Shown: positions 1-64,000 of the stretch, in pieces | How positions within the stretch are numbered: position 1 is the first letter of the stretch | Layout of the letters: every line of letters starts with the position of its first letter | Assembly: GCF_001886955.1 (NCBI RefSeq) | Contig: NZ_CP016804.1 | Span: forward strand, 1-64,000 | Direction: 5' to 3' | Length of the DNA: 64,000 nt | Source of the DNA: Halodesulfurarchaeum formicicum | GTDB lineage: Archaea > Halobacteriota > Halobacteria > Halobacteriales > Halobacteriaceae | Notes under the pieces: model-generated | What the model saw: the letters and a program-made list of their open reading frames with translations, nothing else | The model's database searches: none | Told to the model about the DNA's origin: nothing | Made by a program: the position numbers and the translations under genes

Positions 1-460
1 GTTTATCAGTAAACGAGAATAGTATAGGCTGTTTTCTTTACTGGTTTACGGATACTGTTTTCACATCACCACCATAAATCTTCCCTAGTTCAGTAGCGGG
101 GGACACTCACCCTGTTTCGTCGCTCCACACGAAACGAAGGGGTGGGGGGCTAGGGAGAAATCGCGCCCGATCCCAGTCGTTAAGCCCTCCATATCCTGAA
201 AATATTGTTTTTGCAACTAATCTGCTGTCGAACAATCCGTTTCACCGCCCGCTCAGTCGTCGGTAAACCCGATCGGTTTCGCTCCCGTTCTGATCCGGTG
301 GACCGATACCTTTTTGTCCGTCCCAGATCCGTGATTTCATCTGCATCAACTGGACGGGGAGGTACCTGGTGTGGCCCCTCTAATTGCCCGGAGCGGGGCG
401 CTGCAATGCGTTTCCACCCGGTATCCTCCGCTGTCCCACTCGAACCGGGGGACATGACAC
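1..460. other. Putative replication origin region upstream of orc1
   Basis: This 460-base stretch has no convincing gene. It opens with an AT-rich segment (about 1-90) containing the small palindrome GTTTA-TCAG-TAAAC at 1-14. It then carries an inverted pair of origin-recognition-box (ORB)-like motifs at 109-143 and a second AT-richer segment around 185-235. An AT-rich unwinding region plus ORBs beside an orc1/cdc6 gene is the usual architecture of a haloarchaeal origin. Short open frames here lack family resemblance and haloarchaeal codon habits. Origin function is inferred from layout and motifs only. Confidence 0.7.
109..149. promoter_or_regulatory. Inverted pair of ORB-like elements
   Basis: ACCCTGTTTCGT (109-120) and ACGAAACGAAGGGGT (129-143) form an inverted pair separated by 8 nt. 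The right copy runs into a G-string ending at 149. The core (GAAAC followed by a G-rich tail) matches the Orc1/Cdc6-binding ORB pattern of archaea. The right-hand 15-mer recurs exactly at 30583-30597. Confidence 0.65.
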
Positions 461-1945
461 ATGGAAGAGGAAGGCCACACATCGGAAACACACGGGGCGG
501 AACGAGACTTCGAGGTGGATCTCGACGAGGTCCTCGAAGACGAGTCCGAGACCGATCAGGGACTCTTCGACGATCTCCTCTCGGGCAAACCCATCTTCGA
601 GAACAAGGAGGTCCTCCGTCCCTCCTATACGCCACACGAACTGCCACATCGGACCGACCAGATCAACAAGATGGCGACGATCCTCGTCGCCGCGCTCCGC
701 GGGGAGACGCCCTCGAACATCCTCATCTACGGGAAGACCGGGACCGGGAAGACCGCGAGCGCGAAGTTCGTCAGCCAGGAGCTCGAGGCGACCTCCGAGA
801 AGTACGACGTCCCCTGTCGAGTCGAGTACATCAACTGTGAGGTGACCGACACCCAGTACCGAGTCCTGGCTCAGCTCGCGAACACGTTCATCGAACGCAA
901 CCAGGCCTACGTCGAGGACCGACTGACCGATCTCGAGGACCTCCACGAGCGTGCCCGCGTGGATTCTGCCATCCTGGCGGACTCGAACTACGATTCACTC
1001 GGGGATCTCCAGGCCGAGATCGACCGACTCGAAGCCGATCGGGCCGAGATGGAGCCGGTCCCGATGACCGGGTGGCCAACCGACCGGGTGTACTCGACGT
1101 TCTTCGAGGCCGTGGACTACGTCGAGCGGGTCGCGGTCATCATGCTCGACGAGATCGACAAACTCGTCGAGAAAAGCGGTGACGACGTCCTTTATAATCT
1201 CTCCCGGATGAACTCGGAACTGGAGAACTCACGGGTCTCGATCATCGGCATCTCGAACGATCTGAAGTTTACTGACTTCCTCGACCCGCGAGTCAAGTCC
1301 AGCCTGGGCGAGGAGGAGATCGTCTTCCCGCCCTACGACGCCAACCAACTCCGGGACATTTTGACCCACCGGGCGGACGTCTCCTTCAAGGACGATGCCC
1401 TCTCCGAGGATGTTATTCCCCTCTGTGCGGCGTTTGCCGCTCAGGAGCACGGTGACGCCCGACGTGCCCTCGATCTGCTCCGGACCGCGGGGGAACTCGC
1501 CGAACGCGAACAGGCCGAACAGGTCACCGAGGAACACGTTCGGAAGGCCCAGGACAAGATCGAACTCGATCGGGTCGTCGAGGTCGTCCGGACCCTCCCC
1601 ACGCAGTCGAAACTCGTCCTCTATGCCATCGTCCTCCACGAGAAACACGGGGTGCGGAACATCAACACCGGCGAGGTCTACAACATCTACAAGCGACTTT
1701 GCACCGAAATCGACGCCGACGTGTTGACCCAGCGCCGGGTCACCGATCTCATCAGCGAACTCGACATGCTCGGGATCGTCAACGCGGTCGTGGTGAGCAA
1801 GGGTCGTTACGGCCGGACCAAGGAGATCAGCCTCTCGGTCCCGGTCGACGAGACCGAGACGGTCCTGCAGGCGGACTCACGCATCGGTGACGTGGGGGAT
1901 GTGTCTCCGTTCCTCCAGGCGCGTTTCGATGGCGATCACAACTGA
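461..1945 (+). CDS. orc1: Orc1/Cdc6 replication initiator
   Basis: This 494-residue AAA+ initiator should bind ORB elements and load the MCM helicase. The Walker A motif GKTGTGKT is at residues 91-98. Walker B (VAVIMLDEID) is near 224-233, the sensor 1 strand (IIGISND) near 261-267, and the sensor 2 segment (GDARRALDLL) near 331-340. A C-terminal winged-helix region follows. A charged helical stretch at about 145-200 lies between the first core strands and Walker B. It sits directly downstream of the origin-like region, as origin-linked orc genes do. The ATG at 461 follows a short GTCCC/GGGAC inverted repeat at 433-453, which could take part in autoregulation. The family assignment is certain; which orc paralog this is cannot be told from the sequence. 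Confidence 0.96.
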   Translation: MEEEGHTSETHGAERDFEVDLDEVLEDESETDQGLFDDLLSGKPIFENKEVLRPSYTPHELPHRTDQINKMATILVAALRGETPSNILIYGKTGTGKTASAKFVSQELEATSEKYDVPCRVEYINCEVTDTQYRVLAQLANTFIERNQAYVEDRLTDLEDLHERARVDSAILADSNYDSLGDLQAEIDRLEADRAEMEPVPMTGWPTDRVYSTFFEAVDYVERVAVIMLDEIDKLVEKSGDDVLYNLSRMNSELENSRVSIIGISNDLKFTDFLDPRVKSSLGEEEIVFPPYDANQLRDILTHRADVSFKDDALSEDVIPLCAAFAAQEHGDARRALDLLRTAGELAEREQAEQVTEEHVRKAQDKIELDRVVEVVRTLPTQSKLVLYAIVLHEKHGVRNINTGEVYNIYKRLCTEIDADVLTQRRVTDLISELDMLGIVNAVVVSKGRYGRTKEISLSVPVDETETVLQADSRIGDVGDVSPFLQARFDGDHN

Positions 1946-2075
1946 CCGGCAGCCCCCATTTTCCGGGTCGAGAATTCCGCCAGCATCCGCAGTGAGCCGA
2001 ATTGAGCGACCAGAATTGCTCCGTGAACCGGACAGCCGACGGAGTTATTAGGTTCACGGCACCACCCTTTTATTG

Positions 2076-2453
2076 ATGGTAGCTGGTCCGCTGAGGGACG
2101 TCGACACGCCCGATACCCAGGCCGTGTTCGCCGCCCTCGAGGACAGCGATTGCCGCCGGATCATCGAGCATCTGGACGATCCGCGAACGGCAAAAGAACT
2201 CTCCGAGAACTGCGATCTGCCGCTCTCGACGACCTACCGGAAACTCGACATTCTCACCGAGGCCTCGTTGCTCTCCGAGCGGACCGTGATCCAGTCGGAT
2301 GGACACCACACGACCCAGTACGAGGTCGCCTTCGAACGGGTTCAGATCGGCCTCGACGAGGACCACGACATCGAGGTCGCGATCCAGCGCCAGCCCGAGT
2401 CGACGGACGAACGGCTTGAAACCCTCTGGGCGGAGGTGCGACGCGAAACATGA
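2076..2453 (+). CDS. ArsR-like winged-helix transcriptional regulator
   Basis: This 125-residue protein is almost entirely one winged helix-turn-helix. The HTH is around residues 25-65, with the segment TAKELSENCDLPLSTTYRKL typical of haloarchaeal ArsR/HTH_20-type regulators. No metal-binding cysteine pair is visible, so a metal sensor role is unlikely. The ATG at 2076 was preferred over the TTG one codon earlier; an AT-rich TTATTAGG lies about 28 nt upstream, fitting leaderless transcription. It overlaps the next gene by 4 nt (ATGA), so the two are probably co-transcribed and may act together, as in other haloarchaeal regulator-membrane pairs. The ligand is unknown. Confidence 0.85.
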   Translation: MVAGPLRDVDTPDTQAVFAALEDSDCRRIIEHLDDPRTAKELSENCDLPLSTTYRKLDILTEASLLSERTVIQSDGHHTTQYEVAFERVQIGLDEDHDIEVAIQRQPESTDERLETLWAEVRRET

Positions 2454-2725
2454 TCGACCCGATGGGATTTATCGTCCTCCTGAAAAGCGCCTCGCTGCTG
2501 CTGGGCGGGCTCATCACGTTCTACGCGTTCCGGGCCTACAACCGGACCCAGGCCCGCCCCCTCAAGCTCCTCTCGGTCGGGTTCGGCATCGTCACGCTCG
2601 GGGCCCTGCTGGGTGGGGTCGTCGACACGTTTCTCGTCATGACACGCGAGTGGGCGATCACGGTCGAGAGCGCCCTCGCCGTGATCGGCTTTGGCGTGAT
2701 TCTCTACTCGCTTTACGCTAATTGA
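2450..2725 (+). CDS. Small membrane protein paired with the upstream regulator
   Basis: This 91-residue protein has three predicted membrane helices (about 5-24, 38-60 and 68-88) and only short loops. There are no catalytic motifs. Its start codon overlaps the stop of the winged-helix regulator, so it is translated from the same message. Small three-helix proteins next to ArsR-like regulators recur in haloarchaea. A role as membrane anchor or sensor for the regulator is plausible but unproven. Its 3' end overlaps the convergent signal peptidase gene by 13 nt. Confidence 0.75.
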   Translation: MIDPMGFIVLLKSASLLLGGLITFYAFRAYNRTQARPLKLLSVGFGIVTLGALLGGVVDTFLVMTREWAITVESALAVIGFGVILYSLYAN

Positions 2726-3543
2726 GAACCCGGGCCGATCCCGATTGTGCCGCCAGCGAAGAGGGTGGCCGAGAGCCCCGGTAACGTCAGGTCCGAGGCG
2801 ACGAGTCGAATCCAGCCCACCCAGGGAATCCGGACGACGGCCCGTCCCTTGACCCACTCGGGCTCGACGACGGTACTGATGCCCCTGGTCTGATCGTAGT
2901 AGTCGTTGGTCACCCGGTTGTCCCCCTTCGTGATGAACCCGGCGTGGGGAGCCGGGCAGGCGGCCAGATCCGCACACGAACTGGCGTCGATTACGTCCGG
3001 GTCGGCCCGATCGTACCAGTTCTCGTCGGCTTCGACGTAGAGATGCGCACGATGGATGATCGGTGTCGCGGCGGCCGAACCGGAGGGGCGATAGACGATC
3101 ACGTCACCAGGCCCACCGAACCGGTGGTAATCGTTTTCGGCCCCGGCCGCCGCCGTGACGACGCCCGTGTCTCCGACGGCGAATGCCGGCTCGAACCGGT
3201 TTTCGTCCATCACGAGCACGAGATCGCCCTTCTGGAGGTGTGGCTCCATGCTGTCGCTCTCGACGGCGACCAGCGGTGGCCACACGCCGCTGATCGCAAA
3301 GAGGACGAATCCGACCGCAACCACGATCAGCAAACTGACGACGATCTCTCGCAGGAACTGCACGGTGCTGTGATCTGTCGTCCCGAGCCAGGTAAGCGCC
3401 GCTCGGGGGCTGGAACGTGGATCTGGACGGGTGTCCTGGGACCGACGACGCGTGGGCCCGCGTGTGTGACGGGAATCGGAACGGCCCTCCTCTTCGGGCC
3501 GATCGCCCCACCTGGTCTCTTTTGTCCCCTCGTCACGACCCAT
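2713..3543 (-). CDS. sec11: Signal peptidase I, archaeal Sec11-like (S26B)
   Basis: This membrane serine peptidase removes Sec signal peptides on the outer face of the membrane. With the ATG at 3543 it has 276 residues: a hydrophilic Arg/Asp-rich cytoplasmic tail of about 60 residues, one clear membrane helix (about 66-90), then the catalytic domain. The catalytic Ser is in ESDSMEP (Ser98), the His in PIIHR (His164) and an Asp in TKGDN (Asp208). This Ser-His-Asp arrangement marks the archaeal/ER type rather than the bacterial Ser-Lys type. A second hydrophobic segment near the C-terminus may also insert. The reading frame is open further upstream, but that would overlap the divergent polB promoter, so the shorter start was chosen. 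Confidence 0.88.
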   Translation of the reverse strand: MGRDEGTKETRWGDRPEEEGRSDSRHTRGPTRRRSQDTRPDPRSSPRAALTWLGTTDHSTVQFLREIVVSLLIVVAVGFVLFAISGVWPPLVAVESDSMEPHLQKGDLVLVMDENRFEPAFAVGDTGVVTAAAGAENDYHRFGGPGDVIVYRPSGSAAATPIIHRAHLYVEADENWYDRADPDVIDASSCADLAACPAPHAGFITKGDNRVTNDYYDQTRGISTVVEPEWVKGRAVVRIPWVGWIRLVASDLTLPGLSATLFAGGTIGIGPGSQLA

Positions 3544-3637
3544 GGCCCGATGTACAGTGGTTTGTGGTTTCAACCTTCCCATGCCCACGGCGAGGGCAGT
3601 CGCTATGCTTTTGGGGCAAGTCCCCTTCCTTTGCTGC

Positions 3638-5173
3638 GTGCCGCGTGCGTCGCCCGTCCGGATCGTGAAACAGCTCACCGCGGCCGGCTACAACGCCGAT
3701 CGCGAAGCCGTCACGCTGTTAGCCGGCGCGCCGGACCCGGACCGAGCCGTCGAGGCCCTTCTCGACCAGATCGAGTCCGAGACGGTGACTATCACTGCCG
3801 GGGAGGTACGGGCGGTCCTGAACGGGGCCACCCACCGAACCGACGATACCACCGTTTCGGGTGGAGGGGAAACAAGCACAAATCGATCGAAAGCGGCCGC
3901 GTCCGCAGCTGAAGTAACGGGGGTCGAACAGGCCGATCAGGAAGCGTCAAATCGATCGCCCCGCGACCCGGCTGAACCCATCGTCCACGGGGACATGACC
4001 GGCGAGAGCACTGGAACCGGCGAGTACGAGGACTTCGTGTCCGTGTTTCGGGACCGCTACGAACGGCTTTCGGCCATGCTTCGCGGGCGGGTCAAACACC
4101 GCCCGACCGACGCGCTCGAATCGATGCCCGGGGGCGCTGAGGGCGCGCTCATCGGGCTGGTGACCGACATCCGTTCGACGCGAAACGGGCACTGGCTCGT
4201 CGAACTCGAGGACACGAACGGAACCTTCCCGGCGTTGGTGATGAAAGACCGGGAGTTCGCCTCGGCCGTCGAGGAACTCCTTCTCGACGAAGTCATCGCC
4301 GTCCAGGGAACGCTCTCCGACGATGGCGGGATTCTCTTCGTCGATGACCTCTTTTTCCCCGACGTTCCCCGGACGTTCGAACCCTCGACCGCCGACAGAC
4401 ACGTGCAGGCCGCCCTGGTGAGTGACCTCCACGTCGGGAGCCAGGAGTTCCTCGACGGGGCCTGGGCGGATTTCGCCGACTGGCTGCACTCACCCGCGGC
4501 CGACGCCGTCGAGTACCTGCTGATCGCCGGGGACATGGTCGAGGGCGTGGGGGTCTACCCCGACCAGGACGAGGAACTCGATATTATCGACATCTACGAG
4601 CAGTACGAGGCCTTCTCGGAGCGGCTCAAGGCCGTCCCCGGGGACATGGAGATCGTGATGGTCCCCGGCAACCACGACGCGGTGCGACTGGCCGAACCCC
4701 AGCCGGCTTTCGAGCCCGAACTGCGGAAGATCATGTCAGCTCACGACGCCCATATCTACAGCAATCCCTCGACAGTCACCCTGGAGGGAGTCTCGATCCT
4801 GCTCTATCACGGCGTCTCCCTGGACGAACTCGTCGCGGAGCTCCCCATGCCGGAGGTCAGTTACGACCAGCCGGATCAGGCCATGGCCCAGCTCCTGAAG
4901 AAACGCCACGTCGCCCCGAAGTACGGTGGGAAGAACCGGATCGCCCCGGAGAAACAGGACTATCTCGTCATCGAAGACATCCCGGACGTGGTACACTCGG
5001 GCCACGTTCACAAACTCGGTGTCGGAGCTTACAACGACGTCAGACTGGTGAACTCCGGCTGTTTCCAGGGCCAGACCGCTTTCCAGCGGAGCGTCAACAT
5101 CTCCCCCGACGTGGGGACCGCGCCGATTCTGGATCTGGACACCCTTGAGGTAACCGTGCGGAAGTTCGCCTGA
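3638..5173 (+). CDS. polB: DNA polymerase D small subunit DP1 (3'-5' exonuclease)
   Basis: This is the proofreading subunit of the archaeal replicative polymerase PolD and partners with the large subunit at 52.2 kb. It has 511 residues from the GTG at 3638, chosen because the family N-terminus has the pattern M-P-x-x-x-P-x-R-I-V with a short helical domain after it; the upstream ATG at 3542 would add 32 atypical residues. A variable linker (about 75-130) precedes an OB-fold. The calcineurin-like phosphoesterase domain follows, with SDLH near residue 262, GDMVEG near 300, GNHD near 344 and GHVH near 455. It is divergent from the signal peptidase gene, with about 94 bp between starts. Confidence 0.93.
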   Translation: MPRASPVRIVKQLTAAGYNADREAVTLLAGAPDPDRAVEALLDQIESETVTITAGEVRAVLNGATHRTDDTTVSGGGETSTNRSKAAASAAEVTGVEQADQEASNRSPRDPAEPIVHGDMTGESTGTGEYEDFVSVFRDRYERLSAMLRGRVKHRPTDALESMPGGAEGALIGLVTDIRSTRNGHWLVELEDTNGTFPALVMKDREFASAVEELLLDEVIAVQGTLSDDGGILFVDDLFFPDVPRTFEPSTADRHVQAALVSDLHVGSQEFLDGAWADFADWLHSPAADAVEYLLIAGDMVEGVGVYPDQDEELDIIDIYEQYEAFSERLKAVPGDMEIVMVPGNHDAVRLAEPQPAFEPELRKIMSAHDAHIYSNPSTVTLEGVSILLYHGVSLDELVAELPMPEVSYDQPDQAMAQLLKKRHVAPKYGGKNRIAPEKQDYLVIEDIPDVVHSGHVHKLGVGAYNDVRLVNSGCFQGQTAFQRSVNISPDVGTAPILDLDTLEVTVRKFA

Positions 5174-5293
5174 AGCCCGCGTTTTGTCCTGCGAACGGGG
5201 GCCAATCCGGCGGCACAGGAAGGACACAGTTATGATTACCCATCCGTTACCCCAGCCTATGCACCTCTCTACCACGGCACGGAGGCATCTGGT

Positions 5294-6472
5294 ATGCGGG
5301 TAGTCACCAAGTTTGGCGGGACGAGTCTGGGCAGCGGCGAGCGTATCGACCGGGCCGCGGATTCTATTGCGGAGGTTGCCGAGGCGGGCCACGAGATCGC
5401 AGTCGTCGCGAGTGCGATGGGTGATACGACCGACGAACTCCTCGACGCGATCGAGTTCGAGGCGACTGACCGGGACGAAGCCGAAATCGTCTCGATGGGG
5501 GAACGAACCAGTGTTCGGCTCCTCAAGGCCGCGCTCACCGCCAGAGGGATCGACAGTGTCTTTGTCGAACCCGGCCACCCCGACTGGCCGGTCGTCACGA
5601 ACGAACTGGGCGAGGTCCTCCCCGAGGAGACCCGCCGGCGAGCCCAGGCCCTCTCCAGGAAACTCGGGGACGTCGTCCCGATAATCACGGGATTCCTCGC
5701 GGAGGATCCCGAGGGCAACATGACCACGCTCGGCCGCGGTGGGAGCGACACGACGGCCATCATGCTCGGGCAGTACATGGACGCCGACCAGGTGGTCATC
5801 GTCACCGACGTCGAAGGGGTCATGACCGGGGACCCGAACGTCGTCGAGGGGGCCCAGAACGTCGGGGAGATCACCGTCGACGAACTCCGAAACCTCTCGT
5901 TCCGGGGGGCCGAGGTCGTCGCCCCGAGCGCGCTCAGCTACAAGGACGAGGACCTGACCGTCCGGGTTATTCACTACCAGCACCGGGACATCCTCTCCGG
6001 GGGGACCACGATCGAGGGCAAGTTCGAGCACATGGTCGACATGCGTGAGGAACCACTGGCCTGTCTCACCGTCGCCGGCCGTTCGATTCGAACCAGTCCG
6101 GGGATTCTCCACAAACTCTCGGGGGCGCTCTACGAGGCCGACATCAACGTCGACGCGGTGGCCTCGGGAATGGACTCCATCACGTTCTACGTCGGGGTGG
6201 ACGTCGCTGACACCGCCGAGAACGTCCTCCACGACAAGATCCTCAAGACCAACACCCTCTCCAGTGTCACCGTTACCGAGGACATCGCCGTCATTCGGGT
6301 CCTGGGGACCGAGTTCCCGGATCAACCCGGTGTCGTTCAGGATATCGTCGGCCCGCTGGCCGGAGCTCACATCAACCTGGTCGACGTGATCACGAGTGCC
6401 ACATCCGTTGCGGCCTTCGTCCCCTGGGCGGACCGCGAGAAGGCCCTGGAGATCGTCCAGAACGCGTTTTGA
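5294..6472 (+). CDS. lysC: Aspartate kinase
   Basis: This enzyme phosphorylates aspartate, the first step toward lysine, threonine and methionine. The 392-residue protein begins with the amino acid kinase signature KFGGTS (residues 6-11). The nucleotide-binding segment GRGGSDTTA lies near 148-156. Two ACT domains fill the last 130 residues or so (from about 260), the usual site for feedback control. The ATG at 5294 places the conserved strand MRVVTKFGG at the N-terminus. No other pathway genes are adjacent, so it appears to be a single-gene unit. Confidence 0.94.
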   Translation: MRVVTKFGGTSLGSGERIDRAADSIAEVAEAGHEIAVVASAMGDTTDELLDAIEFEATDRDEAEIVSMGERTSVRLLKAALTARGIDSVFVEPGHPDWPVVTNELGEVLPEETRRRAQALSRKLGDVVPIITGFLAEDPEGNMTTLGRGGSDTTAIMLGQYMDADQVVIVTDVEGVMTGDPNVVEGAQNVGEITVDELRNLSFRGAEVVAPSALSYKDEDLTVRVIHYQHRDILSGGTTIEGKFEHMVDMREEPLACLTVAGRSIRTSPGILHKLSGALYEADINVDAVASGMDSITFYVGVDVADTAENVLHDKILKTNTLSSVTVTEDIAVIRVLGTEFPDQPGVVQDIVGPLAGAHINLVDVITSATSVAAFVPWADREKALEIVQNAF

Positions 6473-6562
6473 ACTCGTGGGACGGTCGTGGGAACGACCG
6501 CCACACCAATGGCTTTTGATCCCCTACGGCCGGTCGTGGACCCGCTACGGGTCCAGTGTCTC

Positions 6563-7507
6563 ATGGAACTCGCATACGGCCCCGTTCCGTCACGTCGACT
6601 CGGACAGAGTCTCGGCATCAACAACGTCCCGCCCACGACCTGCACCTACGCCTGTGTGTACTGTCAGCTCGGTTCGACGACTAACCCCGAGACGGACCGC
6701 CAGGCGTTTTTCGACCCCGCGGAAATCGAGTCGGCGATCGAGGACCGACTCGCGGCGCTCGGGCCCGAGGAGACAGTCGACTACGTCACCTTTGTCCCCG
6801 ACGGGGAGCCGACCCTGGATGCCAACCTTGGCGAGACGATCGACCGATTACAACGCTTTCCCGTGGACGTCGCGGTTATCACCAACGGGTCGCTCCTCCG
6901 GCTGGAATCGGTCCGTGCGGATCTCGCCCGGGCCGACTGGCTCTCGGTCAAGGTCGATGCCGCCGATCACGAGGTCTGGACGCAGGTCGACCGCCCGCAC
7001 GGGGCGGTCGACTTCGAGGCGGTCCGGGACGGCATAGTGCGATTCGCTCGTGACTTCGAGGGCACGTTGACGACCGAAACGATGCTCGTCGCCGGAGTCA
7101 ACGACGGGGCCGCGGTCGAACCAACTGCGGAACTCGTCGGGGAAATCGCCCCAGACACCGCATTCGTGGCTGTCCCCCCCCCCCCCCCCGACGAGGAGTG
7201 GGTGGAGCCACCCGACGAAGCCGAAGTTACCCGGGCCTATCGGACCTTCTCCGAGTACGTCGATGACGTGGAGTATCTGATCGGTGCGGAGGGAGATACT
7301 TTCGCTAGCACGGGCGATCCCCGGACCGACCTGCTGGGCGTGACGGCGGTCCACCCCATGCGGGCCTCCCAGGTGTCGGCCTTGCTGGACCGCGAGGACG
7401 CCGACTGGTCGGTTGTCGAGGACCTCCTCGATGCGGGCGAACTGATCGAACTCGAGTACGACGCGGAAACCTTCTACGTGCGTCCCATCAGCCCCGACCG
7501 GCATTAA
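6563..7507 (+). CDS. Radical SAM protein (COG0731-like) containing a C16 tract
   Basis: A radical SAM enzyme of 314 residues. The cluster-binding motif is C27-x3-C31-x2-C34 within CTYACVYC. The N-terminus MELAYGPVPSRRLGQSLG is the family start, which supports the ATG at 6563 over an upstream in-frame ATG at 6488. A TIM-barrel core follows, with a smaller helical domain after about residue 240. The substrate is not known; relatives are annotated only as Fe-S oxidoreductases. Oddly, codons for residues 204-209 are written as 16 consecutive C residues (7174-7189), giving Val plus five prolines; any single-base slip would break the frame. The 3' end overlaps the convergent permease gene by a few bases. 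Confidence 0.87.
   Translation: MELAYGPVPSRRLGQSLGINNVPPTTCTYACVYCQLGSTTNPETDRQAFFDPAEIESAIEDRLAALGPEETVDYVTFVPDGEPTLDANLGETIDRLQRFPVDVAVITNGSLLRLESVRADLARADWLSVKVDAADHEVWTQVDRPHGAVDFEAVRDGIVRFARDFEGTLTTETMLVAGVNDGAAVEPTAELVGEIAPDTAFVAVPPPPPDEEWVEPPDEAEVTRAYRTFSEYVDDVEYLIGAEGDTFASTGDPRTDLLGVTAVHPMRASQVSALLDREDADWSVVEDLLDAGELIELEYDAETFYVRPISPDRH
7174..7189 (+). repeat. Homopolymeric C16 tract inside the radical SAM gene
   Basis: Sixteen C residues in a row, read as the last base of a Val codon plus five Pro codons. The tract lies about two thirds into the gene and keeps the frame as written. Confidence 0.95.
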
Positions 7508-8025
7508 TTCGGAGCCAGGCGATCGACGACGAACCCCTGACCGACCGAGACGACGATCATTACGGCCCCGAGCACGACGGCAAATTCGACCTCGAAGTAA
7601 TATAGAAAGAGCGGGAGCAGCGGGAGTTTGATCGCCCGGTTGTAGAGGAACACGGCGATCAGCCCGTTTCGCATACCCTCGTCCTGGAAATCCCGAAGCA
7701 GCGCATACCAGGCGTAGACCGGGCCGTGGCTGAGCAACCCGCCGAGGGCAGCGAGTAGATAGCCCACCCAGCCCGATTCGGCACCGACGTACCGAGCGAC
7801 GACCTGTGGTCCGAGGGCGTACTTGCTCAGTCCGACGAGGACAGTTACCCCGACCAGCACCGGGGCGATCCGGCCGAGGATGGCCAGACTCTGATCGAGT
7901 GCCGCCCGTGTCCCGGCGGGGTCGAAGCTGAAACTGAAAAGATAGAGCAAGCCAACGGCGATGAGGGCGTAGATCCCACTGGGCCGGGCCGAGGCCGCTC
8001 CGGGGTTCCTGGCTGAATCGGTCAC
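7504..8025 (-). CDS. Half-size membrane permease, C-terminal partner
   Basis: This 173-residue integral membrane protein has about five hydrophobic helices. A conserved-looking segment LSHGPVYAWYALLRDFQ resembles repeat elements of UPF0718/ArsP-type permeases. The GTG start at 8025 overlaps the TGA of the upstream gene (GTGA), so the two are translationally coupled. Together they probably form one transporter from two half-length chains. The substrate is unknown. A longer open frame extends upstream but runs through the neighbour in another frame and is not supported. Confidence 0.7.
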   Translation of the reverse strand: MTDSARNPGAASARPSGIYALIAVGLLYLFSFSFDPAGTRAALDQSLAILGRIAPVLVGVTVLVGLSKYALGPQVVARYVGAESGWVGYLLAALGGLLSHGPVYAWYALLRDFQDEGMRNGLIAVFLYNRAIKLPLLPLFLYYFEVEFAVVLGAVMIVVSVGQGFVVDRLAPN

Positions 8026-8456
8026 GCGAAACCCCCCACGAGTCGAACGGTTACGATGGCCACCAGAATCGCGCTCAGGGCGCTCGTCGCGTTCCGAACC
8101 AGTGCGAAGCGGCGACCCAACAACGCCGCCTCCGCGGGGAGCTGAACGAGGCCGACGGTGACCCAGGCGACGAGGAAAGCGGTAACGGCCTCGAGTCGAA
8201 CACCGTCTGACAGTAGCTCCCCGCCGATGACGTAACTCGTCACGGCGTTCCCCGTCGAGAGACTCCCCGAAACGGTGCCGAGGAGCATATCGAGCCCACC
8301 GGACCCGGTGAAGACTGCCTGAAGCTGCGCCGGCGAGACGAACGTCCGGAACAGTCCCAACAGGAAAACGACGCTGAGAATGATCGGAAGGGCCTTTCCC
8401 ATCCCCCGCACCGCCCCAGCCATCGCGGCTTTGAGCCCGTCTTCTCGCTCCGCCAT
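8022..8456 (-). CDS. Half-size membrane permease, N-terminal partner
   Basis: A 144-residue membrane protein with four to five hydrophobic segments and the segment GSLSTGNAVTSYVIGGELL. This aligns loosely by eye with the LSHGPVYAWY region of the downstream half, suggesting the two are duplicated halves of a UPF0718-like permease. Its stop overlaps the start of that gene, so they form a two-gene operon. The ATG at 8456 gives a short amphipathic N-terminus before the first helix. The transported compound cannot be read from the sequence. Confidence 0.7.
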   Translation of the reverse strand: MAEREDGLKAAMAGAVRGMGKALPIILSVVFLLGLFRTFVSPAQLQAVFTGSGGLDMLLGTVSGSLSTGNAVTSYVIGGELLSDGVRLEAVTAFLVAWVTVGLVQLPAEAALLGRRFALVRNATSALSAILVAIVTVRLVGGFA

Positions 8457-8583
8457 CGACCGGGAGTGTGACGGCCAGCAAGTTCGACATTTCGGTGCGA
8501 GCCCGATATCTCGAGGATCGCTATCCTTTTTCGGCTTCCAGCACGAGCCCGTCCATGGCTTGCAGTGACAGGGCGGACCGGGG

Positions 8584-9339
8584 ATGTGGTGGCCCGTGAC
8601 CTGGCGACTCGTTCAGGAGGGGCAGTTCGACGCGGCGAGTAACATGGCACTCGATCAGGCGATCCAGGAGCGGGTCGCCGAGGGCGCGGATCCGGTCATC
8701 AGGTTCTATCGCTGGGAGCCCGCAGCGGTAAGTATCGGCTACTTCCAGTCCCTCGAACGTGAGGTCGATATCGAGGCCTGTGAGTCGGCCAACATCGACT
8801 ACGTCCGTCGCCGAACTGGGGGCGGGGCGGTCTACCACGACCCGACCGGGGAGCTCACCTACTCGGTGATCGCCCCCGAAGAGAACTATTCGGCGGCCAT
8901 CGAGGCGAGCTACCGGGAGATCTGCGAGCGGGTCCTCGACGGGTTCGACCGCCTGGGCATCGATGCCGACTTCGCGCCGATCAACGACATCGAGTACGAC
9001 GGTCGGAAGCTCTCGGGGAACGCCCAGACCCGCCGAAACGGCGTGTTGCTCCAGCACGGGACACTCCTCTATGATCTCGACCCCGAAGAGATGTTCACGG
9101 CCCTGTCCGTCGACGAGGAAAAACTGGCAGACAAAGCCGTCGAGGCCGCCCGAAATCGGGTCGCCACCGTTAGCTCGGTGAGCGACGCCTCGATGGAAGA
9201 CCTTCGATCGGCGATGATCGAGGCGTTTACCGCCGGCCGAGACTATCGAATCGACGACTATCGCGCTGCGGAACTCGACCGGGCCGAGACGCTGGCCGAG
9301 GAGAAGTACCGGACCGACGCCTGGAATCGCGACCGCTAG
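8584..9339 (+). CDS. lplA: Lipoate-protein ligase A
   Basis: This enzyme attaches scavenged lipoate to carrier domains such as the glycine-cleavage H protein or E2 subunits. The 251-residue protein has the family motif RRTGGGAVYHD at about 76-86 and the catalytic lysine in GRKLSGNAQ (Lys142). It corresponds to the catalytic large domain; the C-terminal accessory domain of E. coli LplA is short or missing, as in archaeal two-part ligases. The GTG at 8596 would give the common family start M-T-W-R-L and is an equally good choice. Lipoyl synthase lies head-to-tail on the opposite strand with a 4-nt end overlap, so salvage and synthesis genes are side by side. Confidence 0.9.
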   Translation: MWWPVTWRLVQEGQFDAASNMALDQAIQERVAEGADPVIRFYRWEPAAVSIGYFQSLEREVDIEACESANIDYVRRRTGGGAVYHDPTGELTYSVIAPEENYSAAIEASYREICERVLDGFDRLGIDADFAPINDIEYDGRKLSGNAQTRRNGVLLQHGTLLYDLDPEEMFTALSVDEEKLADKAVEAARNRVATVSSVSDASMEDLRSAMIEAFTAGRDYRIDDYRAAELDRAETLAEEKYRTDAWNRDR

Positions 9340-10232
9340 AGGCGATCAGGTTCGACCCCGTCGTCGAGGGCGTTCTCGACCCAGAGCTCACCGGCTCGAT
9401 AGGAGGACCGGACGGTCGGAGCCGCGGCGACGTATTTGAATCCCTGCGCCTCGCCGTACTCGCGGTAGGCCTCGAACTGCTCGGGTGGAACGTACTCCTG
9501 TACTTCCGGGTGGTCGGCGGAGGGCCGCAGGTACTGTCCGATGGTGAGCAAGTCGACGGCCGCGCCCCGCAGATCGTCCATCGCGTCGGTGACCTCGGCT
9601 TCGGTTTCCCCGAACCCGACCATGAGGGCGCTTTTCGTGAAGATGGTCTCATCGAGTTTCTTTACGCCTTCGAGTACCGACAGGGACTGATAATAGGCCG
9701 CTCGTGGATCCCTGAGCTCGCCCTGGAGCCGGCGAACCGTCTCCAGGTTGTGCCCGATCACGTCGGGGCCGGCCCGGACGATGGTGCGCAGGGCGTCGGT
9801 CGAGCCCATGAAATCGGGAATGAGTACCTCGATGGTGGTTTCGGGATTTCGCTCGCGGACGGCACGAATGCAGTCAGCGAAGTGTTCAGCGCCGCCGTCG
9901 GGCAGGTCGTCCCGGTCGACCGAGGTGAGGACCACATAGGAGAGATCCAGGTCCTCGACCGCCCCGGCCAGTCGATCGGGCTCTGTCGGGTCAGGCGGAC
10001 TCGGTGACCCGGTTGGCACGTCACAGAACGAACAGTCCCGCGTGCAGGTGTCCCCGAGGATCATGAACGAGGCGGTGCGCTCCTGGGACCAGCACTCCTC
10101 GCGATTGGGGCAGGAGGCTCCCTCACAGACGGTGTTCAGGTCCCGATCCGCGACGGTCTCGTGAACGGCGTGGTGCTGTCGATCGACTCCGGAGAGCTCA
10201 GCCCGGAGCCACGCTGGTTTCCGCTGGGCCAT
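9336..10232 (-). CDS. lipA: Lipoyl synthase
   Basis: This radical SAM enzyme inserts two sulfurs into protein-bound octanoate to make lipoyl groups. The 298-residue protein has both family clusters: the auxiliary set C36-x4-C41-x5-C47 and the radical SAM set C63-x3-C67-x2-C70 (CTRDCSFC). The C-terminal RSSY motif is also present (PTVRSSYRAGE). The ATG at 10232 gives the usual short N-terminal arm; an open frame further upstream has no family resemblance. It converges with lplA. It should feed lipoyl-dependent complexes encoded elsewhere. Confidence 0.95.
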   Translation of the reverse strand: MAQRKPAWLRAELSGVDRQHHAVHETVADRDLNTVCEGASCPNREECWSQERTASFMILGDTCTRDCSFCDVPTGSPSPPDPTEPDRLAGAVEDLDLSYVVLTSVDRDDLPDGGAEHFADCIRAVRERNPETTIEVLIPDFMGSTDALRTIVRAGPDVIGHNLETVRRLQGELRDPRAAYYQSLSVLEGVKKLDETIFTKSALMVGFGETEAEVTDAMDDLRGAAVDLLTIGQYLRPSADHPEVQEYVPPEQFEAYREYGEAQGFKYVAAAPTVRSSYRAGELWVENALDDGVEPDRL

Positions 10233-10325
10233 GGCCCGGCTTTTTCGAGCCCGCAATATAACGATAGTGGCACACCGACAGATCCGGGCTTTGCTGATCA
10301 GATTCGCCCGACGCCGACGCCGAAT

Positions 10326-10342
10326 TTGCACTTACGCACACG
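10326..10342 (+). promoter_or_regulatory. Candidate operator shared with trpB
   Basis: TTGCACTTACGCACACG lies 44 nt before the tryptophanase start and matches 12 of 17 positions of the element directly upstream of the trpB TATA box. The match is modest; a regulatory role is inferred from both genes acting on tryptophan. Confidence 0.35.
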
Positions 10343-10385
10343 AATCCCCAGGAAGAGTTAGGGGTCGCCATCCCTCACACAGCCT

Positions 10386-11726
10386 ATGCGCTCGTATCTC
10401 TCGAAGATGGTGAGCAGTACCCGGCTTCCGCCTCGCGAGGAACGCGAGACGGCCATCGAGGCGGCCGGCTACAACGTGTTCAACCTCGACGCCGAAGCCG
10501 TGTACATCGACCTGTTGACCGACAGCGGGACCGGCACCATGAGCGACGAGCAGTGGGCCGCCCTCTTTCGCGGCGACGAGGCCTACGCGGGGAGTTCGAG
10601 TTTCAGCGCCTTCGAGGACGCCGTCGAATCGGTCATGGGCTTCGAACACGTCGTTCCCGCTCACCAGGGCCGAGGCGCGGAGAACGTCCTCTACGGGACG
10701 CTGTTCGAGGACGGCGACGTGGTCCCGAACAACACCCATTTCGACACCACGCGTGCACACGTCGCGAACGCGGGCGCGAACCCGGTGGACTGTCCGGTCG
10801 AGGATGCCATGGATCCGGACGCCCCCGGCGACTTCAAGGGCAATCTCGATCTCGACTGCGTGCGGGCACTCGCCGATGAGCACGGGGCCGAGTCGATCCC
10901 GGCGATCGTGTTGACGATCACCAACAACTCCGCGGCGGGTCAGCCCGTCAGTGTCGAAAACACCCGCGAGGCGAGTGCGCTGGCCGAGGAACTCGACGTG
11001 CCGCTGGTCGTCGATGCCTGCCGGTTCGCCGAGAACGCACACTTCGTCAAACAGCGCGAGGCGGAGTTCGCGAACGCGAGTGTCGCCGAGATCGCCCGCG
11101 AACAGCTCTCGTATGCCGACGCGGTGGTCATGAGCGCCAAGAAAGACGGCATCACCAACATCGGCGGGTTCGTGGCCGTCCGGGATCCCGACCTGTTCGA
11201 ACAGGTCAAACAGCGGGCGATCCTCTACGAGGGCTTTACGACCTACGGCGGGATGGCCGGCCGGGATCTTGAGGCCCTGGCAGTCGGGCTCCGCGAGGCC
11301 GTCGAGGACGAGTACGTGACTCAGCGGGTGGGACAGACCCAGGCGCTGGGCGACGCACTCGATGCGGCCGGGGTCCCGATCTACCAGCCAGTCGGCGGCC
11401 ACGCCGTCTACCTCGACGCCGAGAAGATGGTGCCCGAGGTGCCGGCATCCCAGTTCCCGGGCCAGGCCCTGGTGGTCGAACTGTACCGCCAGGGCGGTGT
11501 GCGGGCCGTGGAACTCGGGAGCTTTGCGTTTCCCGGCACCGACCGACCGGAACTGGTTCGCCTCGCGCTCCCTCGGCGGACCTATCACCGCGAACACATC
11601 GATCACGTCGTCGAGACGGCGGCGGCAGTCCTGGAGACGGCTGATTCGGTCCCCGGCTACGAGATCGTCGCCGAACCGCCAAACGAGGAACTCCGGCACT
11701 TCTCCGCGGAACTGAAACCCGTCTGA
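10386..11726 (+). CDS. tnaA: Tryptophanase
   Basis: This PLP enzyme splits tryptophan into indole, pyruvate and ammonia. The 446-residue protein has the PLP lysine in SAKKDG (Lys253 by analogy with E. coli). Two positions separate tryptophanase from its sister tyrosine phenol-lyase. The active-site loop reads HFDTTRAH, with the tryptophanase-type Asp (Asp120) where phenol-lyases have Thr. The later segment GVRAVELG has the tryptophanase-type Val where phenol-lyases carry Arg. It appears to be monocistronic. In Haloferax the tnaA promoter is tryptophan-inducible, so tryptophan control is plausible here. A standalone trpB lies 15 kb away. Confidence 0.92.
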   Translation: MRSYLSKMVSSTRLPPREERETAIEAAGYNVFNLDAEAVYIDLLTDSGTGTMSDEQWAALFRGDEAYAGSSSFSAFEDAVESVMGFEHVVPAHQGRGAENVLYGTLFEDGDVVPNNTHFDTTRAHVANAGANPVDCPVEDAMDPDAPGDFKGNLDLDCVRALADEHGAESIPAIVLTITNNSAAGQPVSVENTREASALAEELDVPLVVDACRFAENAHFVKQREAEFANASVAEIAREQLSYADAVVMSAKKDGITNIGGFVAVRDPDLFEQVKQRAILYEGFTTYGGMAGRDLEALAVGLREAVEDEYVTQRVGQTQALGDALDAAGVPIYQPVGGHAVYLDAEKMVPEVPASQFPGQALVVELYRQGGVRAVELGSFAFPGTDRPELVRLALPRRTYHREHIDHVVETAAAVLETADSVPGYEIVAEPPNEELRHFSAELKPV

Positions 11727-11727
11727 G

Positions 11728-12387
11728 CTACCGGCCGTCACGCAAGCGGGTGGCCGTCGACCGTGGCAACCCGGCTTCGATTGTGGCCTGCTCGACCTGA
11801 GGGATGTCGTAGGACACTCGACGGGCCTCGACAGAGATAGAATCGAGATCCAGCACCGCGTAGGCCGCTCTGGGGTCCCGATCCCGGGGTTGGCCCACGC
11901 TCCCGGGGTTGACGATCACGCCCTCGGAAGTCTCCGCGACGTGCTGTACGTGGGTGTGGCCGAGGACGAGGACAGACTCCTCGCCGAGCAGATCCGGCCC
12001 GAACTCCTCCGGGTAGGTGTAGTGATCCGGGTCCGCCGGGTGGCCGTGCACGACTTTCACCCGGCCGTCGAAAACGTGTCGCTCGGTCGGCAGGCCGTCG
12101 AGGAAGGCGATCTGATCGGCCGAAAGCTGCTCTCTGGCCAGTCGAACGCCGGCCCGGGCCATCTCGTTCCCGGGAAAATTTCGTCCCGAGGCGACCATCC
12201 GATCGTGATTGCCCTGCACGCAGGGGATCTCCTGCTCGCGGATCGTCTCGATTACGGCTGCCGGCCAGGGATTGTACCCGACCAGATCCCCGGCACAGAG
12301 GATCAGATCGACTGGGGGCATGTCGTCCAGCACGGCTTCGAGCGCCACCCGGTTCGCGTGGATGTCCGAGATGAGCCCGACCTTCAT
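11728..12387 (-). CDS. Calcineurin-like metallophosphoesterase
   Basis: A 219-residue phosphoesterase of the YfcE/MJ0936 type. The dimetal motifs are all present: SDIHAN (residues 7-12), GDLVGYNP near 33, GNHD near 59, and GHTH near 141. The GDLVGYNP motif is typical of the group of archaeal and bacterial phosphodiesterases with poorly known substrates. It converges with tnaA and lies just downstream of purO on the same strand, with a 25-bp gap, so the two may share a transcript. The exact substrate is not evident. Confidence 0.85.
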   Translation of the reverse strand: MKVGLISDIHANRVALEAVLDDMPPVDLILCAGDLVGYNPWPAAVIETIREQEIPCVQGNHDRMVASGRNFPGNEMARAGVRLAREQLSADQIAFLDGLPTERHVFDGRVKVVHGHPADPDHYTYPEEFGPDLLGEESVLVLGHTHVQHVAETSEGVIVNPGSVGQPRDRDPRAAYAVLDLDSISVEARRVSYDIPQVEQATIEAGLPRSTATRLRDGR

Positions 12388-12412
12388 GGACGGCCCTACC
12401 AGCCGAACGGGG

Positions 12413-12985
12413 TTAGTTCCCGTTGTGGACGGCCCGTTCGAACTCGTCTCCAGAACGCGAAACGCCGGCCGCGGCGACGGCGTGCTCGAAGTCAGCCTCG
12501 TAGACCGCCTCGGCGGCGGTCTCGGCGTCGGTCGCCGCGAAGTCGTAGGATTCGGGGGCGTCTTTCTCGTAGGTCGCGACCAGGGTCGGCTCTGTCACCG
12601 AGCGCACCAGCAGGGCGTCCCGGCGGACGATCCCGATGTACGCCTCCTCGCCGACCACGCCGGCGATACGAGGTGTGTCGTAGTCGTCTTTCTCGTAGTC
12701 GAGGGCGAACAGCCCGGAAACGAGGGCGTCCCGGGGCGGGTACCCCAGGTCGAGTTTCTCGGCGATGGGATCGACGTGCGAGCCGTTGCCGACGACCATC
12801 GAGTCCCCGCCCGGTTTGACACAGTTATAGGAGATGTAGGGATTGTCCGACTCGGGGGCCTCGGCGGTCGGCCGCACGGTCAGGGTGTCCCCGCGCTCGA
12901 CGATCTCACGGTTGGGAAACGATCGCGAGGAGACCCGATAGGCGGCGATCTCCGGGCCGACGACGATGAAGCGACCGATGTACAT
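12413..12985 (-). CDS. purO: IMP cyclohydrolase, archaeal PurO type
   Basis: This enzyme closes the ring of FAICAR to give IMP, the last step of purine synthesis in many archaea. The 190-residue protein starts with [10 protein letters not shown], matching the archaeal PurO N-terminus, and its length agrees with the family. Internal segments [17 protein letters not shown] and [12 protein letters not shown] also fit the family. The ATG at 12985 is supported by that N-terminal match; open frame further upstream is unrelated. The phosphoesterase gene follows on the same strand. Confidence 0.88.
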
Positions 12986-13084
12986 CGTCCCGAGAGTCTG
13001 TGATGAGTCCCAAAAGTGTAGCGAAACGGCGGTTCGTGAGTCGAACGCGGAACGGTTAAGGGCGACCGTCGAATAGGGTCGGGT

Positions 13085-13158
13085 GAAGTCCCATGGGGTT
13101 GAGCAAACCGTCAGGTTTGCGATGCACATGGGGCGAGTGAAACGAAGTCCCATGGGGT
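13085..13158 (+). repeat. Direct repeat of the tRNA-Gln 5' end
   Basis: GAAGTCCCATGGGGT occurs at 13085-13099 and again at 13144-13158, a 59-bp period. The second copy covers the 5' acceptor strand and D-stem start of the tRNA gene. Between them is a perfect hairpin, GCAAACC-GTCA-GGTTTGC (13103-13120). The first copy has no matching 3' half, so it is not a complete tRNA gene. Confidence 0.85.
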
Positions 13159-13217
13159 AGTGGCCAATCCTGTTGCCTTCTGGGGGCAACGACCCAGGTT
13201 CGAATCCTGGTGGGACT
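13146..13217 (+). tRNA. tRNA-Gln (CUG)
   Basis: A 72-nt cloverleaf. The acceptor stem pairs AGTCCCA with TGGGACT. The anticodon stem TTGCC/GGCAA holds the loop TTCTGGG, giving anticodon CTG. The T-arm is CCAGG-TTCGAAT-CCTGG. The terminal CCA is not encoded. No intron is visible. It is preceded by a partial copy of its own 5' end 59 bp upstream. Confidence 0.93.
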
Positions 13218-13244
13218 ATCACCCTTTTCCAGTGACTGCCTCGA

Positions 13245-14501
13245 TCAGGCCTGGCTGTACTCCGCGAACCCACAGCGGGCGAGGTCGGTGTACTCCCGGG
13301 TCGTCGCGACCACGTCGCTCAGTGCGCCCGTGGTGAGGTCGGTCACCGTTCTCCAGTCGCCGGTGCCCGCGTTGTGCGCCCAGAGGGTCTCGTCCGCGTC
13401 GAAGGCGATCTGGGACTTGATCGCGAACTGGGTCCGGTCGCCGTCCGCCTCGCTGGCGATCAGCGTCTGGGTGGTCGGATCCTGCAGATCGACGCTGAAG
13501 AACAGCGCGCCGACAGTGTTCGAGCTGGTCGTGCTGACATACAGGACGTCTTCAGCCCGGTTGATCGCGAGGTCCCCGAGCCCGACCGACCAATTCAGGG
13601 TGGCGACGTCCCGAGTCGTCACGCTGCCGCCCGCGATGGACGCGGCCATGAGTCGGTTTGTCCCGTTCGGGATGAACAGGTACTCCGCGAGGTCGTCCCG
13701 GAACGCGGCCCCGGCGATCGACTCGTTGCCCGGCGTGATGACGCCGTACTCCTCGATTCCAAGCATACCGTCCTCGTTCATCGTCTTGAGGGCGCCGTTC
13801 TTCTCGGCGAAGTACCAGACGTCGTTCGCGTCGTCGAAGGCCACGCCGTTCGGGTAGTTACTGTCCGCGAAGTCATCGGGGATGTCCCCGATCGACGTCT
13901 CCACGATCTGTCCGAGCCCGGGATCGTACTGGATGCTGTTGATCGCGGTGGGGTCCGACCGGGTCGTCCCGTAGAACGGACACGCCGGGAACGGAGCCTC
14001 CTCGACACAGAACTGGAGGTTGCTGATCGCGGCCGTCTGCCCACTGGGGGTGTCCAGACCGGCTTCACCCTCCCCGTCCGCGCGATAGGATTCGCCCGGA
14101 TCCTCGACGAGCTCGCAGTCTCTGCCACCGAAGGCCAGCACCTTGGTTGCGATGTGTGTGTCCGAGCTCCACTCCACGGCGATGGGCTCACAGGGCTCGC
14201 CGGGTTTGTGTTCCCAATCCGTGATCTCGAGCAATCCGGTGTCCGTCTCCTCCTCGAAGTAGCAATCCAAAACGTTCCCCTCGTCGTCTTCCACGATGAC
14301 GAACTCGAACTTGACGTCGGTGCCGTCCTCGCTGCAAGCGAACTCCTGGTGACACGGTGTCCGATTCGCAGGCCGCTTTGCTGTGGCGCTCCCGCTCAGC
14401 ATCGGAACGCCGATCAGTCCCGCCCCGGCGAGTGTCGCAGTCCCCTTGAGTAGTGTTCGGCGGTCGATTCCCTCCCCCTCGTATTTCCCTGGATCTGTCA
14501 T
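13245..14501 (-). CDS. Secreted Tat-substrate protein, propeller-like
   Basis: This 418-residue protein begins with a twin-arginine signal (DRRTLLKG, Arg14-Arg15) and a hydrophobic stretch to about residue 40, so it should be exported folded. The N-terminal half is rich in cysteines (for example in [17 protein letters not shown] and CPFYG), which could form disulfides outside the cell. The C-terminal half has repeated strands such as [20 protein letters not shown] and [18 protein letters not shown], resembling WD/NHL-type beta-propeller blades. No catalytic motif or lipobox was found. The function is unknown; a secreted binding or structural protein is the most that can be said. Confidence 0.78.
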
Positions 14502-15013
14502 GGTTATCTCTGCTCACCCATTCCAACTTCCAGTAGGTGAGACGCTTATTCATAGGCGACCAGCGAAGATGAAGTGTGAGGATCGTTACCGTTGGTATTG
14601 CCGAATTCATCGAGGGAAATCAGGAGCGGTAGGACGGTAGGTGGCTGTTAACCCAGGAGTGGACCTGGTGCAGTCGGGCGGTTTTCGGTAAACGGTGGCG
14701 AAACCGATGCGCTTTAGCTGTGCCAGGGTCGGAATTGGCTGCCGTGTGACCTGTGTTGCACCCGATGGGCAAACGTCTCGCTGCTCTCACAGCATTTATG
14801 GGTGGGGAATTGATAGCCGCGGGTCACGTCATGTCCCGCATTCGCTGCCAGCCGATCGATGCGCGCCCAAACCGAACCCACACTGTCCGGGGGTTTTCCT
14901 GAATGTCCATCCGGCACTACTCGATCGATTGCGAAGGTCGGTCTCCTGACAATTCGTCGGTTTGCTCGCCAGCCGCGACCGAGCAGCCCACTCACTTCTC
15001 GCTGTAAGTGCCA
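14502..15013. other. Gene-free stretch of about 510 bases
   Basis: No supportable gene, RNA or repeat was found between the divergent Tat-protein gene and the TauE gene. An AT-rich GCTTATTCATAGG near 14547 may belong to the promoter of the Tat protein, and CATTTATGGG near 14792 resembles a TATA box for the plus strand. Short open frames here have no family resemblance. Confidence 0.5.
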
Positions 15014-16093
15014 ATGAGTCCGAAGCCAACTACCCGACTCCAGAAGGCGTTCCTGAAGTACCAGCACGTCTTCGTGTTCCTGGCGCCGGCGCTGTTCGTC
15101 CTCGTGGTGCTCACCGCTGCGCCGACCCCGGCGGATGCAGGCTTCTCCTACTGGCTCGAGTACTGGTGGCTGTTCCCGTTCTTCCTGCTGGGGGCGACTA
15201 CGGTGAACACCGCCGGGATCAGCGGTTCGGCGCTGTTCGTGCCGTTTTTCATCTTCATCTTCCCGCTTCTGGCCCATCCCCTGGAGCCGGAGACGCTGGT
15301 CAAGGTCGGGCTGATCAGCGAGTCCTTCGGCCTGTCGAGTTCGACCTTCGCGTTCATCCAGTACGGGCTGGTCGACCGCCGACTGGCCCTGACGCTGGTC
15401 GGGGGCAGCGTGCCTTTCGTCGTGGGCGGCGCGGTGCTCTCCTTTTTCATTCCGGAGGCGGTCTTCCATGCCGCCCTGGGGGTCGCGCTGCTCGCGGCGG
15501 CCTACCTCATGAAGAAGGCCGACATGAGCCACGAGACCTCCACCGAGTCAGGCGTCCAGGAAGCCGTGGCCGACGGGGGTATCGAGGAGCTTCCCGACGA
15601 CGCCGGTAAACTCGGTCCCGCCGGGGTCGAGGCCGACGAGGACGGCCAGGTCACGCGGGTCGACCGCGAGGGTGACACCTACCAGTACTCCTGGTCGGGC
15701 TACCTCGAACGGTTCCTGAACTACAGCGTCGGCGGGACGTTCCAGGGTCTGGCCGGCTTCGGCATCGGCGAACTGGGCATCATCTCCCAGCTCCGGACCG
15801 AGGTGCCGACCCGGGTGGCCATCGGTACCAACCACATCGTCGTGGCGAGTACCGCTATCATCGCCTCGGTCGTGCACGTCTTTGGCGGGTCGTTCATCCC
15901 CGGCGGCCACGCGATGAGCATCGCCTCGACGCCCTGGAACATGGTCGTGTTCACCGTCCCAGCGACGGTTACCGGCGGGCAGATCGCTCCCTACGTCTCG
16001 AACGCCCTCAACACGGAGACGATCCAAACCGGTATTGCTGGCCTGTTCACGGTGATCTCGATCGCACTGTTCCTCATGGCGAGTGGGTTCTGA
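15014..16093 (+). CDS. TauE/SafE-family anion exporter
   Basis: A 359-residue membrane protein of the TauE/SafE (COG0730) family, whose members move sulfite, sulfonates or other sulfur compounds. About eight membrane helices are split into two halves by a hydrophilic acidic loop (about 170-215). The conserved half-repeat segments are GATTVNTAGISGSALFVP and the later SVGGTFQGLAGFGIGELG. The ATG at 15014 was preferred over the GTG two codons earlier. A UspA gene starts 2 nt after its stop, so the two are co-transcribed. Substrate specificity cannot be read directly; a sulfur-related role is suggested by family and by the DsrE-family gene 5 kb away. Confidence 0.85.
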   Translation: MSPKPTTRLQKAFLKYQHVFVFLAPALFVLVVLTAAPTPADAGFSYWLEYWWLFPFFLLGATTVNTAGISGSALFVPFFIFIFPLLAHPLEPETLVKVGLISESFGLSSSTFAFIQYGLVDRRLALTLVGGSVPFVVGGAVLSFFIPEAVFHAALGVALLAAAYLMKKADMSHETSTESGVQEAVADGGIEELPDDAGKLGPAGVEADEDGQVTRVDREGDTYQYSWSGYLERFLNYSVGGTFQGLAGFGIGELGIISQLRTEVPTRVAIGTNHIVVASTAIIASVVHVFGGSFIPGGHAMSIASTPWNMVVFTVPATVTGGQIAPYVSNALNTETIQTGIAGLFTVISIALFLMASGF

Positions 16094-16094
16094 G

Positions 16095-16526
16095 ATGTAT
16101 CAGGACATCCTCTTCCCGACCGACGGCAGCGAGGGGACCGACCAGCTCGCGGCCCACGTGGGGTCGCTGGCTGAACAGTACGACGCGACCGTCCACGTCG
16201 TCTCGGTGCTGGACACGCGCAACCGCTTCGAGGGGCCGAACATGGGCCTCGGGGAGTCGGTCTGGAGCGAGACCGAACGGGAACGCGCCGAAACAGTCGT
16301 CGAGGAGGCCACAGCCCAACTCCCCGCCGACATCGCCGTTGACCGATACGTCGAGTCTGGGGTTCCCCACAAGGTCATTCTCGAACACGCCGACCGGGCG
16401 GACGTGGACCTGATCGTCATGGGTACTCACGGGCGGACGGGGATCGACCACTACCTGCTGGGTAGCGTCGCCGAGAAGGTGGTTCGACACGCGACTGCGC
16501 CGGTGCTCACGGTCCGGATCGGGTAA
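16095..16526 (+). CDS. Universal stress protein (UspA family)
   Basis: A single-domain UspA protein of 143 residues. It has the N-terminal strand ILFPTDGSEGTD and the C-terminal ATP-binding motif GTHGRTG-x6-GSVAEKVV, so it is of the nucleotide-binding class. It starts 2 nt after the TauE-family gene, so it is probably a regulator or chaperone of that transporter or of the same stress response. The open frame begins a few codons earlier inside the TauE gene, but the ATG at 16095 gives the normal Usp start. Confidence 0.9.
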   Translation: MYQDILFPTDGSEGTDQLAAHVGSLAEQYDATVHVVSVLDTRNRFEGPNMGLGESVWSETERERAETVVEEATAQLPADIAVDRYVESGVPHKVILEHADRADVDLIVMGTHGRTGIDHYLLGSVAEKVVRHATAPVLTVRIG

Positions 16527-16676
16527 TCACTCGATCCGGCCGCCGATTCGCATCTCCACGTAGCGTCGCGGCCACTCGGACAGGTGGTTTCGAAGCAACC
16601 GAACGCCACGCGTGAGGCCTGCGGTGATCGACGGCGTCGTCTCGGTCCGCTCGAAGATTCGGTTGCGACGAAACAT
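16527..16676 (-). CDS. Putative small basic protein, 49 residues
   Basis: A short open frame starting MFRRNRIFERTETTPS and ending VEMRIGGRIE, with eleven arginines among 49 residues. It is not like the acidic bulk proteome. Support: it fills the gap between two genes, its stop directly abuts the convergent usp stop, and an ATTTATGA box lies 27-34 nt before its ATG, the leaderless promoter spacing seen elsewhere in this window. No domain is recognised. It could bind nucleic acid or a membrane surface, but this is a guess from charge. It might still be chance. Confidence 0.45.
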   Translation of the reverse strand: MFRRNRIFERTETTPSITAGLTRGVRLLRNHLSEWPRRYVEMRIGGRIE

Positions 16677-16702
16677 TACGACTTGACAAAACGGCCGCAT
16701 TG

Positions 16703-16710
16703 TCATAAAT
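16703..16710 (-). promoter_or_regulatory. TATA-like box for the small basic protein
   Basis: The minus strand reads ATTTATGA, about 27 nt upstream of the ATG at 16676, the spacing expected for a leaderless haloarchaeal gene. Confidence 0.45.
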
Positions 16711-16788
16711 GTTCATGGACAAACGGGCACCGAAACGACCCTGAATCGTCGATCGGGACGCCGATCGAGCTATCGAAGCAGTGGTAGG

Positions 16789-18372
16789 TCAGTCGTCGGT
16801 GGATTCGGCTGGGGTCTGGACCGGGTCGATGGATCGACGCCGCGCGTCGAGAGCCGAGAGGGCATAGACCAGGCCGGTCAGGACCACGACACCGACCACC
16901 AGGAGAACCAGCGGCGAGATGCGGGTCACGCCCCAGACGACCATCAGGGACGCGGTAACCACGGCGACGGTGATCGCATAGTAGAGTTGCGTGCGCACGT
17001 GGTCGATCAGGTCAGCGCCGGTGAAGGTCGCGGAGAGGACCGTGGTGTCCGAGATCGGCGAGGTGTGATCGCCGAAGATCGCCCCCGAGAAGACCATCCC
17101 GACGACCACGGCGACCATGGTGTGCGTGCCGGCGAGTTCCCAGGCCACCGGAATCACGATGGGCGTCATGATGCTCATGGCGGCCCAGGCACTCCCCATC
17201 GAGAAAGCGACAAAGCCCGTGACGAAAAGCACGACGGCGGGTAACACCGCCGGGGAGAGGGTTTGTGTGGCGATGCCGGCGACGTACGTCCCGGTCCCCA
17301 GGTCGTTCGCGACGTTGCCGATCGACCAGGCCAGGACGAGGATCGTCACCGCGGTGAGCATGAGGGAGAAACCGTCGATGGTGGCATCAACACTCTCGCT
17401 CAGCGTCAGGTGGCCGTCGAACCAGGCCAACAGATACGTCGAGACGACCATCGCGAAGGACCCGAAGATCAGGGCCATCGCATAGTCCCCGCCGGTGAAC
17501 ATCTCCTGGAGCGTGGCGCCCGGCTGGTAGCCCGTGTACAGTCCCGATCCAAGTGTGACAACGATGAGCACCGCGATCGGGAGGAAAAAGGAACGCAACC
17601 GGGGATTGGTCACGTCGGGTTCGCCCAGTTCGGCGGCGACATCCTGCATCGGTCGGGCCTCTTCCCGACTCACGAGTCCGGTCGTCGCGGCCCGATGTTC
17701 GGCCCCCAGCATCTCGCCGTAGTCCCGCCCCGAGAGGACCACGATGCCGACCATCACGATGGCGAGGATGGCGTACATGTTGAAGGGAATCGACTGGAGG
17801 AACACCTCGAAGGCGTCGGGGATCTCGCTTGCGGCGAGGTCAGTCGCCGCATAGCCCTCCTCGATCATCGTGAGCTGATAGGCGACCCAGGAAGAGATGC
17901 CCAGCGTCGAGACCGGGGCCGCCGTCGAGTCGACGATGTAGGAGAGTTTCTCCCGGGAGATCTTGAGCCGGTCGGAGACGTCTTTCACGCTGCTCCCGAC
18001 GATGGCCGTGTTGGCGTAATCGTCGAAGAACATCGCGATACCCAACAGCCAGGCCACGACGCCGGCTTTCCGCTGGCTGTCGAGGTGGTCCATGGTCCAG
18101 TCCCGAACGGCATACGAGCCGCCGATCCGCCAGATCATCGCGACGGCCGAACCCAGGAGCAACAGAAAGATCACGACCTGTGCGTGAAAGACGCTGTCGC
18201 CGAGGGCCGACGCGATCCAGGTAAAGGTCTGGCCGACCCCGAGCCCGCCGGTGTAGATGACTCCCCCGACCCAGACGCCGAGGAAGAGTGACAACACGGC
18301 CTTTCGTGTGACGATCGCCAGGAGGATCGCTAACAGCGGGGGCACGAGGGAGAGCGCGCCAAAGTCTGACAT
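16789..18372 (-). CDS. nhaC: Na+/H+ antiporter, NhaC family
   Basis: A 527-residue transporter with about 12 membrane helices, of the NhaC type that exchanges Na+ for H+ (or couples Na+ to organic acids or amino acids in some relatives). Typical segments include MFFDDYANTAIVGSSVKDVSDR near 115-135 and, toward the C-terminus, GAIFGDHTSPISDTTVLS, both signatures of the family. A cytoplasmic hydrophilic loop lies near 240-275. The ATG at 18372 (MSDFGALSLVPP) was chosen over an upstream frame extension. The next gene upstream on the same strand is the APC-Usp fusion, with a 50-bp gap. Confidence 0.9.
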   Translation of the reverse strand: MSDFGALSLVPPLLAILLAIVTRKAVLSLFLGVWVGGVIYTGGLGVGQTFTWIASALGDSVFHAQVVIFLLLLGSAVAMIWRIGGSYAVRDWTMDHLDSQRKAGVVAWLLGIAMFFDDYANTAIVGSSVKDVSDRLKISREKLSYIVDSTAAPVSTLGISSWVAYQLTMIEEGYAATDLAASEIPDAFEVFLQSIPFNMYAILAIVMVGIVVLSGRDYGEMLGAEHRAATTGLVSREEARPMQDVAAELGEPDVTNPRLRSFFLPIAVLIVVTLGSGLYTGYQPGATLQEMFTGGDYAMALIFGSFAMVVSTYLLAWFDGHLTLSESVDATIDGFSLMLTAVTILVLAWSIGNVANDLGTGTYVAGIATQTLSPAVLPAVVLFVTGFVAFSMGSAWAAMSIMTPIVIPVAWELAGTHTMVAVVVGMVFSGAIFGDHTSPISDTTVLSATFTGADLIDHVRTQLYYAITVAVVTASLMVVWGVTRISPLVLLVVGVVVLTGLVYALSALDARRRSIDPVQTPAESTDD

Positions 18373-18422
18373 GTGGATTCGCTTCCGATCACCGCCCAAT
18401 AAGCGCTACGAAGCCCGGGCCG

Positions 18423-20633
18423 TCAGAAGACCCGGTTCCCAAGGAATCGCCGCAGCCGACTGGGACGGGCCCCACCGGTGGTGATCGCGACGGCCGTCGC
18501 GTCGCTCCCGACGATCAGCCGGTCTTCCGGTCGCCCGAGTAACGCCCCACGGAGGCCTGTCGGGCCCGCACAGGTGACCAGCAGGCCGGTCCCTCGGGTG
18601 GCCTCGATCAATCCTGCGGGCCGATCTTCGGCCTCGATGAGACGGGTCTGGACCGGGACAGAAACGTGACTGGCCATCTCCTCGAGGTGCTCGCTGGTGG
18701 TGGCCCGTTTCGGGTCGGTCGCGGTTGGCTCGACTGCGGCCAGCAGTTCGAGATCCGCGCCATAGGTCGCCGCGAGGGCCTCCGCGATCAGGAGTTTCGT
18801 CGCGTCGCCGTGTCCACAGTCGGTGACCAGCGAGACCCGGTCGATGTCGGCCAGGCCCCGATCCTCGACCTCGATGACGTCCCGTTCGGTGTGGCGCTTG
18901 ATCCACCCCACGTCACTCCCGAACACCGAGGTATGGTGCTGTTCGCCCCGCCGCTCCATCAGTATCGCGTCGAGATCGTGGTGATCGGCGTGATTGACGA
19001 TCGCGTGTTTCGTGTCGTGGGAGGCGGCCGTGCCATACTCCATAGGCACCGCTGTCTGAGAGGCGAACTCGGCCATCCGCTCCTCGAAGGACTTGTCCCC
19101 GGATATCGGCCGGTCACTCGCGGTGCCCAGGGGCAACTGGTCGGGCACCTCGTCGAACCGCGTCGCCCGGATCGAACTGTCCTGTGCGCTCGCGATGGCC
19201 TCCGCGATGGCCAACAGGGTCCGCTCGCGCTCGACCGGGGTGCTCTCGGTGACGGCCACCAGGACGTCGTAGCTGCCCGGCGATGTCATCATGGCTTCGG
19301 TGTGTTCGAGGGTCTCTTTGCCCAGCTGCTGGCGAACGGCGTCTGTGACCGCCCCCTCGCGCTCGATTTCACTCTGGGTGCGCACGTAGGTGTAGTACCA
19401 GGCCATCGAGCCCAGGACGATCAGTACCGCGCCCACCAGGGGGATCAGACCCATGAACGGGATCAACACGATGCCGCCGACGATCCCGAACAGCTGTGGC
19501 ACCGGGTACAGCGGGGTGCGGAAACTGGGTTCGTAGCTGTCGGGATCGGCCTCGCGGAAGGCGATCAGCGCGATGTTGACGAGGACGAAGACCAGGATCT
19601 GAAAGGCACTGGCCAGTTTCGCGATCTCCTGGATCGGGACAAAGGCCACCATGAAAAGCAGCATGGCCCCGGTGAGCGTGATCGCGTTGAGTGGGGTGCC
19701 AAACCGGTCGCTGACCCTGGTGAACGTCGGCGGCGCCAACGCGTCCCGGCTCATCGCCAGCGGATACCGCGAGGAGGAGAGGATTCCGGCGTTCGCGGTG
19801 CTGATCAGGGCGATGACCGCCGCCAGAATCACTGCGAAGATCCCGATGCCAGGGAGCGTGGCCTCCGCAGCCAGGGCCATCGGGATGTTCGAGCCCATCA
19901 GGTCGGCGGCCGGGACGACCCCGACCATGACCACGACCAGCGCGACGTACAGCGCGGTCGTGAAGGCAAGCGAGCCCAGGATCCCGAGCGGGATGTTCCG
20001 GTCCGGGTTCTCGATCTCCTCGGCGACGCTGGCGACCTTGGTCACCCCGGCATACGAGACGAAGACGAAACCGGTCGCGGCGAGCAAGCCGTTCAGACCG
20101 CTGTCGAAGAAGCCGCCGTAGCTCACGGGATCGATCGCCGTCGCACTCCCGGCCACGAACCAGGTGAGCGCGGCCAGCATGACGACGACGATCGCGACCT
20201 GGAGTCGACCGGTCTGTTTCACCCCGACGATGTTGATCACGATCAGAACGAACCCGGCCACCAGCGCGACGGGTTTGACGGGGAGATCGAAGAGCAGGAC
20301 GAGATACGGCGCGCCGCCGATGAGCGCGAGTGCCCCCTTGAACGTGAGCGAGAACCAGGTCCCGACGCCGGCGATCGTTCCCAGCAGCGGGCCCATTCCG
20401 CGCTCGATGTACAGGTAGGTGCCCCCGGATTCGGGCATCGCAGTCGCCATCTCGGACTTGCTGAGCGCGGCGGGCAAAACGAGCAATCCGGCGAGCAGGT
20501 AGGCCAGGATGACTGCCGGCCCGGCCATCTTCAGGGCGAGGCCCGGGAGGATGAAGATCCCGCTCCCGACCATCGCTCCGATGCTGATCGCCAGGACGGC
20601 CGGGAGGCCGAGGTCGCGTTCGAGTTCCTTCAT
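18423..20633 (-). CDS. APC amino acid permease fused to universal stress domains
   Basis: A 736-residue protein. The first 430 residues or so form an APC-superfamily amino acid/polyamine transporter of about 12 helices, with the family start LGLPAVLAISIGAMVGSGIFILPG and the segment AEEIENPDRNIPLGI. After about residue 440 two UspA-like domains follow (starting near SYDVLVAVTE and near DRVSLVTDCG). The second lacks a clean G-x2-G-x9-G-S/T ATP motif. Fusion of APC transporters with Usp domains is known in haloarchaea and suggests nucleotide or stress control of uptake. The divergent Lrp regulator shares its upstream region and is a natural candidate controller. Confidence 0.9.
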   Translation of the reverse strand: MKELERDLGLPAVLAISIGAMVGSGIFILPGLALKMAGPAVILAYLLAGLLVLPAALSKSEMATAMPESGGTYLYIERGMGPLLGTIAGVGTWFSLTFKGALALIGGAPYLVLLFDLPVKPVALVAGFVLIVINIVGVKQTGRLQVAIVVVMLAALTWFVAGSATAIDPVSYGGFFDSGLNGLLAATGFVFVSYAGVTKVASVAEEIENPDRNIPLGILGSLAFTTALYVALVVVMVGVVPAADLMGSNIPMALAAEATLPGIGIFAVILAAVIALISTANAGILSSSRYPLAMSRDALAPPTFTRVSDRFGTPLNAITLTGAMLLFMVAFVPIQEIAKLASAFQILVFVLVNIALIAFREADPDSYEPSFRTPLYPVPQLFGIVGGIVLIPFMGLIPLVGAVLIVLGSMAWYYTYVRTQSEIEREGAVTDAVRQQLGKETLEHTEAMMTSPGSYDVLVAVTESTPVERERTLLAIAEAIASAQDSSIRATRFDEVPDQLPLGTASDRPISGDKSFEERMAEFASQTAVPMEYGTAASHDTKHAIVNHADHHDLDAILMERRGEQHHTSVFGSDVGWIKRHTERDVIEVEDRGLADIDRVSLVTDCGHGDATKLLIAEALAATYGADLELLAAVEPTATDPKRATTSEHLEEMASHVSVPVQTRLIEAEDRPAGLIEATRGTGLLVTCAGPTGLRGALLGRPEDRLIVGSDATAVAITTGGARPSRLRRFLGNRVF

Positions 20634-20931
20634 TCCCGGAGCACACCCCCAATTTCGTCCGAACTGAAACCTGCGGGACGGTTCGAATGTCCGTGGCTCA
20701 TCGAGAGGACGGTGGTGTGGATCATGAGAGAGAAAGTGCCGATCCGGACCGGCGTGTGTTCGAGTGAATTTACGAACGGATCACTATAAATACATGGATA
20801 GCAGTAACGGTTCGTTCATTGTGGCCGTTGCTTTTCCCCGATCTGTCGAGGCGGGTCTGGTTTCACGACTGGGCCAGGCCACACGACTCGGGCCGGGCAA
20901 GTTAACCCGCCCCCGCTCGGTGACCTGTACA
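20634..20931. promoter_or_regulatory. Divergent region between the APC-Usp and lrp genes
   Basis: This 298-base region holds divergent promoters. TATAAATA is at 20785-20792, and AAGTTAAC lies about 30 nt before the lrp start. An imperfect inverted repeat, ACGAAC (about 20772-20777) and GTTCGT (about 20810-20815), flanks the TATAAATA and could be an operator. No small gene was supported. Confidence 0.45.
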
Positions 20932-21402
20932 ATGAAGGATGGGAGCCTCGATGCGATCGATCGCCGGATCATCGGTGCCTTACAGGGGGCCGCCCGCCAC
21001 ACCTCCTCGAGCGAGGTAGCCGACCGGCTCGACATCTCGGCCAGTACCGTCAGGACTCGGCTCGCAAAACTCGAGGAAGAAGGAATCATTCGGGGGTATT
21101 ACGTCGACGTGGATTACGACGCCGCGGGCTATCCACTCTACACGAAGATCATCTGCACAGCTCCGATTGCCAGGCGCGACGCCCTCGCAAAGCGGGCCCG
21201 CGAGATCGAGGGTGTCACCGCGGTGCGGGAGGTGATGACGGGGGAGCGAAACGTCTACGTCAACGCCCTCGGCCTCGATCACGACGATCTGGACCGCATC
21301 AGCCGCGAACTGGACGAACTCGGCCTGCAGGTCGTCGACGAACAGCTCGTCCGAGACGAGTACATCTGTGCGGATCCCGGACTCCTGACCCGGGAGGAAT
21401 GA
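20932..21402 (+). CDS. Lrp/AsnC-family transcriptional regulator
   Basis: A 156-residue regulator with an N-terminal HTH (about 5-60; segment SSSEVADRLDISASTVRTRL) and a C-terminal ligand-binding RAM/AsnC domain (about 70-145). Members sense amino acids and assemble into octamers. The ATG at 20932 matches the normal family start MKDGSLDAIDRRII; the frame is open upstream, but that part lies in the promoter region. It is divergent from the APC-Usp permease and convergent with the DsrE gene, so control of amino acid uptake is the likeliest role. Confidence 0.9.
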   Translation: MKDGSLDAIDRRIIGALQGAARHTSSSEVADRLDISASTVRTRLAKLEEEGIIRGYYVDVDYDAAGYPLYTKIICTAPIARRDALAKRAREIEGVTAVREVMTGERNVYVNALGLDHDDLDRISRELDELGLQVVDEQLVRDEYICADPGLLTREE

Positions 21403-21415
21403 ACCGAAGAGTCGT

Positions 21416-21964
21416 CTAGACCAGAAGCTGGACGTCCGAGTCGGCCATCTGGCGGAGCGCGTGGGCCGCACCCACGCCAGTTTCGACGCCGTCGATGAAC
21501 TCCCCGTCGTCATAATCCATCAGGTCCATGGTCATCTGGCAGGCCTGGAAGTTCACGCCGTTTTCGAGGCCACGCTCGACCAGTTCCGGAACCGAGTCGG
21601 TGCCGACCTCGTCGATCTTGTCCCGCATCATTTTGGTGGTCAGCCGGTCCATGCCGGGCATGACGGCGAGGAGGTTGGGCAGGGGCATGTTCGGGTTCCC
21701 GGCCGAGGACAGCTTGAGGTCCCGGTAGTTCTCCTCGTGGAGCATGTCCAGGCCCCAGAACGTGGCGAAGACGGTCACGTTCCAGCCGAAGGCGGCGGCC
21801 ATCGGCCCGAGAATGAGGACGGGGTAGGCCATGTCCAGGGTCCCCTTGGTCGCGATGATGACCATCTCGGTGGGGCTGTCGTCCTCCGCCTGGAGTTCTT
21901 CGACCTGTGTTTCGAGCGACGTGATCTGTTCGCGGAGTTCCTCGATAGTGGTGTCGTCGTCCAT
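21416..21964 (-). CDS. DsrE/DsrF-family sulfur-relay-like protein
   Basis: A 182-residue protein with an N-terminal coiled coil (about 5-28, heptad-like TIEELREQITSLETQVEEL) and a DsrE-fold domain. Cys142 in NFQACQMTMDLM sits where DsrE-like proteins carry their persulfide-accepting cysteine. The hydrophobic segment MAYPVLILGPMAAAFGW resembles the peroxiredoxin-like DsrE/F/H subgroup. Such proteins carry sulfane sulfur or act in persulfide homeostasis. The ATG at 21964 was chosen because the frame further upstream lies in the promoter zone. It sits in a region with a TauE-family exporter. Confidence 0.82.
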   Translation of the reverse strand: MDDDTTIEELREQITSLETQVEELQAEDDSPTEMVIIATKGTLDMAYPVLILGPMAAAFGWNVTVFATFWGLDMLHEENYRDLKLSSAGNPNMPLPNLLAVMPGMDRLTTKMMRDKIDEVGTDSVPELVERGLENGVNFQACQMTMDLMDYDDGEFIDGVETGVGAAHALRQMADSDVQLLV

Positions 21965-22214
21965 GGTTGGAGTCGCCTCCGACAGCGTGCCGGCGATGTG
22001 GTGCTGTCGTGAATGCAGTTTACAAGTTCGCACAGCGGGTGATAAAAACGACCGGCCGATTACTCGTTTCTGGGACTCGGAAAAGCGGGTTCTACGCTCG
22101 TCAGTGCAACTCTCTCTCGTAGAGTGATGGAGAGAATAGTACGGACAGTGGGCAAACTGAAAACAGATTTACAACCGCCAGGTCGTCGAAAATCCAAAAA
22201 TCGGGCGCGCTCGA

Positions 22215-22760
22215 TTAGGCCGTGTCCTCGTCCGTTTCGTCCTCGGATTCCTTCTTGTCTTCGAGTTCCTCGCTGATGGTTTCCTCGACGGTCTCTTCGA
22301 CGGTTTCCTCGACAGTGTCTCCGACTGTCTCTTCGACCGTCTTTTCGACGGTCTGCTCGACGGTCTCCCCAACATCCTCGGTGACCTTCTCTTCGACCTG
22401 CTTTGTCACCTCGTCCATCTCGTCGCTGACCGTCTCCTCGACGGTCTGTTCGACGGTCTCGCCGACGTCCTCGGTGACCTTCTCCTCGACCTGCTTTGTC
22501 ACCTCGTCCATCTCCTTGGTGATCGTGTCTTCGACTTCCCGAGTGACGGACTGCTCGACCTGTTCGGCCACGTCCTTGGTCATCCAGTCCGGGTCGAAGC
22601 GGGCCATCTTCCAGCCGATGTGGACAGTGTAGGAGGCTAACACGCCCAGGCCGAAGGCGATCCCGACGACCGTTTCGACCACGAGGATGAGCGCGATGGC
22701 CACGAAGATCAATAGCCCGTAGGTCAGATCGATGACGAAATCGGCGCGGTTCGGGTTCAT
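22215..22760 (-). CDS. Membrane-anchored coiled-coil repeat protein
   Basis: A 181-residue protein with two adjacent N-terminal membrane helices (about 11-45) followed by roughly 120 residues of highly charged, Val/Thr/Glu-rich heptad sequence. A 31-residue unit containing EMDEVTKQVEEKV occurs twice in tandem, followed by shorter ETVEETVEE repeats. It should form a long cytoplasmic or surface coiled coil. No enzymatic motif is present. It is divergent from a PiT-like transporter gene. A scaffolding or spacer role is possible but unproven. Confidence 0.78.
   Translation of the reverse strand: MNPNRADFVIDLTYGLLIFVAIALILVVETVVGIAFGLGVLASYTVHIGWKMARFDPDWMTKDVAEQVEQSVTREVEDTITKEMDEVTKQVEEKVTEDVGETVEQTVEETVSDEMDEVTKQVEEKVTEDVGETVEQTVEKTVEETVGDTVEETVEETVEETISEELEDKKESEDETDEDTA
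22347..22514 (-). repeat. 93-bp-period tandem repeat inside the coiled-coil gene
   Basis: Two 75-nt copies (22347-22421 and 22440-22514) differ at five positions and are spaced 93 bp apart, in frame with 31 residues. This is an internal gene duplication, not a CRISPR or transposon. Confidence 0.9.
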
Positions 22761-22892
22761 CGTCGCCCCTCCAGTGCCGAAAGCCAGTCGGAGATGTGCA
22801 TATGTGGCCAGAGCATCTCAAGATAGGAATACCCGTCCCTTCTCTCCCACCGCTGTCACGGTGCTTAAGGAACTTCGAACCGAGACTCAAAT

Positions 22893-24068
22893 ATGATCGA
22901 AATCCTCCTTCTCATTGGAATCGGCGTCTCGCTATTCGTCGGGTTCAACATCGGCGGGGCCACCACTGGCCCGGCATTCGGCCCGGCGGTCGGTTCGGAC
23001 GCCATCTCGAAGACCGGGGCCGCGGCGCTCATGTCGATATTCTTCTTCATCGGCGCGTGGACCATCGGCCGTCGAGTCGTGGACACGCTGGGCTCGGAAC
23101 TCATCACCAGCACAACCGTGTTCACGATGGAATCGAGTATCGTCGTCCTCTTTTTCATCGGCGGCGCGCTGTTCGTCGGGAACTACTTCGGGGTCCCGGC
23201 CTCGACCTCGATGACGGCCGTCGGCGCGATCGCCGGGCTGGGCGTCGCCACCGGCGAACTGGACTGGGCGGTCATGGGCGAGATCGCCGTCTGGTGGATC
23301 GTCGCCCCGATCGTCGGCTTCTGGGTCTCCGGGATGATCGGCCGCTATCTCTATCCCCGGATCAATCGCTGGGTGGCGATCGACAACACGCCCGGCGCGC
23401 TCTGGGAACTGGATCGCTCCGGGGCCATCCCCCAGCCCACGACCGGGCCGAACACGACCCGCCGGGAGTTGACCGGCGCGATCGTGGTGATCGTGATTGG
23501 CAGCCTGATGGCCTTCTCCTCGGGCACCTCGAACATCGCGAACGCCATCGCACCCCTCGTGGGGGCCGGCGTGGACATGAACATGATGATCATTCTGGGC
23601 GGGGTCGCAGTCGCGGTCGGGGCCTTTACGATCGCCCGACGGACCCTCGACACGCTCGGGAACGACATCACCGACCTCCCGCTCACGGCGGCGATCATCG
23701 TGGCGATCGTCTCCTCGGCCATCGTGATCGGGCTCTCGGCGATCGGCATCCCGGCCTCTTTCGTGATCATCGCGACGATGTCCATCGTCGGTCTGGGCTG
23801 GGGGCGAGCGACCCGCCCCGCGACGATCCCGGAGGTCGTTCACGGCGAGGGGACCGAGGGGGTCTCCGTGGGCGCGCTTGCGGCCGAAGAGCCGGGCGAG
23901 GAACTCCCGCCGATCGGCGAGGAGGACCCCGCGGACATCCCGTCGGCTGCAGACCTGTTCGATCCCTCCACGACCGGCCGTGTGATCGTCATGCAAAACG
24001 TGGTTCCGCTGCTCTCCACCGTGGGCGCGTACGTGACTTTCACGCTTCTGTTCACGCTGGTCTGGTGA
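22893..24068 (+). CDS. PiT-family anion transporter with degenerate signature
   Basis: A 391-residue transporter with two inverted halves of the PiT (inorganic phosphate transporter) family. In canonical members each half carries a GANDVAN-like signature. Here the first reads GFNIGGATTGPAFGPAVG (residues 17-34), lacking the Asp. The second reads SSGTSNIANAIAPLVG, with Asn in place of Asp. A hydrophilic loop near 310-355 is rich in Glu/Pro. B. subtilis CysP shows that PiT relatives can carry sulfate, so phosphate should not be assumed. It converges with a second PiT-like gene with no gap (stops at 24068 and 24069). Confidence 0.83.
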   Translation: MIEILLLIGIGVSLFVGFNIGGATTGPAFGPAVGSDAISKTGAAALMSIFFFIGAWTIGRRVVDTLGSELITSTTVFTMESSIVVLFFIGGALFVGNYFGVPASTSMTAVGAIAGLGVATGELDWAVMGEIAVWWIVAPIVGFWVSGMIGRYLYPRINRWVAIDNTPGALWELDRSGAIPQPTTGPNTTRRELTGAIVVIVIGSLMAFSSGTSNIANAIAPLVGAGVDMNMMIILGGVAVAVGAFTIARRTLDTLGNDITDLPLTAAIIVAIVSSAIVIGLSAIGIPASFVIIATMSIVGLGWGRATRPATIPEVVHGEGTEGVSVGALAAEEPGEELPPIGEEDPADIPSAADLFDPSTTGRVIVMQNVVPLLSTVGAYVTFTLLFTLVW

Positions 24069-25259
24069 TCAGAACACCAGCCCCAGCCCGGTGTTGACGC
24101 CGTACCCGACAGCGACGGAGGTGACGAGCGTAATCACCCAGAAGCTCAGCGTGACGAGGATCTTCCGTCGGGAGACCCCGGCCGAGCCGGCGGCCAGGCC
24201 ACCGCCGATCACCCCCGAAATGATGATGTTGTTGAAGGAGATCGGGATACCCAGCGCGATCGCCGCCTGGGCAATCAGAAACCCGGGCACGAGGGCCGCG
24301 ATCGACCGCCGCGCTCCGAGCTGGGCGTACTCCCGCGAGGTCGCCTGGAGGAGGCGCGGGGCCCCCATCCAGGCCCCGGCCAGGATGCCCGCCCCGCCGA
24401 TCGCCAGCAGGACGATCCCGGGCAGGCCCAACTCGACGCCGTAGAGGTATTCCAGGGGCCCCGTCGCGAGTCCGACCTGACTCCCGCCACTGGAGAAGGC
24501 GACGACACTCCCGAGGCCCACCAGGAAGGTCTTGACGCCCCGATCAACTGACTGCTGGGTGCGCCGTCTGATAAAGACAAAGCCGCCGATCGCGAACAAA
24601 AGCGTCACCAGGACGATACCCACGTCGAGGGTACCCACGACTGGGGTGGCGATGGTCCCGGCGACGAACCGGGCGAGTGAGTTCTGGGCGACCCCTGGCG
24701 GGCCCGGGATCACACCGAGTTCGATGTTTGCGAGCACGGCCGCGACGATCGCGGCGAGCAATGGAATGCTGAGCGTATCCGAGATGTCATCACGGCGAAG
24801 CAGCGACGCCGTCCCGAAGGCCAGCCCTCCGGAGACGGGCGGGACGAGGACCCAGAACAGCCCGATTCCGCGAAGCGTCTCCATGTTCGGGGTCCCGCCA
24901 AGCGAGAGGCCCACGCCGACCATCGCGCCCGTCGTGGCGAAGGCCGCTGGGACGGGATAGCCGGCGAAGATCCCCACGGCCATGAACGCCCCGGCGGTGA
25001 GCAACCCGGCAGTCGCCGCCAGCGGCGTGAAGGCCACCCCCTGAAACAGCCCGGTCCCGATGGTCTCCGAGATGCTCCCGCCCTGGAGGAGGGCCCCCGC
25101 GCCTGCCAGCAGGCCGATGAGAAACGCCGCTTGCATCGTCGAGATGGCTCTGGCCCCGATCGCCGGCGCGAAGGGCGGGGAGTTGCTGTTCGCGCCGAGG
25201 GTCCAGGCGGTGAAGATAGCGATGACAGTCGCGAGAAGGACGAGGCCCCAGGCAGTCAC
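24069..25259 (-). CDS. Second PiT-family transporter, signature further degraded
   Basis: A 396-residue membrane protein of the same PiT family as its convergent neighbour. The first signature is LGANSNSPPFAPAIGARAIS (GAN kept, Asp replaced by Ser). The second is SSGGSQVGLATGPLEYLYG, which has lost both the Asp and the Asn of the canonical motif. The fold and about 10 helices are retained. Its start overlaps the stop of the upstream two-domain Usp gene (ATGA), so the pair is an operon. The substrate is uncertain; an anion such as phosphate or sulfate is likely. Confidence 0.82.
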   Translation of the reverse strand: MTAWGLVLLATVIAIFTAWTLGANSNSPPFAPAIGARAISTMQAAFLIGLLAGAGALLQGGSISETIGTGLFQGVAFTPLAATAGLLTAGAFMAVGIFAGYPVPAAFATTGAMVGVGLSLGGTPNMETLRGIGLFWVLVPPVSGGLAFGTASLLRRDDISDTLSIPLLAAIVAAVLANIELGVIPGPPGVAQNSLARFVAGTIATPVVGTLDVGIVLVTLLFAIGGFVFIRRRTQQSVDRGVKTFLVGLGSVVAFSSGGSQVGLATGPLEYLYGVELGLPGIVLLAIGGAGILAGAWMGAPRLLQATSREYAQLGARRSIAALVPGFLIAQAAIALGIPISFNNIIISGVIGGGLAAGSAGVSRRKILVTLSFWVITLVTSVAVGYGVNTGLGLVF

Positions 25260-26143
25260 CGTCCGCCTCCCGTGAGTGCCGCGGCCACTCGACTGAACAG
25301 TCCGCCAGCGACACTCGCGGACCGGGCGATGATGACTGTCTGTTCGGTCCCGTCGACGATCCGCCGTGGAACCGAGCCGACCAGTCGACCCCGAAGGGGC
25401 CCTTTTCGGGTCGCCCCGAGGACGAGCACGTCGTGGGCGCCGGCCGCATCGACGATCGCGTCCTCGACTGTTCCTCGCTCGATCTGTGTCTCGACCGTGA
25501 GGTCCGGTTGCTGTTCCCGGATGGTGGCCGCTTCCTGGTCGATTACGGCCCGAGCCTCCGTTTCGGGGGTCGTCTCGGTCGCGACCGTGAGAACGGTGAT
25601 CGCGGCGTCGTTCGCCCGGGCGATCGCCACGGCCGCCGTTCGCGCGGTCGGGGTGTGGGGCCCGCCCGCGACCGGGAGCAACACCGACTCGACGGTCCCC
25701 GCTTCCCGCCCGATCCGCTCGACGTAGACGTCAGTCGGGGCGTGTTCGAGCACGTGGTCCACGGTTGTCCCCAGAAGGGCGTCGCTCCGTCGCGGGTCGC
25801 TGTCCCAGCCGATGACCAGCGCCGCCGGGTTCGTTCGTTTCACGGCCGAGACCAGTCCCTTCTCGACCGAGCGGGCGACGACCAGGTCCCGGACGACTTC
25901 GACCCCCTCGGGGTCCGGGGCACGGTCGAGCAACTCGTGGCTGTCGGCCGCGAACTCCTGGACGATCGTCTCGTCCGAGAACATGCCAAACGGGGATTCG
26001 TAGGGTTTGACCACGACGGTGACGAGTCTCACCGTGCCGCCATACCCCTGGGCGATGTCACGGGCCGTGCGGACGAGCTGTGCAACCTGCGCTGGATCTT
26101 CGACGGCCACCATCACGTCGCCATCGCTCCCTCGACCGACCAT
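25256..26143 (-). CDS. Two-domain universal stress protein
   Basis: A 295-residue protein with two UspA-like domains (about 1-145 and 150-280). The second ends with GATRKGPLRGRLVGSVPRR, a recognisable version of the nucleotide-binding loop; the first has a weaker motif (GWDSDPRRSDALLGTTVD). It is first in an operon with a PiT-like transporter, to which it is translationally coupled, so it probably tunes that transporter. The ATG at 26143 has CTTATCCG about 27 nt upstream on the coding strand, fitting leaderless transcription. The frame extends further upstream but into the trpB promoter. Confidence 0.85.
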   Translation of the reverse strand: MVGRGSDGDVMVAVEDPAQVAQLVRTARDIAQGYGGTVRLVTVVVKPYESPFGMFSDETIVQEFAADSHELLDRAPDPEGVEVVRDLVVARSVEKGLVSAVKRTNPAALVIGWDSDPRRSDALLGTTVDHVLEHAPTDVYVERIGREAGTVESVLLPVAGGPHTPTARTAAVAIARANDAAITVLTVATETTPETEARAVIDQEAATIREQQPDLTVETQIERGTVEDAIVDAAGAHDVLVLGATRKGPLRGRLVGSVPRRIVDGTEQTVIIARSASVAGGLFSRVAAALTGGGR

Positions 26144-26223
26144 GTAAACTACTACACGCCACCGGCGGATAAGGATTGGCGGGGATCGCTGACTGCCAGA
26201 TCCTGTCCGCAGTGAACGGCCCT

Positions 26224-26248
26224 GTGCAGTAGTGCACACGTATTTATC
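26224..26248 (+). promoter_or_regulatory. trpB promoter with palindromic candidate operator
   Basis: GTGCA-GTAG-TGCAC (26224-26237) is a perfect 5-bp-arm palindrome, directly followed by the TATA-like TATTTATC (26241-26248), about 25 nt before the ATG. Part of the element (TGCA...GCACACG) recurs upstream of tnaA. Confidence 0.5.
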
Positions 26249-26270
26249 GCTCGGCCCCTATCCATCGGGT

Positions 26271-27422
26271 ATGACCGCAGGCGACTTCGCGGAGTACGGC
26301 GGTCGGCACGTGCCCGAACCGCTCGCAGAGCCACTGGAACGCCTCGCAGACACCTACGACGAGTACAAGGACGACCCCGACTTTCAGGCGGCCCTCGCCG
26401 ACCTGCGGGAGTCCTTCGCGGGGCGACCCACGCCGCTGTATCACGCCGAGACACTCAGCGAGCAGTTCGGCGCGGAGATCTACCTCAAGCGCGAGGACCT
26501 CCTCCACGGCGGCGCCCACAAGATCAACAACGCCCTCGGGCAGGGGCTGCTCGCCGACCGGGCGGGGAAGACTCGTCTCATTGCCGAGACCGGGGCCGGC
26601 CAGCACGGCGTCGCGACCGCCATGGTCGGGGCCGCACTGGACCTCCCCACGGAGATCTACATGGGCGAGAAGGACGTGACCCGCCAGCGGATGAACGTCT
26701 TCCGCATGCGGCTGCTCGGCGCGGAGGTAAACGAGGTCACGACCGGCGACGCGGGGCTCGCCGAGGCCGTGGACGCCGCCCTCGAGGATTTTGCGGCGAA
26801 CGTCGCGGACACCCACTATCTGGTGGGGAGTGCGGTCGGCCCCGACCCGTTCCCGCGCATGGTCCGGGACTTCCAGTCGGTCATCGGGCAGGAAGCCCGC
26901 GAGCAGTTCCAGGACCGGGTGGGTGAACTCCCGGACGCCGCGGTCGCGTGTGTCGGGGGCGGCTCGAACGCCATCGGGCTCTTTCATGCCTTCCGGGACG
27001 ACGACGTGGCCTTCTACGGCGCCGAGGGCGGCGGTGAGGGTGGCGACTCGAAACGCCACGCCGCCCCGCTGGCTGCCGGCGAGGACGGCACGCTGCACGG
27101 GATGGCCACCCGGGTGCTCCCGGAAGACACCGAGGTGCACTCGGTCTCGGCGGGCCTGGACTACCCGGGAGTCGGGCCCGAGCACGCCATGTTCCGGGCG
27201 ATCGGGCGGGCGGAGTACCGGGCGGTTACCGACGACGAGGCCCTGGCGGCGTTCCGGACACTTTCGGAGGCTGAAGGGATCATTCCGGCCCTCGAATCGA
27301 GTCACGCCATCGCGCTGGCCGCGGACCTGGCGTCGGAACACGACACGATCCTGATCAACCTCTCCGGGCGCGGGGACAAGGACATGGACATCGCCGCCGA
27401 GCACTTCGATCTGAGCGCGTAA
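26271..27422 (+). CDS. trpB: Tryptophan synthase beta chain
   Basis: This PLP enzyme condenses indole with serine to form tryptophan. The 383-residue protein has the PLP lysine in HGGAHKINN, the indole tunnel segment [13 protein letters not shown], and the phosphate-binding loop [10 protein letters not shown]. The start at 26271 gives [16 protein letters not shown], the family N-terminus, and has a TATA box at leaderless distance. No trpA or other trp gene is adjacent, which is unusual for TrpB1-like proteins. It could use free indole, for example that released by the tryptophanase encoded 15 kb away, or pair with a TrpA encoded elsewhere. Confidence 0.92.
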
Positions 27423-27465
27423 TCCGGCCCGAACGGTTATCCCCGTCTCGACCCCAGGTTCGGGT

Positions 27466-28551
27466 ATGTCGACAGGGCTATTCTCCGAACTCTCGCTGCG
27501 ATCGGTGCGGGCGCGAAATCGCCTGGCGCTCTCGCCGATGTGTCAGTACTCCGCTGGGGCCGACGGGGTCGCGACCGAGTGGCACCGGGTCCACTACGGC
27601 TCCCGGGCGGTCGGCGGGGCCGGGATCGTCATTCAGGAAGCCACGGCCGTCGAGCCGCGGGGCCGCATCACGTCCCACGACCTGGGGCTCTGGAACGACG
27701 AGCAGGCCGAGGCGCTGGCGCCGATCGCTGACTTTGTCGCCGAGCAGGGTGCGGTCCCGGCGATCCAACTCGCTCACGCGGGGCGCAAGGCCTCGACGAC
27801 CCGGCCCTGGGAGGGCTCCGAACCGCTGCAGCCGGAGGCGGGCGGCTGGACTGTCGTCGGGCCGAGTGGCCAGCCCTACCCATACGAGGGCGCGGCCCCG
27901 CCGACCGAACGGCTCGACCCGAACGACATCGAGGCGATAGTCGAGTCCTTCGGCGCGGCAGCCGAGCGGGCGATCGAGGCCGGGTTCCAGGCTGTCGAGA
28001 TCCACGCGGCCCACGGCTATCTGCTCCACGAGTTCCTCTCGCCGGTCACGAACCAGCGAACCGACGCCTACGGCGGGGACTTCGAGGGCCGGACCCGCGT
28101 AGCCCGCGAGGTGTACGACACGGTGCGGGAGGCCGTCGGGGAGGAGATTCCGGTCTTCATGCGTGTCTCGGGCACCGACTGGCTGCCCGAACCGTCCTGG
28201 ACGATCGAGGACACGGTCGAACTCGGCTCGATCCTCGCCGATCGGGGGCTGGACTTCCTCGACGTTTCGAGTGGCGGTATCCACCCGGACCAGCAGATCG
28301 ACTATGCGGGGCCGAACTACCAGGTCGCCCTCGCCGAGCAGGTGCGTGCGGAGACAGACCTGCCCACCGTGGGGGCCGTCGGGGCGATCACGACGCCCGA
28401 ACAGGGCGAGGCCCTGATCCGAAACGACCGGGCCGACGTGGCCATCGTCGGGCGCAAGTTTCTCAACGACCCGTACTTCGGACTCCGGGCTGCAGAGTCT
28501 CTGTACGAGGTCGAGCCCGACGTGCCGGCCCAGTACCGTCGCGGCTGGTAG
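27466..28551 (+). CDS. Old yellow enzyme-family NADH:flavin oxidoreductase
   Basis: A 361-residue FMN TIM-barrel enzyme of the YqjM-like ene-reductase branch. It has the start LFSELSLRSVRARNRLALSPMCQYSA, with the Cys in MCQY typical of YqjM relatives. The substrate-binding pair H-x2-H appears in HAAHGYLLHEFLSPVTNQR, and the FMN-binding C-terminal segment in VAIVGRKFLNDPYF. It reduces activated double bonds with NAD(P)H; the natural substrate is unknown. It is followed by thyA after 39 nt but probably has its own promoter. Confidence 0.9.
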   Translation: MSTGLFSELSLRSVRARNRLALSPMCQYSAGADGVATEWHRVHYGSRAVGGAGIVIQEATAVEPRGRITSHDLGLWNDEQAEALAPIADFVAEQGAVPAIQLAHAGRKASTTRPWEGSEPLQPEAGGWTVVGPSGQPYPYEGAAPPTERLDPNDIEAIVESFGAAAERAIEAGFQAVEIHAAHGYLLHEFLSPVTNQRTDAYGGDFEGRTRVAREVYDTVREAVGEEIPVFMRVSGTDWLPEPSWTIEDTVELGSILADRGLDFLDVSSGGIHPDQQIDYAGPNYQVALAEQVRAETDLPTVGAVGAITTPEQGEALIRNDRADVAIVGRKFLNDPYFGLRAAESLYEVEPDVPAQYRRGW

Positions 28552-28590
28552 GCAACGATTTATGCCGCCTCGGATCGGGGTTTCGAGCAG

Positions 28591-29586
28591 ATGCAGCAGT
28601 ACCTCGATCTCGTGGAATCGGTGCTCCGGACCGGAACCTACGAGGAGAACCGGACCGGCGTCGACACGCTGGCCGACTTCTCCCAGCACTACACGGTTGA
28701 CCTGCAGGCCGGCTTCCCGCTCTTGACGACCAAGGACCTCTCGCGGGCCCGGTGGAACTCGCTGGTCCAGGAGTTGCTCTGGTATCTCTCCGGGGAGGAG
28801 CACATCCGCGCCCTCCGCGAGGAGACCGGGATCTGGGACGCCTGGGCCGACGAGGCGGGGCATCTCGACACGGCTTACGGGCGGTTCTGGCGTCGGTACC
28901 CGGTGCCAGCGGAAGCCGACCGCCTGCCCGGCGAGTCCTGGCCCGACCCGGACAGTCAGTATCTGAACGAGGAGGGGACCTTCGACCAGATCGCCTACGT
29001 GCTCGATGGCCTGCAGCACAACCCCGAGAGCCGGCGGCTGGTGGTCAACGCCTGGCACCCGGCCAACGCCGCGGACTCGACGCTCCCGCCGTGTCACTAC
29101 ACCTTCGTCTTCAACGTCCAGGACGGTCGGCTCAACACGCACCTCCAGCAGCGTTCGGGGGACATCGCGCTGGGGATCCCGTTCAACATCGCCTCGTACG
29201 CGTTGCTCACTCACGCGGTCGCGAACCAGGTCGGGCTCCCCGTCGGGGAGTTCGGCCACAGCATCGTCGACGCCCACATCTACCTGGGCAAAGGCGAGCG
29301 CGGGTCGTGGTACGAGGATCACGCCGCGGAGCTGCGAGAACGGGTCAGTGCCGTCGAGGAGAAATCGGGGTACACCGCCATCCGAGAGTGGATCGAGGCA
29401 AACGCTCCGCCGGACCCCGAGGGCTACGATCACGTGCCGGGCCTGTTGACCCAACTGACCAGAACGCCCCGGGATCGCCCCGAGATCGAGATCGCGGATC
29501 GGCCCCTGGATTCGCTCACGGCCGCGGACATCACCCTCTCGGGCTACGACCCCGCACCCGCGATCGACTTCGCGGTGGCCGAATGA
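28591..29586 (+). CDS. thyA: Thymidylate synthase
   Basis: This enzyme methylates dUMP to dTMP using methylene-tetrahydrofolate, producing dihydrofolate. The 331-residue protein has the catalytic Cys168 in LPPCHYTFVFNVQ, the Arg segment SRRLVVNAW, and the binding segment QQRSGDIALGIPFN. It is longer than the E. coli enzyme (264), mainly through an extra loop near 100-130 and a C-terminal extension. Its stop overlaps the start of folA (ATGA), pairing dihydrofolate production with its reduction. Confidence 0.96.
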   Translation: MQQYLDLVESVLRTGTYEENRTGVDTLADFSQHYTVDLQAGFPLLTTKDLSRARWNSLVQELLWYLSGEEHIRALREETGIWDAWADEAGHLDTAYGRFWRRYPVPAEADRLPGESWPDPDSQYLNEEGTFDQIAYVLDGLQHNPESRRLVVNAWHPANAADSTLPPCHYTFVFNVQDGRLNTHLQQRSGDIALGIPFNIASYALLTHAVANQVGLPVGEFGHSIVDAHIYLGKGERGSWYEDHAAELRERVSAVEEKSGYTAIREWIEANAPPDPEGYDHVPGLLTQLTRTPRDRPEIEIADRPLDSLTAADITLSGYDPAPAIDFAVAE

Positions 29587-30068
29587 AGATCGCGCTCATC
29601 GCCGCGGTCGCGGAGAACGGCGTGATCGGCGACAGCAAGTCGATCCCCTGGCACTACCCCGCCGATCTGGCACACTTCAAGGAGTGTACCGTCGGTCACC
29701 CGGTGATCATGGGCCGGCGAACCTACGAGGCGATCGTCGACCGCCTCGGCGAGCCACTTCCCGACCGGCTGAACGTGGTCCTCTCCACGAACGGGATCGA
29801 CGTGATGGAGGGGGCCGTGCAGGTCGAGAGTATCCCCGAGGCCATCGAGGTCGCAGCCGCGACTGACTCCGAGATCGCCTTCGTCGCCGGCGGCGGCTCG
29901 ATCTACGAGCAGTTCCTCCCCCGGGCTGATCGACTCTACATCACCGAGATCCCCGAATCGCCGACCGGCGATACCCACTTCCCGGAGTGGGACCGGGATC
30001 GGTGGGAACTCATCGAGCAGGACGAACGGGGCGATCTCGTTTTTGCCACCTACGAGCGCTCGCGCTAA
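29583..30068 (+). CDS. folA: Dihydrofolate reductase
   Basis: This enzyme regenerates tetrahydrofolate from the dihydrofolate made by ThyA. The 161-residue protein starts MKIALIAAVAENGVIGDSKSIPWHYPADL, with the family's substrate and NADPH-binding features: WHYPADLAHFK, GRRTYEAI, and the glycine-rich FVAGGGSIYEQFL. The ATG overlaps the thyA stop, so the two are translationally coupled. Confidence 0.95.
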   Translation: MKIALIAAVAENGVIGDSKSIPWHYPADLAHFKECTVGHPVIMGRRTYEAIVDRLGEPLPDRLNVVLSTNGIDVMEGAVQVESIPEAIEVAAATDSEIAFVAGGGSIYEQFLPRADRLYITEIPESPTGDTHFPEWDRDRWELIEQDERGDLVFATYERSR

Positions 30069-30107
30069 CGGACCGAAAAATCCGAGAAACCGGCCGCGAG
30101 TGAACCG

Positions 30108-30311
30108 TTACTCCGAAACGGTGATCGCGTCGACGGGGCAGGCCTCGGCGGCCTCCTTCGCGCGGTCGATGTCGCCGGCGTCTTCGAGTTCTTCCATCCC
30201 GTCGACGACGTGAGCGAACCCGTCGTCGCCCATCTCGAAGATGTCGGGATGCATCGATGCACAAACCTGGTCCGCGATACAAAGGTCCTGGTCGACTTCA
30301 ACTTCCGCCAT
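30108..30311 (-). CDS. Small ferredoxin, single Fe-S cluster with Asp in the motif
   Basis: A 67-residue acidic ferredoxin. The cluster ligands appear as C11-x2-D14-x2-C17 and C58-P, i.e. three cysteines plus an aspartate in place of the second cysteine. Similar Asp-bearing motifs occur in Pyrococcus furiosus ferredoxin and in 3Fe-4S-type ferredoxins, so either a [4Fe-4S] with an Asp ligand or a [3Fe-4S] cluster is expected. The start at 30311 (MAEVEVDQDL) was chosen; an ATG at 30326 would add five residues. The redox partner is unknown. Confidence 0.87.
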   Translation of the reverse strand: MAEVEVDQDLCIADQVCASMHPDIFEMGDDGFAHVVDGMEELEDAGDIDRAKEAAEACPVDAITVSE

Positions 30312-30645
30312 GATGGTAGTACCCACTTTCCGGGTAGTGACTGCCGATACATAAGACGCCCTATCTCGTCGGCAATCTGGGTGAGAGTCTCACACACGAA
30401 CGCGGGCGGCTGGAGCCACCAACACCGCCAGTAGCCCGTTCGAGCCGAGTGTTGCCCCACTGTACCGGTGTCGTCCTGGGGCAGCGAGGGTTCGTGGGAC
30501 CTTCGTTTCGAAAGCCTCTTCTGTTCTACACGGTTTTGCCACGATCCCGACGCAGTTCGTGGGTTTGTGTCTCATTCTCCAGACGAAACGAAGGGGTTCG
30601 TCCCCGAGTGCCAACCGTTTTGGCCGTCCTCGCCCAACGACCGCT
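30312..30645. other. Gene-free region holding ORB-like motifs
   Basis: A 334-base region between the divergent ferredoxin gene and the membrane spermidine-synthase-like gene. No gene was supported. It contains an inverted pair of ORB-like motifs (30500-30510 and 30583-30597) around a 72-nt centre that looks somewhat AT-richer, described separately. Confidence 0.55.
30500..30600. promoter_or_regulatory. Inverted ORB-like pair, distant from orc1
   Basis: CCTTCGTTTCG (30500-30510) and CGAAACGAAGG (30584-30594) are exact inverted copies. The right element extends to ACGAAACGAAGGGGT (30583-30597), identical to the origin motif at 129-143. Counting six more bases upstream, 20 of 21 positions match the origin copy. 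The G-rich tails point outward, as in the inverted pair beside orc1. Function is inferred from motif similarity only. Confidence 0.5.
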
Positions 30646-32205
30646 ATGGATACGCCCCGCGTGCGTGCGGACTGGTTCGACGAGCCCACGCTCGCGGTGC
30701 TGGTCTCCGGGGTCGCGAGCATGGGTCTGGAGATCCTCGCGGGACGAATGATCGCTCCGGAGTTCGGCAGTTCGATCTACACCTGGGGGAGCATCATCGG
30801 GGTGTTCCTCACCGCGCTGAGTCTGGGCTACGCACGGGGTGGCCGCCGCGCACAGACCGTTGCAAGTGTCACCTCGCTCCGGACGCTGTTGCTCTGGTCG
30901 ACGGTGTACGTCGCCTTCCTGATCTTCGCCGGGGACTTCCTGATTCGTCAGACCGCGACGCTCCCGATCCCGGCCCGTTTCGGCTCGCTCGTGCCGGTCA
31001 CGCTGCTCTTCGGCCCGCCGACCTACCTCCTGGGCTTCATCAGCCCCTACGCGGCCGAACTGTCCCGAACCGAGAGCACCGGGGCGGCCTCGGGACGGGT
31101 CTACGCGCTTGGCACCATCGGGAGCATCGTTGGGGCCTTTGGGACGACGTTCCTCCTGATCCCGGCCTTTTCCATCGAGGTCATCGGCCTGATCTTCGGC
31201 GGGATGACCCTCGTTACGGCCGCCGCCCTCGCCTTTCCGAGTCCCTCGAATCGGGAGGTGATTCGCGTGCTGCTCGTCACGGCGCTGCTCCTCGGGGCGG
31301 TCCTCGCACCCCCGTTCGGGGTCGCCATGGCCGGGGAGACGGTCTACGAGACCCAGACTGCTCACCAGCAACTCCGCGTGGCCGACCAGGACGGGGTCCG
31401 CACGCTGTACCTCGATGGGGTCTCACACAGCGCGATGGACCTCGAGGATCCCGATCGGCACGTCTTCACCTACACCCGCTATTTCCACCTGCCCTTCCTC
31501 TACACCGATTCGGTCGACGATGTCGAGAACGTCCTGTTCATCGGCGGAGGCGGCTTCACCGGGCCGAAGATCTTCGCCCAAAAGTACGACGTGAACGTGG
31601 ACGTCGTCGAGATCGACCCCGGGGTCGTCCAGGCCGCCCGGGACTATTTCGACCTGGAGACCGGCCCGGACCTCTCGGTTCACACCATGGACGGGCGGCA
31701 GTACCTCCGGGAGACCGACACGGAGTACGACCTCATCGTCCTGGACGCCTACAAGCGGGACACGGTGCCCTTTCACCTGACCACCACGGAATTTTTCGAC
31801 CTCACCACCCAGCGGCTCTCCGCGGACGGCGTCCTCCTCGCGAACATCATCTCGGCCCCCAGCGGGTCCGGGTCGGCCTTCTTCCGGGCGGAGTATCGGA
31901 CCATGGAGACCGTCTTCCCGACGGTGACGGCCTTCCGGACCGCCCAGCCGGGGGTCGTCCAGAACGTCGAGATCGTGGCGACCAAACAGTCCTCCTCGCT
32001 CTCGACGGCCGAACTCCGCGAGCGGGCCGCGACCCGACCGATCGGCTACGAACTGGACGACGCCATCGACAGACAGGTCGAGTCGGTCCGAACCACGGAC
32101 GTGCCGGTGCTCCGGGACGACGATGCTCCAGTCGACTCGCTTTTGGACCCCATGGTCGGCCAGCGCTACGTGATCGAGACCGGCGAGCGGACCACGACCG
32201 CCTGA
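30646..32205 (+). CDS. Membrane-fused spermidine synthase-like protein
   Basis: A 519-residue protein. The first 215 residues or so hold about six to seven membrane helices (segments such as LVSGVASMGLEILAGRM and GFISPYAAELSR). The rest is a Rossmann-type spermidine synthase/methyltransferase-like domain with the nucleotide loop FIGGGGFTGPKIF, the acidic VVEIDPGVV and the motif DLIVLDAYKRDTVPF. This fused architecture is common in haloarchaea, but its product is not established and it need not make polyamines. The ATG at 30646 gives a soluble N-terminus before the first helix. Confidence 0.85.
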   Translation: MDTPRVRADWFDEPTLAVLVSGVASMGLEILAGRMIAPEFGSSIYTWGSIIGVFLTALSLGYARGGRRAQTVASVTSLRTLLLWSTVYVAFLIFAGDFLIRQTATLPIPARFGSLVPVTLLFGPPTYLLGFISPYAAELSRTESTGAASGRVYALGTIGSIVGAFGTTFLLIPAFSIEVIGLIFGGMTLVTAAALAFPSPSNREVIRVLLVTALLLGAVLAPPFGVAMAGETVYETQTAHQQLRVADQDGVRTLYLDGVSHSAMDLEDPDRHVFTYTRYFHLPFLYTDSVDDVENVLFIGGGGFTGPKIFAQKYDVNVDVVEIDPGVVQAARDYFDLETGPDLSVHTMDGRQYLRETDTEYDLIVLDAYKRDTVPFHLTTTEFFDLTTQRLSADGVLLANIISAPSGSGSAFFRAEYRTMETVFPTVTAFRTAQPGVVQNVEIVATKQSSSLSTAELRERAATRPIGYELDDAIDRQVESVRTTDVPVLRDDDAPVDSLLDPMVGQRYVIETGERTTTA

Positions 32206-32220
32206 CCGTCCGGGGAGGTT

Positions 32221-32228
32221 TTTTATTT
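32221..32228 (+). promoter_or_regulatory. TATA-like box for the HMG-CoA reductase gene
   Basis: TTTTATTT is centred about 25 nt before the ATG at 32249 and follows a T-run that may also end the upstream transcript. Confidence 0.5.
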
Positions 32229-32248
32229 GTCAGGGTCTTTCCCACGCC

Positions 32249-33523
32249 ATGGACTCGCGCATTTCCGGATTTTACAAGCTGCCGGTCGAAGAGCGGCGGG
32301 AGACGATCGCGGACCTGGCGGACCTCTCCGCGGAGGCGACCGAGGCGATCGGCGGCACGGGGCTGGACGACGACCGGGCGGATACGGTCAGCGAGAACGT
32401 CATCGGGACCCTGGAGTACCCACTCTCGGTCGCGACGAACTTCCGGGTCGACGGCGAGGACCGACTGATTCCGATGGCCATCGAGGAGACCAGTGTGGTC
32501 GCCGCGGCCTCGTATGCGGCCCGTATGGCCCGGACCCAGGGCGGCTTCGAGACGGAGGTCGACGCCCCGCGCATGATCGCCCAGATTCAGGCCGTGGACG
32601 TCGCCGATCCCCAGGCGGCACGGATGCGGATCCTGAAGGAAAAAGAGCGGCTGCAGGAGTTGGCCGACGAGCAGGATCCCACGCTGGTAAAATTCGGCGG
32701 CGGCTGTGAGGACATCGAGGTTCGGGTGATCGACACGCCCACGGGCCAGATGGTCGTGACCCATCTGATCGTGAACGTCCAGGACGCCATGGGCGGCAAC
32801 GCGGTGAACACGATGGCCGAGGCCCTGGCCCCCGAAATCGAGGCCCTGACCGGCGGCGACGTGGAGATGCGCATCCTCTCGAATTTGGCCGATCGCCGGC
32901 TGGCGCGGGCGACCTGTACTATCCCGCCCGAAGAGCTGGCGGATGAGGACAGCGAGTTTACTGGCGAGGAGGTCCGTGACCGTATCGTCGACGCCTGGGC
33001 CTTCGCGATGGGTGATCCCTACCGGGCGGCGACCCACAACAAGGGCATCATGAACGGCATCGACGCGGTGACGACCGCGACGTTCAACGACTGGCGAGCG
33101 ATGGAGGCCGGCGCACACGTCTATGCGGCCCGGGACGGCTATGACTCCCTGACGAGTTACGAGGTCGATGCGGATGGCAACCTCGCCTGCAGCATCGAAC
33201 TCCCGATCCAGGTCGGGACTGTCGGCGGCGCGACCGGGCTCCAGCCGGTGGCCCAGGCCGCAATGGAGATCCTCGACGTGGACTCCGCCGAGGAGATGGC
33301 CGGCGTACTCGCGTCGGTCGGCCTCGCCCAGAACCTCGCGGCGCTCCGGGCGCTCGTGAGCGAGGGCATCCAGCAGGGCCACATGTCCCTGCACGCCCAG
33401 AACCTCGCGATCCAGGCCGGCGCGGAGGGCGATCAGATCGACGCGGTCGCCAGCCGGATGATCGAGGAAGGCGACATCGGCCAGGCCCAGGCCGAGGCGA
33501 TCCTCGAAGAACTGGAGGAGTAA
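32249..33523 (+). CDS. mvaA: HMG-CoA reductase, class II (bacterial/degradative type)
   Basis: This enzyme interconverts HMG-CoA and mevalonate. The 424-residue protein resembles the class II enzyme of Pseudomonas mevalonii and not the class I HmgA known from Haloferax. It opens SRISGFYKLPVEERRE and contains ENVIGTLEYPLSVATNF. The class II catalytic set is complete: Glu in AIEETSVVAAA (near 80), Lys in ATHNKGIMNG, Asp in FNDWRAMEAG, and His in QQGHMSLHAQN. The length matches class II (about 430). It has its own TATA box. It may supply mevalonate for archaeal lipids or act beside a class I enzyme encoded elsewhere. Class II genes in archaea are thought to be of bacterial origin. Confidence 0.93.
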   Translation: MDSRISGFYKLPVEERRETIADLADLSAEATEAIGGTGLDDDRADTVSENVIGTLEYPLSVATNFRVDGEDRLIPMAIEETSVVAAASYAARMARTQGGFETEVDAPRMIAQIQAVDVADPQAARMRILKEKERLQELADEQDPTLVKFGGGCEDIEVRVIDTPTGQMVVTHLIVNVQDAMGGNAVNTMAEALAPEIEALTGGDVEMRILSNLADRRLARATCTIPPEELADEDSEFTGEEVRDRIVDAWAFAMGDPYRAATHNKGIMNGIDAVTTATFNDWRAMEAGAHVYAARDGYDSLTSYEVDADGNLACSIELPIQVGTVGGATGLQPVAQAAMEILDVDSAEEMAGVLASVGLAQNLAALRALVSEGIQQGHMSLHAQNLAIQAGAEGDQIDAVASRMIEEGDIGQAQAEAILEELEE

Positions 33524-33690
33524 CCGACACGCGGCAGTTTTACTCCGGGTGTGCAATACCGCCCCACTAAATCGTGGTAAATATTCCCACGTAACTCGTT
33601 CGCAAGATCGGGGATATTGGCGATTCCTTCCCGTAGCAGTCGGTTTGGAGGGGATCGGCGCAACCGCTCGACCGAACCGAGCCCAACACA

Positions 33691-33698
33691 TATTAATA
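33691..33698 (+). promoter_or_regulatory. TATA box for the disulfide oxidoreductase gene
   Basis: TATTAATA lies about 26-33 nt before the ATG at 33724. The 200 bases before it, back to the HMG-CoA reductase stop, show no gene. Confidence 0.6.
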
Positions 33699-33723
33699 GC
33701 TGGGGCGGTAGTGTTGAGTTAAG

Positions 33724-34365
33724 ATGGCAATACTCTCCGACGAGAACCGCGACGACGTCCGGGAAGTCTTCGAGCAGATGACAAACGAAGTCACGGCTCA
33801 CGTCTTCACGGACGGGAACTGTGAGTACTGCGAGGAGACTGTGGAACTCAACGAGGAACTCGAATCCCTCAGCGAGAAGTACACGGTCGAGGTCCACGAC
33901 ATGGACAGCGAGGCCGCCGAGGAGTGGAACGCGAACAAGTACGACCAGGCTCCGGTCACCGTCATCACCGACGGCGAGATCAAGGGTGTGCGCTATTATG
34001 GCATCCCCTCGGGTCAGGAGTTCGGTGCCTACGTCCGTGACATCGTCGCGGTCTCCACCGGCGAGAGCGGCCTCGATGAGAATATCAAGGCGGAACTGGC
34101 CGAGATCGACGAGCCGGTGAACCTCAAGGTCTTTGTCACCCTGACCTGCCCGCACTGCCCGCAGGCCGTCGAGACCGCCCACAAGTTCGCGATCGAGAAC
34201 TCCAACTTCACCTCCGAGATGATCGAGGCCCAGGAGTTCATGGAACTCTCCCAGGACTTCGGTGTCCGGGGGGTCCCGCAGGTCAACATCAACGACGAGG
34301 CCGGCGAGTTCACGGGCGCACAGCCGCCCCAGCAGTTCCTCGAGCAGGTCAAGAACGCGCTGTAA
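33724..34365 (+). CDS. Protein disulfide oxidoreductase, double glutaredoxin-like fold
   Basis: A 213-residue protein made of two thioredoxin-fold units. Each has a CxxC site: C33-E-Y-C36 in the first and C142-P-H-C145 in the second. cis-Pro positions are visible in QAPVTV and RGVPQVN. This two-domain layout is the PDO family best known from hyperthermophiles, where it handles intracellular disulfides; CPHC is a strongly oxidising-type site, while CEYC is less usual. No signal peptide is present, so it is cytosolic. It appears monocistronic with a clear TATA box. Confidence 0.9.
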   Translation: MAILSDENRDDVREVFEQMTNEVTAHVFTDGNCEYCEETVELNEELESLSEKYTVEVHDMDSEAAEEWNANKYDQAPVTVITDGEIKGVRYYGIPSGQEFGAYVRDIVAVSTGESGLDENIKAELAEIDEPVNLKVFVTLTCPHCPQAVETAHKFAIENSNFTSEMIEAQEFMELSQDFGVRGVPQVNINDEAGEFTGAQPPQQFLEQVKNAL

Positions 34366-34536
34366 GTCGGTCCCGACGTGGTGTCAGACGTCAGTCGTGC
34401 GATTGACTGACGCACGCGGGCGGCGTTTCGTGTGGAACGCCCGTCGTGTTCCCTCGATTTTCCCGTCCGATCGATTCTTCGGGCCCAACATGTCCATGTG
34501 AATCGGTTTCACGTAATCGACTGCCGGCGACGCGTT

Positions 34537-34560
34537 CGAACCCCTCTGTTTCAACTGGAG
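34537..34560 (-). promoter_or_regulatory. Isolated ORB-like element
   Basis: On the minus strand this reads CTCCAGTTGAAAC followed by AGAGGGGTTCG. It matches 20 of 24 positions of the element at 30577-30600, including the CTCCAG prefix and the AGGGGTTCG tail. It sits in the intergenic gap just downstream of the cgi121 stop. A role in Orc binding is inferred from similarity only. Confidence 0.4.
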
Positions 34561-34576
34561 AACTCGATCCGTCGCC

Positions 34577-35068
34577 TCACTTCTCGACGTCCAGCAGCGC
34601 CACCCGTTCGAGCACCAGGTCGGTGAGGGTTCCGGTGGTCGCCGCCCGCTCCGCACGGGTGATCCCGAAGAAGTCGGTGAGACGCTCCTCGGAGGGCGCC
34701 ACCGATCCCGCCGAGACGAGTTCGGCGACCCCCTCAGCCGCTGCAGCCTCTCGTTCGCCGTCGATCAGGACGATCACCGATTGCTCGCCGGTTCCCAGGC
34801 CGAGTTCCATCGCCCGGTCGATCTGTCGGCGGCCGGCCGCATAGCACAGGACCTCGACCGCGAGGTCGTCGGCGACGTTTTCGCCCCGTTCCATCGAGCG
34901 CTTCGCGTGGGCAAGCGCCGATTCGAGGTGGGCCGACCCGGCGATGTAGCGGGCGTCGAAGGCCTGGACCAGCACGTCGTGGTCCGTCCCGACACGCCGG
35001 AGCGAGTCGAGGAACGACTGGAGGTCGTCGTCTCCGTCGATCGTCACCCGGCCCGTCACCGTCTTCAC
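34577..35068 (-). CDS. cgi121: KEOPS complex subunit Cgi121
   Basis: A 163-residue small subunit of the KEOPS complex that makes the t6A modification on ANN-decoding tRNAs; Cgi121 binds the tRNA and activates the Bud32 kinase. The segments [22 protein letters not shown] and [18 protein letters not shown] match the family core. The ATG overlaps the stop of hel308 (ATGA), a gene order seen in other haloarchaea. The other KEOPS subunits are not in this window. Confidence 0.88.
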
Positions 35069-37326
35069 TCGAACTCACCCAGATTGGCCTGCGTGCCCTG
35101 CGAGTTCTCCGGGGGGTCCTCCCGTGTGGACGTGTGCTGGCTCGACGGTGTGTCCTCATCCGCCTCGACCCCGTCGAGGTCCGGATTGGGGTGCCCCGCG
35201 CTCGCGAGGACTTTTTCCGTGGTCTTTTGCCGTCCGGAAAGCGCCGCGAGCACCCGTCCCGGATCGGCCTGTCGCAGGTCTTCGCGGGTCTCGAACCCAG
35301 CCTCCCGGAGACGTCTGGCCCGCTTGCGGCCGACGTGTCGGATCCCGACCAGGTCGAGCAGGTCCGCCCGGATGCCGTGTTCGACCCGGATCCGGGCCTC
35401 GCGAATCGCACTTGCCGAACTAATTTCGAGTTCCCCGGCGAGTCGCTCTGCGGCCTGGAGCAGCCACTCGGCGGTCTCGACCTTCCCACGGATGTCCCCG
35501 GGGCCGACGCCGTAGCGCTCGGCGATCCGGTCCTCGTCGAGCTCCTCGGCCCAGTCCTCCAGGAGTTTGGCGGTCTTCAGGGCCGAGAGCCAGTCCTCGA
35601 ACTCGCCCTCGGCGAACTCGGATGGGGTCTGCCCGAGCAGTTCCCGCTCCCGCTCGTAGGCGATCTCCGTGTAGGTCGACTCGTCGCCGGACTTCAAATA
35701 TAGCTCGTACATGTCCGGCGTGCGACTCACCAGGTGATAGAGCCCCAGCGGGGAGGGCGAGCCCTCACCCGCACGGAGTCCGTCGATGATGATCGCCGCG
35801 GACATCGGATCGAGGTAGAGCTGGGAGACCAAATGACCGGCCGGCGTGGCCCGCAAGTCGCCGTTCTCCCGGACCAGGAAGTCGTTTCGATCGAGATACT
35901 CGAGGACGTCCTCGGTGACCGCCTCCAGCCGGGAGGGATCGTCGGTCTGGGAGGCGTACAGCGTCTCACCGAGGAATTCGAGCAACCCCTCGTGACTGTG
36001 GACGAAGCCGGTGGCGACCGTCGAGAGCACGTGTGAGCGCAGCGCCGGCTCGGCGGCCAGCTTCGAGCGAACCGGCTCGGGGTCGGCATAGACATAGCGG
36101 TCGAACAGCTCCTCCAGTTCGTCGTGGGACTTCGCGAGCAGGACGGCCTCGCCGTGAGGGTCACGGCCGGGCCGGCCCGCCCGCCCGAACATCTGGTGGA
36201 CCTCCAGGGTCGAGAGCGGGGCCATCCCACCCGTCGACCCGTCGTAGCGCCGCCAGTCCCGGACCACGACCCGCCGGCTCGGCGTGTTCACGCCGGCCGC
36301 GAGGGTGGGCGTGGCGCTGACAGCGCGGATCAGCCGCTCCCGGAAGGCGTCCTCGACGAGGGTGCGATGGCCGCGCGCGAGGCCAGCGTGGTGAAAGGCC
36401 GCGCCCTGCTCGACGGCCGCCGCCAGATCCTCGCTGGTCTCCGTGTCGCTGACGGCCCGGATCTCGTCGGCGACTTCCTGGAGGGCCTCCCGGTCCGCGG
36501 CGGAGAGGGCCGATTCGGTCACCTCACCCAGCCGCCGGGCCGCGGCCTCGGCGTTCCGTCGGGAGTTGACGAAGACCAGCGCCGAGCCGTCCGCCGCGAT
36601 GGTATCCGCGACCAGCGCCTCGGTCTGGTCCTGTGACCCGGTGGGGAGTTCCGTCGTCGAGCCATCATCGAGGTGCAACGCGTCGCCGTAGTGGACCCCG
36701 GTCCGGAGTTCGATCGGTCGCCAGTCCGAATCGACCAGTTCGGCCTCGAGCCAGTCGGCGATCTCGTCGGCGTTGCCGATGGTCGCCGAGAGCGCGACGA
36801 CCTGGAGGTTCGGGACCCGCGAACGGAGCTTCGCGAGGGTCACCTCCAGGGTCGGGCCCCGGCCCCGGTCATCGACCAGGTGGACCTCGTCGGCGACGAC
36901 ACAGGCCAGGTCGTCGATCCAGTCCGCGCCGTTCCGGATGAGCGAGTCGACCTTCTCGGAGGTCGCGACGACCACGTCGGCGTTCCCCAGCCAGTCGCCG
37001 TCTTCCTCGTAGTTGCCCGTCGAGACCGCCACGTCGAGTCCGAACTGCTCGAAAGCCTCGAACTCGGCGGCCTTCTCGCTGGCGAGGGCCCGCAGCGGCA
37101 CGATGTACAGGGCCATCCCGTCGGTCTCGTGGATGGCCGAGAGCATCCCGAGCTGGGCGATGAGGGTCTTGCCGCTCGCCGTCGGCACGCTGGCGACGAC
37201 ACTCTCCCCGGAGAGCACGCCGGCCTCGACGGCCGCGGCCTGGGGCGGATAGAGCTCCTCGATGCCCGCGGACACGAAGTGTTCTGTCACCCCGTCGGGC
37301 AGCCCCGACAGGTCCTCGATCTGCAT
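35065..37326 (-). CDS. hel308: Hel308-type DNA repair helicase
   Basis: This Ski2-like superfamily 2 DNA helicase acts at stalled replication forks, unwinding lagging strands in the 3'-5' direction. The 753-residue protein has a Q-motif (LYPPQAAA, residues 26-33), Walker A PTASGKT (48-54) and the DEVH box in [11 protein letters not shown]. Motif VI reads [12 protein letters not shown]. The C-terminal part contains the ratchet domain and a helix-hairpin-helix ([19 protein letters not shown]). A hydrophilic tail of about 40 residues ends the protein. It is co-transcribed with cgi121. Confidence 0.94.
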
Positions 37327-37412
37327 TGGCCGGCCCTAGGTCCGGCCCCGGTTATAAGATCACGGGCTCTTAGCCGCGCCATTTTAACCGTCGCGGCCCG
37401 ACGTACCGACCA

Positions 37413-38021
37413 ATGAGCGAGGACTTCGACAAGGAGGCCGAACGGGAACGGCTCCGGGAGAAGTACGAGTCCGATCAGGGGGATCGGGAAGCCACCGAGC
37501 GGATGAGCGAGTTGCTGCTCCAGGGCGCGACGATGACCAACAAACACTGTGACACCTGCGGTTCGCCGATCTTCCGCTATCAGGGCCAGGAGTTCTGCCC
37601 CACCTGTCAGGCCGAGGGTCAGCCGGCGGCCCAGTCCGCTGGACAGTCGGCCGGGGAGAGCCAGCCCGAGCGCGAGGACTCGCCCGCCGAACCGGGCGTC
37701 GGCGCGTCGACGGGCGGCGCTGACCCGGCGGCCGGGGGCCAGCCCGACCCGGCGACCGCCCAGGTCGATGCTGGGGCCGGCCAGACTGCCCCTGGAACCG
37801 AACCCACCCAGGCGGCGGCCACGAAACCCACCCAGTCCGAGCCGCCTGCGACCGGCCGGACCGCCCAGCCGGCCGCGTCCGGGGCCCAGGAGTCCCTCTC
37901 CCAGACGATCGCCGTCCTCGCCGAGCGGGCCCGGACGAGCGAGGATCCACAGCAGGCAAAAGCGTTCCTCGAGGCCGCTCGCGAGGCCGCCGAGGCCCTC
38001 GCGGCACTCGCCGGCCGATGA
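37413..38021 (+). CDS. SSSCA1-like zinc-ribbon protein
   Basis: A 202-residue protein of the Sjogren's syndrome/scleroderma autoantigen 1 family. The N-terminal helix precedes one zinc ribbon with C46-x2-C49 and C62-x2-C65. A long low-complexity stretch rich in Gly, Pro, Ala and Gln follows (about 68-160), then a C-terminal helix (about 165-200). The biochemical role in archaea is unknown. It overlaps the following usp gene by 4 nt (ATGA) and diverges from hel308. Confidence 0.85.
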   Translation: MSEDFDKEAERERLREKYESDQGDREATERMSELLLQGATMTNKHCDTCGSPIFRYQGQEFCPTCQAEGQPAAQSAGQSAGESQPEREDSPAEPGVGASTGGADPAAGGQPDPATAQVDAGAGQTAPGTEPTQAAATKPTQSEPPATGRTAQPAASGAQESLSQTIAVLAERARTSEDPQQAKAFLEAAREAAEALAALAGR

Positions 38022-38422
38022 CGACCGACCGGGTGCTCGTGCCCATCGACGGCTCGGACGTGAGCTATCGGGCCCTCTCGTATGCCGTGGACCTCGCGGC
38101 GGCCTTCGATGCGACCCTGGACGTGGTGCACATCACGACCGACCGAACGCAGGCGGCCGAGGCAGTCCTCGACCGGGCCCGTCGAATCCTTGAAGCGGCC
38201 GACGTCGAGGCCTCACTCTCACTCTCGACCGATCTCGATCTCGACTTCCGGCCGGCGGACCGACTGGGCGAGGACGTGCTGGACCTGGTCGCCGAGCGGG
38301 GGGCCGATCACGTGGTGATGGGCCACGCCGAGCCACCCGGCCCGGTCGAGCGGGCGCTGCTGGGTAGTGCCGCTGAAACGGTGCTGCGCAGCGAACGGGT
38401 GCGGCTCACGGTCGTCCCCTAA
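38018..38422 (+). CDS. Universal stress protein, short
   Basis: A single-domain Usp of 134 residues starting TTDRVLVPIDGSDVSYRAL. The C-terminal loop reads GHAEPPGPVERALLGSAAETVL, keeping the second glycine-rich part but changing the first GxxG, so nucleotide binding is uncertain. It is coupled to the upstream zinc-ribbon gene and converges with hef with a 4-nt overlap. Confidence 0.86.
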   Translation: MTTDRVLVPIDGSDVSYRALSYAVDLAAAFDATLDVVHITTDRTQAAEAVLDRARRILEAADVEASLSLSTDLDLDFRPADRLGEDVLDLVAERGADHVVMGHAEPPGPVERALLGSAAETVLRSERVRLTVVP

Positions 38423-40836
38423 CTCCCATACTCGCTCCCGACGACCTCGCGGATCCGGCTTGCCGTGACTTCTCCCACGCCCTCGACTGACTGGAGGGTC
38501 GCTTCATCCGCCGTGAGGACCGCCTCGACGCTGCCCAGCGCCTCCAGAAGCGAGCGAGCGGTGATCGGGCCGATGTCCGCGATCGACGCCACGACGTACT
38601 CCTGTTGCTCCGCGAGTGTCTTCGCCGCGGAGGTGCCATGGACGCTCACCTCGCGATCCCGCGATTCTTGCTCGCGTCTGGCGATGGTCTCCAGCAGGGC
38701 CGCCGTCCCGGCTTCGTCAGGGGTGAACAGCACCGATATGCCGAAATCCACGGCCAGGCTGGCGAGGGCCCCACGAATCGCGTTCGGGTGGACGTTTCGC
38801 TCGCCGTAGAGGTCCCCCTCACCCTCGATCACCAGGACCGGACGGCCGTAGTGGCGGGTCAGATCGCCGATCTGGTCGAACAGCCCCCGATCGCCGTCGA
38901 GCAGGGTCGAGAGGAAGTCCTCGATGGTCTTGCGCTCGACGGCCACCCGGTCGCTGAGCACGTAATCGCCCACTTCGAGTGTCTCCAGGCGGGTCTGTAC
39001 CCCTTCGCGCTTCGAGAGGTCACGGGCGATGCTGGCGTCCAGTTCCCGCTGGTCGATCACGATCTCGACGTGGTCCTCGCCGCCCGCCTCGGCGACGACC
39101 CCAGAGTCGTCCGCTGACACTTCTCCCGGCGGCGCTTCTGTCGCTCCGTCCTCATTCGTCTCTGCCGCCCCGAAGTCCGCGATGCCGGCCTGTCCGTCCC
39201 CCGTGTCGGCTTCTCGCTCCTCTGACGTGTCGGTCGGGCCATCCTCCCCGGCGAAGGTCTCCAGGCCGGCCTGTTCGTCATCGAATTCGGCTTCGAGTTC
39301 CGGCGCGGCCTCTCGGAGCCCCTCCAGTTCCGCGGCCATCTCGTCCTCGCGGCGGCGCGAGATCCAGAAGTAGGCCTCATCGCGGGTGTCCTCGGCCAGC
39401 AACACCACGACTCGCCCCCGGGCCTGTCGGCCAGTTCGGCCCTTGCGCTGGATCGAGCGGATCGCGTTGGGAACCGGCTCGAAGAAACAGACCAGATCGA
39501 CCTCCGGGACGTCCAGTCCCTCCTCGGCGACGGAGGTCGAGACCAGGACCTCGAACTCCCCCGCGCGGAAGGCCTCGAGCACCTCGGTCTGTTCGGTCTG
39601 GGTCATCCCGGAGGAGCCCTCCTTGTCGCCCTGGCCGACGAATCGCCGGACCGAGAAGTGGGCCGAGAGAAACTCCGTGAGCGCCTCGGCGGTGTCCCGG
39701 GACTCGGTGAAGACGATGACCCGGTCGCCGTCCCGCACGCCCAGCGTCTCCGCGAGCAAAATTCGGACCCGGCGGAACTTGGGGTGGAGGTCCTCGAAGG
39801 ACTCGGCTTTCGACATCGCTCGCTTGATCTGTGGGTCCGAGACGAATCGCTGGCTGGCCTTCGAGGCCCCCGAGGAGCGGGCCGCGTTTCGCTGGCGCTC
39901 GAAGTACCGCCGGAGGGCGTCGACACTCTGGGTCTCGACCAGTTCGACGGCCCGCTTTACCTTCATGATCTCCGCGTGGACGGACATGCCCTCGTAGCCC
40001 GCCGAATCCCCGTCGTCGATCCGCCGCTGGAGCTTCTTGCGGATCTCGTGGAGGTCTCCCTGTGAGATCTCCGGGTCGGTCTTGCCGGTGACCCCCAGTT
40101 CGCGCAGGGTTCCCAGCCGGTCGGCGAGCACCTCCTGTAACAGATCCCGGATCTCGATCACCGCCTCCGGGAGCTCGACTCGCGCCCACTCGACGTCGGT
40201 CTCGTGGGTGTACTCGGCCACGTCCGGGTCGGACTCGGTCTTCACCGCGACCCGCTCCAGGCCCAGGTTGGCCATGACCTGTTCGATCGCTTCCTCGTCG
40301 TCGCCCGGCGAGGCGCTCATCCCGGTCACGAGCGGATCGGCGGCCGATTCGTGGTAGCGTTCAGCGACGTAGGCATAGGGGTAGTCCCCGCTCGCCCGAT
40401 GACACTCGTCGAAGGTCAGGTGGACGACGGGTTCGAGATCGATGCGATTGCCCAGCAGGTCGTTCTCGATCACCTGGGGCGTGCCGACGATGATTCGAGC
40501 GTCGGAAAACAGCGCCCCGCGATCCTCGGGCGCGGTCTCGCCGGTGAAGACGACGATCTGCTCGTCGGGAATCGTCAGTGCCTCCCGGTAGAACGCGGCG
40601 TGTTGCTCGACGAGGGGCTTTGTGGGGGCCAGGAGCATGGCCTTCCCGTCCGGCCGGTCGGCGAGTCGGTGGGCGGTCACCCGCAGGCTCACCGCGGTCT
40701 TCCCCAGGCCGGTCGGGAGCGAGACGAGTGTGTGGGCGTCCCGGGCCTTCTCGACCAGCTCTGTCTGGTACGGTCGTGCCTCGATCGCGCCCGGTTCGAT
40801 CAGGGGCGATTCGAGTGTCCCCTCGCCTGCTGCCAT
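38419..40836 (-). CDS. hef: Hef helicase-nuclease (XPF/FANCM-like)
   Basis: An 805-residue protein that processes stalled or branched replication forks. The N-terminal SF2 helicase has Walker A PTGLGKT (near 41-47), the DECH box, and motif VI QRKGRTGRQARG. A low-complexity acidic linker (about 510-590) connects to the XPF-type nuclease domain with the signature ERKTIEDFL. A tandem helix-hairpin-helix ends the chain (IADIGPITARSLLEALG and LQSVEGVGEVTASRI). In Haloferax Hef is important when Holliday-junction resolution is lost. hel308 lies 1 kb away on the same strand, so fork-repair genes are clustered. Confidence 0.94.
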   Translation of the reverse strand: MAAGEGTLESPLIEPGAIEARPYQTELVEKARDAHTLVSLPTGLGKTAVSLRVTAHRLADRPDGKAMLLAPTKPLVEQHAAFYREALTIPDEQIVVFTGETAPEDRGALFSDARIIVGTPQVIENDLLGNRIDLEPVVHLTFDECHRASGDYPYAYVAERYHESAADPLVTGMSASPGDDEEAIEQVMANLGLERVAVKTESDPDVAEYTHETDVEWARVELPEAVIEIRDLLQEVLADRLGTLRELGVTGKTDPEISQGDLHEIRKKLQRRIDDGDSAGYEGMSVHAEIMKVKRAVELVETQSVDALRRYFERQRNAARSSGASKASQRFVSDPQIKRAMSKAESFEDLHPKFRRVRILLAETLGVRDGDRVIVFTESRDTAEALTEFLSAHFSVRRFVGQGDKEGSSGMTQTEQTEVLEAFRAGEFEVLVSTSVAEEGLDVPEVDLVCFFEPVPNAIRSIQRKGRTGRQARGRVVVLLAEDTRDEAYFWISRRREDEMAAELEGLREAAPELEAEFDDEQAGLETFAGEDGPTDTSEEREADTGDGQAGIADFGAAETNEDGATEAPPGEVSADDSGVVAEAGGEDHVEIVIDQRELDASIARDLSKREGVQTRLETLEVGDYVLSDRVAVERKTIEDFLSTLLDGDRGLFDQIGDLTRHYGRPVLVIEGEGDLYGERNVHPNAIRGALASLAVDFGISVLFTPDEAGTAALLETIARREQESRDREVSVHGTSAAKTLAEQQEYVVASIADIGPITARSLLEALGSVEAVLTADEATLQSVEGVGEVTASRIREVVGSEYGS

Positions 40837-40880
40837 TCGATCGTGGATTGTGCGTTCGAGCGGTTAAGGGTTCGTGTGTC

Positions 40881-41438
40881 TCAGAAGAACAGGCCGAGTT
40901 CCATCGCGGCCGCGGCGGCGACGGGGATGGTGAGGTTGTCGTCGATGACATAGCCCGCGATGGTGGGCTTGACGCCGTCGGCGACGGTGGCCGCGCCCGC
41001 CCCCAGCACTGCTGCGAGCAGGGGGACCCGAAGCAGGCCGGCAATGCCGAGACTAACCCCGAAGGTCACCAGCAACACGTAGCCCTGCTTCACCGCGAGT
41101 TCGTCACTGGAGAGCACGCCGCTGATCGGGTCGGCGATGGTCAGCATGAGCAGTGCCGGCACCGCCACCGTGGGCCGAAAGACCAGGACGGTCGTGGTCG
41201 CACCGAGGAGTGCCAGCGCGTAGCCGGCCGGCCAGTGTTCCTCGTAGTCGCGGGTGAACCGCTCGTAGACCCACCAGTCGAGTCGGCCGGAGAGCCGCAA
41301 TCCCTCCAGAATCGTGACGGCGGCCAGCGCGAGGACGAGCAGTCCCTGGACCTGTCGCCAGGTGAGCAACTCGAAGACGTAGGCGATCGGGACCAGACTC
41401 CCACTCGCGTGCACCAGCCGCCGGCCGGGTTCGCTCAC
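40881..41438 (-). CDS. Dolichol kinase-like membrane protein
   Basis: A 185-residue membrane protein with about six hydrophobic helices. It resembles the dolichol/phytol kinase (SEC59/VTE5) group, with the start RRLVHASGSLVPIAY and the segment LTIADPISGVLSSDELAVKQG where CTP-dependent polyprenol kinases have their nucleotide-binding loop. Archaeal members may phosphorylate dolichol for N-glycosylation or geranylgeraniol for lipid salvage. It overlaps the stop of glyS by 4 nt, so it is translated after it. Confidence 0.72.
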   Translation of the reverse strand: MSEPGRRLVHASGSLVPIAYVFELLTWRQVQGLLVLALAAVTILEGLRLSGRLDWWVYERFTRDYEEHWPAGYALALLGATTTVLVFRPTVAVPALLMLTIADPISGVLSSDELAVKQGYVLLVTFGVSLGIAGLLRVPLLAAVLGAGAATVADGVKPTIAGYVIDDNLTIPVAAAAAMELGLFF

Positions 41439-43174
41439 AGCTGTTCGAAGGTGCGCTCGCCGTCACGGAGCGCGGCGAGGGTCTCGGGCAGTTCGGCCAT
41501 CGGGACCCGGACCTGCTCGGTGGTGTCCCGGTCCCGGATCGTGACGGTGTCGGTCTCTAAACTCTCGTAGTCGACGGTCACCGTGTACGGCGTGCCCACC
41601 TCGTCCTGACGGCGGTAGCGACGACCGATCGCCCCCGAGTCGTCGTAGGTCGTGGCGAGTCCGGCCGCACGCAACTCCCGCTCCAGTTCGCGGGCCCGCT
41701 CGCCGAGGCCGTCCTTGTCCATCAGCGGGAAGACCCCGACCAGGGTGGGAGCCATCTCGGCCGGGAGGCGGAGGACGGTCCGGTGCTCGCCATCGATCTC
41801 GTCCTCGTCGTAGGCGTGGACCAGGATGGCATAGACGGTCCGGTCGATCCCCATCGAGGGCTCGATCACGGTCGGGGTTTCGTGCTGGCCCCGCTCGGTG
41901 ACTTCCGCGACCTGGAAGCCGGTCTGCTCGATGGGCACGTCGACGGTCTCCCCGTCGAGTTCGACGGTGACGCTGTCGCCCTCGAAGGCCGACCGATCGG
42001 TCTCGGCCAGTTCCTCGAGCGCGGCGGCAATATCGGCGGCCTGGGAGCCGTACTCCGGTCCCAGGGCGGCCATGTCGGGGTCGACCGTGGCCCGCTCGAC
42101 CGTCCGTGGTTCGTCGTACTCCTGGAAGACGCTGAACCGCTCGTCGGTGTGGGCCGCGTGATGGGAGAGGTCGTAGGTCCCCCGGTTGGCGATACCCGCC
42201 AGTTCGATCCAGTTCGGTTCCTCGTCGGGCCCGCTCACGTCGGCCTCGGCGTCCCAGCAGTCCGTGGCGTAGTGGGCCCGCTCCTCGGGCTGGTGCTGTC
42301 TGAACCGGAGCCGATCCAGGTCGATCCCGATCCGCTCGTACCACTCGGTCGCCACGCCCACGTAGTAGCCGACCCAGTCGTCGGCGATCGGGCCGGATTC
42401 GACGGCCTCGCCGATCGCTTCGAAGTGCACCTCGCCGTCGCCGTCCTGGTCCGCGGCGCTGTACAGTGGGGCCTCGACGTTCGCGACCCGGGAGAGCGGC
42501 GGGTCGTCGCTCTCGGGATCGAAGAACAGTTCGAGTTCGGCCTGAGTGAACTCTCTCGTGCGCACGATGGCGTTTCGCGGGCTGATCTCGTTGCGGTAGG
42601 CCCGACCGATCTGTGCCACGCCGAAGGGCAACTCCCCGCGGGCGTACTCGCGGAGCCGCGGGAAGTCGACGAAGATTCCCTGGGCGGTTTCCGGGCGGAG
42701 ATAGCCCTTGTTCGTCGAGCCGGGGCCGATCGCGGTCTCGAACATGAGGTTGAACTCCTCGACCGGTTCGCCGGCGAGCGGGGTCCCACAGCTCGGGCAC
42801 TCGATCTCGTGTTCGGCGAGCAGCGACTCGATCTCCCTGGGCGTGAAACTCTCGGCCTCGGCGATGTCGGTCTGGTCCTCGATCAGGTGATCGGCCCGGT
42901 GGCTGCTCTGGCACTCCGGACACTCCACCAGCAGATCATCGAAGCCATCGAGATGCCCCGAGGCCTCGAAGACCGCCTCGGGCAGGATCGTCGGGGCGTC
43001 GATCTCGTCGTGGCCCTCCCGTGTCACCCAGCGGTCACGCCAGGTCGATTCGACGGTCGACTTGAGCGTCGCTCCCTCCGGGCCGTACGTGTAGAACCCG
43101 CCGACGCCGCCGTAGGCTTTCCCGGTCTGGAAGAAAAACCCCCGGCGCTTCGCGAGTTCGGTCAGGGCCTTCAT
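41435..43174 (-). CDS. glyS: Glycyl-tRNA synthetase, class II alpha2 type
   Basis: This enzyme charges tRNA-Gly. The 579-residue protein begins KALTELAKRRGFFFQTGKAYGGVGGFYTYGP, the archaeal/eukaryotic GlyRS start. Class II motifs are visible: motif 2 around AYRNEISPRNAIVRTREFTQAELELFF and motif 3 near GIDRTVYAILVHAY. A zinc-like cluster is formed by CPEC and CPSC near 84-135. The anticodon-binding domain is at the C-terminus. It overlaps the downstream dolichol-kinase-like gene and the upstream CBS gene by 4 nt each, giving a three-gene operon. Confidence 0.96.
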   Translation of the reverse strand: MKALTELAKRRGFFFQTGKAYGGVGGFYTYGPEGATLKSTVESTWRDRWVTREGHDEIDAPTILPEAVFEASGHLDGFDDLLVECPECQSSHRADHLIEDQTDIAEAESFTPREIESLLAEHEIECPSCGTPLAGEPVEEFNLMFETAIGPGSTNKGYLRPETAQGIFVDFPRLREYARGELPFGVAQIGRAYRNEISPRNAIVRTREFTQAELELFFDPESDDPPLSRVANVEAPLYSAADQDGDGEVHFEAIGEAVESGPIADDWVGYYVGVATEWYERIGIDLDRLRFRQHQPEERAHYATDCWDAEADVSGPDEEPNWIELAGIANRGTYDLSHHAAHTDERFSVFQEYDEPRTVERATVDPDMAALGPEYGSQAADIAAALEELAETDRSAFEGDSVTVELDGETVDVPIEQTGFQVAEVTERGQHETPTVIEPSMGIDRTVYAILVHAYDEDEIDGEHRTVLRLPAEMAPTLVGVFPLMDKDGLGERARELERELRAAGLATTYDDSGAIGRRYRRQDEVGTPYTVTVDYESLETDTVTIRDRDTTEQVRVPMAELPETLAALRDGERTFEQL

Positions 43175-44019
43175 AGTCCGGCGATGAGATCCACGTCGCG
43201 AACGACCCCGACGAGTTCGTCACCCCGCTTCAGCGGGACCTGCTCGATGTCGTTGTCGAGCAGCAGGCCGGCCACCTCCCGCGCGCTGCGGGTCCCGGTC
43301 ACGCTCACCAGCTGATCGCTCATGTACTCGCTGACCGGCGCGTCCGGGAGTTCGACGTCGCGGGTCGGCAGGTAGCGGTTGCCGACGGCCTTGATCCCCT
43401 CCCACATCCAGTCGTCGTCCTGGTTGGCGATCGAATCGCCGGTGGCGTCCTCGCCCTCGACGACCTCGGCGACATCGATGAGGTCGACCTCGGTGATGAT
43501 ACCCGCCATCTCGCCCGTCTCGTCGAGCGCGATGGCATACGGCACGTTGGCAAAGGCGATCTCCCGCTCGGCGACGACCAGCGGCGTGCCCACGAAGACC
43601 GTGTTCACGTCGTAACTCGCGAGGTCGCCGACTTCGAGGTCGCCGTCGACGTCGCCGTCAGCGATGGCCCGGATGATGTCCGTGACGGTGATCATCCCGG
43701 TCAACGAGCCCCCGTTGACGACGGGGATGCGCCGCTCGCCAGTTTCGGCCATGACCTGCGCCACGTCGTGGATGTCCGCTTCGCTCTCGGTCGTCGGGAC
43801 GTCCTCCATCAGGATGGCGAGCTGGTCCTCGTCCGGTCTGGCGATCAGGGCCTCGCGGGAGACGAGCCCGCGGTACTGTTCGCCGTCGTCCGTTTCTTTG
43901 ACTACCGGGACCGAGGAGAAGGCCCGCTCCTGGAGGTACTCCAGGACGTCGTCCCTGGTTCCGGGAAGCGAGACAGTGACCACGTCCTCCCGGGGTGTCA
44001 TCGCGTCGGCGACTTTCAT
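43171..44019 (-). CDS. CBS-domain protein (four CBS motifs)
   Basis: A 282-residue protein composed of four CBS repeats forming two Bateman modules, starting MKVADAMTPREDVVTV. Each repeat ends in a recognisable strand such as YRGLVSREAL, LTGMITVTDII, MAGIITEVDLI and LVGVVRDVDLI. Such modules bind adenine nucleotides and often regulate partner proteins. No catalytic domain is attached. It is the first gene of the operon with glyS. The partner is unknown. Confidence 0.88.
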   Translation of the reverse strand: MKVADAMTPREDVVTVSLPGTRDDVLEYLQERAFSSVPVVKETDDGEQYRGLVSREALIARPDEDQLAILMEDVPTTESEADIHDVAQVMAETGERRIPVVNGGSLTGMITVTDIIRAIADGDVDGDLEVGDLASYDVNTVFVGTPLVVAEREIAFANVPYAIALDETGEMAGIITEVDLIDVAEVVEGEDATGDSIANQDDDWMWEGIKAVGNRYLPTRDVELPDAPVSEYMSDQLVSVTGTRSAREVAGLLLDNDIEQVPLKRGDELVGVVRDVDLIAGL

Positions 44020-44108
44020 GTGAGCGGTTTACAGCATCCTCGCATATGTAGGCTACGACACTACGTGTCGAGTTCTCGGTTTTATCGCGCTTCAGCCCGG
44101 GGAGGATG

Positions 44109-44603
44109 TCAATCGAGGTCCTCCGGGGGGAACAGCGGCCGAGGGTCCTCGACGCCGAACTGGACGTGTTGCTCGCCGGAAAGCGGGTGGAGGTAGACGT
44201 GGAGTTGCTCGCCCCCCCGCACCCGTTCGAGCATCCGGTCGGCCTCGGCGGTGCGATAGTAAAGCGGGAGGCAGACAGCGGTCTCCTCGGCCGAGGACCG
44301 AAAGACGACCGTGGCGTAGACCAGCCCCCCGTCCTGCGCGTTGAACGCCTCGAACTCGTCGAAGGTCCCGGTCTCGACCATCGATTCTAGTTTCTCGAAC
44401 TCGTCACCGGAGACGAGCACGTCAAGGCCCACCTTTGTCGTCTCCGAGCCACCCGGTGCCGGTACCGGAACGACATCTCCTGGGACGGGGGCGAAGACGT
44501 CCCACCCCTGTGTTTCGTAGTCCGCGGCCAGCGATTGGCTCTCCTCGACGACTTCCTGCCACCGACTCTGGTCGCCGTCCAACGGGTGACTCACGTCATC
44601 CAT
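44109..44603 (-). CDS. Conserved-looking acidic protein of unknown function
   Basis: A 164-residue acidic protein with mixed helix and strand. It contains the segments WQEVVEESQSLAADYETQGWDVF, TTKVGLDVLVSGDEFEKLE and VCLPLYYRTAEADRMLERV, and ends in a QHVQFGVEDPRPLFPPEDLD tail. No known domain was recognised, no membrane helix or signal is visible and no metal-binding motif stands out. The ATG at 44603 was chosen because the open frame upstream runs antisense through the ABC transporter gene. It is divergent from that ABC operon by about 96 bp. Confidence 0.7.
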   Translation of the reverse strand: MDDVSHPLDGDQSRWQEVVEESQSLAADYETQGWDVFAPVPGDVVPVPAPGGSETTKVGLDVLVSGDEFEKLESMVETGTFDEFEAFNAQDGGLVYATVVFRSSAEETAVCLPLYYRTAEADRMLERVRGGEQLHVYLHPLSGEQHVQFGVEDPRPLFPPEDLD

Positions 44604-44699
44604 ACCCGCATTGGGTGGTCCCTGACGGGTAAACATTGTCTCCTGGTGAACCTTCGGTAGTGAAAAGATATATCGCCGACGCGGGGACAAACGGTGGGT

Positions 44700-47354
44700 A
44701 TGCCGCCGCTGCTCTCTATGGAGGATCTCCGCACCCAATTCGCTACTGACCGCGGTCGGGTCAAGGCAGTCGACGGGATCGATCTCGAGATCGAGCCCGG
44801 GGAGACTGTCGGCCTGGTCGGGGAGTCCGGCTCTGGCAAGAGTGTCACGGCGCTGTCGACGATGGGTCTCGTCGACGATCCCGGTGAGATTGCCGGGGGA
44901 ACCATCGAATTCACGGATGCCGAGATTGCTGCTGAACTCCGTGAGACGTTTTCTAACCCAACTTTCGTCGACGGCAACACCGTCGACTTGACCGCTGCCC
45001 CGGAGGCGGCGCTTCGTCTCGTGCGGGGGCAGGCGATCAGTATGATCTTCCAGGACCCGATGACGTCCCTCAACCCGGCCCATACGGTCGGCGAGCAGGT
45101 CGCGGAGAGCCTGTCTCTCCACCAGTTCGGCGGCCGGCGAAAGGACACGTGGCTGAACGCCATCCGCGAGATCCTGCCCCGAATCAGTCGGGATATCGAC
45201 CCGGAGATCCGCGAACGCACGATCGAGATCCTCGAGGAGGTCGGCATTCCGGAGCCAGGGGCCCGCTTCGAGGAGTACCCCCACGAGTTCTCCGGTGGCA
45301 TGCGTCAGCGGGTTCTCATCGCGATCGCGCTGGCGAGCCAGCCGGACCTGCTCATCGCCGACGAGCCGACCACGGCCCTTGACGTGACGATTCAGGCTCA
45401 GATTCTGGACCTCATCGACGAGTTACAGGCCGAACTGGGGATGTCCGTGCTCATGATCACTCACGACCTGGGCGTGGTGGCCGAGACCTGTGATCGGGTC
45501 GCCGTGATGTACGCCGGCGAGATCGTCGAGGAAGGTCCGGCCGAGGAGGTCTTTGCGAACCCGTCCCATCCCTACACCTACACGCTGCTCGAATCCATCC
45601 CGACCGAGGACAAGGAGCGTCTCACGCCCATCGCCGGCAACGTTCCCGATCTCATCGACATGCCCGAGGGGTGTCACTTCGCCCCGCGCTGTCCCTGGGT
45701 GACCGATGGCTGTACGGACGGCGAGATCGAATTCCGGCAACACGGTGGGACCGCGGTGGACCACCGGTCCAAGTGTCTCCTCGAGGATTTCGACAAGGCG
45801 AAATACGGGACGGACAGCGTCCTCCCACAGGACACCGGTGAGCGCGGGGCGGAGCCGTTGCTCGAGGTCTCCAATCTCAAGAAGTACTACGAGGAAGAGG
45901 ACGGCGTTCTCGATCGCTTCCTCGGTGGCACCGGAAAGAGTGTCAAGGCCGTCGACGGGGTCGACTTCTCGATCTACCCGGGTGAGACACTCGGCCTCGT
46001 CGGGGAGTCCGGCTGTGGGAAATCGACGGCTGGCCGGGCCCTCCTCCATCTCGTCGAGCCGACCGACGGGCGGGTCCTCTTTGCCGGCACTGACCTCACC
46101 GACCTGGATCGGTCCGGGTTGCGGGAGGCCAGGAAGGACATGCAGATGATCTTCCAGGACCCGCTCTCCTCGCTCGACCCCCGACTGACAGTCGGGCAGA
46201 CGATCATGGAACCGCTCAAGATCCACGACCTCCCGGAGAGCGATCCGTCCGTCAGCACGACGGCCGACCTCACGGTTTCGGGAATCGAACGGGACCGTGT
46301 GGAAGTCGAGGTTGGCGACGAGGTCGATGCCGTGGTCGGGGCGGCTGAGGATGTCTCGACGGTACACGTCTCCGTGGCGGTCGCGGACGACGACGTCACC
46401 GTCGAGGTGGACGAACACGTTGGCGTCGAAACCACGGTTTCACGCTCGGAATCGGGCCGGATCGAACTGGTCTCGGTTGTCGTCTCCGCTGGCGACAGCG
46501 ACCGGCTCCGACGCCGCCGTCGGGTCAACCAGCTTATCGAAGCCGTCGGGCTCGAAACTGGTCAGTACAACCGGTATCCTCACGAAATGTCGGGTGGCCA
46601 GCGTCAACGGGTCGGGATCGCCCGTGCGCTGGCGGTGGATCCGGACTTCATCGTCGCCGACGAACCGGTCTCGGCGCTGGACGTTTCGGTTCAGGCCCAG
46701 ATCCTCAATCTGCTCGAGGACCTGCAAAATCGCTTCGATCTCACGTACCTGTTCATCGCCCACGACCTCTCGGTTGTGAGACATATCTCCGACCGCGTCG
46801 CGGTGATGTATCTCGGCGAGATCGTCGAACTCGCGGACACCGAAGCGCTATTCGAAGATCCCCGACACCCGTACACACAGGCCCTGCTCTCGGCGATTCC
46901 GGTCCCGGATCCGACGGTGGGAACCGAAGACCGCGACATCCTGCGGGGTGACGTTCCATCCCCCATCGACCCGCCGTCGGGCTGTCACTTCCGCACACGG
47001 TGTCCGCAGATCATTCCGCCCGCGGACCTCGACGTGGATCAGGAGGTGTATCGAGAGATCATGTTCTTCAAACAGCGCGTTGAGGACCGGGCAATCGACC
47101 TGGAGACGGCGACCAACGAGGCCGACTCCGAGACGCCGCGCGCGATCGCCGAGCAGTTGCGCGAGGATCACTTCGACACGCTTCCAACCGGTGAGGCCGG
47201 GACGGTTCTCGAGTCGGCAGTCGAACAGGTCGCGTCGGGCGACTGGGAGGGGGCGGAATCGCTCCTCGACGAAACCTTCGAAAGTGTCTGTGAGGTTGCG
47301 GACCCGGTCTTGTCGGATGGGGACCATCCCGCGGCGTGTCATCTGCTGGATTGA
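44700..47354 (+). CDS. Peptide-type ABC transporter, fused double ATPase with insert
   Basis: An 884-residue fusion of the two ATP-binding subunits (DppD-DppF type) of an oligopeptide importer. The first ATPase has Walker A GESGSGKS (41-48), a Q-loop in [11 protein letters not shown], and FSGGMRQR. The second has Walker A GESGCGKS (435-442), a Q-loop in [11 protein letters not shown], and SGGQRQR near 631. Each half ends with the oligo_HPY-type segment (GCHFAPRCP and GCHFRTRCP). Unusually, about 88 residues rich in Val/Asp/Glu (about 515-602) are inserted between Q-loop and signature of the second half. A C-terminal extension of about 100 residues follows. It is the first gene of the transporter cluster. 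Confidence 0.92.
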
Positions 47355-47377
47355 CGAGATCTGAATTGATGCAAACA

Positions 47378-47385
47378 TTTATGAT
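47378..47385 (+). promoter_or_regulatory. TATA-like box for the substrate-binding protein
   Basis: TTTATGAT is about 24-31 nt before the ATG at 47409, so the binding protein probably has its own promoter in addition to read-through from the ATPase gene. Confidence 0.55.
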
Positions 47386-47408
47386 AGTTACACATCTGAG
47401 AAGTATTC

Positions 47409-49079
47409 ATGTCATCCAGTGACAGCACGGTTTCGCGTCGTGGATTTCTCACCGCAGCCGGCGGTGCTGCCGTTACTGCTGCACTCGCGGGATGTAGTGG
47501 TAATGGGACTGACGACCAAGACAACGGGGATTCCGAGGATTCCACGCTGTTGCGATACGGCCGTGGCAGTCACTCGACGACGCTTGACTTCCAGAACAGT
47601 ACCAGTGGCGAGGTCGCGAAGGTCACCGAGAACCTCTATGACAAGCTGATCGACTTCGTCCCGGGTGAGGCGACGCTGCGCGAGGGGTTGGCGACGGACT
47701 ACTCGATGGACGGCCAGACCGTCTCGCTGACGCTCCGAGAGGGTGTGACCTTCCACGACGGCGAGGAGTTCACCGCCCAGGACTTCGTGGCGACCTATCG
47801 CCGCTTCACCGATCCTGACTACGAGTACTACGCCGGCGACGATTACGTGTCCGCGTACGGCGGCTTTACGCTCGGGAACTGGATCGAAGACATCCAGGTG
47901 GACGGGGATTACGAGATGACGATCGAGTTGTCCCAGCAATACGCCCCGTTCTTCCGGAATCTGGCCATGTTCCCCTCTGCGGTCCACTCGGAGGCGTCCA
48001 TCGAAGAGTACGGCACGGACCTGCAGTCAAATGCGAACGGAACTGGTCCCTTCGAGCTTGAGACCCTCGACGACGGCAACGAGCAGATCCGGCTGTCGGC
48101 CAACGAGGACTACTGGGGTGAAGGCCCCCACGTCGACGAACTCGTCTTCGTCACCGTCGGTGAGAACTCGACGCGAGCCCAGTCTCTTGGCTCCGGCGAA
48201 CTGGACATCATCGACGGCCTCGGTGCCCAGTCCGCCCAGCAGGTCGAAGGCTTCGACAACGCGTCACTCGAGCGCAAGGAGGGGATCAACATCGGCTACA
48301 TGGCGTTCAACCTCTCCTCGATCGAGCAATTCCAGGACCGCCGGGTCCGGCAGGCAATCAGCTACGCCATCGACACGGAGTCCATCGTCGAAGAGATCTA
48401 CGCCGGTGTGGCGGTCCAGGCAAGCCAGCCGCTGCCACCGAACCTCCTGGGGTACAACGAGGATCTCGATCCCTACCCGTACGATCCCGACGAGGCCCAG
48501 CAACTCCTCGATGAGGCCGGCTACGGCGATGGGTTCTCCTTCGAACTGGCCACCTTCCAGAACCCGCGGGCGTACAACCCGTCGCCGCTACAAACTGCCG
48601 AGACCGTCGCCTCGAACCTCGGCGAGGTCGGCATCGACGTGGAGATCAACCAGCAGTCCTTCGGGCCGTTCCTCGAATACACTGCCGAAGGTCGACACGA
48701 CGCGTGTTTCCTCGGCTGGATGACCGACAACGCGGACCCGGACAACTTCGCGTACGCGCTGTTGCACCCACAGGTCGAGTCGGACCAGCTCACGGAAGGC
48801 CAGGACTGGGTCAGCTTCGACACCGAGGGCTTCAACACGAGCAACCGCGCGGGATGGGCAAACCGTGAGTACATGGATCTGGTCGAGCAGGGTCAGCGAA
48901 CCCTCGACGAGGCCGAGCGAGAGGACCTCTACAACCAGGCGATGCAGATCGCTCACGACGAGGCGCCGTGGGTCTACTTGGACTACGCCGAGGAGCTTCG
49001 CGGTGTCGCCAATCGGGTGCAGAACTACACCGTCGCGACCATCAGCGGTCCGTATCTTAATTACGTCTCCGTCGAATAG
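47409..49079 (+). CDS. Peptide-type ABC transporter substrate-binding lipoprotein
   Basis: A 556-residue extracellular binding protein of the SBP_bac_5 family (dipeptide, oligopeptide or nickel type). The N-terminus has a twin-arginine motif (SRRGFL) and a lipobox, LAGC, with the lipidated Cys29, so it is exported by Tat and anchored by lipid. Family landmarks include LREGVTFHDGEEFTAQDFV and RRVRQAISYAIDTESIV. The short linker after the cysteine is acidic and Asn/Asp/Ser-rich, typical of haloarchaea. The substrate cannot be told precisely; a peptide is likely. Confidence 0.93.
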   Translation: MSSSDSTVSRRGFLTAAGGAAVTAALAGCSGNGTDDQDNGDSEDSTLLRYGRGSHSTTLDFQNSTSGEVAKVTENLYDKLIDFVPGEATLREGLATDYSMDGQTVSLTLREGVTFHDGEEFTAQDFVATYRRFTDPDYEYYAGDDYVSAYGGFTLGNWIEDIQVDGDYEMTIELSQQYAPFFRNLAMFPSAVHSEASIEEYGTDLQSNANGTGPFELETLDDGNEQIRLSANEDYWGEGPHVDELVFVTVGENSTRAQSLGSGELDIIDGLGAQSAQQVEGFDNASLERKEGINIGYMAFNLSSIEQFQDRRVRQAISYAIDTESIVEEIYAGVAVQASQPLPPNLLGYNEDLDPYPYDPDEAQQLLDEAGYGDGFSFELATFQNPRAYNPSPLQTAETVASNLGEVGIDVEINQQSFGPFLEYTAEGRHDACFLGWMTDNADPDNFAYALLHPQVESDQLTEGQDWVSFDTEGFNTSNRAGWANREYMDLVEQGQRTLDEAEREDLYNQAMQIAHDEAPWVYLDYAEELRGVANRVQNYTVATISGPYLNYVSVE

Positions 49080-49093
49080 GCTTCGACGAGCCG

Positions 49094-50113
49094 ATGTTCC
49101 CGAAGCGTTTCGTCATCAAACGCCTCCTGCTGCTCGTCCCCGTGCTGATCGGGGTGGCGACAGTCGTCTTCTCGATTTTGCACCTGTCTCCGGGTGATCC
49201 GGCACTGACGATCGCCGGGCAACGAGCGAGCGAGGAGTTCGTCGAACAGATCCGAGAAGGCCTCGGCCTGAACGATCCGATATGGGTTCAGTACGTGGAC
49301 TTCCTCTGGAATGCCGCCCAGCTCGACTTCGGGGACTCCTACATCATCTACCGGAATACGCCGGTCCGGGAGGTCCTCATCGAGAAGCTCCCGGTGACCA
49401 TCGAACTGGCGCTCTACGGCCAGTTTTTCGGCATTCTCTTTGGCATTCCGTTCGGGCTCGTTAGCGCGATCAAGCAGGACACGATCACCGACCACCTCTC
49501 CCGGGTCGGGGCCCTGGCCGGCATCAGCATCCCGATCTTCTGGAGTGGGCCGATCCTGATCTTCGTCTTCGCCCAGTTTTTCGGCGTGTTGCCGACAAGT
49601 GGCCGGATCTCCTCACTTTACAACTTCCAGGCGATACGGGTTACTGGCCTGGTGACCGTGGACACGCTCATCGCTGGCGAGTGGGATATGTTCGTCTCCG
49701 CGGTTCGGCATATGTTGTTGCCCTCGCTCACGATCGGAATCTACTCGATGGCGCTGATCTCCCGGATGATGCGGTCCTCGATGCTCGAGGTTATCAGACA
49801 GGACTACATCCGAACGGCTCGGGCGAAGGGCCAGGGGGCCAAGATCACGGTCCTCAAACACGGTTTCCGAAACGCGCTCATCCCGGTCATCACGGTCATC
49901 GGCATCCAGTTTGGCACCCTCCTCGGTGGCGCGGTCCTGACCGAGACGGTCTTTGCGATCGGCGGTATCGGCGTCCTGCTCGTCGAGGCGATCAAGGTCG
50001 GTGATTACCCCATCGTCCAGGGAACGGTGCTGACCTTCGCGTTCCTCTTCACGCTCGTGAACCTCGGCGTCGACATCACCTACTCGTACCTTGACCCACG
50101 GATCAACCAATGA
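49094..50113 (+). CDS. ABC transporter permease, DppB type
   Basis: A 339-residue inner-membrane permease with about six helices. It starts with the family N-terminus (FVIKRLLLLVPVLIGVATVVFSILHLSPGDP). The EAA-type loop, which contacts the ATPase, reads VIRQDYIRTARAKGQG. It follows the binding-protein gene after 14 nt and overlaps the second permease gene by 4 nt. Confidence 0.94.
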   Translation: MFPKRFVIKRLLLLVPVLIGVATVVFSILHLSPGDPALTIAGQRASEEFVEQIREGLGLNDPIWVQYVDFLWNAAQLDFGDSYIIYRNTPVREVLIEKLPVTIELALYGQFFGILFGIPFGLVSAIKQDTITDHLSRVGALAGISIPIFWSGPILIFVFAQFFGVLPTSGRISSLYNFQAIRVTGLVTVDTLIAGEWDMFVSAVRHMLLPSLTIGIYSMALISRMMRSSMLEVIRQDYIRTARAKGQGAKITVLKHGFRNALIPVITVIGIQFGTLLGGAVLTETVFAIGGIGVLLVEAIKVGDYPIVQGTVLTFAFLFTLVNLGVDITYSYLDPRINQ

Positions 50114-51033
50114 GTACACAAACAGTCCAGGAGGGCGGCAGTTCGACCCGGAGCCTCTTCGAGCGGCTTCGCGCCTCGCCGTTCCTCTCCCAGCTCCTGT
50201 CGAATCGGCTGGCGCTTGCCGGCATTCTGATCATCCTCGCGATGCTCGCCATCGCGATCTACTCCCGGTTCGCACTGGACCTCGAGGTCATCTCACAGAG
50301 TCAGCTCGGCACGAACCCGAATCGGGCGGCCCCGAGTCTGGAGTACCCCTTCGGAACCGACGGGCAGGCCCGAGATCTGCTGCCCCGGGTGGCCTATGGG
50401 GCCTGGTACGCGATGCTCTACGGGTCGATAACCGTCGGTGCGTCGACGGTGCTCGGTGTGGGGATGGGCATCATTGCAGCCTACTACGGCGACGTGACTG
50501 ACAACGTCATCATGCGGTCGATGGACGTGCTGCTCGCGTTCCCCTCCTTGCTCCTCGCCCTGGCTCTCGTCTCGATCTTCCCCGACGAGTTGGGCCTCTG
50601 GCGGGCCGTGATGGCACTGACCCTCGTCTACACGCCACGGTTTGCCCGCGTCGTACGGGGGGCTGCACTCACGGTCCTCGAAGACGAGTACATCGACGCC
50701 ACCGAGGCCCTCGGGGCGACCGATCCGCGAATCCTCGTTCGACACATTTTGCCAAACACGCTCGCACCCATTACCGTTCAGAGCACCCTCAACTTCGGGC
50801 TCGCGATCATCGACCTCGCGGCGCTCTCGTTTTTGGGTTTCGGCGCCTCGGCGGGAACGCCGTCCTGGGGATTGATGCTCTCGAACGGCGTCAGCCTGGG
50901 CCTCCTGACCGGGGTCTGGTGGTGGTCGTTCTTCCCGGGACTGTTCCTCGCATTGACCGTCCTCGGGTTCAACCTGCTCGGTGACGGCATGCGTGACGCC
51001 CTCGACCCACGGATGCGTGAGGCCGTGGACTGA
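50110..51033 (+). CDS. ABC transporter permease, DppC type
   Basis: A 307-residue permease with an N-terminal helix and a five-helix core. The coupling loop reads DEYIDATEALGATDPRILVRHILPN, and the preceding segment contains FPSLLLALALVS, both typical of DppC/OppC. It is translationally coupled to the DppB-type gene. Together with the fused ATPase and the lipoprotein it completes one importer. Confidence 0.94.
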   Translation: MSTQTVQEGGSSTRSLFERLRASPFLSQLLSNRLALAGILIILAMLAIAIYSRFALDLEVISQSQLGTNPNRAAPSLEYPFGTDGQARDLLPRVAYGAWYAMLYGSITVGASTVLGVGMGIIAAYYGDVTDNVIMRSMDVLLAFPSLLLALALVSIFPDELGLWRAVMALTLVYTPRFARVVRGAALTVLEDEYIDATEALGATDPRILVRHILPNTLAPITVQSTLNFGLAIIDLAALSFLGFGASAGTPSWGLMLSNGVSLGLLTGVWWWSFFPGLFLALTVLGFNLLGDGMRDALDPRMREAVD

Positions 51034-51035
51034 CC

Positions 51036-51386
51036 GTGCGAACCGCTTTTCGGGCGATTCGGCACCGGGTTCGACTCGTGGCTCCAGCCGGCCTGTTCGG
51101 TGTCATCCTCGCTGTCGCCTTCCTGGCGAGTCTCGGTCTCGTCGGTCGGTCGGTCCCCATCTGGGTCGACAGTACCTTCGCGTTCGGGGGGATCTGGTTC
51201 GGGTTCGGACTCCTATCTTGGGCGAGTTCGATCATGCTTGGTCGGACAATCGAGGGGCTCCAGGCGCGGATGGACCTGGGAACCGGCTGGACGGAGACCC
51301 GCTCGCGGCGAGCGATGGCGCGGGTGGCCGCGTTCGGTGCTGGGATGATGCTCGGGGCGACGGGTGTCGGGCTTTTCGTTCTCTGA
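51036..51386 (+). CDS. Small membrane protein downstream of the ABC operon
   Basis: A 116-residue protein starting with GTG, 2 nt after the permease stop. It has three predicted membrane helices (about 17-38, 44-66 and 93-115) with an Arg-rich loop (ARMDLGTGWTETRSRRAMAR). The tight spacing places it in the transporter operon, but no homologous transporter subunit was recognised. The function is unknown; it may be an unrelated passenger. Confidence 0.72.
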   Translation: MRTAFRAIRHRVRLVAPAGLFGVILAVAFLASLGLVGRSVPIWVDSTFAFGGIWFGFGLLSWASSIMLGRTIEGLQARMDLGTGWTETRSRRAMARVAAFGAGMMLGATGVGLFVL

Positions 51387-51508
51387 ATCCCGGTTGCCCT
51401 CCCGAACGACCGGATTCCGACTAGTTGAATGGGCTGTCCGGTTTGTGACCCGCAGGTCTCCCCGATTCGACGTGTTTAAATAATCGGTGAGACATTGTAC
51501 CAAACGTC

Positions 51509-51679
51509 ATGGTGTCCGATGCCACGTCCATGGCCGCCACGGGTACTGCCGGAGAGGTCATGGCTGCAGTCGATGAGGCCGGTTCCGAGTCGCGGCTCGT
51601 CATCGCCGACATTTCCCAGGACGGGGCCTGGGTATCGGCGTCGATGGACGCGACACGCGACCTCGAGGCGTGGCGCTGA
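51509..51679 (+). CDS. Small acidic protein of 56 residues
   Basis: A short open frame: MVSDATSMAATGTAGEVMA at the start, then SRLVIADISQDGAWVSAS and an ending of LEAWR. The composition is acidic and the codon use is like its neighbours. Small haloarchaeal proteins with a GTAGxV-(x)n-VIADIS-x-D-x-AW pattern are known as a conserved family of unknown function; recognition here is from memory of that pattern. TTTAAATAATC about 30-40 nt before the ATG could serve as promoter. Confidence 0.65.
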   Translation: MVSDATSMAATGTAGEVMAAVDEAGSESRLVIADISQDGAWVSASMDATRDLEAWR

Positions 51680-51739
51680 CACCCGAGGGTCAACGCAGGA
51701 GAGGCCAGCTTTTTGCCCGCGGGTCCCGTCCCGGTCGAT

Positions 51740-52153
51740 ATGCGCTTTCAGGAGGTGTCCCCTGACCGGACCCTGCTCGTCGATCTTGCGTACGACGAGT
51801 CACTGCTCGCGGAACTCGAAGCTGCCGTCACCCAGGCCGACCTGGAATCGGCCTGGATGCTCGGCTCCGGGGCCGTCCGCGAACTCGAACTGACCGTCTA
51901 CGATCAGGACGCCTTCGCCGCCGACGCCGTCGCCTTCGACGAACCGCTCGAAATGCCCGTGTTCACCGGGACGGTGACCACTGGCCCTGAAATTGCCGTC
52001 CAGGGGGTCTTCTCGCGCCCCTCGGGCCAGGCCGTCGCCGGCCGGATCGAATCGGCGACTGTCTACGGCGGTGAGGCCCTCCTTTGGGGCTTCGAGGAAT
52101 CACTCGACAGGGACCGTGACGACGCCACCGGGCTCGACCGGCTCGATCTGTAG
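51740..52153 (+). CDS. PCC/DUF296-like protein upstream of polC
   Basis: A 137-residue protein whose core (GSGAVRELELTVYDQ..., FTGTVTTGPEIAVQGVFSRPSGQAVAGRIESATVYGGEALL) resembles the PPC/DUF296 fold. This trimeric domain is found in archaeal and bacterial single-domain proteins and in plant AT-hook proteins. The usual metal-binding histidines are not evident, so it may be a non-metal variant. Its stop is immediately followed by the polC start with no gap, so the two are in one operon. The link to DNA replication is positional only. Confidence 0.72.
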   Translation: MRFQEVSPDRTLLVDLAYDESLLAELEAAVTQADLESAWMLGSGAVRELELTVYDQDAFAADAVAFDEPLEMPVFTGTVTTGPEIAVQGVFSRPSGQAVAGRIESATVYGGEALLWGFEESLDRDRDDATGLDRLDL

Positions 52154-55100
52154 ATGCGCGAGGTCGACGCCCAGTACTTCGCGGAACTGGAAACCCGGCT
52201 GGACCGGGCGATCGACATCGCGGAGACCGCCCGGGAGCGTGGCGAGGACCCCACGCCCGAGGTCGAGATCCCCGTGGCCACGGATATGGCCGACCGCGTG
52301 GAGAACATTCTGGGCATCGACGGGGTCGCCGAGCGCGTGCGCGAACTCGAAGGCGACTACTCCCGGGAGCGGGCCGCGCTCATGCTCGTCGAGGACTTCG
52401 TCGAGGGCACGGTTGGCGACTACGAGACCCGTCAGGGCAAAGTCGAGGGCGCGGTTCGCACCGCTGTCGCCCTGCTCACCGAGGGGGTCGTCGCCGCGCC
52501 GATCGAGGGGATCGACCGGGTCGAACTGCGGACGAACGACGACGGGACCGAGTTCGTCTCGGTTGCCTACGCCGGCCCGATCCGTTCGGCCGGCGGGACG
52601 GCTCAGGCGCTGTCGGTGCTGGTCGCGGACTACGCCCGCTCGCTTTTGGGCATCGAGGCGTTCCAGCCCCGCGAGGACGAGATCGAGCGCTACGCCGAGG
52701 AGATCGCCCTCTACGATCAGGAGACCGGGTTGCAGTATACGCCCTCCGACGAGGAGGCTACCCATATCGCCCGAAACGTGCCGATCATGCTCGACGGGGA
52801 GGCAACCGGCGACGGGGAGGTCTCGGGCTACCGGGACCTCGAACGGGTCGACACCAACAGCCCCCGTGGGGGGATGTGTCTGGTCCTCGCGGAGGGGATC
52901 GCGCTCAAGGCCCCGAAGATCAAGCGGTACACCGACGAACTCGAGGACGTCGAGTGGCCCTGGCTGCAGGCGTTGATCGACGGGGACGTGGGCGAAGACG
53001 ACGCCGAGGACGACTCTGCGGGGGCCACCGAGGAGGAAGCGGCCGAGCAGTCGGGCCCGCCGCGGGCCCCACCCAAGACGAAGTACCTCCGGGATCTCAT
53101 CGCGGGCCGACCGGTCTTCTCACACCCGAGTGAGCCTGGCGGATTCCGACTCCGGTACGGTCGAGCCCGCAATCACGGCTTCGCCACGGCCGGGGTCCAC
53201 CCGGCGACGATGCACCTCGTCGATGACTTCCTCGCGACGGGCACCCAGATCAAGACCGAGCGCCCGGGCAAGGCCGCCGGCGTGATCCCGGTCGACTCCA
53301 TCGAGGGACCGACGGTCAAACTCGCGAACGGCGACGTCCGCCGGATCGACGACCCCGCGGAGGCCCTCGAAGTGCGAAACGGCGTGGAGGCGATCCTCGA
53401 CGTCGGCGAGTACCTGGTGAACTACGGGGAGTTCGTCGAGAACAACAAACCCCTCGCGCCCGCGTCCTACACTACCGAGTGGTGGGTGCAGGACCTGGCT
53501 GCAGCCGGGGCCGACGTGCAGGCGCTGCGGGACTCTCCCTACGTCGATCTCGCCGATCCGGAGCCGGCCCAGGCGCTCAACTGGGCCCGGGATCACGACG
53601 CACCGCTCCATCCTGCCTACACGTACCTCTATCACGACATCAGCGTCGAGGACCTCGACACGCTCGCCGCGGCCCTGTCCGAGGCGACGATCGAGGGGGA
53701 AACCCTCGCTGTCCCCCGTACGGAGCCGGTTCGGGAGATTCTGGAGGTACTGCTAATCGAGCATCACCAGGACGAGGACACGCTCCAGATCGAGGACTGG
53801 CACCCGCTCGCCGAGACGGTGGGGGTCAGCACCGACCTCGAACGACAGTGGACCCTGGACGACCTTTCCGAGGCCGCGCTCGACTGGGAGAACGCGATGC
53901 GGGCAATCGAGGAGATCGCCCCCTTCGAGGTCCGTGAACGCGCTCCGACCCGGATCGGGAACCGGATGGGCCGCCCGGAGAAATCCGAGTCCCGCGACCT
54001 GAGCCCCGCGGTCCACACCCTTTTCCCGATCGGGGAGGCCGGAGGGAACCAGCGGGACGTGGGCAAAGCGGCTGCTGCGGGGGATTCGATCGACGGTACG
54101 CAGGGAACCGTCGAGGTGGAACTCGGCGAGCGGGTCTGTGTTGCCTGTGGCGAGCACACGTACAAACCCCGCTGTCCGGCGTGTGGCGAGCGGACGAAGC
54201 CGTACTACGAGTGCCCCGAGTGTTCCATTCGTGTCGAACCGGACGAGGCCGGTCGCGTGGAGTGCCCGCGCTGTGAGCGCACGCTCTCGAACGTCGACAT
54301 CCAGACCGTGGACGTGGGCGCGGAGTTCAACGATGCCCTGGCGGCCGTCGAGGAGCGTGAGACCTCCCTCGACATCGTGAAGGGCGTCAAGGGGTTGATG
54401 TCCAAGACCAAGGTCCCCGAACCGATGGAGAAGGGCGTTCTCCGGGCCAAACACGGCGTGACGGCGTTCAAGGACGGGACGGTCCGGTACGACATGACCG
54501 ACCTCCCGGTGACCGCGGTTCGGCCCGCGGAACTGGACGTGACCGTCGCGGACTTCCGGGAGTTGGGGTACGAGACGGATATTAACGGCGACCCGCTGGA
54601 GCACGCCGATCAACTGGTCGAACTGCGGGTTCAGGACGTGATCCTCTCGGATGGGGCCGCCGAGCACATGCTCAAGACCGCGGATTTCGTCGACGAACTC
54701 CTCACGGACTATTACGGGTTGGACCCCTTCTACGAACTCGAGGATCGTGAGGATTTGATCGGCGAACTCGTCTTCGGGATGGCCCCACATACCTCCGCGG
54801 CGGTCGTGGGGCGGGTCGCCGGGTTCACCTCGGCAGCGGTTGGCTACGCGCATCCGTACTTTCACGCCTCAAAGCGCCGGAATTGCTTCCACCCCGAGAC
54901 GAAGATCTGGTTCGAGGACGAGCAAGGGACGTGGGAACTGGAGACGATCGAATCAGTAGTCGAGGATCGGCTGAAAGAGCCACGCGAGGACGATTTCGGG
55001 ACGGTAGTCGAAGAAATCGACGGCCAGATCCAAGTTCCCTCGATCGAGGCAGACGGAACGCCGACGCTGGAACCGGTCACGGCCGTCTCGAAACACCTCT

Positions 55101-56227
55101 CGACCGATCACCTCCTCGAAATCCAGCTTCAATCGGGCCGGTCACTTACTGTAACTCCGGATCATTCGATGCGAAAATGGGACGGCGGCGTTTGTGAACT
55201 GGCTGCGTCACAGATCGAGGAGGGTGACGTGATACCACGCCCGAATTTCGGGGCGAGTAGCGTTGACCTCACAGACGGGTCACAGCTCGATCGGTGGCTT
55301 GCAAACAGCCAACCGAACGCCACCGCTTCAGCTTCCACTGCCACTGATGGGGATATGGGGCCTGTGGACTTCGACGAAGTCGAAACTATCAACATCATTG
55401 AAAGCGATATTGAATACACGTACTCATTAACGGTAAAGAACACTCACACGCTACTTGCGAATGGTCATTTTGTTGGCCAGTGCGACGGTGACGAAGATTG
55501 TGTGATGCTCCTGATGGACGGCCTGCTCAACTTCTCGAAGCAGTACCTTCCCGACCAGCGTGGCGGGCGGATGGACGCCCCGCTCGTGATGTCCTCGCGG
55601 ATCGACCCGGCGGAGATCGACGACGAGGCCCACAACGTCGACACGGTGGACCAGTATCCAAGGGAGTTCTACGAGGCGACCCGGGAGATGGCCGATCCCG
55701 GCGAGGTCGACATCGAGATCGCGGAGGCCCACCTGGGGACCGACCGGGCCTACTCGGACTTCGGGTTCACCCACGACACCTCTGACATCGCGCTCGGGCC
55801 GGATCTCTCGGCGTACAAGACCCTGGAGTCGATGATGGACAAGATGGAGGCCCAACTCGAACTCGCCCGGAAGCTTCGGGCCGTCGACGAGACCGACGTC
55901 GCCGAGCGGGTCATCGAGTATCACTTCCTGCCGGATCTGATCGGAAACTTGCGGGCGTTCACCCGCCAGGAGGTCCGGTGTCTCTCCTGTGGCGCGAAGT
56001 ACCGCCGTGCGCCCCTGACTGGCGAGTGCCGGAAGTGTGGCGGCGACGTGACCCTCACCGTTCACGAGGGGTCGGTGACCAAGTACCTCGATACGGCCAT
56101 CGAGGTCGCCGAGGAGTACGGCTCGCGGGAGTACACCAAACAGCGTCTGCACATCCTCGAACGCTCGATCGAGTCGATTTTCGAGAACGACAAGAACAAA
56201 CAGTCAGGAATTGCGGACTTCATGTAA
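52154..56227 (+). CDS. polC: DNA polymerase D large subunit DP2, intein-containing
   Basis: This is the catalytic subunit of the replicative polymerase PolD and partners with DP1 at 3.6 kb. The precursor has 1357 residues; removing the intein (residues 911-1109) leaves 1158, the normal size. Family segments include AYAGPIRSAGGTAQALSVLVADYAR near 158 and RNHGFATAGVHPATMHLVDDF. A zinc region carries CVACGEHTYKPRCPACG and CPECSIRVEP near 660-710. The catalytic-core segment is DCVMLLMDGLLNFSKQYLP after the intein, and a C-terminal zinc finger reads CLSCGAKYRRAP. An acidic linker near 278-300 is a haloarchaeal insertion. The intein interrupts the highly conserved KRRN-CDGDED site. Confidence 0.96.
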   Translation: MREVDAQYFAELETRLDRAIDIAETARERGEDPTPEVEIPVATDMADRVENILGIDGVAERVRELEGDYSRERAALMLVEDFVEGTVGDYETRQGKVEGAVRTAVALLTEGVVAAPIEGIDRVELRTNDDGTEFVSVAYAGPIRSAGGTAQALSVLVADYARSLLGIEAFQPREDEIERYAEEIALYDQETGLQYTPSDEEATHIARNVPIMLDGEATGDGEVSGYRDLERVDTNSPRGGMCLVLAEGIALKAPKIKRYTDELEDVEWPWLQALIDGDVGEDDAEDDSAGATEEEAAEQSGPPRAPPKTKYLRDLIAGRPVFSHPSEPGGFRLRYGRARNHGFATAGVHPATMHLVDDFLATGTQIKTERPGKAAGVIPVDSIEGPTVKLANGDVRRIDDPAEALEVRNGVEAILDVGEYLVNYGEFVENNKPLAPASYTTEWWVQDLAAAGADVQALRDSPYVDLADPEPAQALNWARDHDAPLHPAYTYLYHDISVEDLDTLAAALSEATIEGETLAVPRTEPVREILEVLLIEHHQDEDTLQIEDWHPLAETVGVSTDLERQWTLDDLSEAALDWENAMRAIEEIAPFEVRERAPTRIGNRMGRPEKSESRDLSPAVHTLFPIGEAGGNQRDVGKAAAAGDSIDGTQGTVEVELGERVCVACGEHTYKPRCPACGERTKPYYECPECSIRVEPDEAGRVECPRCERTLSNVDIQTVDVGAEFNDALAAVEERETSLDIVKGVKGLMSKTKVPEPMEKGVLRAKHGVTAFKDGTVRYDMTDLPVTAVRPAELDVTVADFRELGYETDINGDPLEHADQLVELRVQDVILSDGAAEHMLKTADFVDELLTDYYGLDPFYELEDREDLIGELVFGMAPHTSAAVVGRVAGFTSAAVGYAHPYFHASKRRNCFHPETKIWFEDEQGTWELETIESVVEDRLKEPREDDFGTVVEEIDGQIQVPSIEADGTPTLEPVTAVSKHLSTDHLLEIQLQSGRSLTVTPDHSMRKWDGGVCELAASQIEEGDVIPRPNFGASSVDLTDGSQLDRWLANSQPNATASASTATDGDMGPVDFDEVETINIIESDIEYTYSLTVKNTHTLLANGHFVGQCDGDEDCVMLLMDGLLNFSKQYLPDQRGGRMDAPLVMSSRIDPAEIDDEAHNVDTVDQYPREFYEATREMADPGEVDIEIAEAHLGTDRAYSDFGFTHDTSDIALGPDLSAYKTLESMMDKMEAQLELARKLRAVDETDVAERVIEYHFLPDLIGNLRAFTRQEVRCLSCGAKYRRAPLTGECRKCGGDVTLTVHEGSVTKYLDTAIEVAEEYGSREYTKQRLHILERSIESIFENDKNKQSGIADFM
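54884..55480 (+). mobile_element. Mini-intein in PolD DP2 (199 residues)
   Basis: An in-frame self-splicing insertion of 199 residues between KRRN and CDGDED. Block A is CFHPETKIWFED (N-terminal Cys). Block B contains the TPDHS (T-x-x-H) motif. The C-terminal blocks read YTYSLTVKNTHTLLANGHFVGQ, followed by extein Cys+1. There is no homing endonuclease domain. The terminal residue is Gln and not the usual Asn, and the penultimate residue is Gly where most inteins have His. The DNA looks more AT-rich and less biased in codon use than the host gene. Inteins at this polymerase site are known in archaea; the Pyrococcus abyssi one also ends in Gln and splices. Confidence 0.93.
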
Positions 56228-56305
56228 GAGCCGGCCGGTAGCGATCGTTTTGGTCCAGCTTTTGCAAGCGAGGTCGCGGAGGGACCGAGCGCAGTAAAAG
56301 GTGGG

Positions 56306-58039
56306 TTAGTCGTCGTCAGACTGTGGCACTGGCGAACTGGGACTGGACCCACCGGCCGCGCCGGGCGGGGTTTCGATCTCCTGGAGGGTCTCGTACTCCT
56401 CCTGGAGGCCCTTGTAGAGCGTGTAGATCAGGATGAGGATGACGCCGGCAAAGGGCAGCCCCGTGGTGATCGCCGCCGTCTGGAGGGCGTTGAGGCCGCC
56501 ACCAACAAGCAGGGCCGCGGCGACGATGCCCACGACGATCGCCCAGAGCATGCGCTGGCGCTGGGACACGTTGAGCTTCCCGCCGGCAGTCACCAGCGCG
56601 ATGACCTGCGAACCCGAGTCGGCGGAGGTCACGAAGAAGGTGACCACGAGACCCACCGCGGCAGCGGAGGTGATCGTCGAGAGCGGATAGGCCCCGAGCA
56701 ACTCGAACATGGCGTAGGCCGACCCCTGCTCGACGACCGTCTGCTGGATCGTCCCGCCGAGTTCGAGTTCGGTGAAGACTGCCAGCCCGCCGAACGAACC
56801 CAGGAACGCCATCGAGAAGCCGGTCGGCAGCAGCAAGACCCCGAGGATCATCTGGCGGATCGATCGGCCCCGGGAGATGCGGGCGATGAACAGCCCGACG
56901 AAGGGCGACCACGCGATCCACCAGCCCCAGTAGAAGATGGTCCAGCTATCCTGCCAACCGGCTTCCTTGCCGGCCTGATCGGTCAGCGGGCCCATGAAGG
57001 TCTCCGTAAACAGGGACATGTGCGGCAGGTTCTGGATGTAAAAGCCCACCTCGCGGATGATCCCCTCCAGCAGATAGCGCGTCGGGCCAACCGCGAGGAC
57101 AAAGAGCATGAGCAGGATCATCAGGTAGACGTTGATCGTGCTCAGCCGCTTCAGGCCCTTGTCGATGCCCAGGCCCACCGAAATGCCCGTGATCGCGGTG
57201 ATCGCCGCGATGATGAGTAGCTGGGTCCCGCCCCCGAAGGGCACTCCCGTTCCGACCAGCCGTTCGAGGACGACCGAGAGCCCCACGTTGATCTGTGAGG
57301 CACCGAGTCCCAGCGAGGTCGCCAGCCCGAAGATCGTGGCGAAGACGGTCACCAGATCGACGATGTGGCCCGGCCAGTCGAAGACCCGATCGCCGAAAAG
57401 CGGGTAGAACATCGAGCGGAAGGTGAGCGGGAGCCCACGGTTGAAGGCGAAGAAGGAAAGTCCCAGTGCTACCAGCCCGAAGATCCCCCAGGGGTGAATC
57501 CCCCAGTGGAAGAAGGTGATGCCGAGGGCCGCACGCCCGGCTTCGGCGGTGTTCGGTGTGAAGGGGAACATCGTCCCGCCACCGGTTGCGAGGTGGTTCA
57601 TCGGCTCGGCGACACTCCAGAACATCAGGCCGATGCCCATCCCGGCACTGAAGAGCATCGCCATCCACTCGAAGGTCGTGTAGTCGGGCCGTGCTCCGAG
57701 GCCACCGATGCGGATGTCGCCGTAGCGACTCGCCGCGAAGTACACCAACGTCAGCAGGAAGACGTTGGCCGAGAAGATGTACAGCCACCCCAGATTCGTG
57801 TTGATCACCGAATTGACCGTCTCGTAGGCCGTCGCGGCCGTATCGCCCAAGAGAATCGTGCCAACCAGAAAGAGCGCGATCATCGCCAGGGAGATTGGAA
57901 ACACGACCGGGTGGGCGTCGATCCCGAACCCCGTGAGGTTCCCCTCGCCTGGCTCCCTGTCCGAATCCGCGTACAGGAGCTCCTCCTGTCGTTTCGACCA
58001 CCATTCTGCGTCCCGTTCGCCCTGATCGTCACTGTCCAT
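56306..58039 (-). CDS. BCCT-family osmolyte transporter
   Basis: A 577-residue transporter of the betaine/carnitine/choline family, which imports quaternary ammonium solutes. It has 12 helices, with an N-terminal acidic cytoplasmic tail of about 45 residues. The glycine-rich segment GMGIGLMFWSVAEPMNH and the family signature FYWGWWIAWSPFVGLFIARISRGRSIR are both present. The C-terminal tail is short and acidic. The ATG at 58039 was chosen; an upstream frame extension lies in the promoter region. An IclR regulator is encoded just upstream on the same strand and probably controls it or its substrate pathway. Confidence 0.93.
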   Translation of the reverse strand: MDSDDQGERDAEWWSKRQEELLYADSDREPGEGNLTGFGIDAHPVVFPISLAMIALFLVGTILLGDTAATAYETVNSVINTNLGWLYIFSANVFLLTLVYFAASRYGDIRIGGLGARPDYTTFEWMAMLFSAGMGIGLMFWSVAEPMNHLATGGGTMFPFTPNTAEAGRAALGITFFHWGIHPWGIFGLVALGLSFFAFNRGLPLTFRSMFYPLFGDRVFDWPGHIVDLVTVFATIFGLATSLGLGASQINVGLSVVLERLVGTGVPFGGGTQLLIIAAITAITGISVGLGIDKGLKRLSTINVYLMILLMLFVLAVGPTRYLLEGIIREVGFYIQNLPHMSLFTETFMGPLTDQAGKEAGWQDSWTIFYWGWWIAWSPFVGLFIARISRGRSIRQMILGVLLLPTGFSMAFLGSFGGLAVFTELELGGTIQQTVVEQGSAYAMFELLGAYPLSTITSAAAVGLVVTFFVTSADSGSQVIALVTAGGKLNVSQRQRMLWAIVVGIVAAALLVGGGLNALQTAAITTGLPFAGVILILIYTLYKGLQEEYETLQEIETPPGAAGGSSPSSPVPQSDDD

Positions 58040-58168
58040 GGTTTGAGTTATGACAACAATCTGGTTGTTTGTTGAAACATTGGGAGTACTCCCCACATTC
58101 ACCAGTGTCAAGCCGACAGAACGAACTCTCGAATACGCGAGGAAAAGTCCCACGATTCGCCGCTTTCG

Positions 58169-58951
58169 TTACCGGTCGTTCCAGTGGGACTCCAGGACCG
58201 TGTGGGATTCCAGGGCCCGTTCGAGTTCGTCGACGCTCTTGGCGAGGGTTCGGGCGATCGAGCGCTCGTAGGAGATCCGGTGGGGCGAACCGGAGACGTC
58301 CATCGCACCCAGGACCTCACCATTCGAATCCGTGACGGGGACCGCGACCGCCTTGAGGTTCTCCCAGGACTCCTGTTTGTTGACTGCGTACCCCCGTTTG
58401 CGGACCTGTTCGAGTTCCTCACAGAGTGTCTCGCGGTCCGTGATCGTGAACTCGGTGAACTTCGGGAGTCCCCACTGGTCGATAATCGCGTCGATCTGGG
58501 ATTCGTCCATCTCGGCGAGCATCGCCTTGCCTGCGGCCGTGCTGTGGAGATAGAAGTACTGGCCCCGCTGGAAGCCTTCGAGGGTTCCGGTGTCGAGACT
58601 GTCGAAGAGGGTGATCGCGCGGCCGTTCTCCAGGACCGAGAAGTTCACGACCTCGCGAGTGCGTTCCGCAAGCTCGTAGGTCTTCTCGCGGGCGAGCATG
58701 AACTGGGGCTCTCGGCGTTTGGCTTTCGACCCGAGGTGGTAGAGTTTGAGCCCGAGCTGGTACTCGTCGTCGTGCTTGACGATCAAGCCGTTTCCCAAGA
58801 GGGTCTGAAGGTGTTTGTGGGCCGTACTGACGGCCATGTCCAGTTCGTCGGCGATTTCGCTCACCGTGGCCCCTTCGAGGTCCGCGACGGCATCGAGTAC
58901 GCGCAGCGAGGTGTTCGTGGTTTCGTGGGTCCGTCCTCGATGCTCGTTCAT
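58169..58951 (-). CDS. IclR-family transcriptional regulator
   Basis: A 260-residue regulator with an N-terminal winged HTH (about 15-65, segment ATVSEIADELDMAVSTAHKHLQTL) and a C-terminal IclR effector domain (about 75-250, segments YLHSTAAGKAMLAEM and VAVPVTDSNGEVLGAMDVSG). It lies 129 bp upstream of the BCCT gene on the same strand, which suggests control of uptake or breakdown of an osmolyte. The mirrored promoter-like element at 59013-59037 lies about 62 bp before its start and faces it. Confidence 0.91.
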   Translation of the reverse strand: MNEHRGRTHETTNTSLRVLDAVADLEGATVSEIADELDMAVSTAHKHLQTLLGNGLIVKHDDEYQLGLKLYHLGSKAKRREPQFMLAREKTYELAERTREVVNFSVLENGRAITLFDSLDTGTLEGFQRGQYFYLHSTAAGKAMLAEMDESQIDAIIDQWGLPKFTEFTITDRETLCEELEQVRKRGYAVNKQESWENLKAVAVPVTDSNGEVLGAMDVSGSPHRISYERSIARTLAKSVDELERALESHTVLESHWNDR

Positions 58952-59568
58952 CGATTCAATCTCGGTTTCATGTTATGGAAAACGTTTCCATTGCGTGATC
59001 CACGGCGCTGAATTTCATATAGCGGAATACAGTTTATTCGGGTATTCTGTTGTATTGCTAAAGACAGGAATCTGGTTTGGGGCGGAATTTCTTCCGATCG
59101 ATCCGTTCGAGGAGATTTCCTCAGTTCGCTTTGGACAGCTGCTGACGTGACTTCTCATTGGGGTTCTGGCCCGTGGACGCCTGGTCGATAATTTTGTATA
59201 TCGAGATGTGGTTTATCGAGCTGATTTTTGGTCCCTGGTGGTGGCTGTGGCGGGGGTCGGGGGTGGGATGATCGGCTCTCGACCTCACTTCGGGGCTGCT
59301 TGCACGTTGGTCGAGCAAACTGGAACACGAGCTAGCTGTATTGTCGCATGGTATCACTCGCTGATTTTGCCCGGTCTGGCGGCCCAAACCCGGTCTATAA
59401 ACTAAATACCGCTATATGAAAAATTGAAACTGATCTGACCCTCTCCAACCGACAAAATTGGCTCCAAAACGCCGGAAATGCGCGTGACTAGCGCTTCAGG
59501 GCTTCTCAGCCGAATTGAACGGGAACGCTAGCAGTCGAAAAACGTGAGAGGCGGCGATTGACGGGTGA
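58952..59568. other. AT-richer gene-free region of about 620 bases
   Basis: The longest gap in the window. It holds mirrored 25-bp elements (59013-59037 and 59399-59423) with a 361-bp segment between them. Short open frames of 65 and 88 codons inside are out of keeping with haloarchaeal codon use and have no recognisable motifs. No RNA gene was identified. Confidence 0.6.
59013..59423. repeat. Mirrored 25-bp elements bounding a 411-bp segment
   Basis: TTTCATATAGCGG (59013-59025) is an exact inverted copy of CCGCTATATGAAA (59411-59423). Extending inward, AGTTTAT (59031-59037) mirrors ATAAACT (59399-59405), so 22 of 25 positions agree. Each copy reads outward as ATAAACT followed by CCGCTATATGAAA, resembling a TATA box with a downstream initiator. 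It may be a pair of related promoters or the ends of a small non-coding element; no target-site duplication was seen. Confidence 0.7.
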
Positions 59569-60258
59569 TCAGGTTCCGACTGGCTCGGGTTCTTCGAGGA
59601 TTGCGTCGAGGAGCTTGGACTGGGCTGCGGCGAGGTGTTCGGTAAAGGTGGAAGTGGTAATGCCAAGTTCGTCGGCGACTTCACCTGCGTTGGCGCCCTT
59701 CGGATGCTGGAAATACCCGAGCTCGTGGGCCGTTTCGAGGACCTCACGCTGTCGGTCGGTGAGCACGCCACGGTCCACGAAGACCAGATCCTCACTGCCG
59801 TCCTCATCACGGGAGCTGACCAGGCGTTTGACGTCCACGTTGGGGAACGACTCCCGCAAGGCCGTCACGGCCCCCCGGAGCTCGTCCATCGACGGCGCGT
59901 GAAACACCATCGTGAGATCGCCGTCCTGGGCCTGGACGTCGACGATCGGGCAGTCATACTCCTCGACGAGTTCACACGCACAGTCGTGACCGAAGGTTCG
60001 CTGGAAGCGGTAGACCGACTGGTTTCCATACGAGAAGACGGGATCCAGGCCCGATTCCCCGTCCAGATCGGCATCCGTGGCGAACTCTTCGGTCACCCGG
60101 CCGGTCTCCGGGTCGACTCGCTTGGAGACGTTGAAACACTCCACACCCTGTTTTGAAACCTGTGCGACCGGACAGCTCCGCAGATCGGCAAGCTGGATCT
60201 CCGCTCGGATGCCACCTGACTCGTCGGACTCGCTTGGCTGCTCCGCGAGGGCGCTCAT
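59569..60258 (-). CDS. HTH-10 (Bat-type) regulator with NarO-like Cys motif
   Basis: A 229-residue regulator. The C-terminal HTH-10 domain starts near LTDRQREVLETAHELGYF and contains ANAGEVADELGITTSTFTEHLAAAQSKLL. The N-terminal half has Cys29, Cys41, then Cys93-x-Cys95-x7-Cys103, a C-xn-C-x-C-x7-C pattern like that described for the Haloferax anaerobic regulator NarO, and likely binds an Fe-S cluster or senses redox state. The start at 60258 is preferred over an upstream frame extension. It is divergent from a close paralog (60580-61206), sharing a 321-bp region. Targets are unknown. Confidence 0.88.
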   Translation of the reverse strand: MSALAEQPSESDESGGIRAEIQLADLRSCPVAQVSKQGVECFNVSKRVDPETGRVTEEFATDADLDGESGLDPVFSYGNQSVYRFQRTFGHDCACELVEEYDCPIVDVQAQDGDLTMVFHAPSMDELRGAVTALRESFPNVDVKRLVSSRDEDGSEDLVFVDRGVLTDRQREVLETAHELGYFQHPKGANAGEVADELGITTSTFTEHLAAAQSKLLDAILEEPEPVGT

Positions 60259-60579
60259 GACTGCCCCGCACCGTTTCGGCGGCGGTGCCCGCCCCACGCG
60301 TTCGCTCGCGACCGTCGCTTGACGGTCGTGTCCTGTCGATCGCCCTTCGCGTACATGTGAGGTACCTACGGGTCCGTAACCCTAAAACACGTTGCGCTTC
60401 CCATCCTTTGAAAACGGTGAAAAACCTGGGAAGAGGGTGTTTTCGGCCGATGTGGGGTGTGAAATCCGAGCCCGTGCGCATTTTGACTGCCCCCTCATAT
60501 AGGGGAACTCTCGGGCGAGAACGGGGCCAGGCTTGCTGGGGCCGGAACGGTTTACCTGTCTACTCCGCTCTGTAGGGTC
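60259..60579. promoter_or_regulatory. Divergent regulatory region between two HTH-10 genes
   Basis: This 321-base gap contains a broken inverted repeat. AAAACAC (60384-60390) pairs with GTGTTTT (60437-60443), and TTCCCA (60398-60403) pairs with TGGGAA (60427-60432). The spacers are unequal (7 and 4 nt). CTCATATAGGGG near 60496 also has a TATA-like core. An operator for one of the flanking regulators is plausible. No small gene was supported. Confidence 0.5.
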
Positions 60580-61206
60580 ATGCCGACTGGCATTCGGGCC
60601 GAGCTGGCCTTCGAGAGCCCTGATGCCTGTCGTATCACGCAGTATCTCGGGGACGCCGGCGACGCGAAGTCGATTTCGTGGTCGGTCGCCCCCGAATCGG
60701 GGCGGATCACCGAGGAGTTCGCCGTCGAGGGCGACCCCGACATCGAGGAGGCGACACAAGTGTTCTCCTATGGCGACCGCTCGGTCTATCGCTTCCAGCG
60801 CGAGCAGGCCGAGTGCTGTCCCTGTGGCATCGTCCAGGATTTCGACGTGCCAGTTCGGGACGTGCGAACCGTCGACGGAACGCTTCACTTTGCCATCTAC
60901 GTCGAGGACATGGACGAACTTCGAGAGGTGGTCATCGGCGTTCGCAACACGTTCCCCGACGTGCGAATCGTCCGCATCGTCCGGGCCCAGGAGGCCGGCG
61001 AAGGAGATCTCGTGCTCGTCGACCGGGGCGAACTCACCGACCGCCAGCGGGAGGTCCTCGAAACGGCCCATCGGCTGGGGTACTTCGATCACCCGAAAGG
61101 CGCAAACGCAGGTGAAGTCGCCGACGAACTCGGTATTACCACCTCCACCTTTACCGAACACCTCGCTGCCGCACAGTCCAAGCTCCTGAACTCGATTCTG
61201 GCCTAA
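60580..61206 (+). CDS. HTH-10 (Bat-type) regulator, paralog lacking one motif Cys
   Basis: A 208-residue paralog of the divergent regulator; their HTH regions are nearly identical (AKL-type ending, HPKGANAGEVADELGITTSTFTEHL). Cys17, Cys79, Cys80 and Cys82 are present, but the fourth motif position (seven residues after Cys82) is Val90 and not Cys. The protein may therefore bind a cluster differently, use the extra Cys79, or not bind one. Homodimer or heterodimer formation with its neighbour is possible. The stop overlaps the convergent DHH gene by 4 nt. Confidence 0.87.
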   Translation: MPTGIRAELAFESPDACRITQYLGDAGDAKSISWSVAPESGRITEEFAVEGDPDIEEATQVFSYGDRSVYRFQREQAECCPCGIVQDFDVPVRDVRTVDGTLHFAIYVEDMDELREVVIGVRNTFPDVRIVRIVRAQEAGEGDLVLVDRGELTDRQREVLETAHRLGYFDHPKGANAGEVADELGITTSTFTEHLAAAQSKLLNSILA

Positions 61207-62645
61207 TTCAGTTGTGCGCCGATCCGCCCGTCGAGGGCGCTGACGAACGTCTCTTCTGCTCCCTCGGGTATCGTCGCGCCGGCAGCCATCGCGTGACCAC
61301 CGCCCTCGCCGCCGACGGTTGCAGCGGCTTCGCGCAAGGCCGTCCCGAGATTCAACCCTCGGTCGCCGAGTCGACCGTTCGCCCTGGCGGAGACCTTGAC
61401 GCCGCCGTCGGGCTTGTTCGCGAAGGCGACGATGGGCGTGTGCCGGTCGATGTCGCCCTCGCCCAGGGCCATCCCGGCCACGATGCCGACGATCGTCGCC
61501 CGGATCTGCTCGCCGGCGTGGACCCACTGGAGGTGTTCTGCCTCGGTCGTGCCAGTCTCAGCGAGGTACTCGATCCCCGCGGAGATGTTCCGTCGGTGGT
61601 TCTTGAGAAGCGTTTCGGCCCGATCGAGTGCACCATCCCGATCCCCCCGGCAGACGGCCAGCCCGATCTCGCTTTCCTCGTAGCGGGCCGTCGCGTTCAG
61701 CAGCGTGGCAAACTCGCTTGCGTCCCGGAGTTGCGTTCCCGGCTCCTCCCGGGGCAGGATGTAACTGGTCCCGACCAGCGCATCGATTCGCTCCGCGGGC
61801 ACGCCGCGTTCGATAGCCCGCGTGAGCAGCGCACTCGCGACCTGGGTCCGTTTCTCAGGCCCGAGATCCGCCCAGGTCGGCCAGCCCGCCTCGGTTCGTA
61901 ACTCCACGTCCAGGGCCTCCAGAAATCTAATCGCGCCCTGCCGGTTTCCAGTGATTCCGGGGATTCGAACGTCCGTGGTGTACTCCAGCAGTTTGGGCAG
62001 CGGGCGGGTCTGCGTGCCGTAGATCGCGAGGTCGGTCCCACTCTCGATGACGCCGACAGCCTCCCCGTCGGCAGCGACGGCGGCGTTTGCCCCCACGAGT
62101 TCGCCGTCGACGGTCTGGCGGTCCCCGACGGCTCCCACGACGGCCAGTGCCGCCAGCTCGCGTGGGTCCGGCTCGTCGACTCCAGCCCGATCCAGGACGG
62201 TTCGGGCGAGGACATACGCCGTCCCGGCCCCGGCGAGTTCCCGCCCTCCGTCGAGCCCGACACAGTGCGGGTTGAGATGGTGTTCGATCGACCCGTCTGC
62301 CGGCTCGTGGTGGTCGGCGACGACAGGCGTGAACGACCCCGTATCGGCGAGTTCGGCGAGTCGATCGAGTCCGCCGCTCCCCAGATCGGTGAACAGGACG
62401 GTCCCACCAGTCGTGGCCAGATCGTCGATCGCCGCCTCGTCGAGCCCGTGTTTGATCTCGACGTCGACAGCCAGCCCGGCCCGTTCGAGGGCCGTCGCAG
62501 CGATTGCCGCGCTCGTCAGGCCGTCGGCGTCGTCGTGAGAGACTACCCGGACTGACTCGGCCGCGAGCAGCCGATCGGCGGCGGCCACGGCCCGGTCGTG
62601 GAGTGCTGGGACCGGCGGATCCATCACCCGAGAGTGGGTCGGCAT
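61203..62645 (-). CDS. DHH-family phosphoesterase, RecJ-like
   Basis: A 480-residue protein with the DHH motifs of the archaeal RecJ-like exonucleases and GINS-associated nuclease group: VSHDDADGLTSAAIAA near 36, FTDLGSG near 85, VVADHHEP near 109, and the C-terminal DHHA1 loop GGEGGGHAMAAGA. It may be a single-strand DNA or RNA exonuclease working at the fork; some archaeal relatives bind GINS. A start at 62624 (MDPPVPALHDR) is equally possible. It converges with the HTH-10 paralog and lies upstream of nothing else on its strand except hemD. Confidence 0.85.
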   Translation of the reverse strand: MPTHSRVMDPPVPALHDRAVAAADRLLAAESVRVVSHDDADGLTSAAIAATALERAGLAVDVEIKHGLDEAAIDDLATTGGTVLFTDLGSGGLDRLAELADTGSFTPVVADHHEPADGSIEHHLNPHCVGLDGGRELAGAGTAYVLARTVLDRAGVDEPDPRELAALAVVGAVGDRQTVDGELVGANAAVAADGEAVGVIESGTDLAIYGTQTRPLPKLLEYTTDVRIPGITGNRQGAIRFLEALDVELRTEAGWPTWADLGPEKRTQVASALLTRAIERGVPAERIDALVGTSYILPREEPGTQLRDASEFATLLNATARYEESEIGLAVCRGDRDGALDRAETLLKNHRRNISAGIEYLAETGTTEAEHLQWVHAGEQIRATIVGIVAGMALGEGDIDRHTPIVAFANKPDGGVKVSARANGRLGDRGLNLGTALREAAATVGGEGGGHAMAAGATIPEGAEETFVSALDGRIGAQLN

Positions 62646-62660
62646 CCGGGATAAACGTGA

Positions 62661-63386
62661 TCAGTCGAGTTCGGCGACGACCGCCCGGGCCAGCGCCTCG
62701 AAGTCGGCGTCCGCCGGGACCACGTCCACGGAAAGATCCATTGACGCCGCCGTCTCGGCGGTTGGCGAGCCGATCGCGCCCACCGTCGCCTGGGCGAGTC
62801 CCGTCCGGACCTCGGCCTCGATCCCTCGTTCCGACGCGATGGCGAGGAAGTGCTCGACGGTCAACGAGGAGGTGAAAAGCGCGGCATCCAGCTCGCCAGC
62901 GGCAGCCAGTTCGACGGATTCGCCCGCGTCGTCTGGCGTGGTCAGTTCGTAGAGGATGGTCTCGTGCACGTAGGCGCCGGCTTCGTTCAGCCCGTCGGTG
63001 AGGACGGCACTGCCGTGGTCGCTCCGGGCCACCTCGACGCGTTCGCCGGCGACCGAGTCCGCGAGGGCCCCAACGAGCCCGGCCGAGGTATAGGCGTCGG
63101 GGATCAGATCGACCTCGTACCCCGCGTCTTCGGCGGCCTCGGCGGTCGAGGGCCCGATCGCGACCAGCCGTGTCTCGCCGGGGGTCCATCCCGCGGCGAG
63201 TTCGACCCCGGTCTTGCTCGTGAGAATCGTGACGCTCGCGTCCGTGCGTGGGGTGGCCCCAGTCGGTCGGATTTCGAGCATCGGGTCCGGGACTGGCGTT
63301 ACGTCCAGGGATTCGAGCATCTCGATCGCCTGGGCCATCCGCTCGTCGTCCGGACGGAACACCGCCACGCGAGGTCGCTCGCTCAT
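62661..63386 (-). CDS. hemD: Uroporphyrinogen-III synthase
   Basis: This enzyme inverts the D ring and closes hydroxymethylbilane to uroporphyrinogen III, toward haem, sirohaem or cobamides. The 241-residue protein has the bilobed family pattern, with VAVFRPDDERMAQA at the start and the segments VTILTSKTGVELAAG, RLVAIGPSTAEA, ALFTSSLTVEHF and VGAIGSPTAETA. Sequence conservation in this family is low, but the fit and the neighbouring hemC make it secure. Its start overlaps the hemC stop by 4 nt. Confidence 0.92.
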   Translation of the reverse strand: MSERPRVAVFRPDDERMAQAIEMLESLDVTPVPDPMLEIRPTGATPRTDASVTILTSKTGVELAAGWTPGETRLVAIGPSTAEAAEDAGYEVDLIPDAYTSAGLVGALADSVAGERVEVARSDHGSAVLTDGLNEAGAYVHETILYELTTPDDAGESVELAAAGELDAALFTSSLTVEHFLAIASERGIEAEVRTGLAQATVGAIGSPTAETAASMDLSVDVVPADADFEALARAVVAELD

Positions 63387-64000
63387 TCGCGCTTCGCCTC
63401 CTGAATCAGGGTGTCGGCCCCGCGGTCGGCCAGATCGGCAGCGAACTCGCGGGCTGCCGCCGCGTATCGGTTCACCTCCAGCGCCCGCGTCTCGGCGATC
63501 GTCTCGCTCCCGTCGCGGCTGAGGACCTGTACCGTGGTCCTGACCACGTCGCCCTGCAGGGTCGCGTGGATGCCCAGCGGGGCGACACAGCCGGCGCCGA
63601 GTTCCTGCATGATTATCCGCTCGACCGTCGTGGCGATGCGGGCCGGCGCGTGGTCCAGCGCCTCGTGGATGGCCTCGGCGGCGGCCGAGCCGTCCTTTGC
63701 AGCGACCGCCAGCGCACCCTGTCCCGCGGCGGGGACGTGGGACTCCACGGGAAGATCGTGTGTCGGGACCGCATCGAGGAGGCCACTCCGGGAGAGCCCC
63801 GCTTTCGCGAGCACGATCCCGTCGTACTCGACCTCGACCTCCCGACCCAGGGCGGCCCGCTCGATCTCGGCCAGGGAGTCGAACCACTCCTCGACCGACA
63901 GTTCGTCCGGCGCGCTCACGTCCTCGTCTTCCTCGGCCGCCAGCCGCGCCTCGTGTTCGCTCTGCAGTGTGGGTGCGAGAACCTTCTCCAGTCGGGTGTC
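63383..64000 (-). CDS. hemC: Porphobilinogen deaminase (partial; N-terminus outside window)
   Basis: This enzyme links four porphobilinogens into hydroxymethylbilane. Only the last 205 codons lie here; the frame is open to the window edge, where it reads DTRLEKVLAP, the family segment just inside the catalytic domain. Thus the internal GTG near 63919 is not the start. The dipyrromethane cofactor-binding cysteine appears in ELGAGCVAPLG. A short acidic insertion (AAEEDEDVSAPDE) is typical of haloarchaea. hemD follows with a 4-nt overlap, so substrate passes between adjacent enzymes of one operon. Confidence 0.95.
   Translation of the reverse strand, partial: DTRLEKVLAPTLQSEHEARLAAEEDEDVSAPDELSVEEWFDSLAEIERAALGREVEVEYDGIVLAKAGLSRSGLLDAVPTHDLPVESHVPAAGQGALAVAAKDGSAAAEAIHEALDHAPARIATTVERIIMQELGAGCVAPLGIHATLQGDVVRTTVQVLSRDGSETIAETRALEVNRYAAAAREFAADLADRGADTLIQEAKRE

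Follow-up and report, generated by a model that had tools for sequence, protein, structure and literature searches.

Organization of the origin-proximal region

The stretch of DNA analysed, hereafter the window, comprises the initial 64 kb of the single 2,085,946-bp contig (NZ_CP016804.1, assembly GCF_001886955.1) of Halodesulfurarchaeum formicicum. The right ORB of the main origin, oriC1, was located from the sequence and by a consensus scan at 125–143 on the plus strand, where it reads CCACACGAAACGAAGGGGT and is followed by the G-string GGGGGG; the same approach placed the left ORB on the minus strand at C1:2085870-2085888, outside the window at the contig end, and therefore the real oriC pair straddles the contig junction. 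The left arm (C1:2085871) has one mismatch to the 14-mer core, each arm reads CTCCACACGAAACRAAGGGGT and then enters a G-run, and the centre of the origin is 57% AT, with a best 40-nt stretch of 75% AT. In Haloarcula hispanica, oriC1 no longer functions when the extended G-string is mutated, and the loss of either ORB impairs it (PMC3936714). An extra box, CCAGTTGAAACAGAGCGGT, with one mismatch, occurs outside the window at C1:2085660-2085678, roughly 200 bp to the left of oriC's left arm.

Regarding the genes, the initiator orc1/cdc6 (461–1945, plus strand) has Cdc6_C, Cdc6_lid and AAA domains, and genes with a Cdc6 C-terminal domain occur twice in the genome, at 1.6 kb and 2018 kb. The gene for the small subunit of DNA polymerase D, DP1 (3638–5167, plus strand), was assigned on the basis of 61% identity over 542 aligned positions and the DNA_pol_E_B domain. 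The site at 30.5 kb sits in a divergent intergenic region, with a 67-aa ferredoxin-like gene on its left (30108–30311, minus strand; named by sequence reading, with a counterpart called in the related genome G002) and a membrane spermidine-synthase-like gene on its right (30646–32205, plus strand; Spermine_synth, E 1e-11). The window also holds cgi121 (34577–35068, minus strand; CGI-121 Pfam family) and the hel308 helicase gene (35065–37326, minus strand), the latter recognized by a domain scan and its orthologues.

The site at 30.5 kb

The 15-mer ACGAAACGAAGGGGT occurs in exact copies at 129–143 and 30583–30597, both on the plus strand, as the initial annotation had claimed and a scan of the 64-kb window confirmed, with no further match at ≤1 mismatch in that window; its statement that the surrounding 21 bp match at 20 positions was also correct, the context CTCCA[C/G]ACGAAACGAAGGGGT agreeing at 20/21 positions between the oriC box and the 30.5-kb box. 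The right arm of the site is a satellite ORB, CCAGACGAAACGAAGGGGT (30579–30597, plus strand), with 0 mismatches to the 19-bp consensus; it continues as TCGTCCCC, without a G-string. As for the inverted partner, the partial arm CGAAACGAAGG (30500–30510, minus strand; G-rich end outward) is indeed an exact inverted 11-mer, and 73 nt separate the two 11-mers at 30500–30510 and 30584–30594, but it does not hold as a full box, since in the 19-bp frame 30497–30515 it has 6 mismatches to the consensus and the right arm has 0. The left arm is followed by TCCCACG, where oriC instead has GGGGGG.

This arrangement had been described as the layout of an archaeal origin; the resemblance is real, but the parts of a working origin are missing. 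The 72-nt centre (30511–30582) is 49% AT and has no AT-rich unwinding element, its best 40-nt stretch reaching an AT fraction of 0.50 versus 0.75 at oriC; neither arm carries an extended G-string or G-run; and no orc gene adjoins the site, as the initial annotation had noted, the two Cdc6_C genes lying at the positions given above.

Regarding conservation, both arms are kept in G002 (same genus; neighbour protein 97% identical), the right arm exactly, and in the more distant G001 (neighbour protein 79% identical) the right arm is kept as CCAGTTGAAACAAAGGGGT in diverged surroundings and the left arm is absent. Outside the genus, no comparable box was found at ≤2 mismatches near the spermidine-synthase-like homologues. 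Judged from its sequence, the site would be a full Orc1-type box with a weak inverted half, outside the origin and within the origin-proximal domain.

Box census and the site at 34.5 kb

The exact 14-mer core occurs in only two places in the 2.09-Mb genome, oriC and 30.5 kb; among the copies with one mismatch, one is the oriC left arm and three others have no shared flanks. At ≤1 mismatch, CCASNYGAAACRRAGGGGT is found in five places genome-wide (125, 30579, 34540, 2085660 and 2085870), none of them more than 35 kb from oriC; at two mismatches there is none in the genome, and at three mismatches there are 17 matches, mostly scattered and chance-like, versus a total of 11 with the reversed control. 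The motif is therefore not common in the genome, the point for which a genome-wide scan had been proposed as a refuting check.

The box at 34540–34558 (minus strand; consensus scan), CCAGTTGAAACAGAGGGGT, did not feature in the initial annotation; it is a second satellite ORB and a full ORB-type box, placed directly 3' of cgi121 between convergent genes. It has a copy in G002 at C1:535138, boxes next to hel308-cgi121 in several haloarchaeal families are its syntenic counterparts, and its conservation within the order exceeds that of the 30.5-kb site. The window holds at least two satellite boxes, at 30.5 and 34.5 kb; by sequence comparison, the former is genus-specific, its left arm being shared with the closest relative alone, and the latter is the widespread one.

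Satellite boxes across haloarchaea

Among 23 genomes of the family, the 13-mer core had 69 occurrences versus 1 for its reversed control. Exact CCAGNYGAAACRRAGGGGT was present in 59/73 genomes of the order, with 0 for the reversed control, and the remaining 14/73 had no exact match of this class; the 103 exact sites that were placed against orc1 in the 73 genomes again compare with 0 for the reversed control. A chance origin of the boxes was rejected, given the two exact copies in the genome and the reversed controls of 0–1 versus 69–103.

By distance from orc1, 48 of the 103 sites lie at <5 kb, 48 at 5–150 kb, 4 farther away and 3 on other contigs. Counting the sites at >5 kb on the same contig as orc1, 48/52 are within 150 kb, versus about 10% expected, a comparison for which the binomial p-value overstates the evidence because the genomes are related; the clustering draws its weight from many families and from several separate loci. 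Three of the four far sites may in fact be near oriC, because orc1 stands at the contig start and chromosome ends were not wrapped. In a looser set from closed or near-closed chromosomes, 15/21 sites were origin-proximal.

The main locus is hel308-cgi121, often before purO, where 22 genomes together have 26 satellites no more than 6 kb from hel308; of 30 fetched hel308 loci, 10 have a box up to 1.5 kb away on the 3' side and 4 have one on the 5' side. In one genus, boxes occur at an ABC-ATPase/methyltransferase locus about 7–9 kb from oriC, with related places elsewhere, and serB/serA and sufS are further box loci, each in single genera. Inverted box pairs with outward tails, 56–84 bp apart, recur among relatives. 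The orientation of satellites relative to oriC, judged by eye from coordinates, is inconsistent between genera.

The boxes fall into two classes by their tails: GGGG occurs in the 8-nt tail of 133/180 oriC boxes, 7/43 boxes beside hel308, 7/80 in DP1 and 0/26 by orc1, where classes were assigned by neighbour gene and are rough, the class 'other' mixing oriC boxes on short loci with satellites. Satellite boxes are mostly without the oriC G-string.

The inverted pair inside the DP1 gene

A decayed box with 3 mismatches (3846–3864, minus strand; consensus scan) lies within the DP1 gene of H. formicicum, at the position of an inverted ORB pair that many haloarchaea retain. The two arms are 20 codons apart, within a poorly conserved linker, and measure 59 bp start to start (e.g., L316:4164-4241, L317:6344-6421 and L218:3481-3558). 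At least one arm at ≤3 mismatches was found in 60/66 DP1 reading frames, versus 3/66 for the last 900 nt, some of these loci having been fetched by motif; the codon count was restricted to arms that were not exact scan matches, and in these the box codons were present in 16/16 (CCA/GAA/GGG) and 9/9 (CCC/GTT/GGA). In the codon usage of DP1 genes, CCA makes up 12% of Pro codons and GGG 26% of Gly codons. The box codons being fixed in the linker, the DNA itself is what is kept. Conservation of the linker peptides at the protein level was rejected, since the same box in opposite orientations gives two different peptides, and also because the choice among synonymous codons, in part uncommon ones, is fixed. 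In the DP1 pair, a non-coding signal clearly overlaps with a gene for replication.

A proposed role for the satellite boxes

The sites are read as putative Orc1 boxes because their whole core is common with the oriC boxes, and the 30.5-kb site is very probably a satellite Orc1-binding site and not an origin. From box identity, Orc1 would bind the satellite box; it would open no DNA there, because the extended G-string and the unwinding element are missing. Given their nearness to oriC, satellite copies would be duplicated soon after initiation, and the duplicated satellites may take up Orc1 and so dampen re-initiation, by titration or by inactivation. Such a function would be tied to the origin and not to a promoter, because nearness to oriC is kept, the neighbours vary by genus, and boxes lie inside genes or between convergent genes. 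Titration of Orc1 was one of the options listed in the initial annotation, and the order-wide clustering around oriC and the independence of any one neighbour gene favour it.

Taken as a whole, origin-proximal satellite Orc1 boxes acting as an initiator sink seem the best explanation, one that we hold to be somewhat more probable than not; for the sink itself as the mechanism of the satellite boxes, the chances may be put at about even. For a sink, two single boxes on each chromosome would be a low number unless Orc1 is present in small amounts, and Orc1 might bind less strongly where the G-string is lost. The 14/73 genomes with no exact match and the genus-bound conservation of the 30.5-kb site also count against this explanation. 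Haloarchaea are polyploid, and polyploidy could weaken titration by copy number. In a broader form, the order-wide, origin-centred class of Orc1 boxes without a G-string, placed at conserved loci and with the DP1 pair included, is tentatively considered an undescribed system dedicated to the control of initiation or to segregation, at chances just short of even.

Alternative explanations

Chromosome organisation is the main open rival to the sink: the satellites would mark an origin-proximal domain for segregation or folding, read by Orc1 or by a protein of the same specificity, like bacterial parS. The small number of sites, their clustering within about 150 kb of oriC and their tolerance inside genes fit such a mark, as do the keeping of position rather than neighbour and the recurrence of outward-tailed inverted pairs 56–84 bp apart; the sequence, however, is the replication initiator's own box, and this role is considered unlikely. 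Orc1 might otherwise act as a transcription regulator, bound 49–67 bp upstream of the spermidine-synthase-like ATG and controlling that gene or the divergent ferredoxin-like gene, with other satellites controlling hel308-cgi121, purO, DP1 or orc1. The divergent intergenic position of the 30.5-kb site, the right arm still found upstream of the spermidine-synthase-like gene in G001, the boxes closely upstream of orc1 in several family members, and the global transcription regulator Orc1-2 of Sulfolobus (PMC9738581) all point this way. The promoter role raised in the initial annotation is possible for the 30.5-kb site, but it leaves unexplained the 34.5-kb box between convergent genes and the DP1 and ABC-ATPase boxes within genes, and from genus to genus the sites stay near oriC but have different neighbours; regulation by Orc1 is judged unlikely. 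As a general explanation, the spermidine-synthase-like promoter was discarded, since the homologues beyond the genus have no box at ≤2 mismatches.

Two further readings concern a past or latent origin. That the boxes are relics, either of a former oriC copy or carried by rearrangement, and without present function, would agree with the degenerate left arm at 30.5 kb and with the decay of the DP1 box in this genome, which indicates that such boxes can be lost; the core is nevertheless unchanged in G002, G001 keeps the box despite diverged intergenic surroundings, and the sister box at 34.5 kb has syntenic counterparts in other families; this explanation appears improbable. Even more doubtful is the dormant or orc-less origin that the initial annotation had suggested for 30.5 kb: Haloferax mediterranei has dormant origins (PMC4595724), and the site has an inverted pair with G-rich ends outward and a core identical to the oriC box, but the left arm is partial, the centre has no AT-rich stretch, the extended G-string that is essential at H. 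hispanica oriC1 (PMC3936714) is missing, and no orc gene is adjacent, whereas the dormant origin of H. mediterranei depends on an adjacent cdc6 (PMC4595724). The proposal found no support and is considered very improbable.

Relation to known systems

A close parallel for an initiator sink is in H. hispanica, where the ORB-rich region oriC2D, downstream of oriC2-cdc6E, restrains oriC2, likely by titration (PMC3936714). There too, initiator boxes outside the origin and without origin activity are thought to restrain initiation (PMC3936714); oriC2D is, however, a dense cluster adjoining oriC2 and cdc6E, whereas the satellites are single boxes or pairs about 3–150 kb from oriC1, at conserved loci, and of the oriC1 type without the G-string. 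With the haloarchaeal oriC1 itself, the 30.5-kb site shares the core box and an inverted arrangement that faces outward (PMC3528665, PMC3936714), and it differs in having no extended G-string, AT-rich element or orc gene.

Among bacteria, the datA locus of Escherichia coli likewise binds the initiator at a site apart from oriC and lowers initiation; it has five DnaA boxes and IHF binding (PMC5295017), while no IHF-like partner is known for the satellites. In Bacillus subtilis, removing the DnaA-box clusters outside the origin together leads to early initiation (Okumura 2012, cited in PMC5295017); several initiator-box sites lie around but outside oriC, similar to the satellites, with the difference that the bacterial sites are clusters of boxes for DnaA and the haloarchaeal satellites are Orc1-type and mostly single. 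The Orc1-2 protein of Sulfolobus is a DNA-damage-responsive Orc1 homologue that also acts away from origins (PMC9738581); it is a global expression regulator, whereas the satellites are few, near the origin and many of them outside promoters.

The open-licence papers searched describe ORB clusters next to orc genes, and no satellites at hel308 or in DP1. The control that keeps an archaeal origin from firing twice is largely an open matter, and the satellite set bears on that question. The conserved initiator boxes outside oriC1 are defined sequences that can be deleted individually in genetically tractable haloarchaea, which opens initiator titration at the main origin of archaea to a direct test.

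Other box arrangements

In the genus g4, a box ends some 11 bp before the start codon called for orc1 (e.g., L181:3039-3051, genome G018), which suggests autoregulation of orc1. Next to a TFB-like gene at L224:3604-3962 (G048 C1:1885603-1885960), there is an inverted pair with full G-strings. The orc1 hit is 159 kb away; the pair resembles an origin that has become separated from its orc gene, or else the match taken as orc1 is not its partner. The genome G036 has no orc1 hit at the threshold chosen, yet at L226 (C39) an oriC-like box pair with G-strings stands beside an Orc-like gene.
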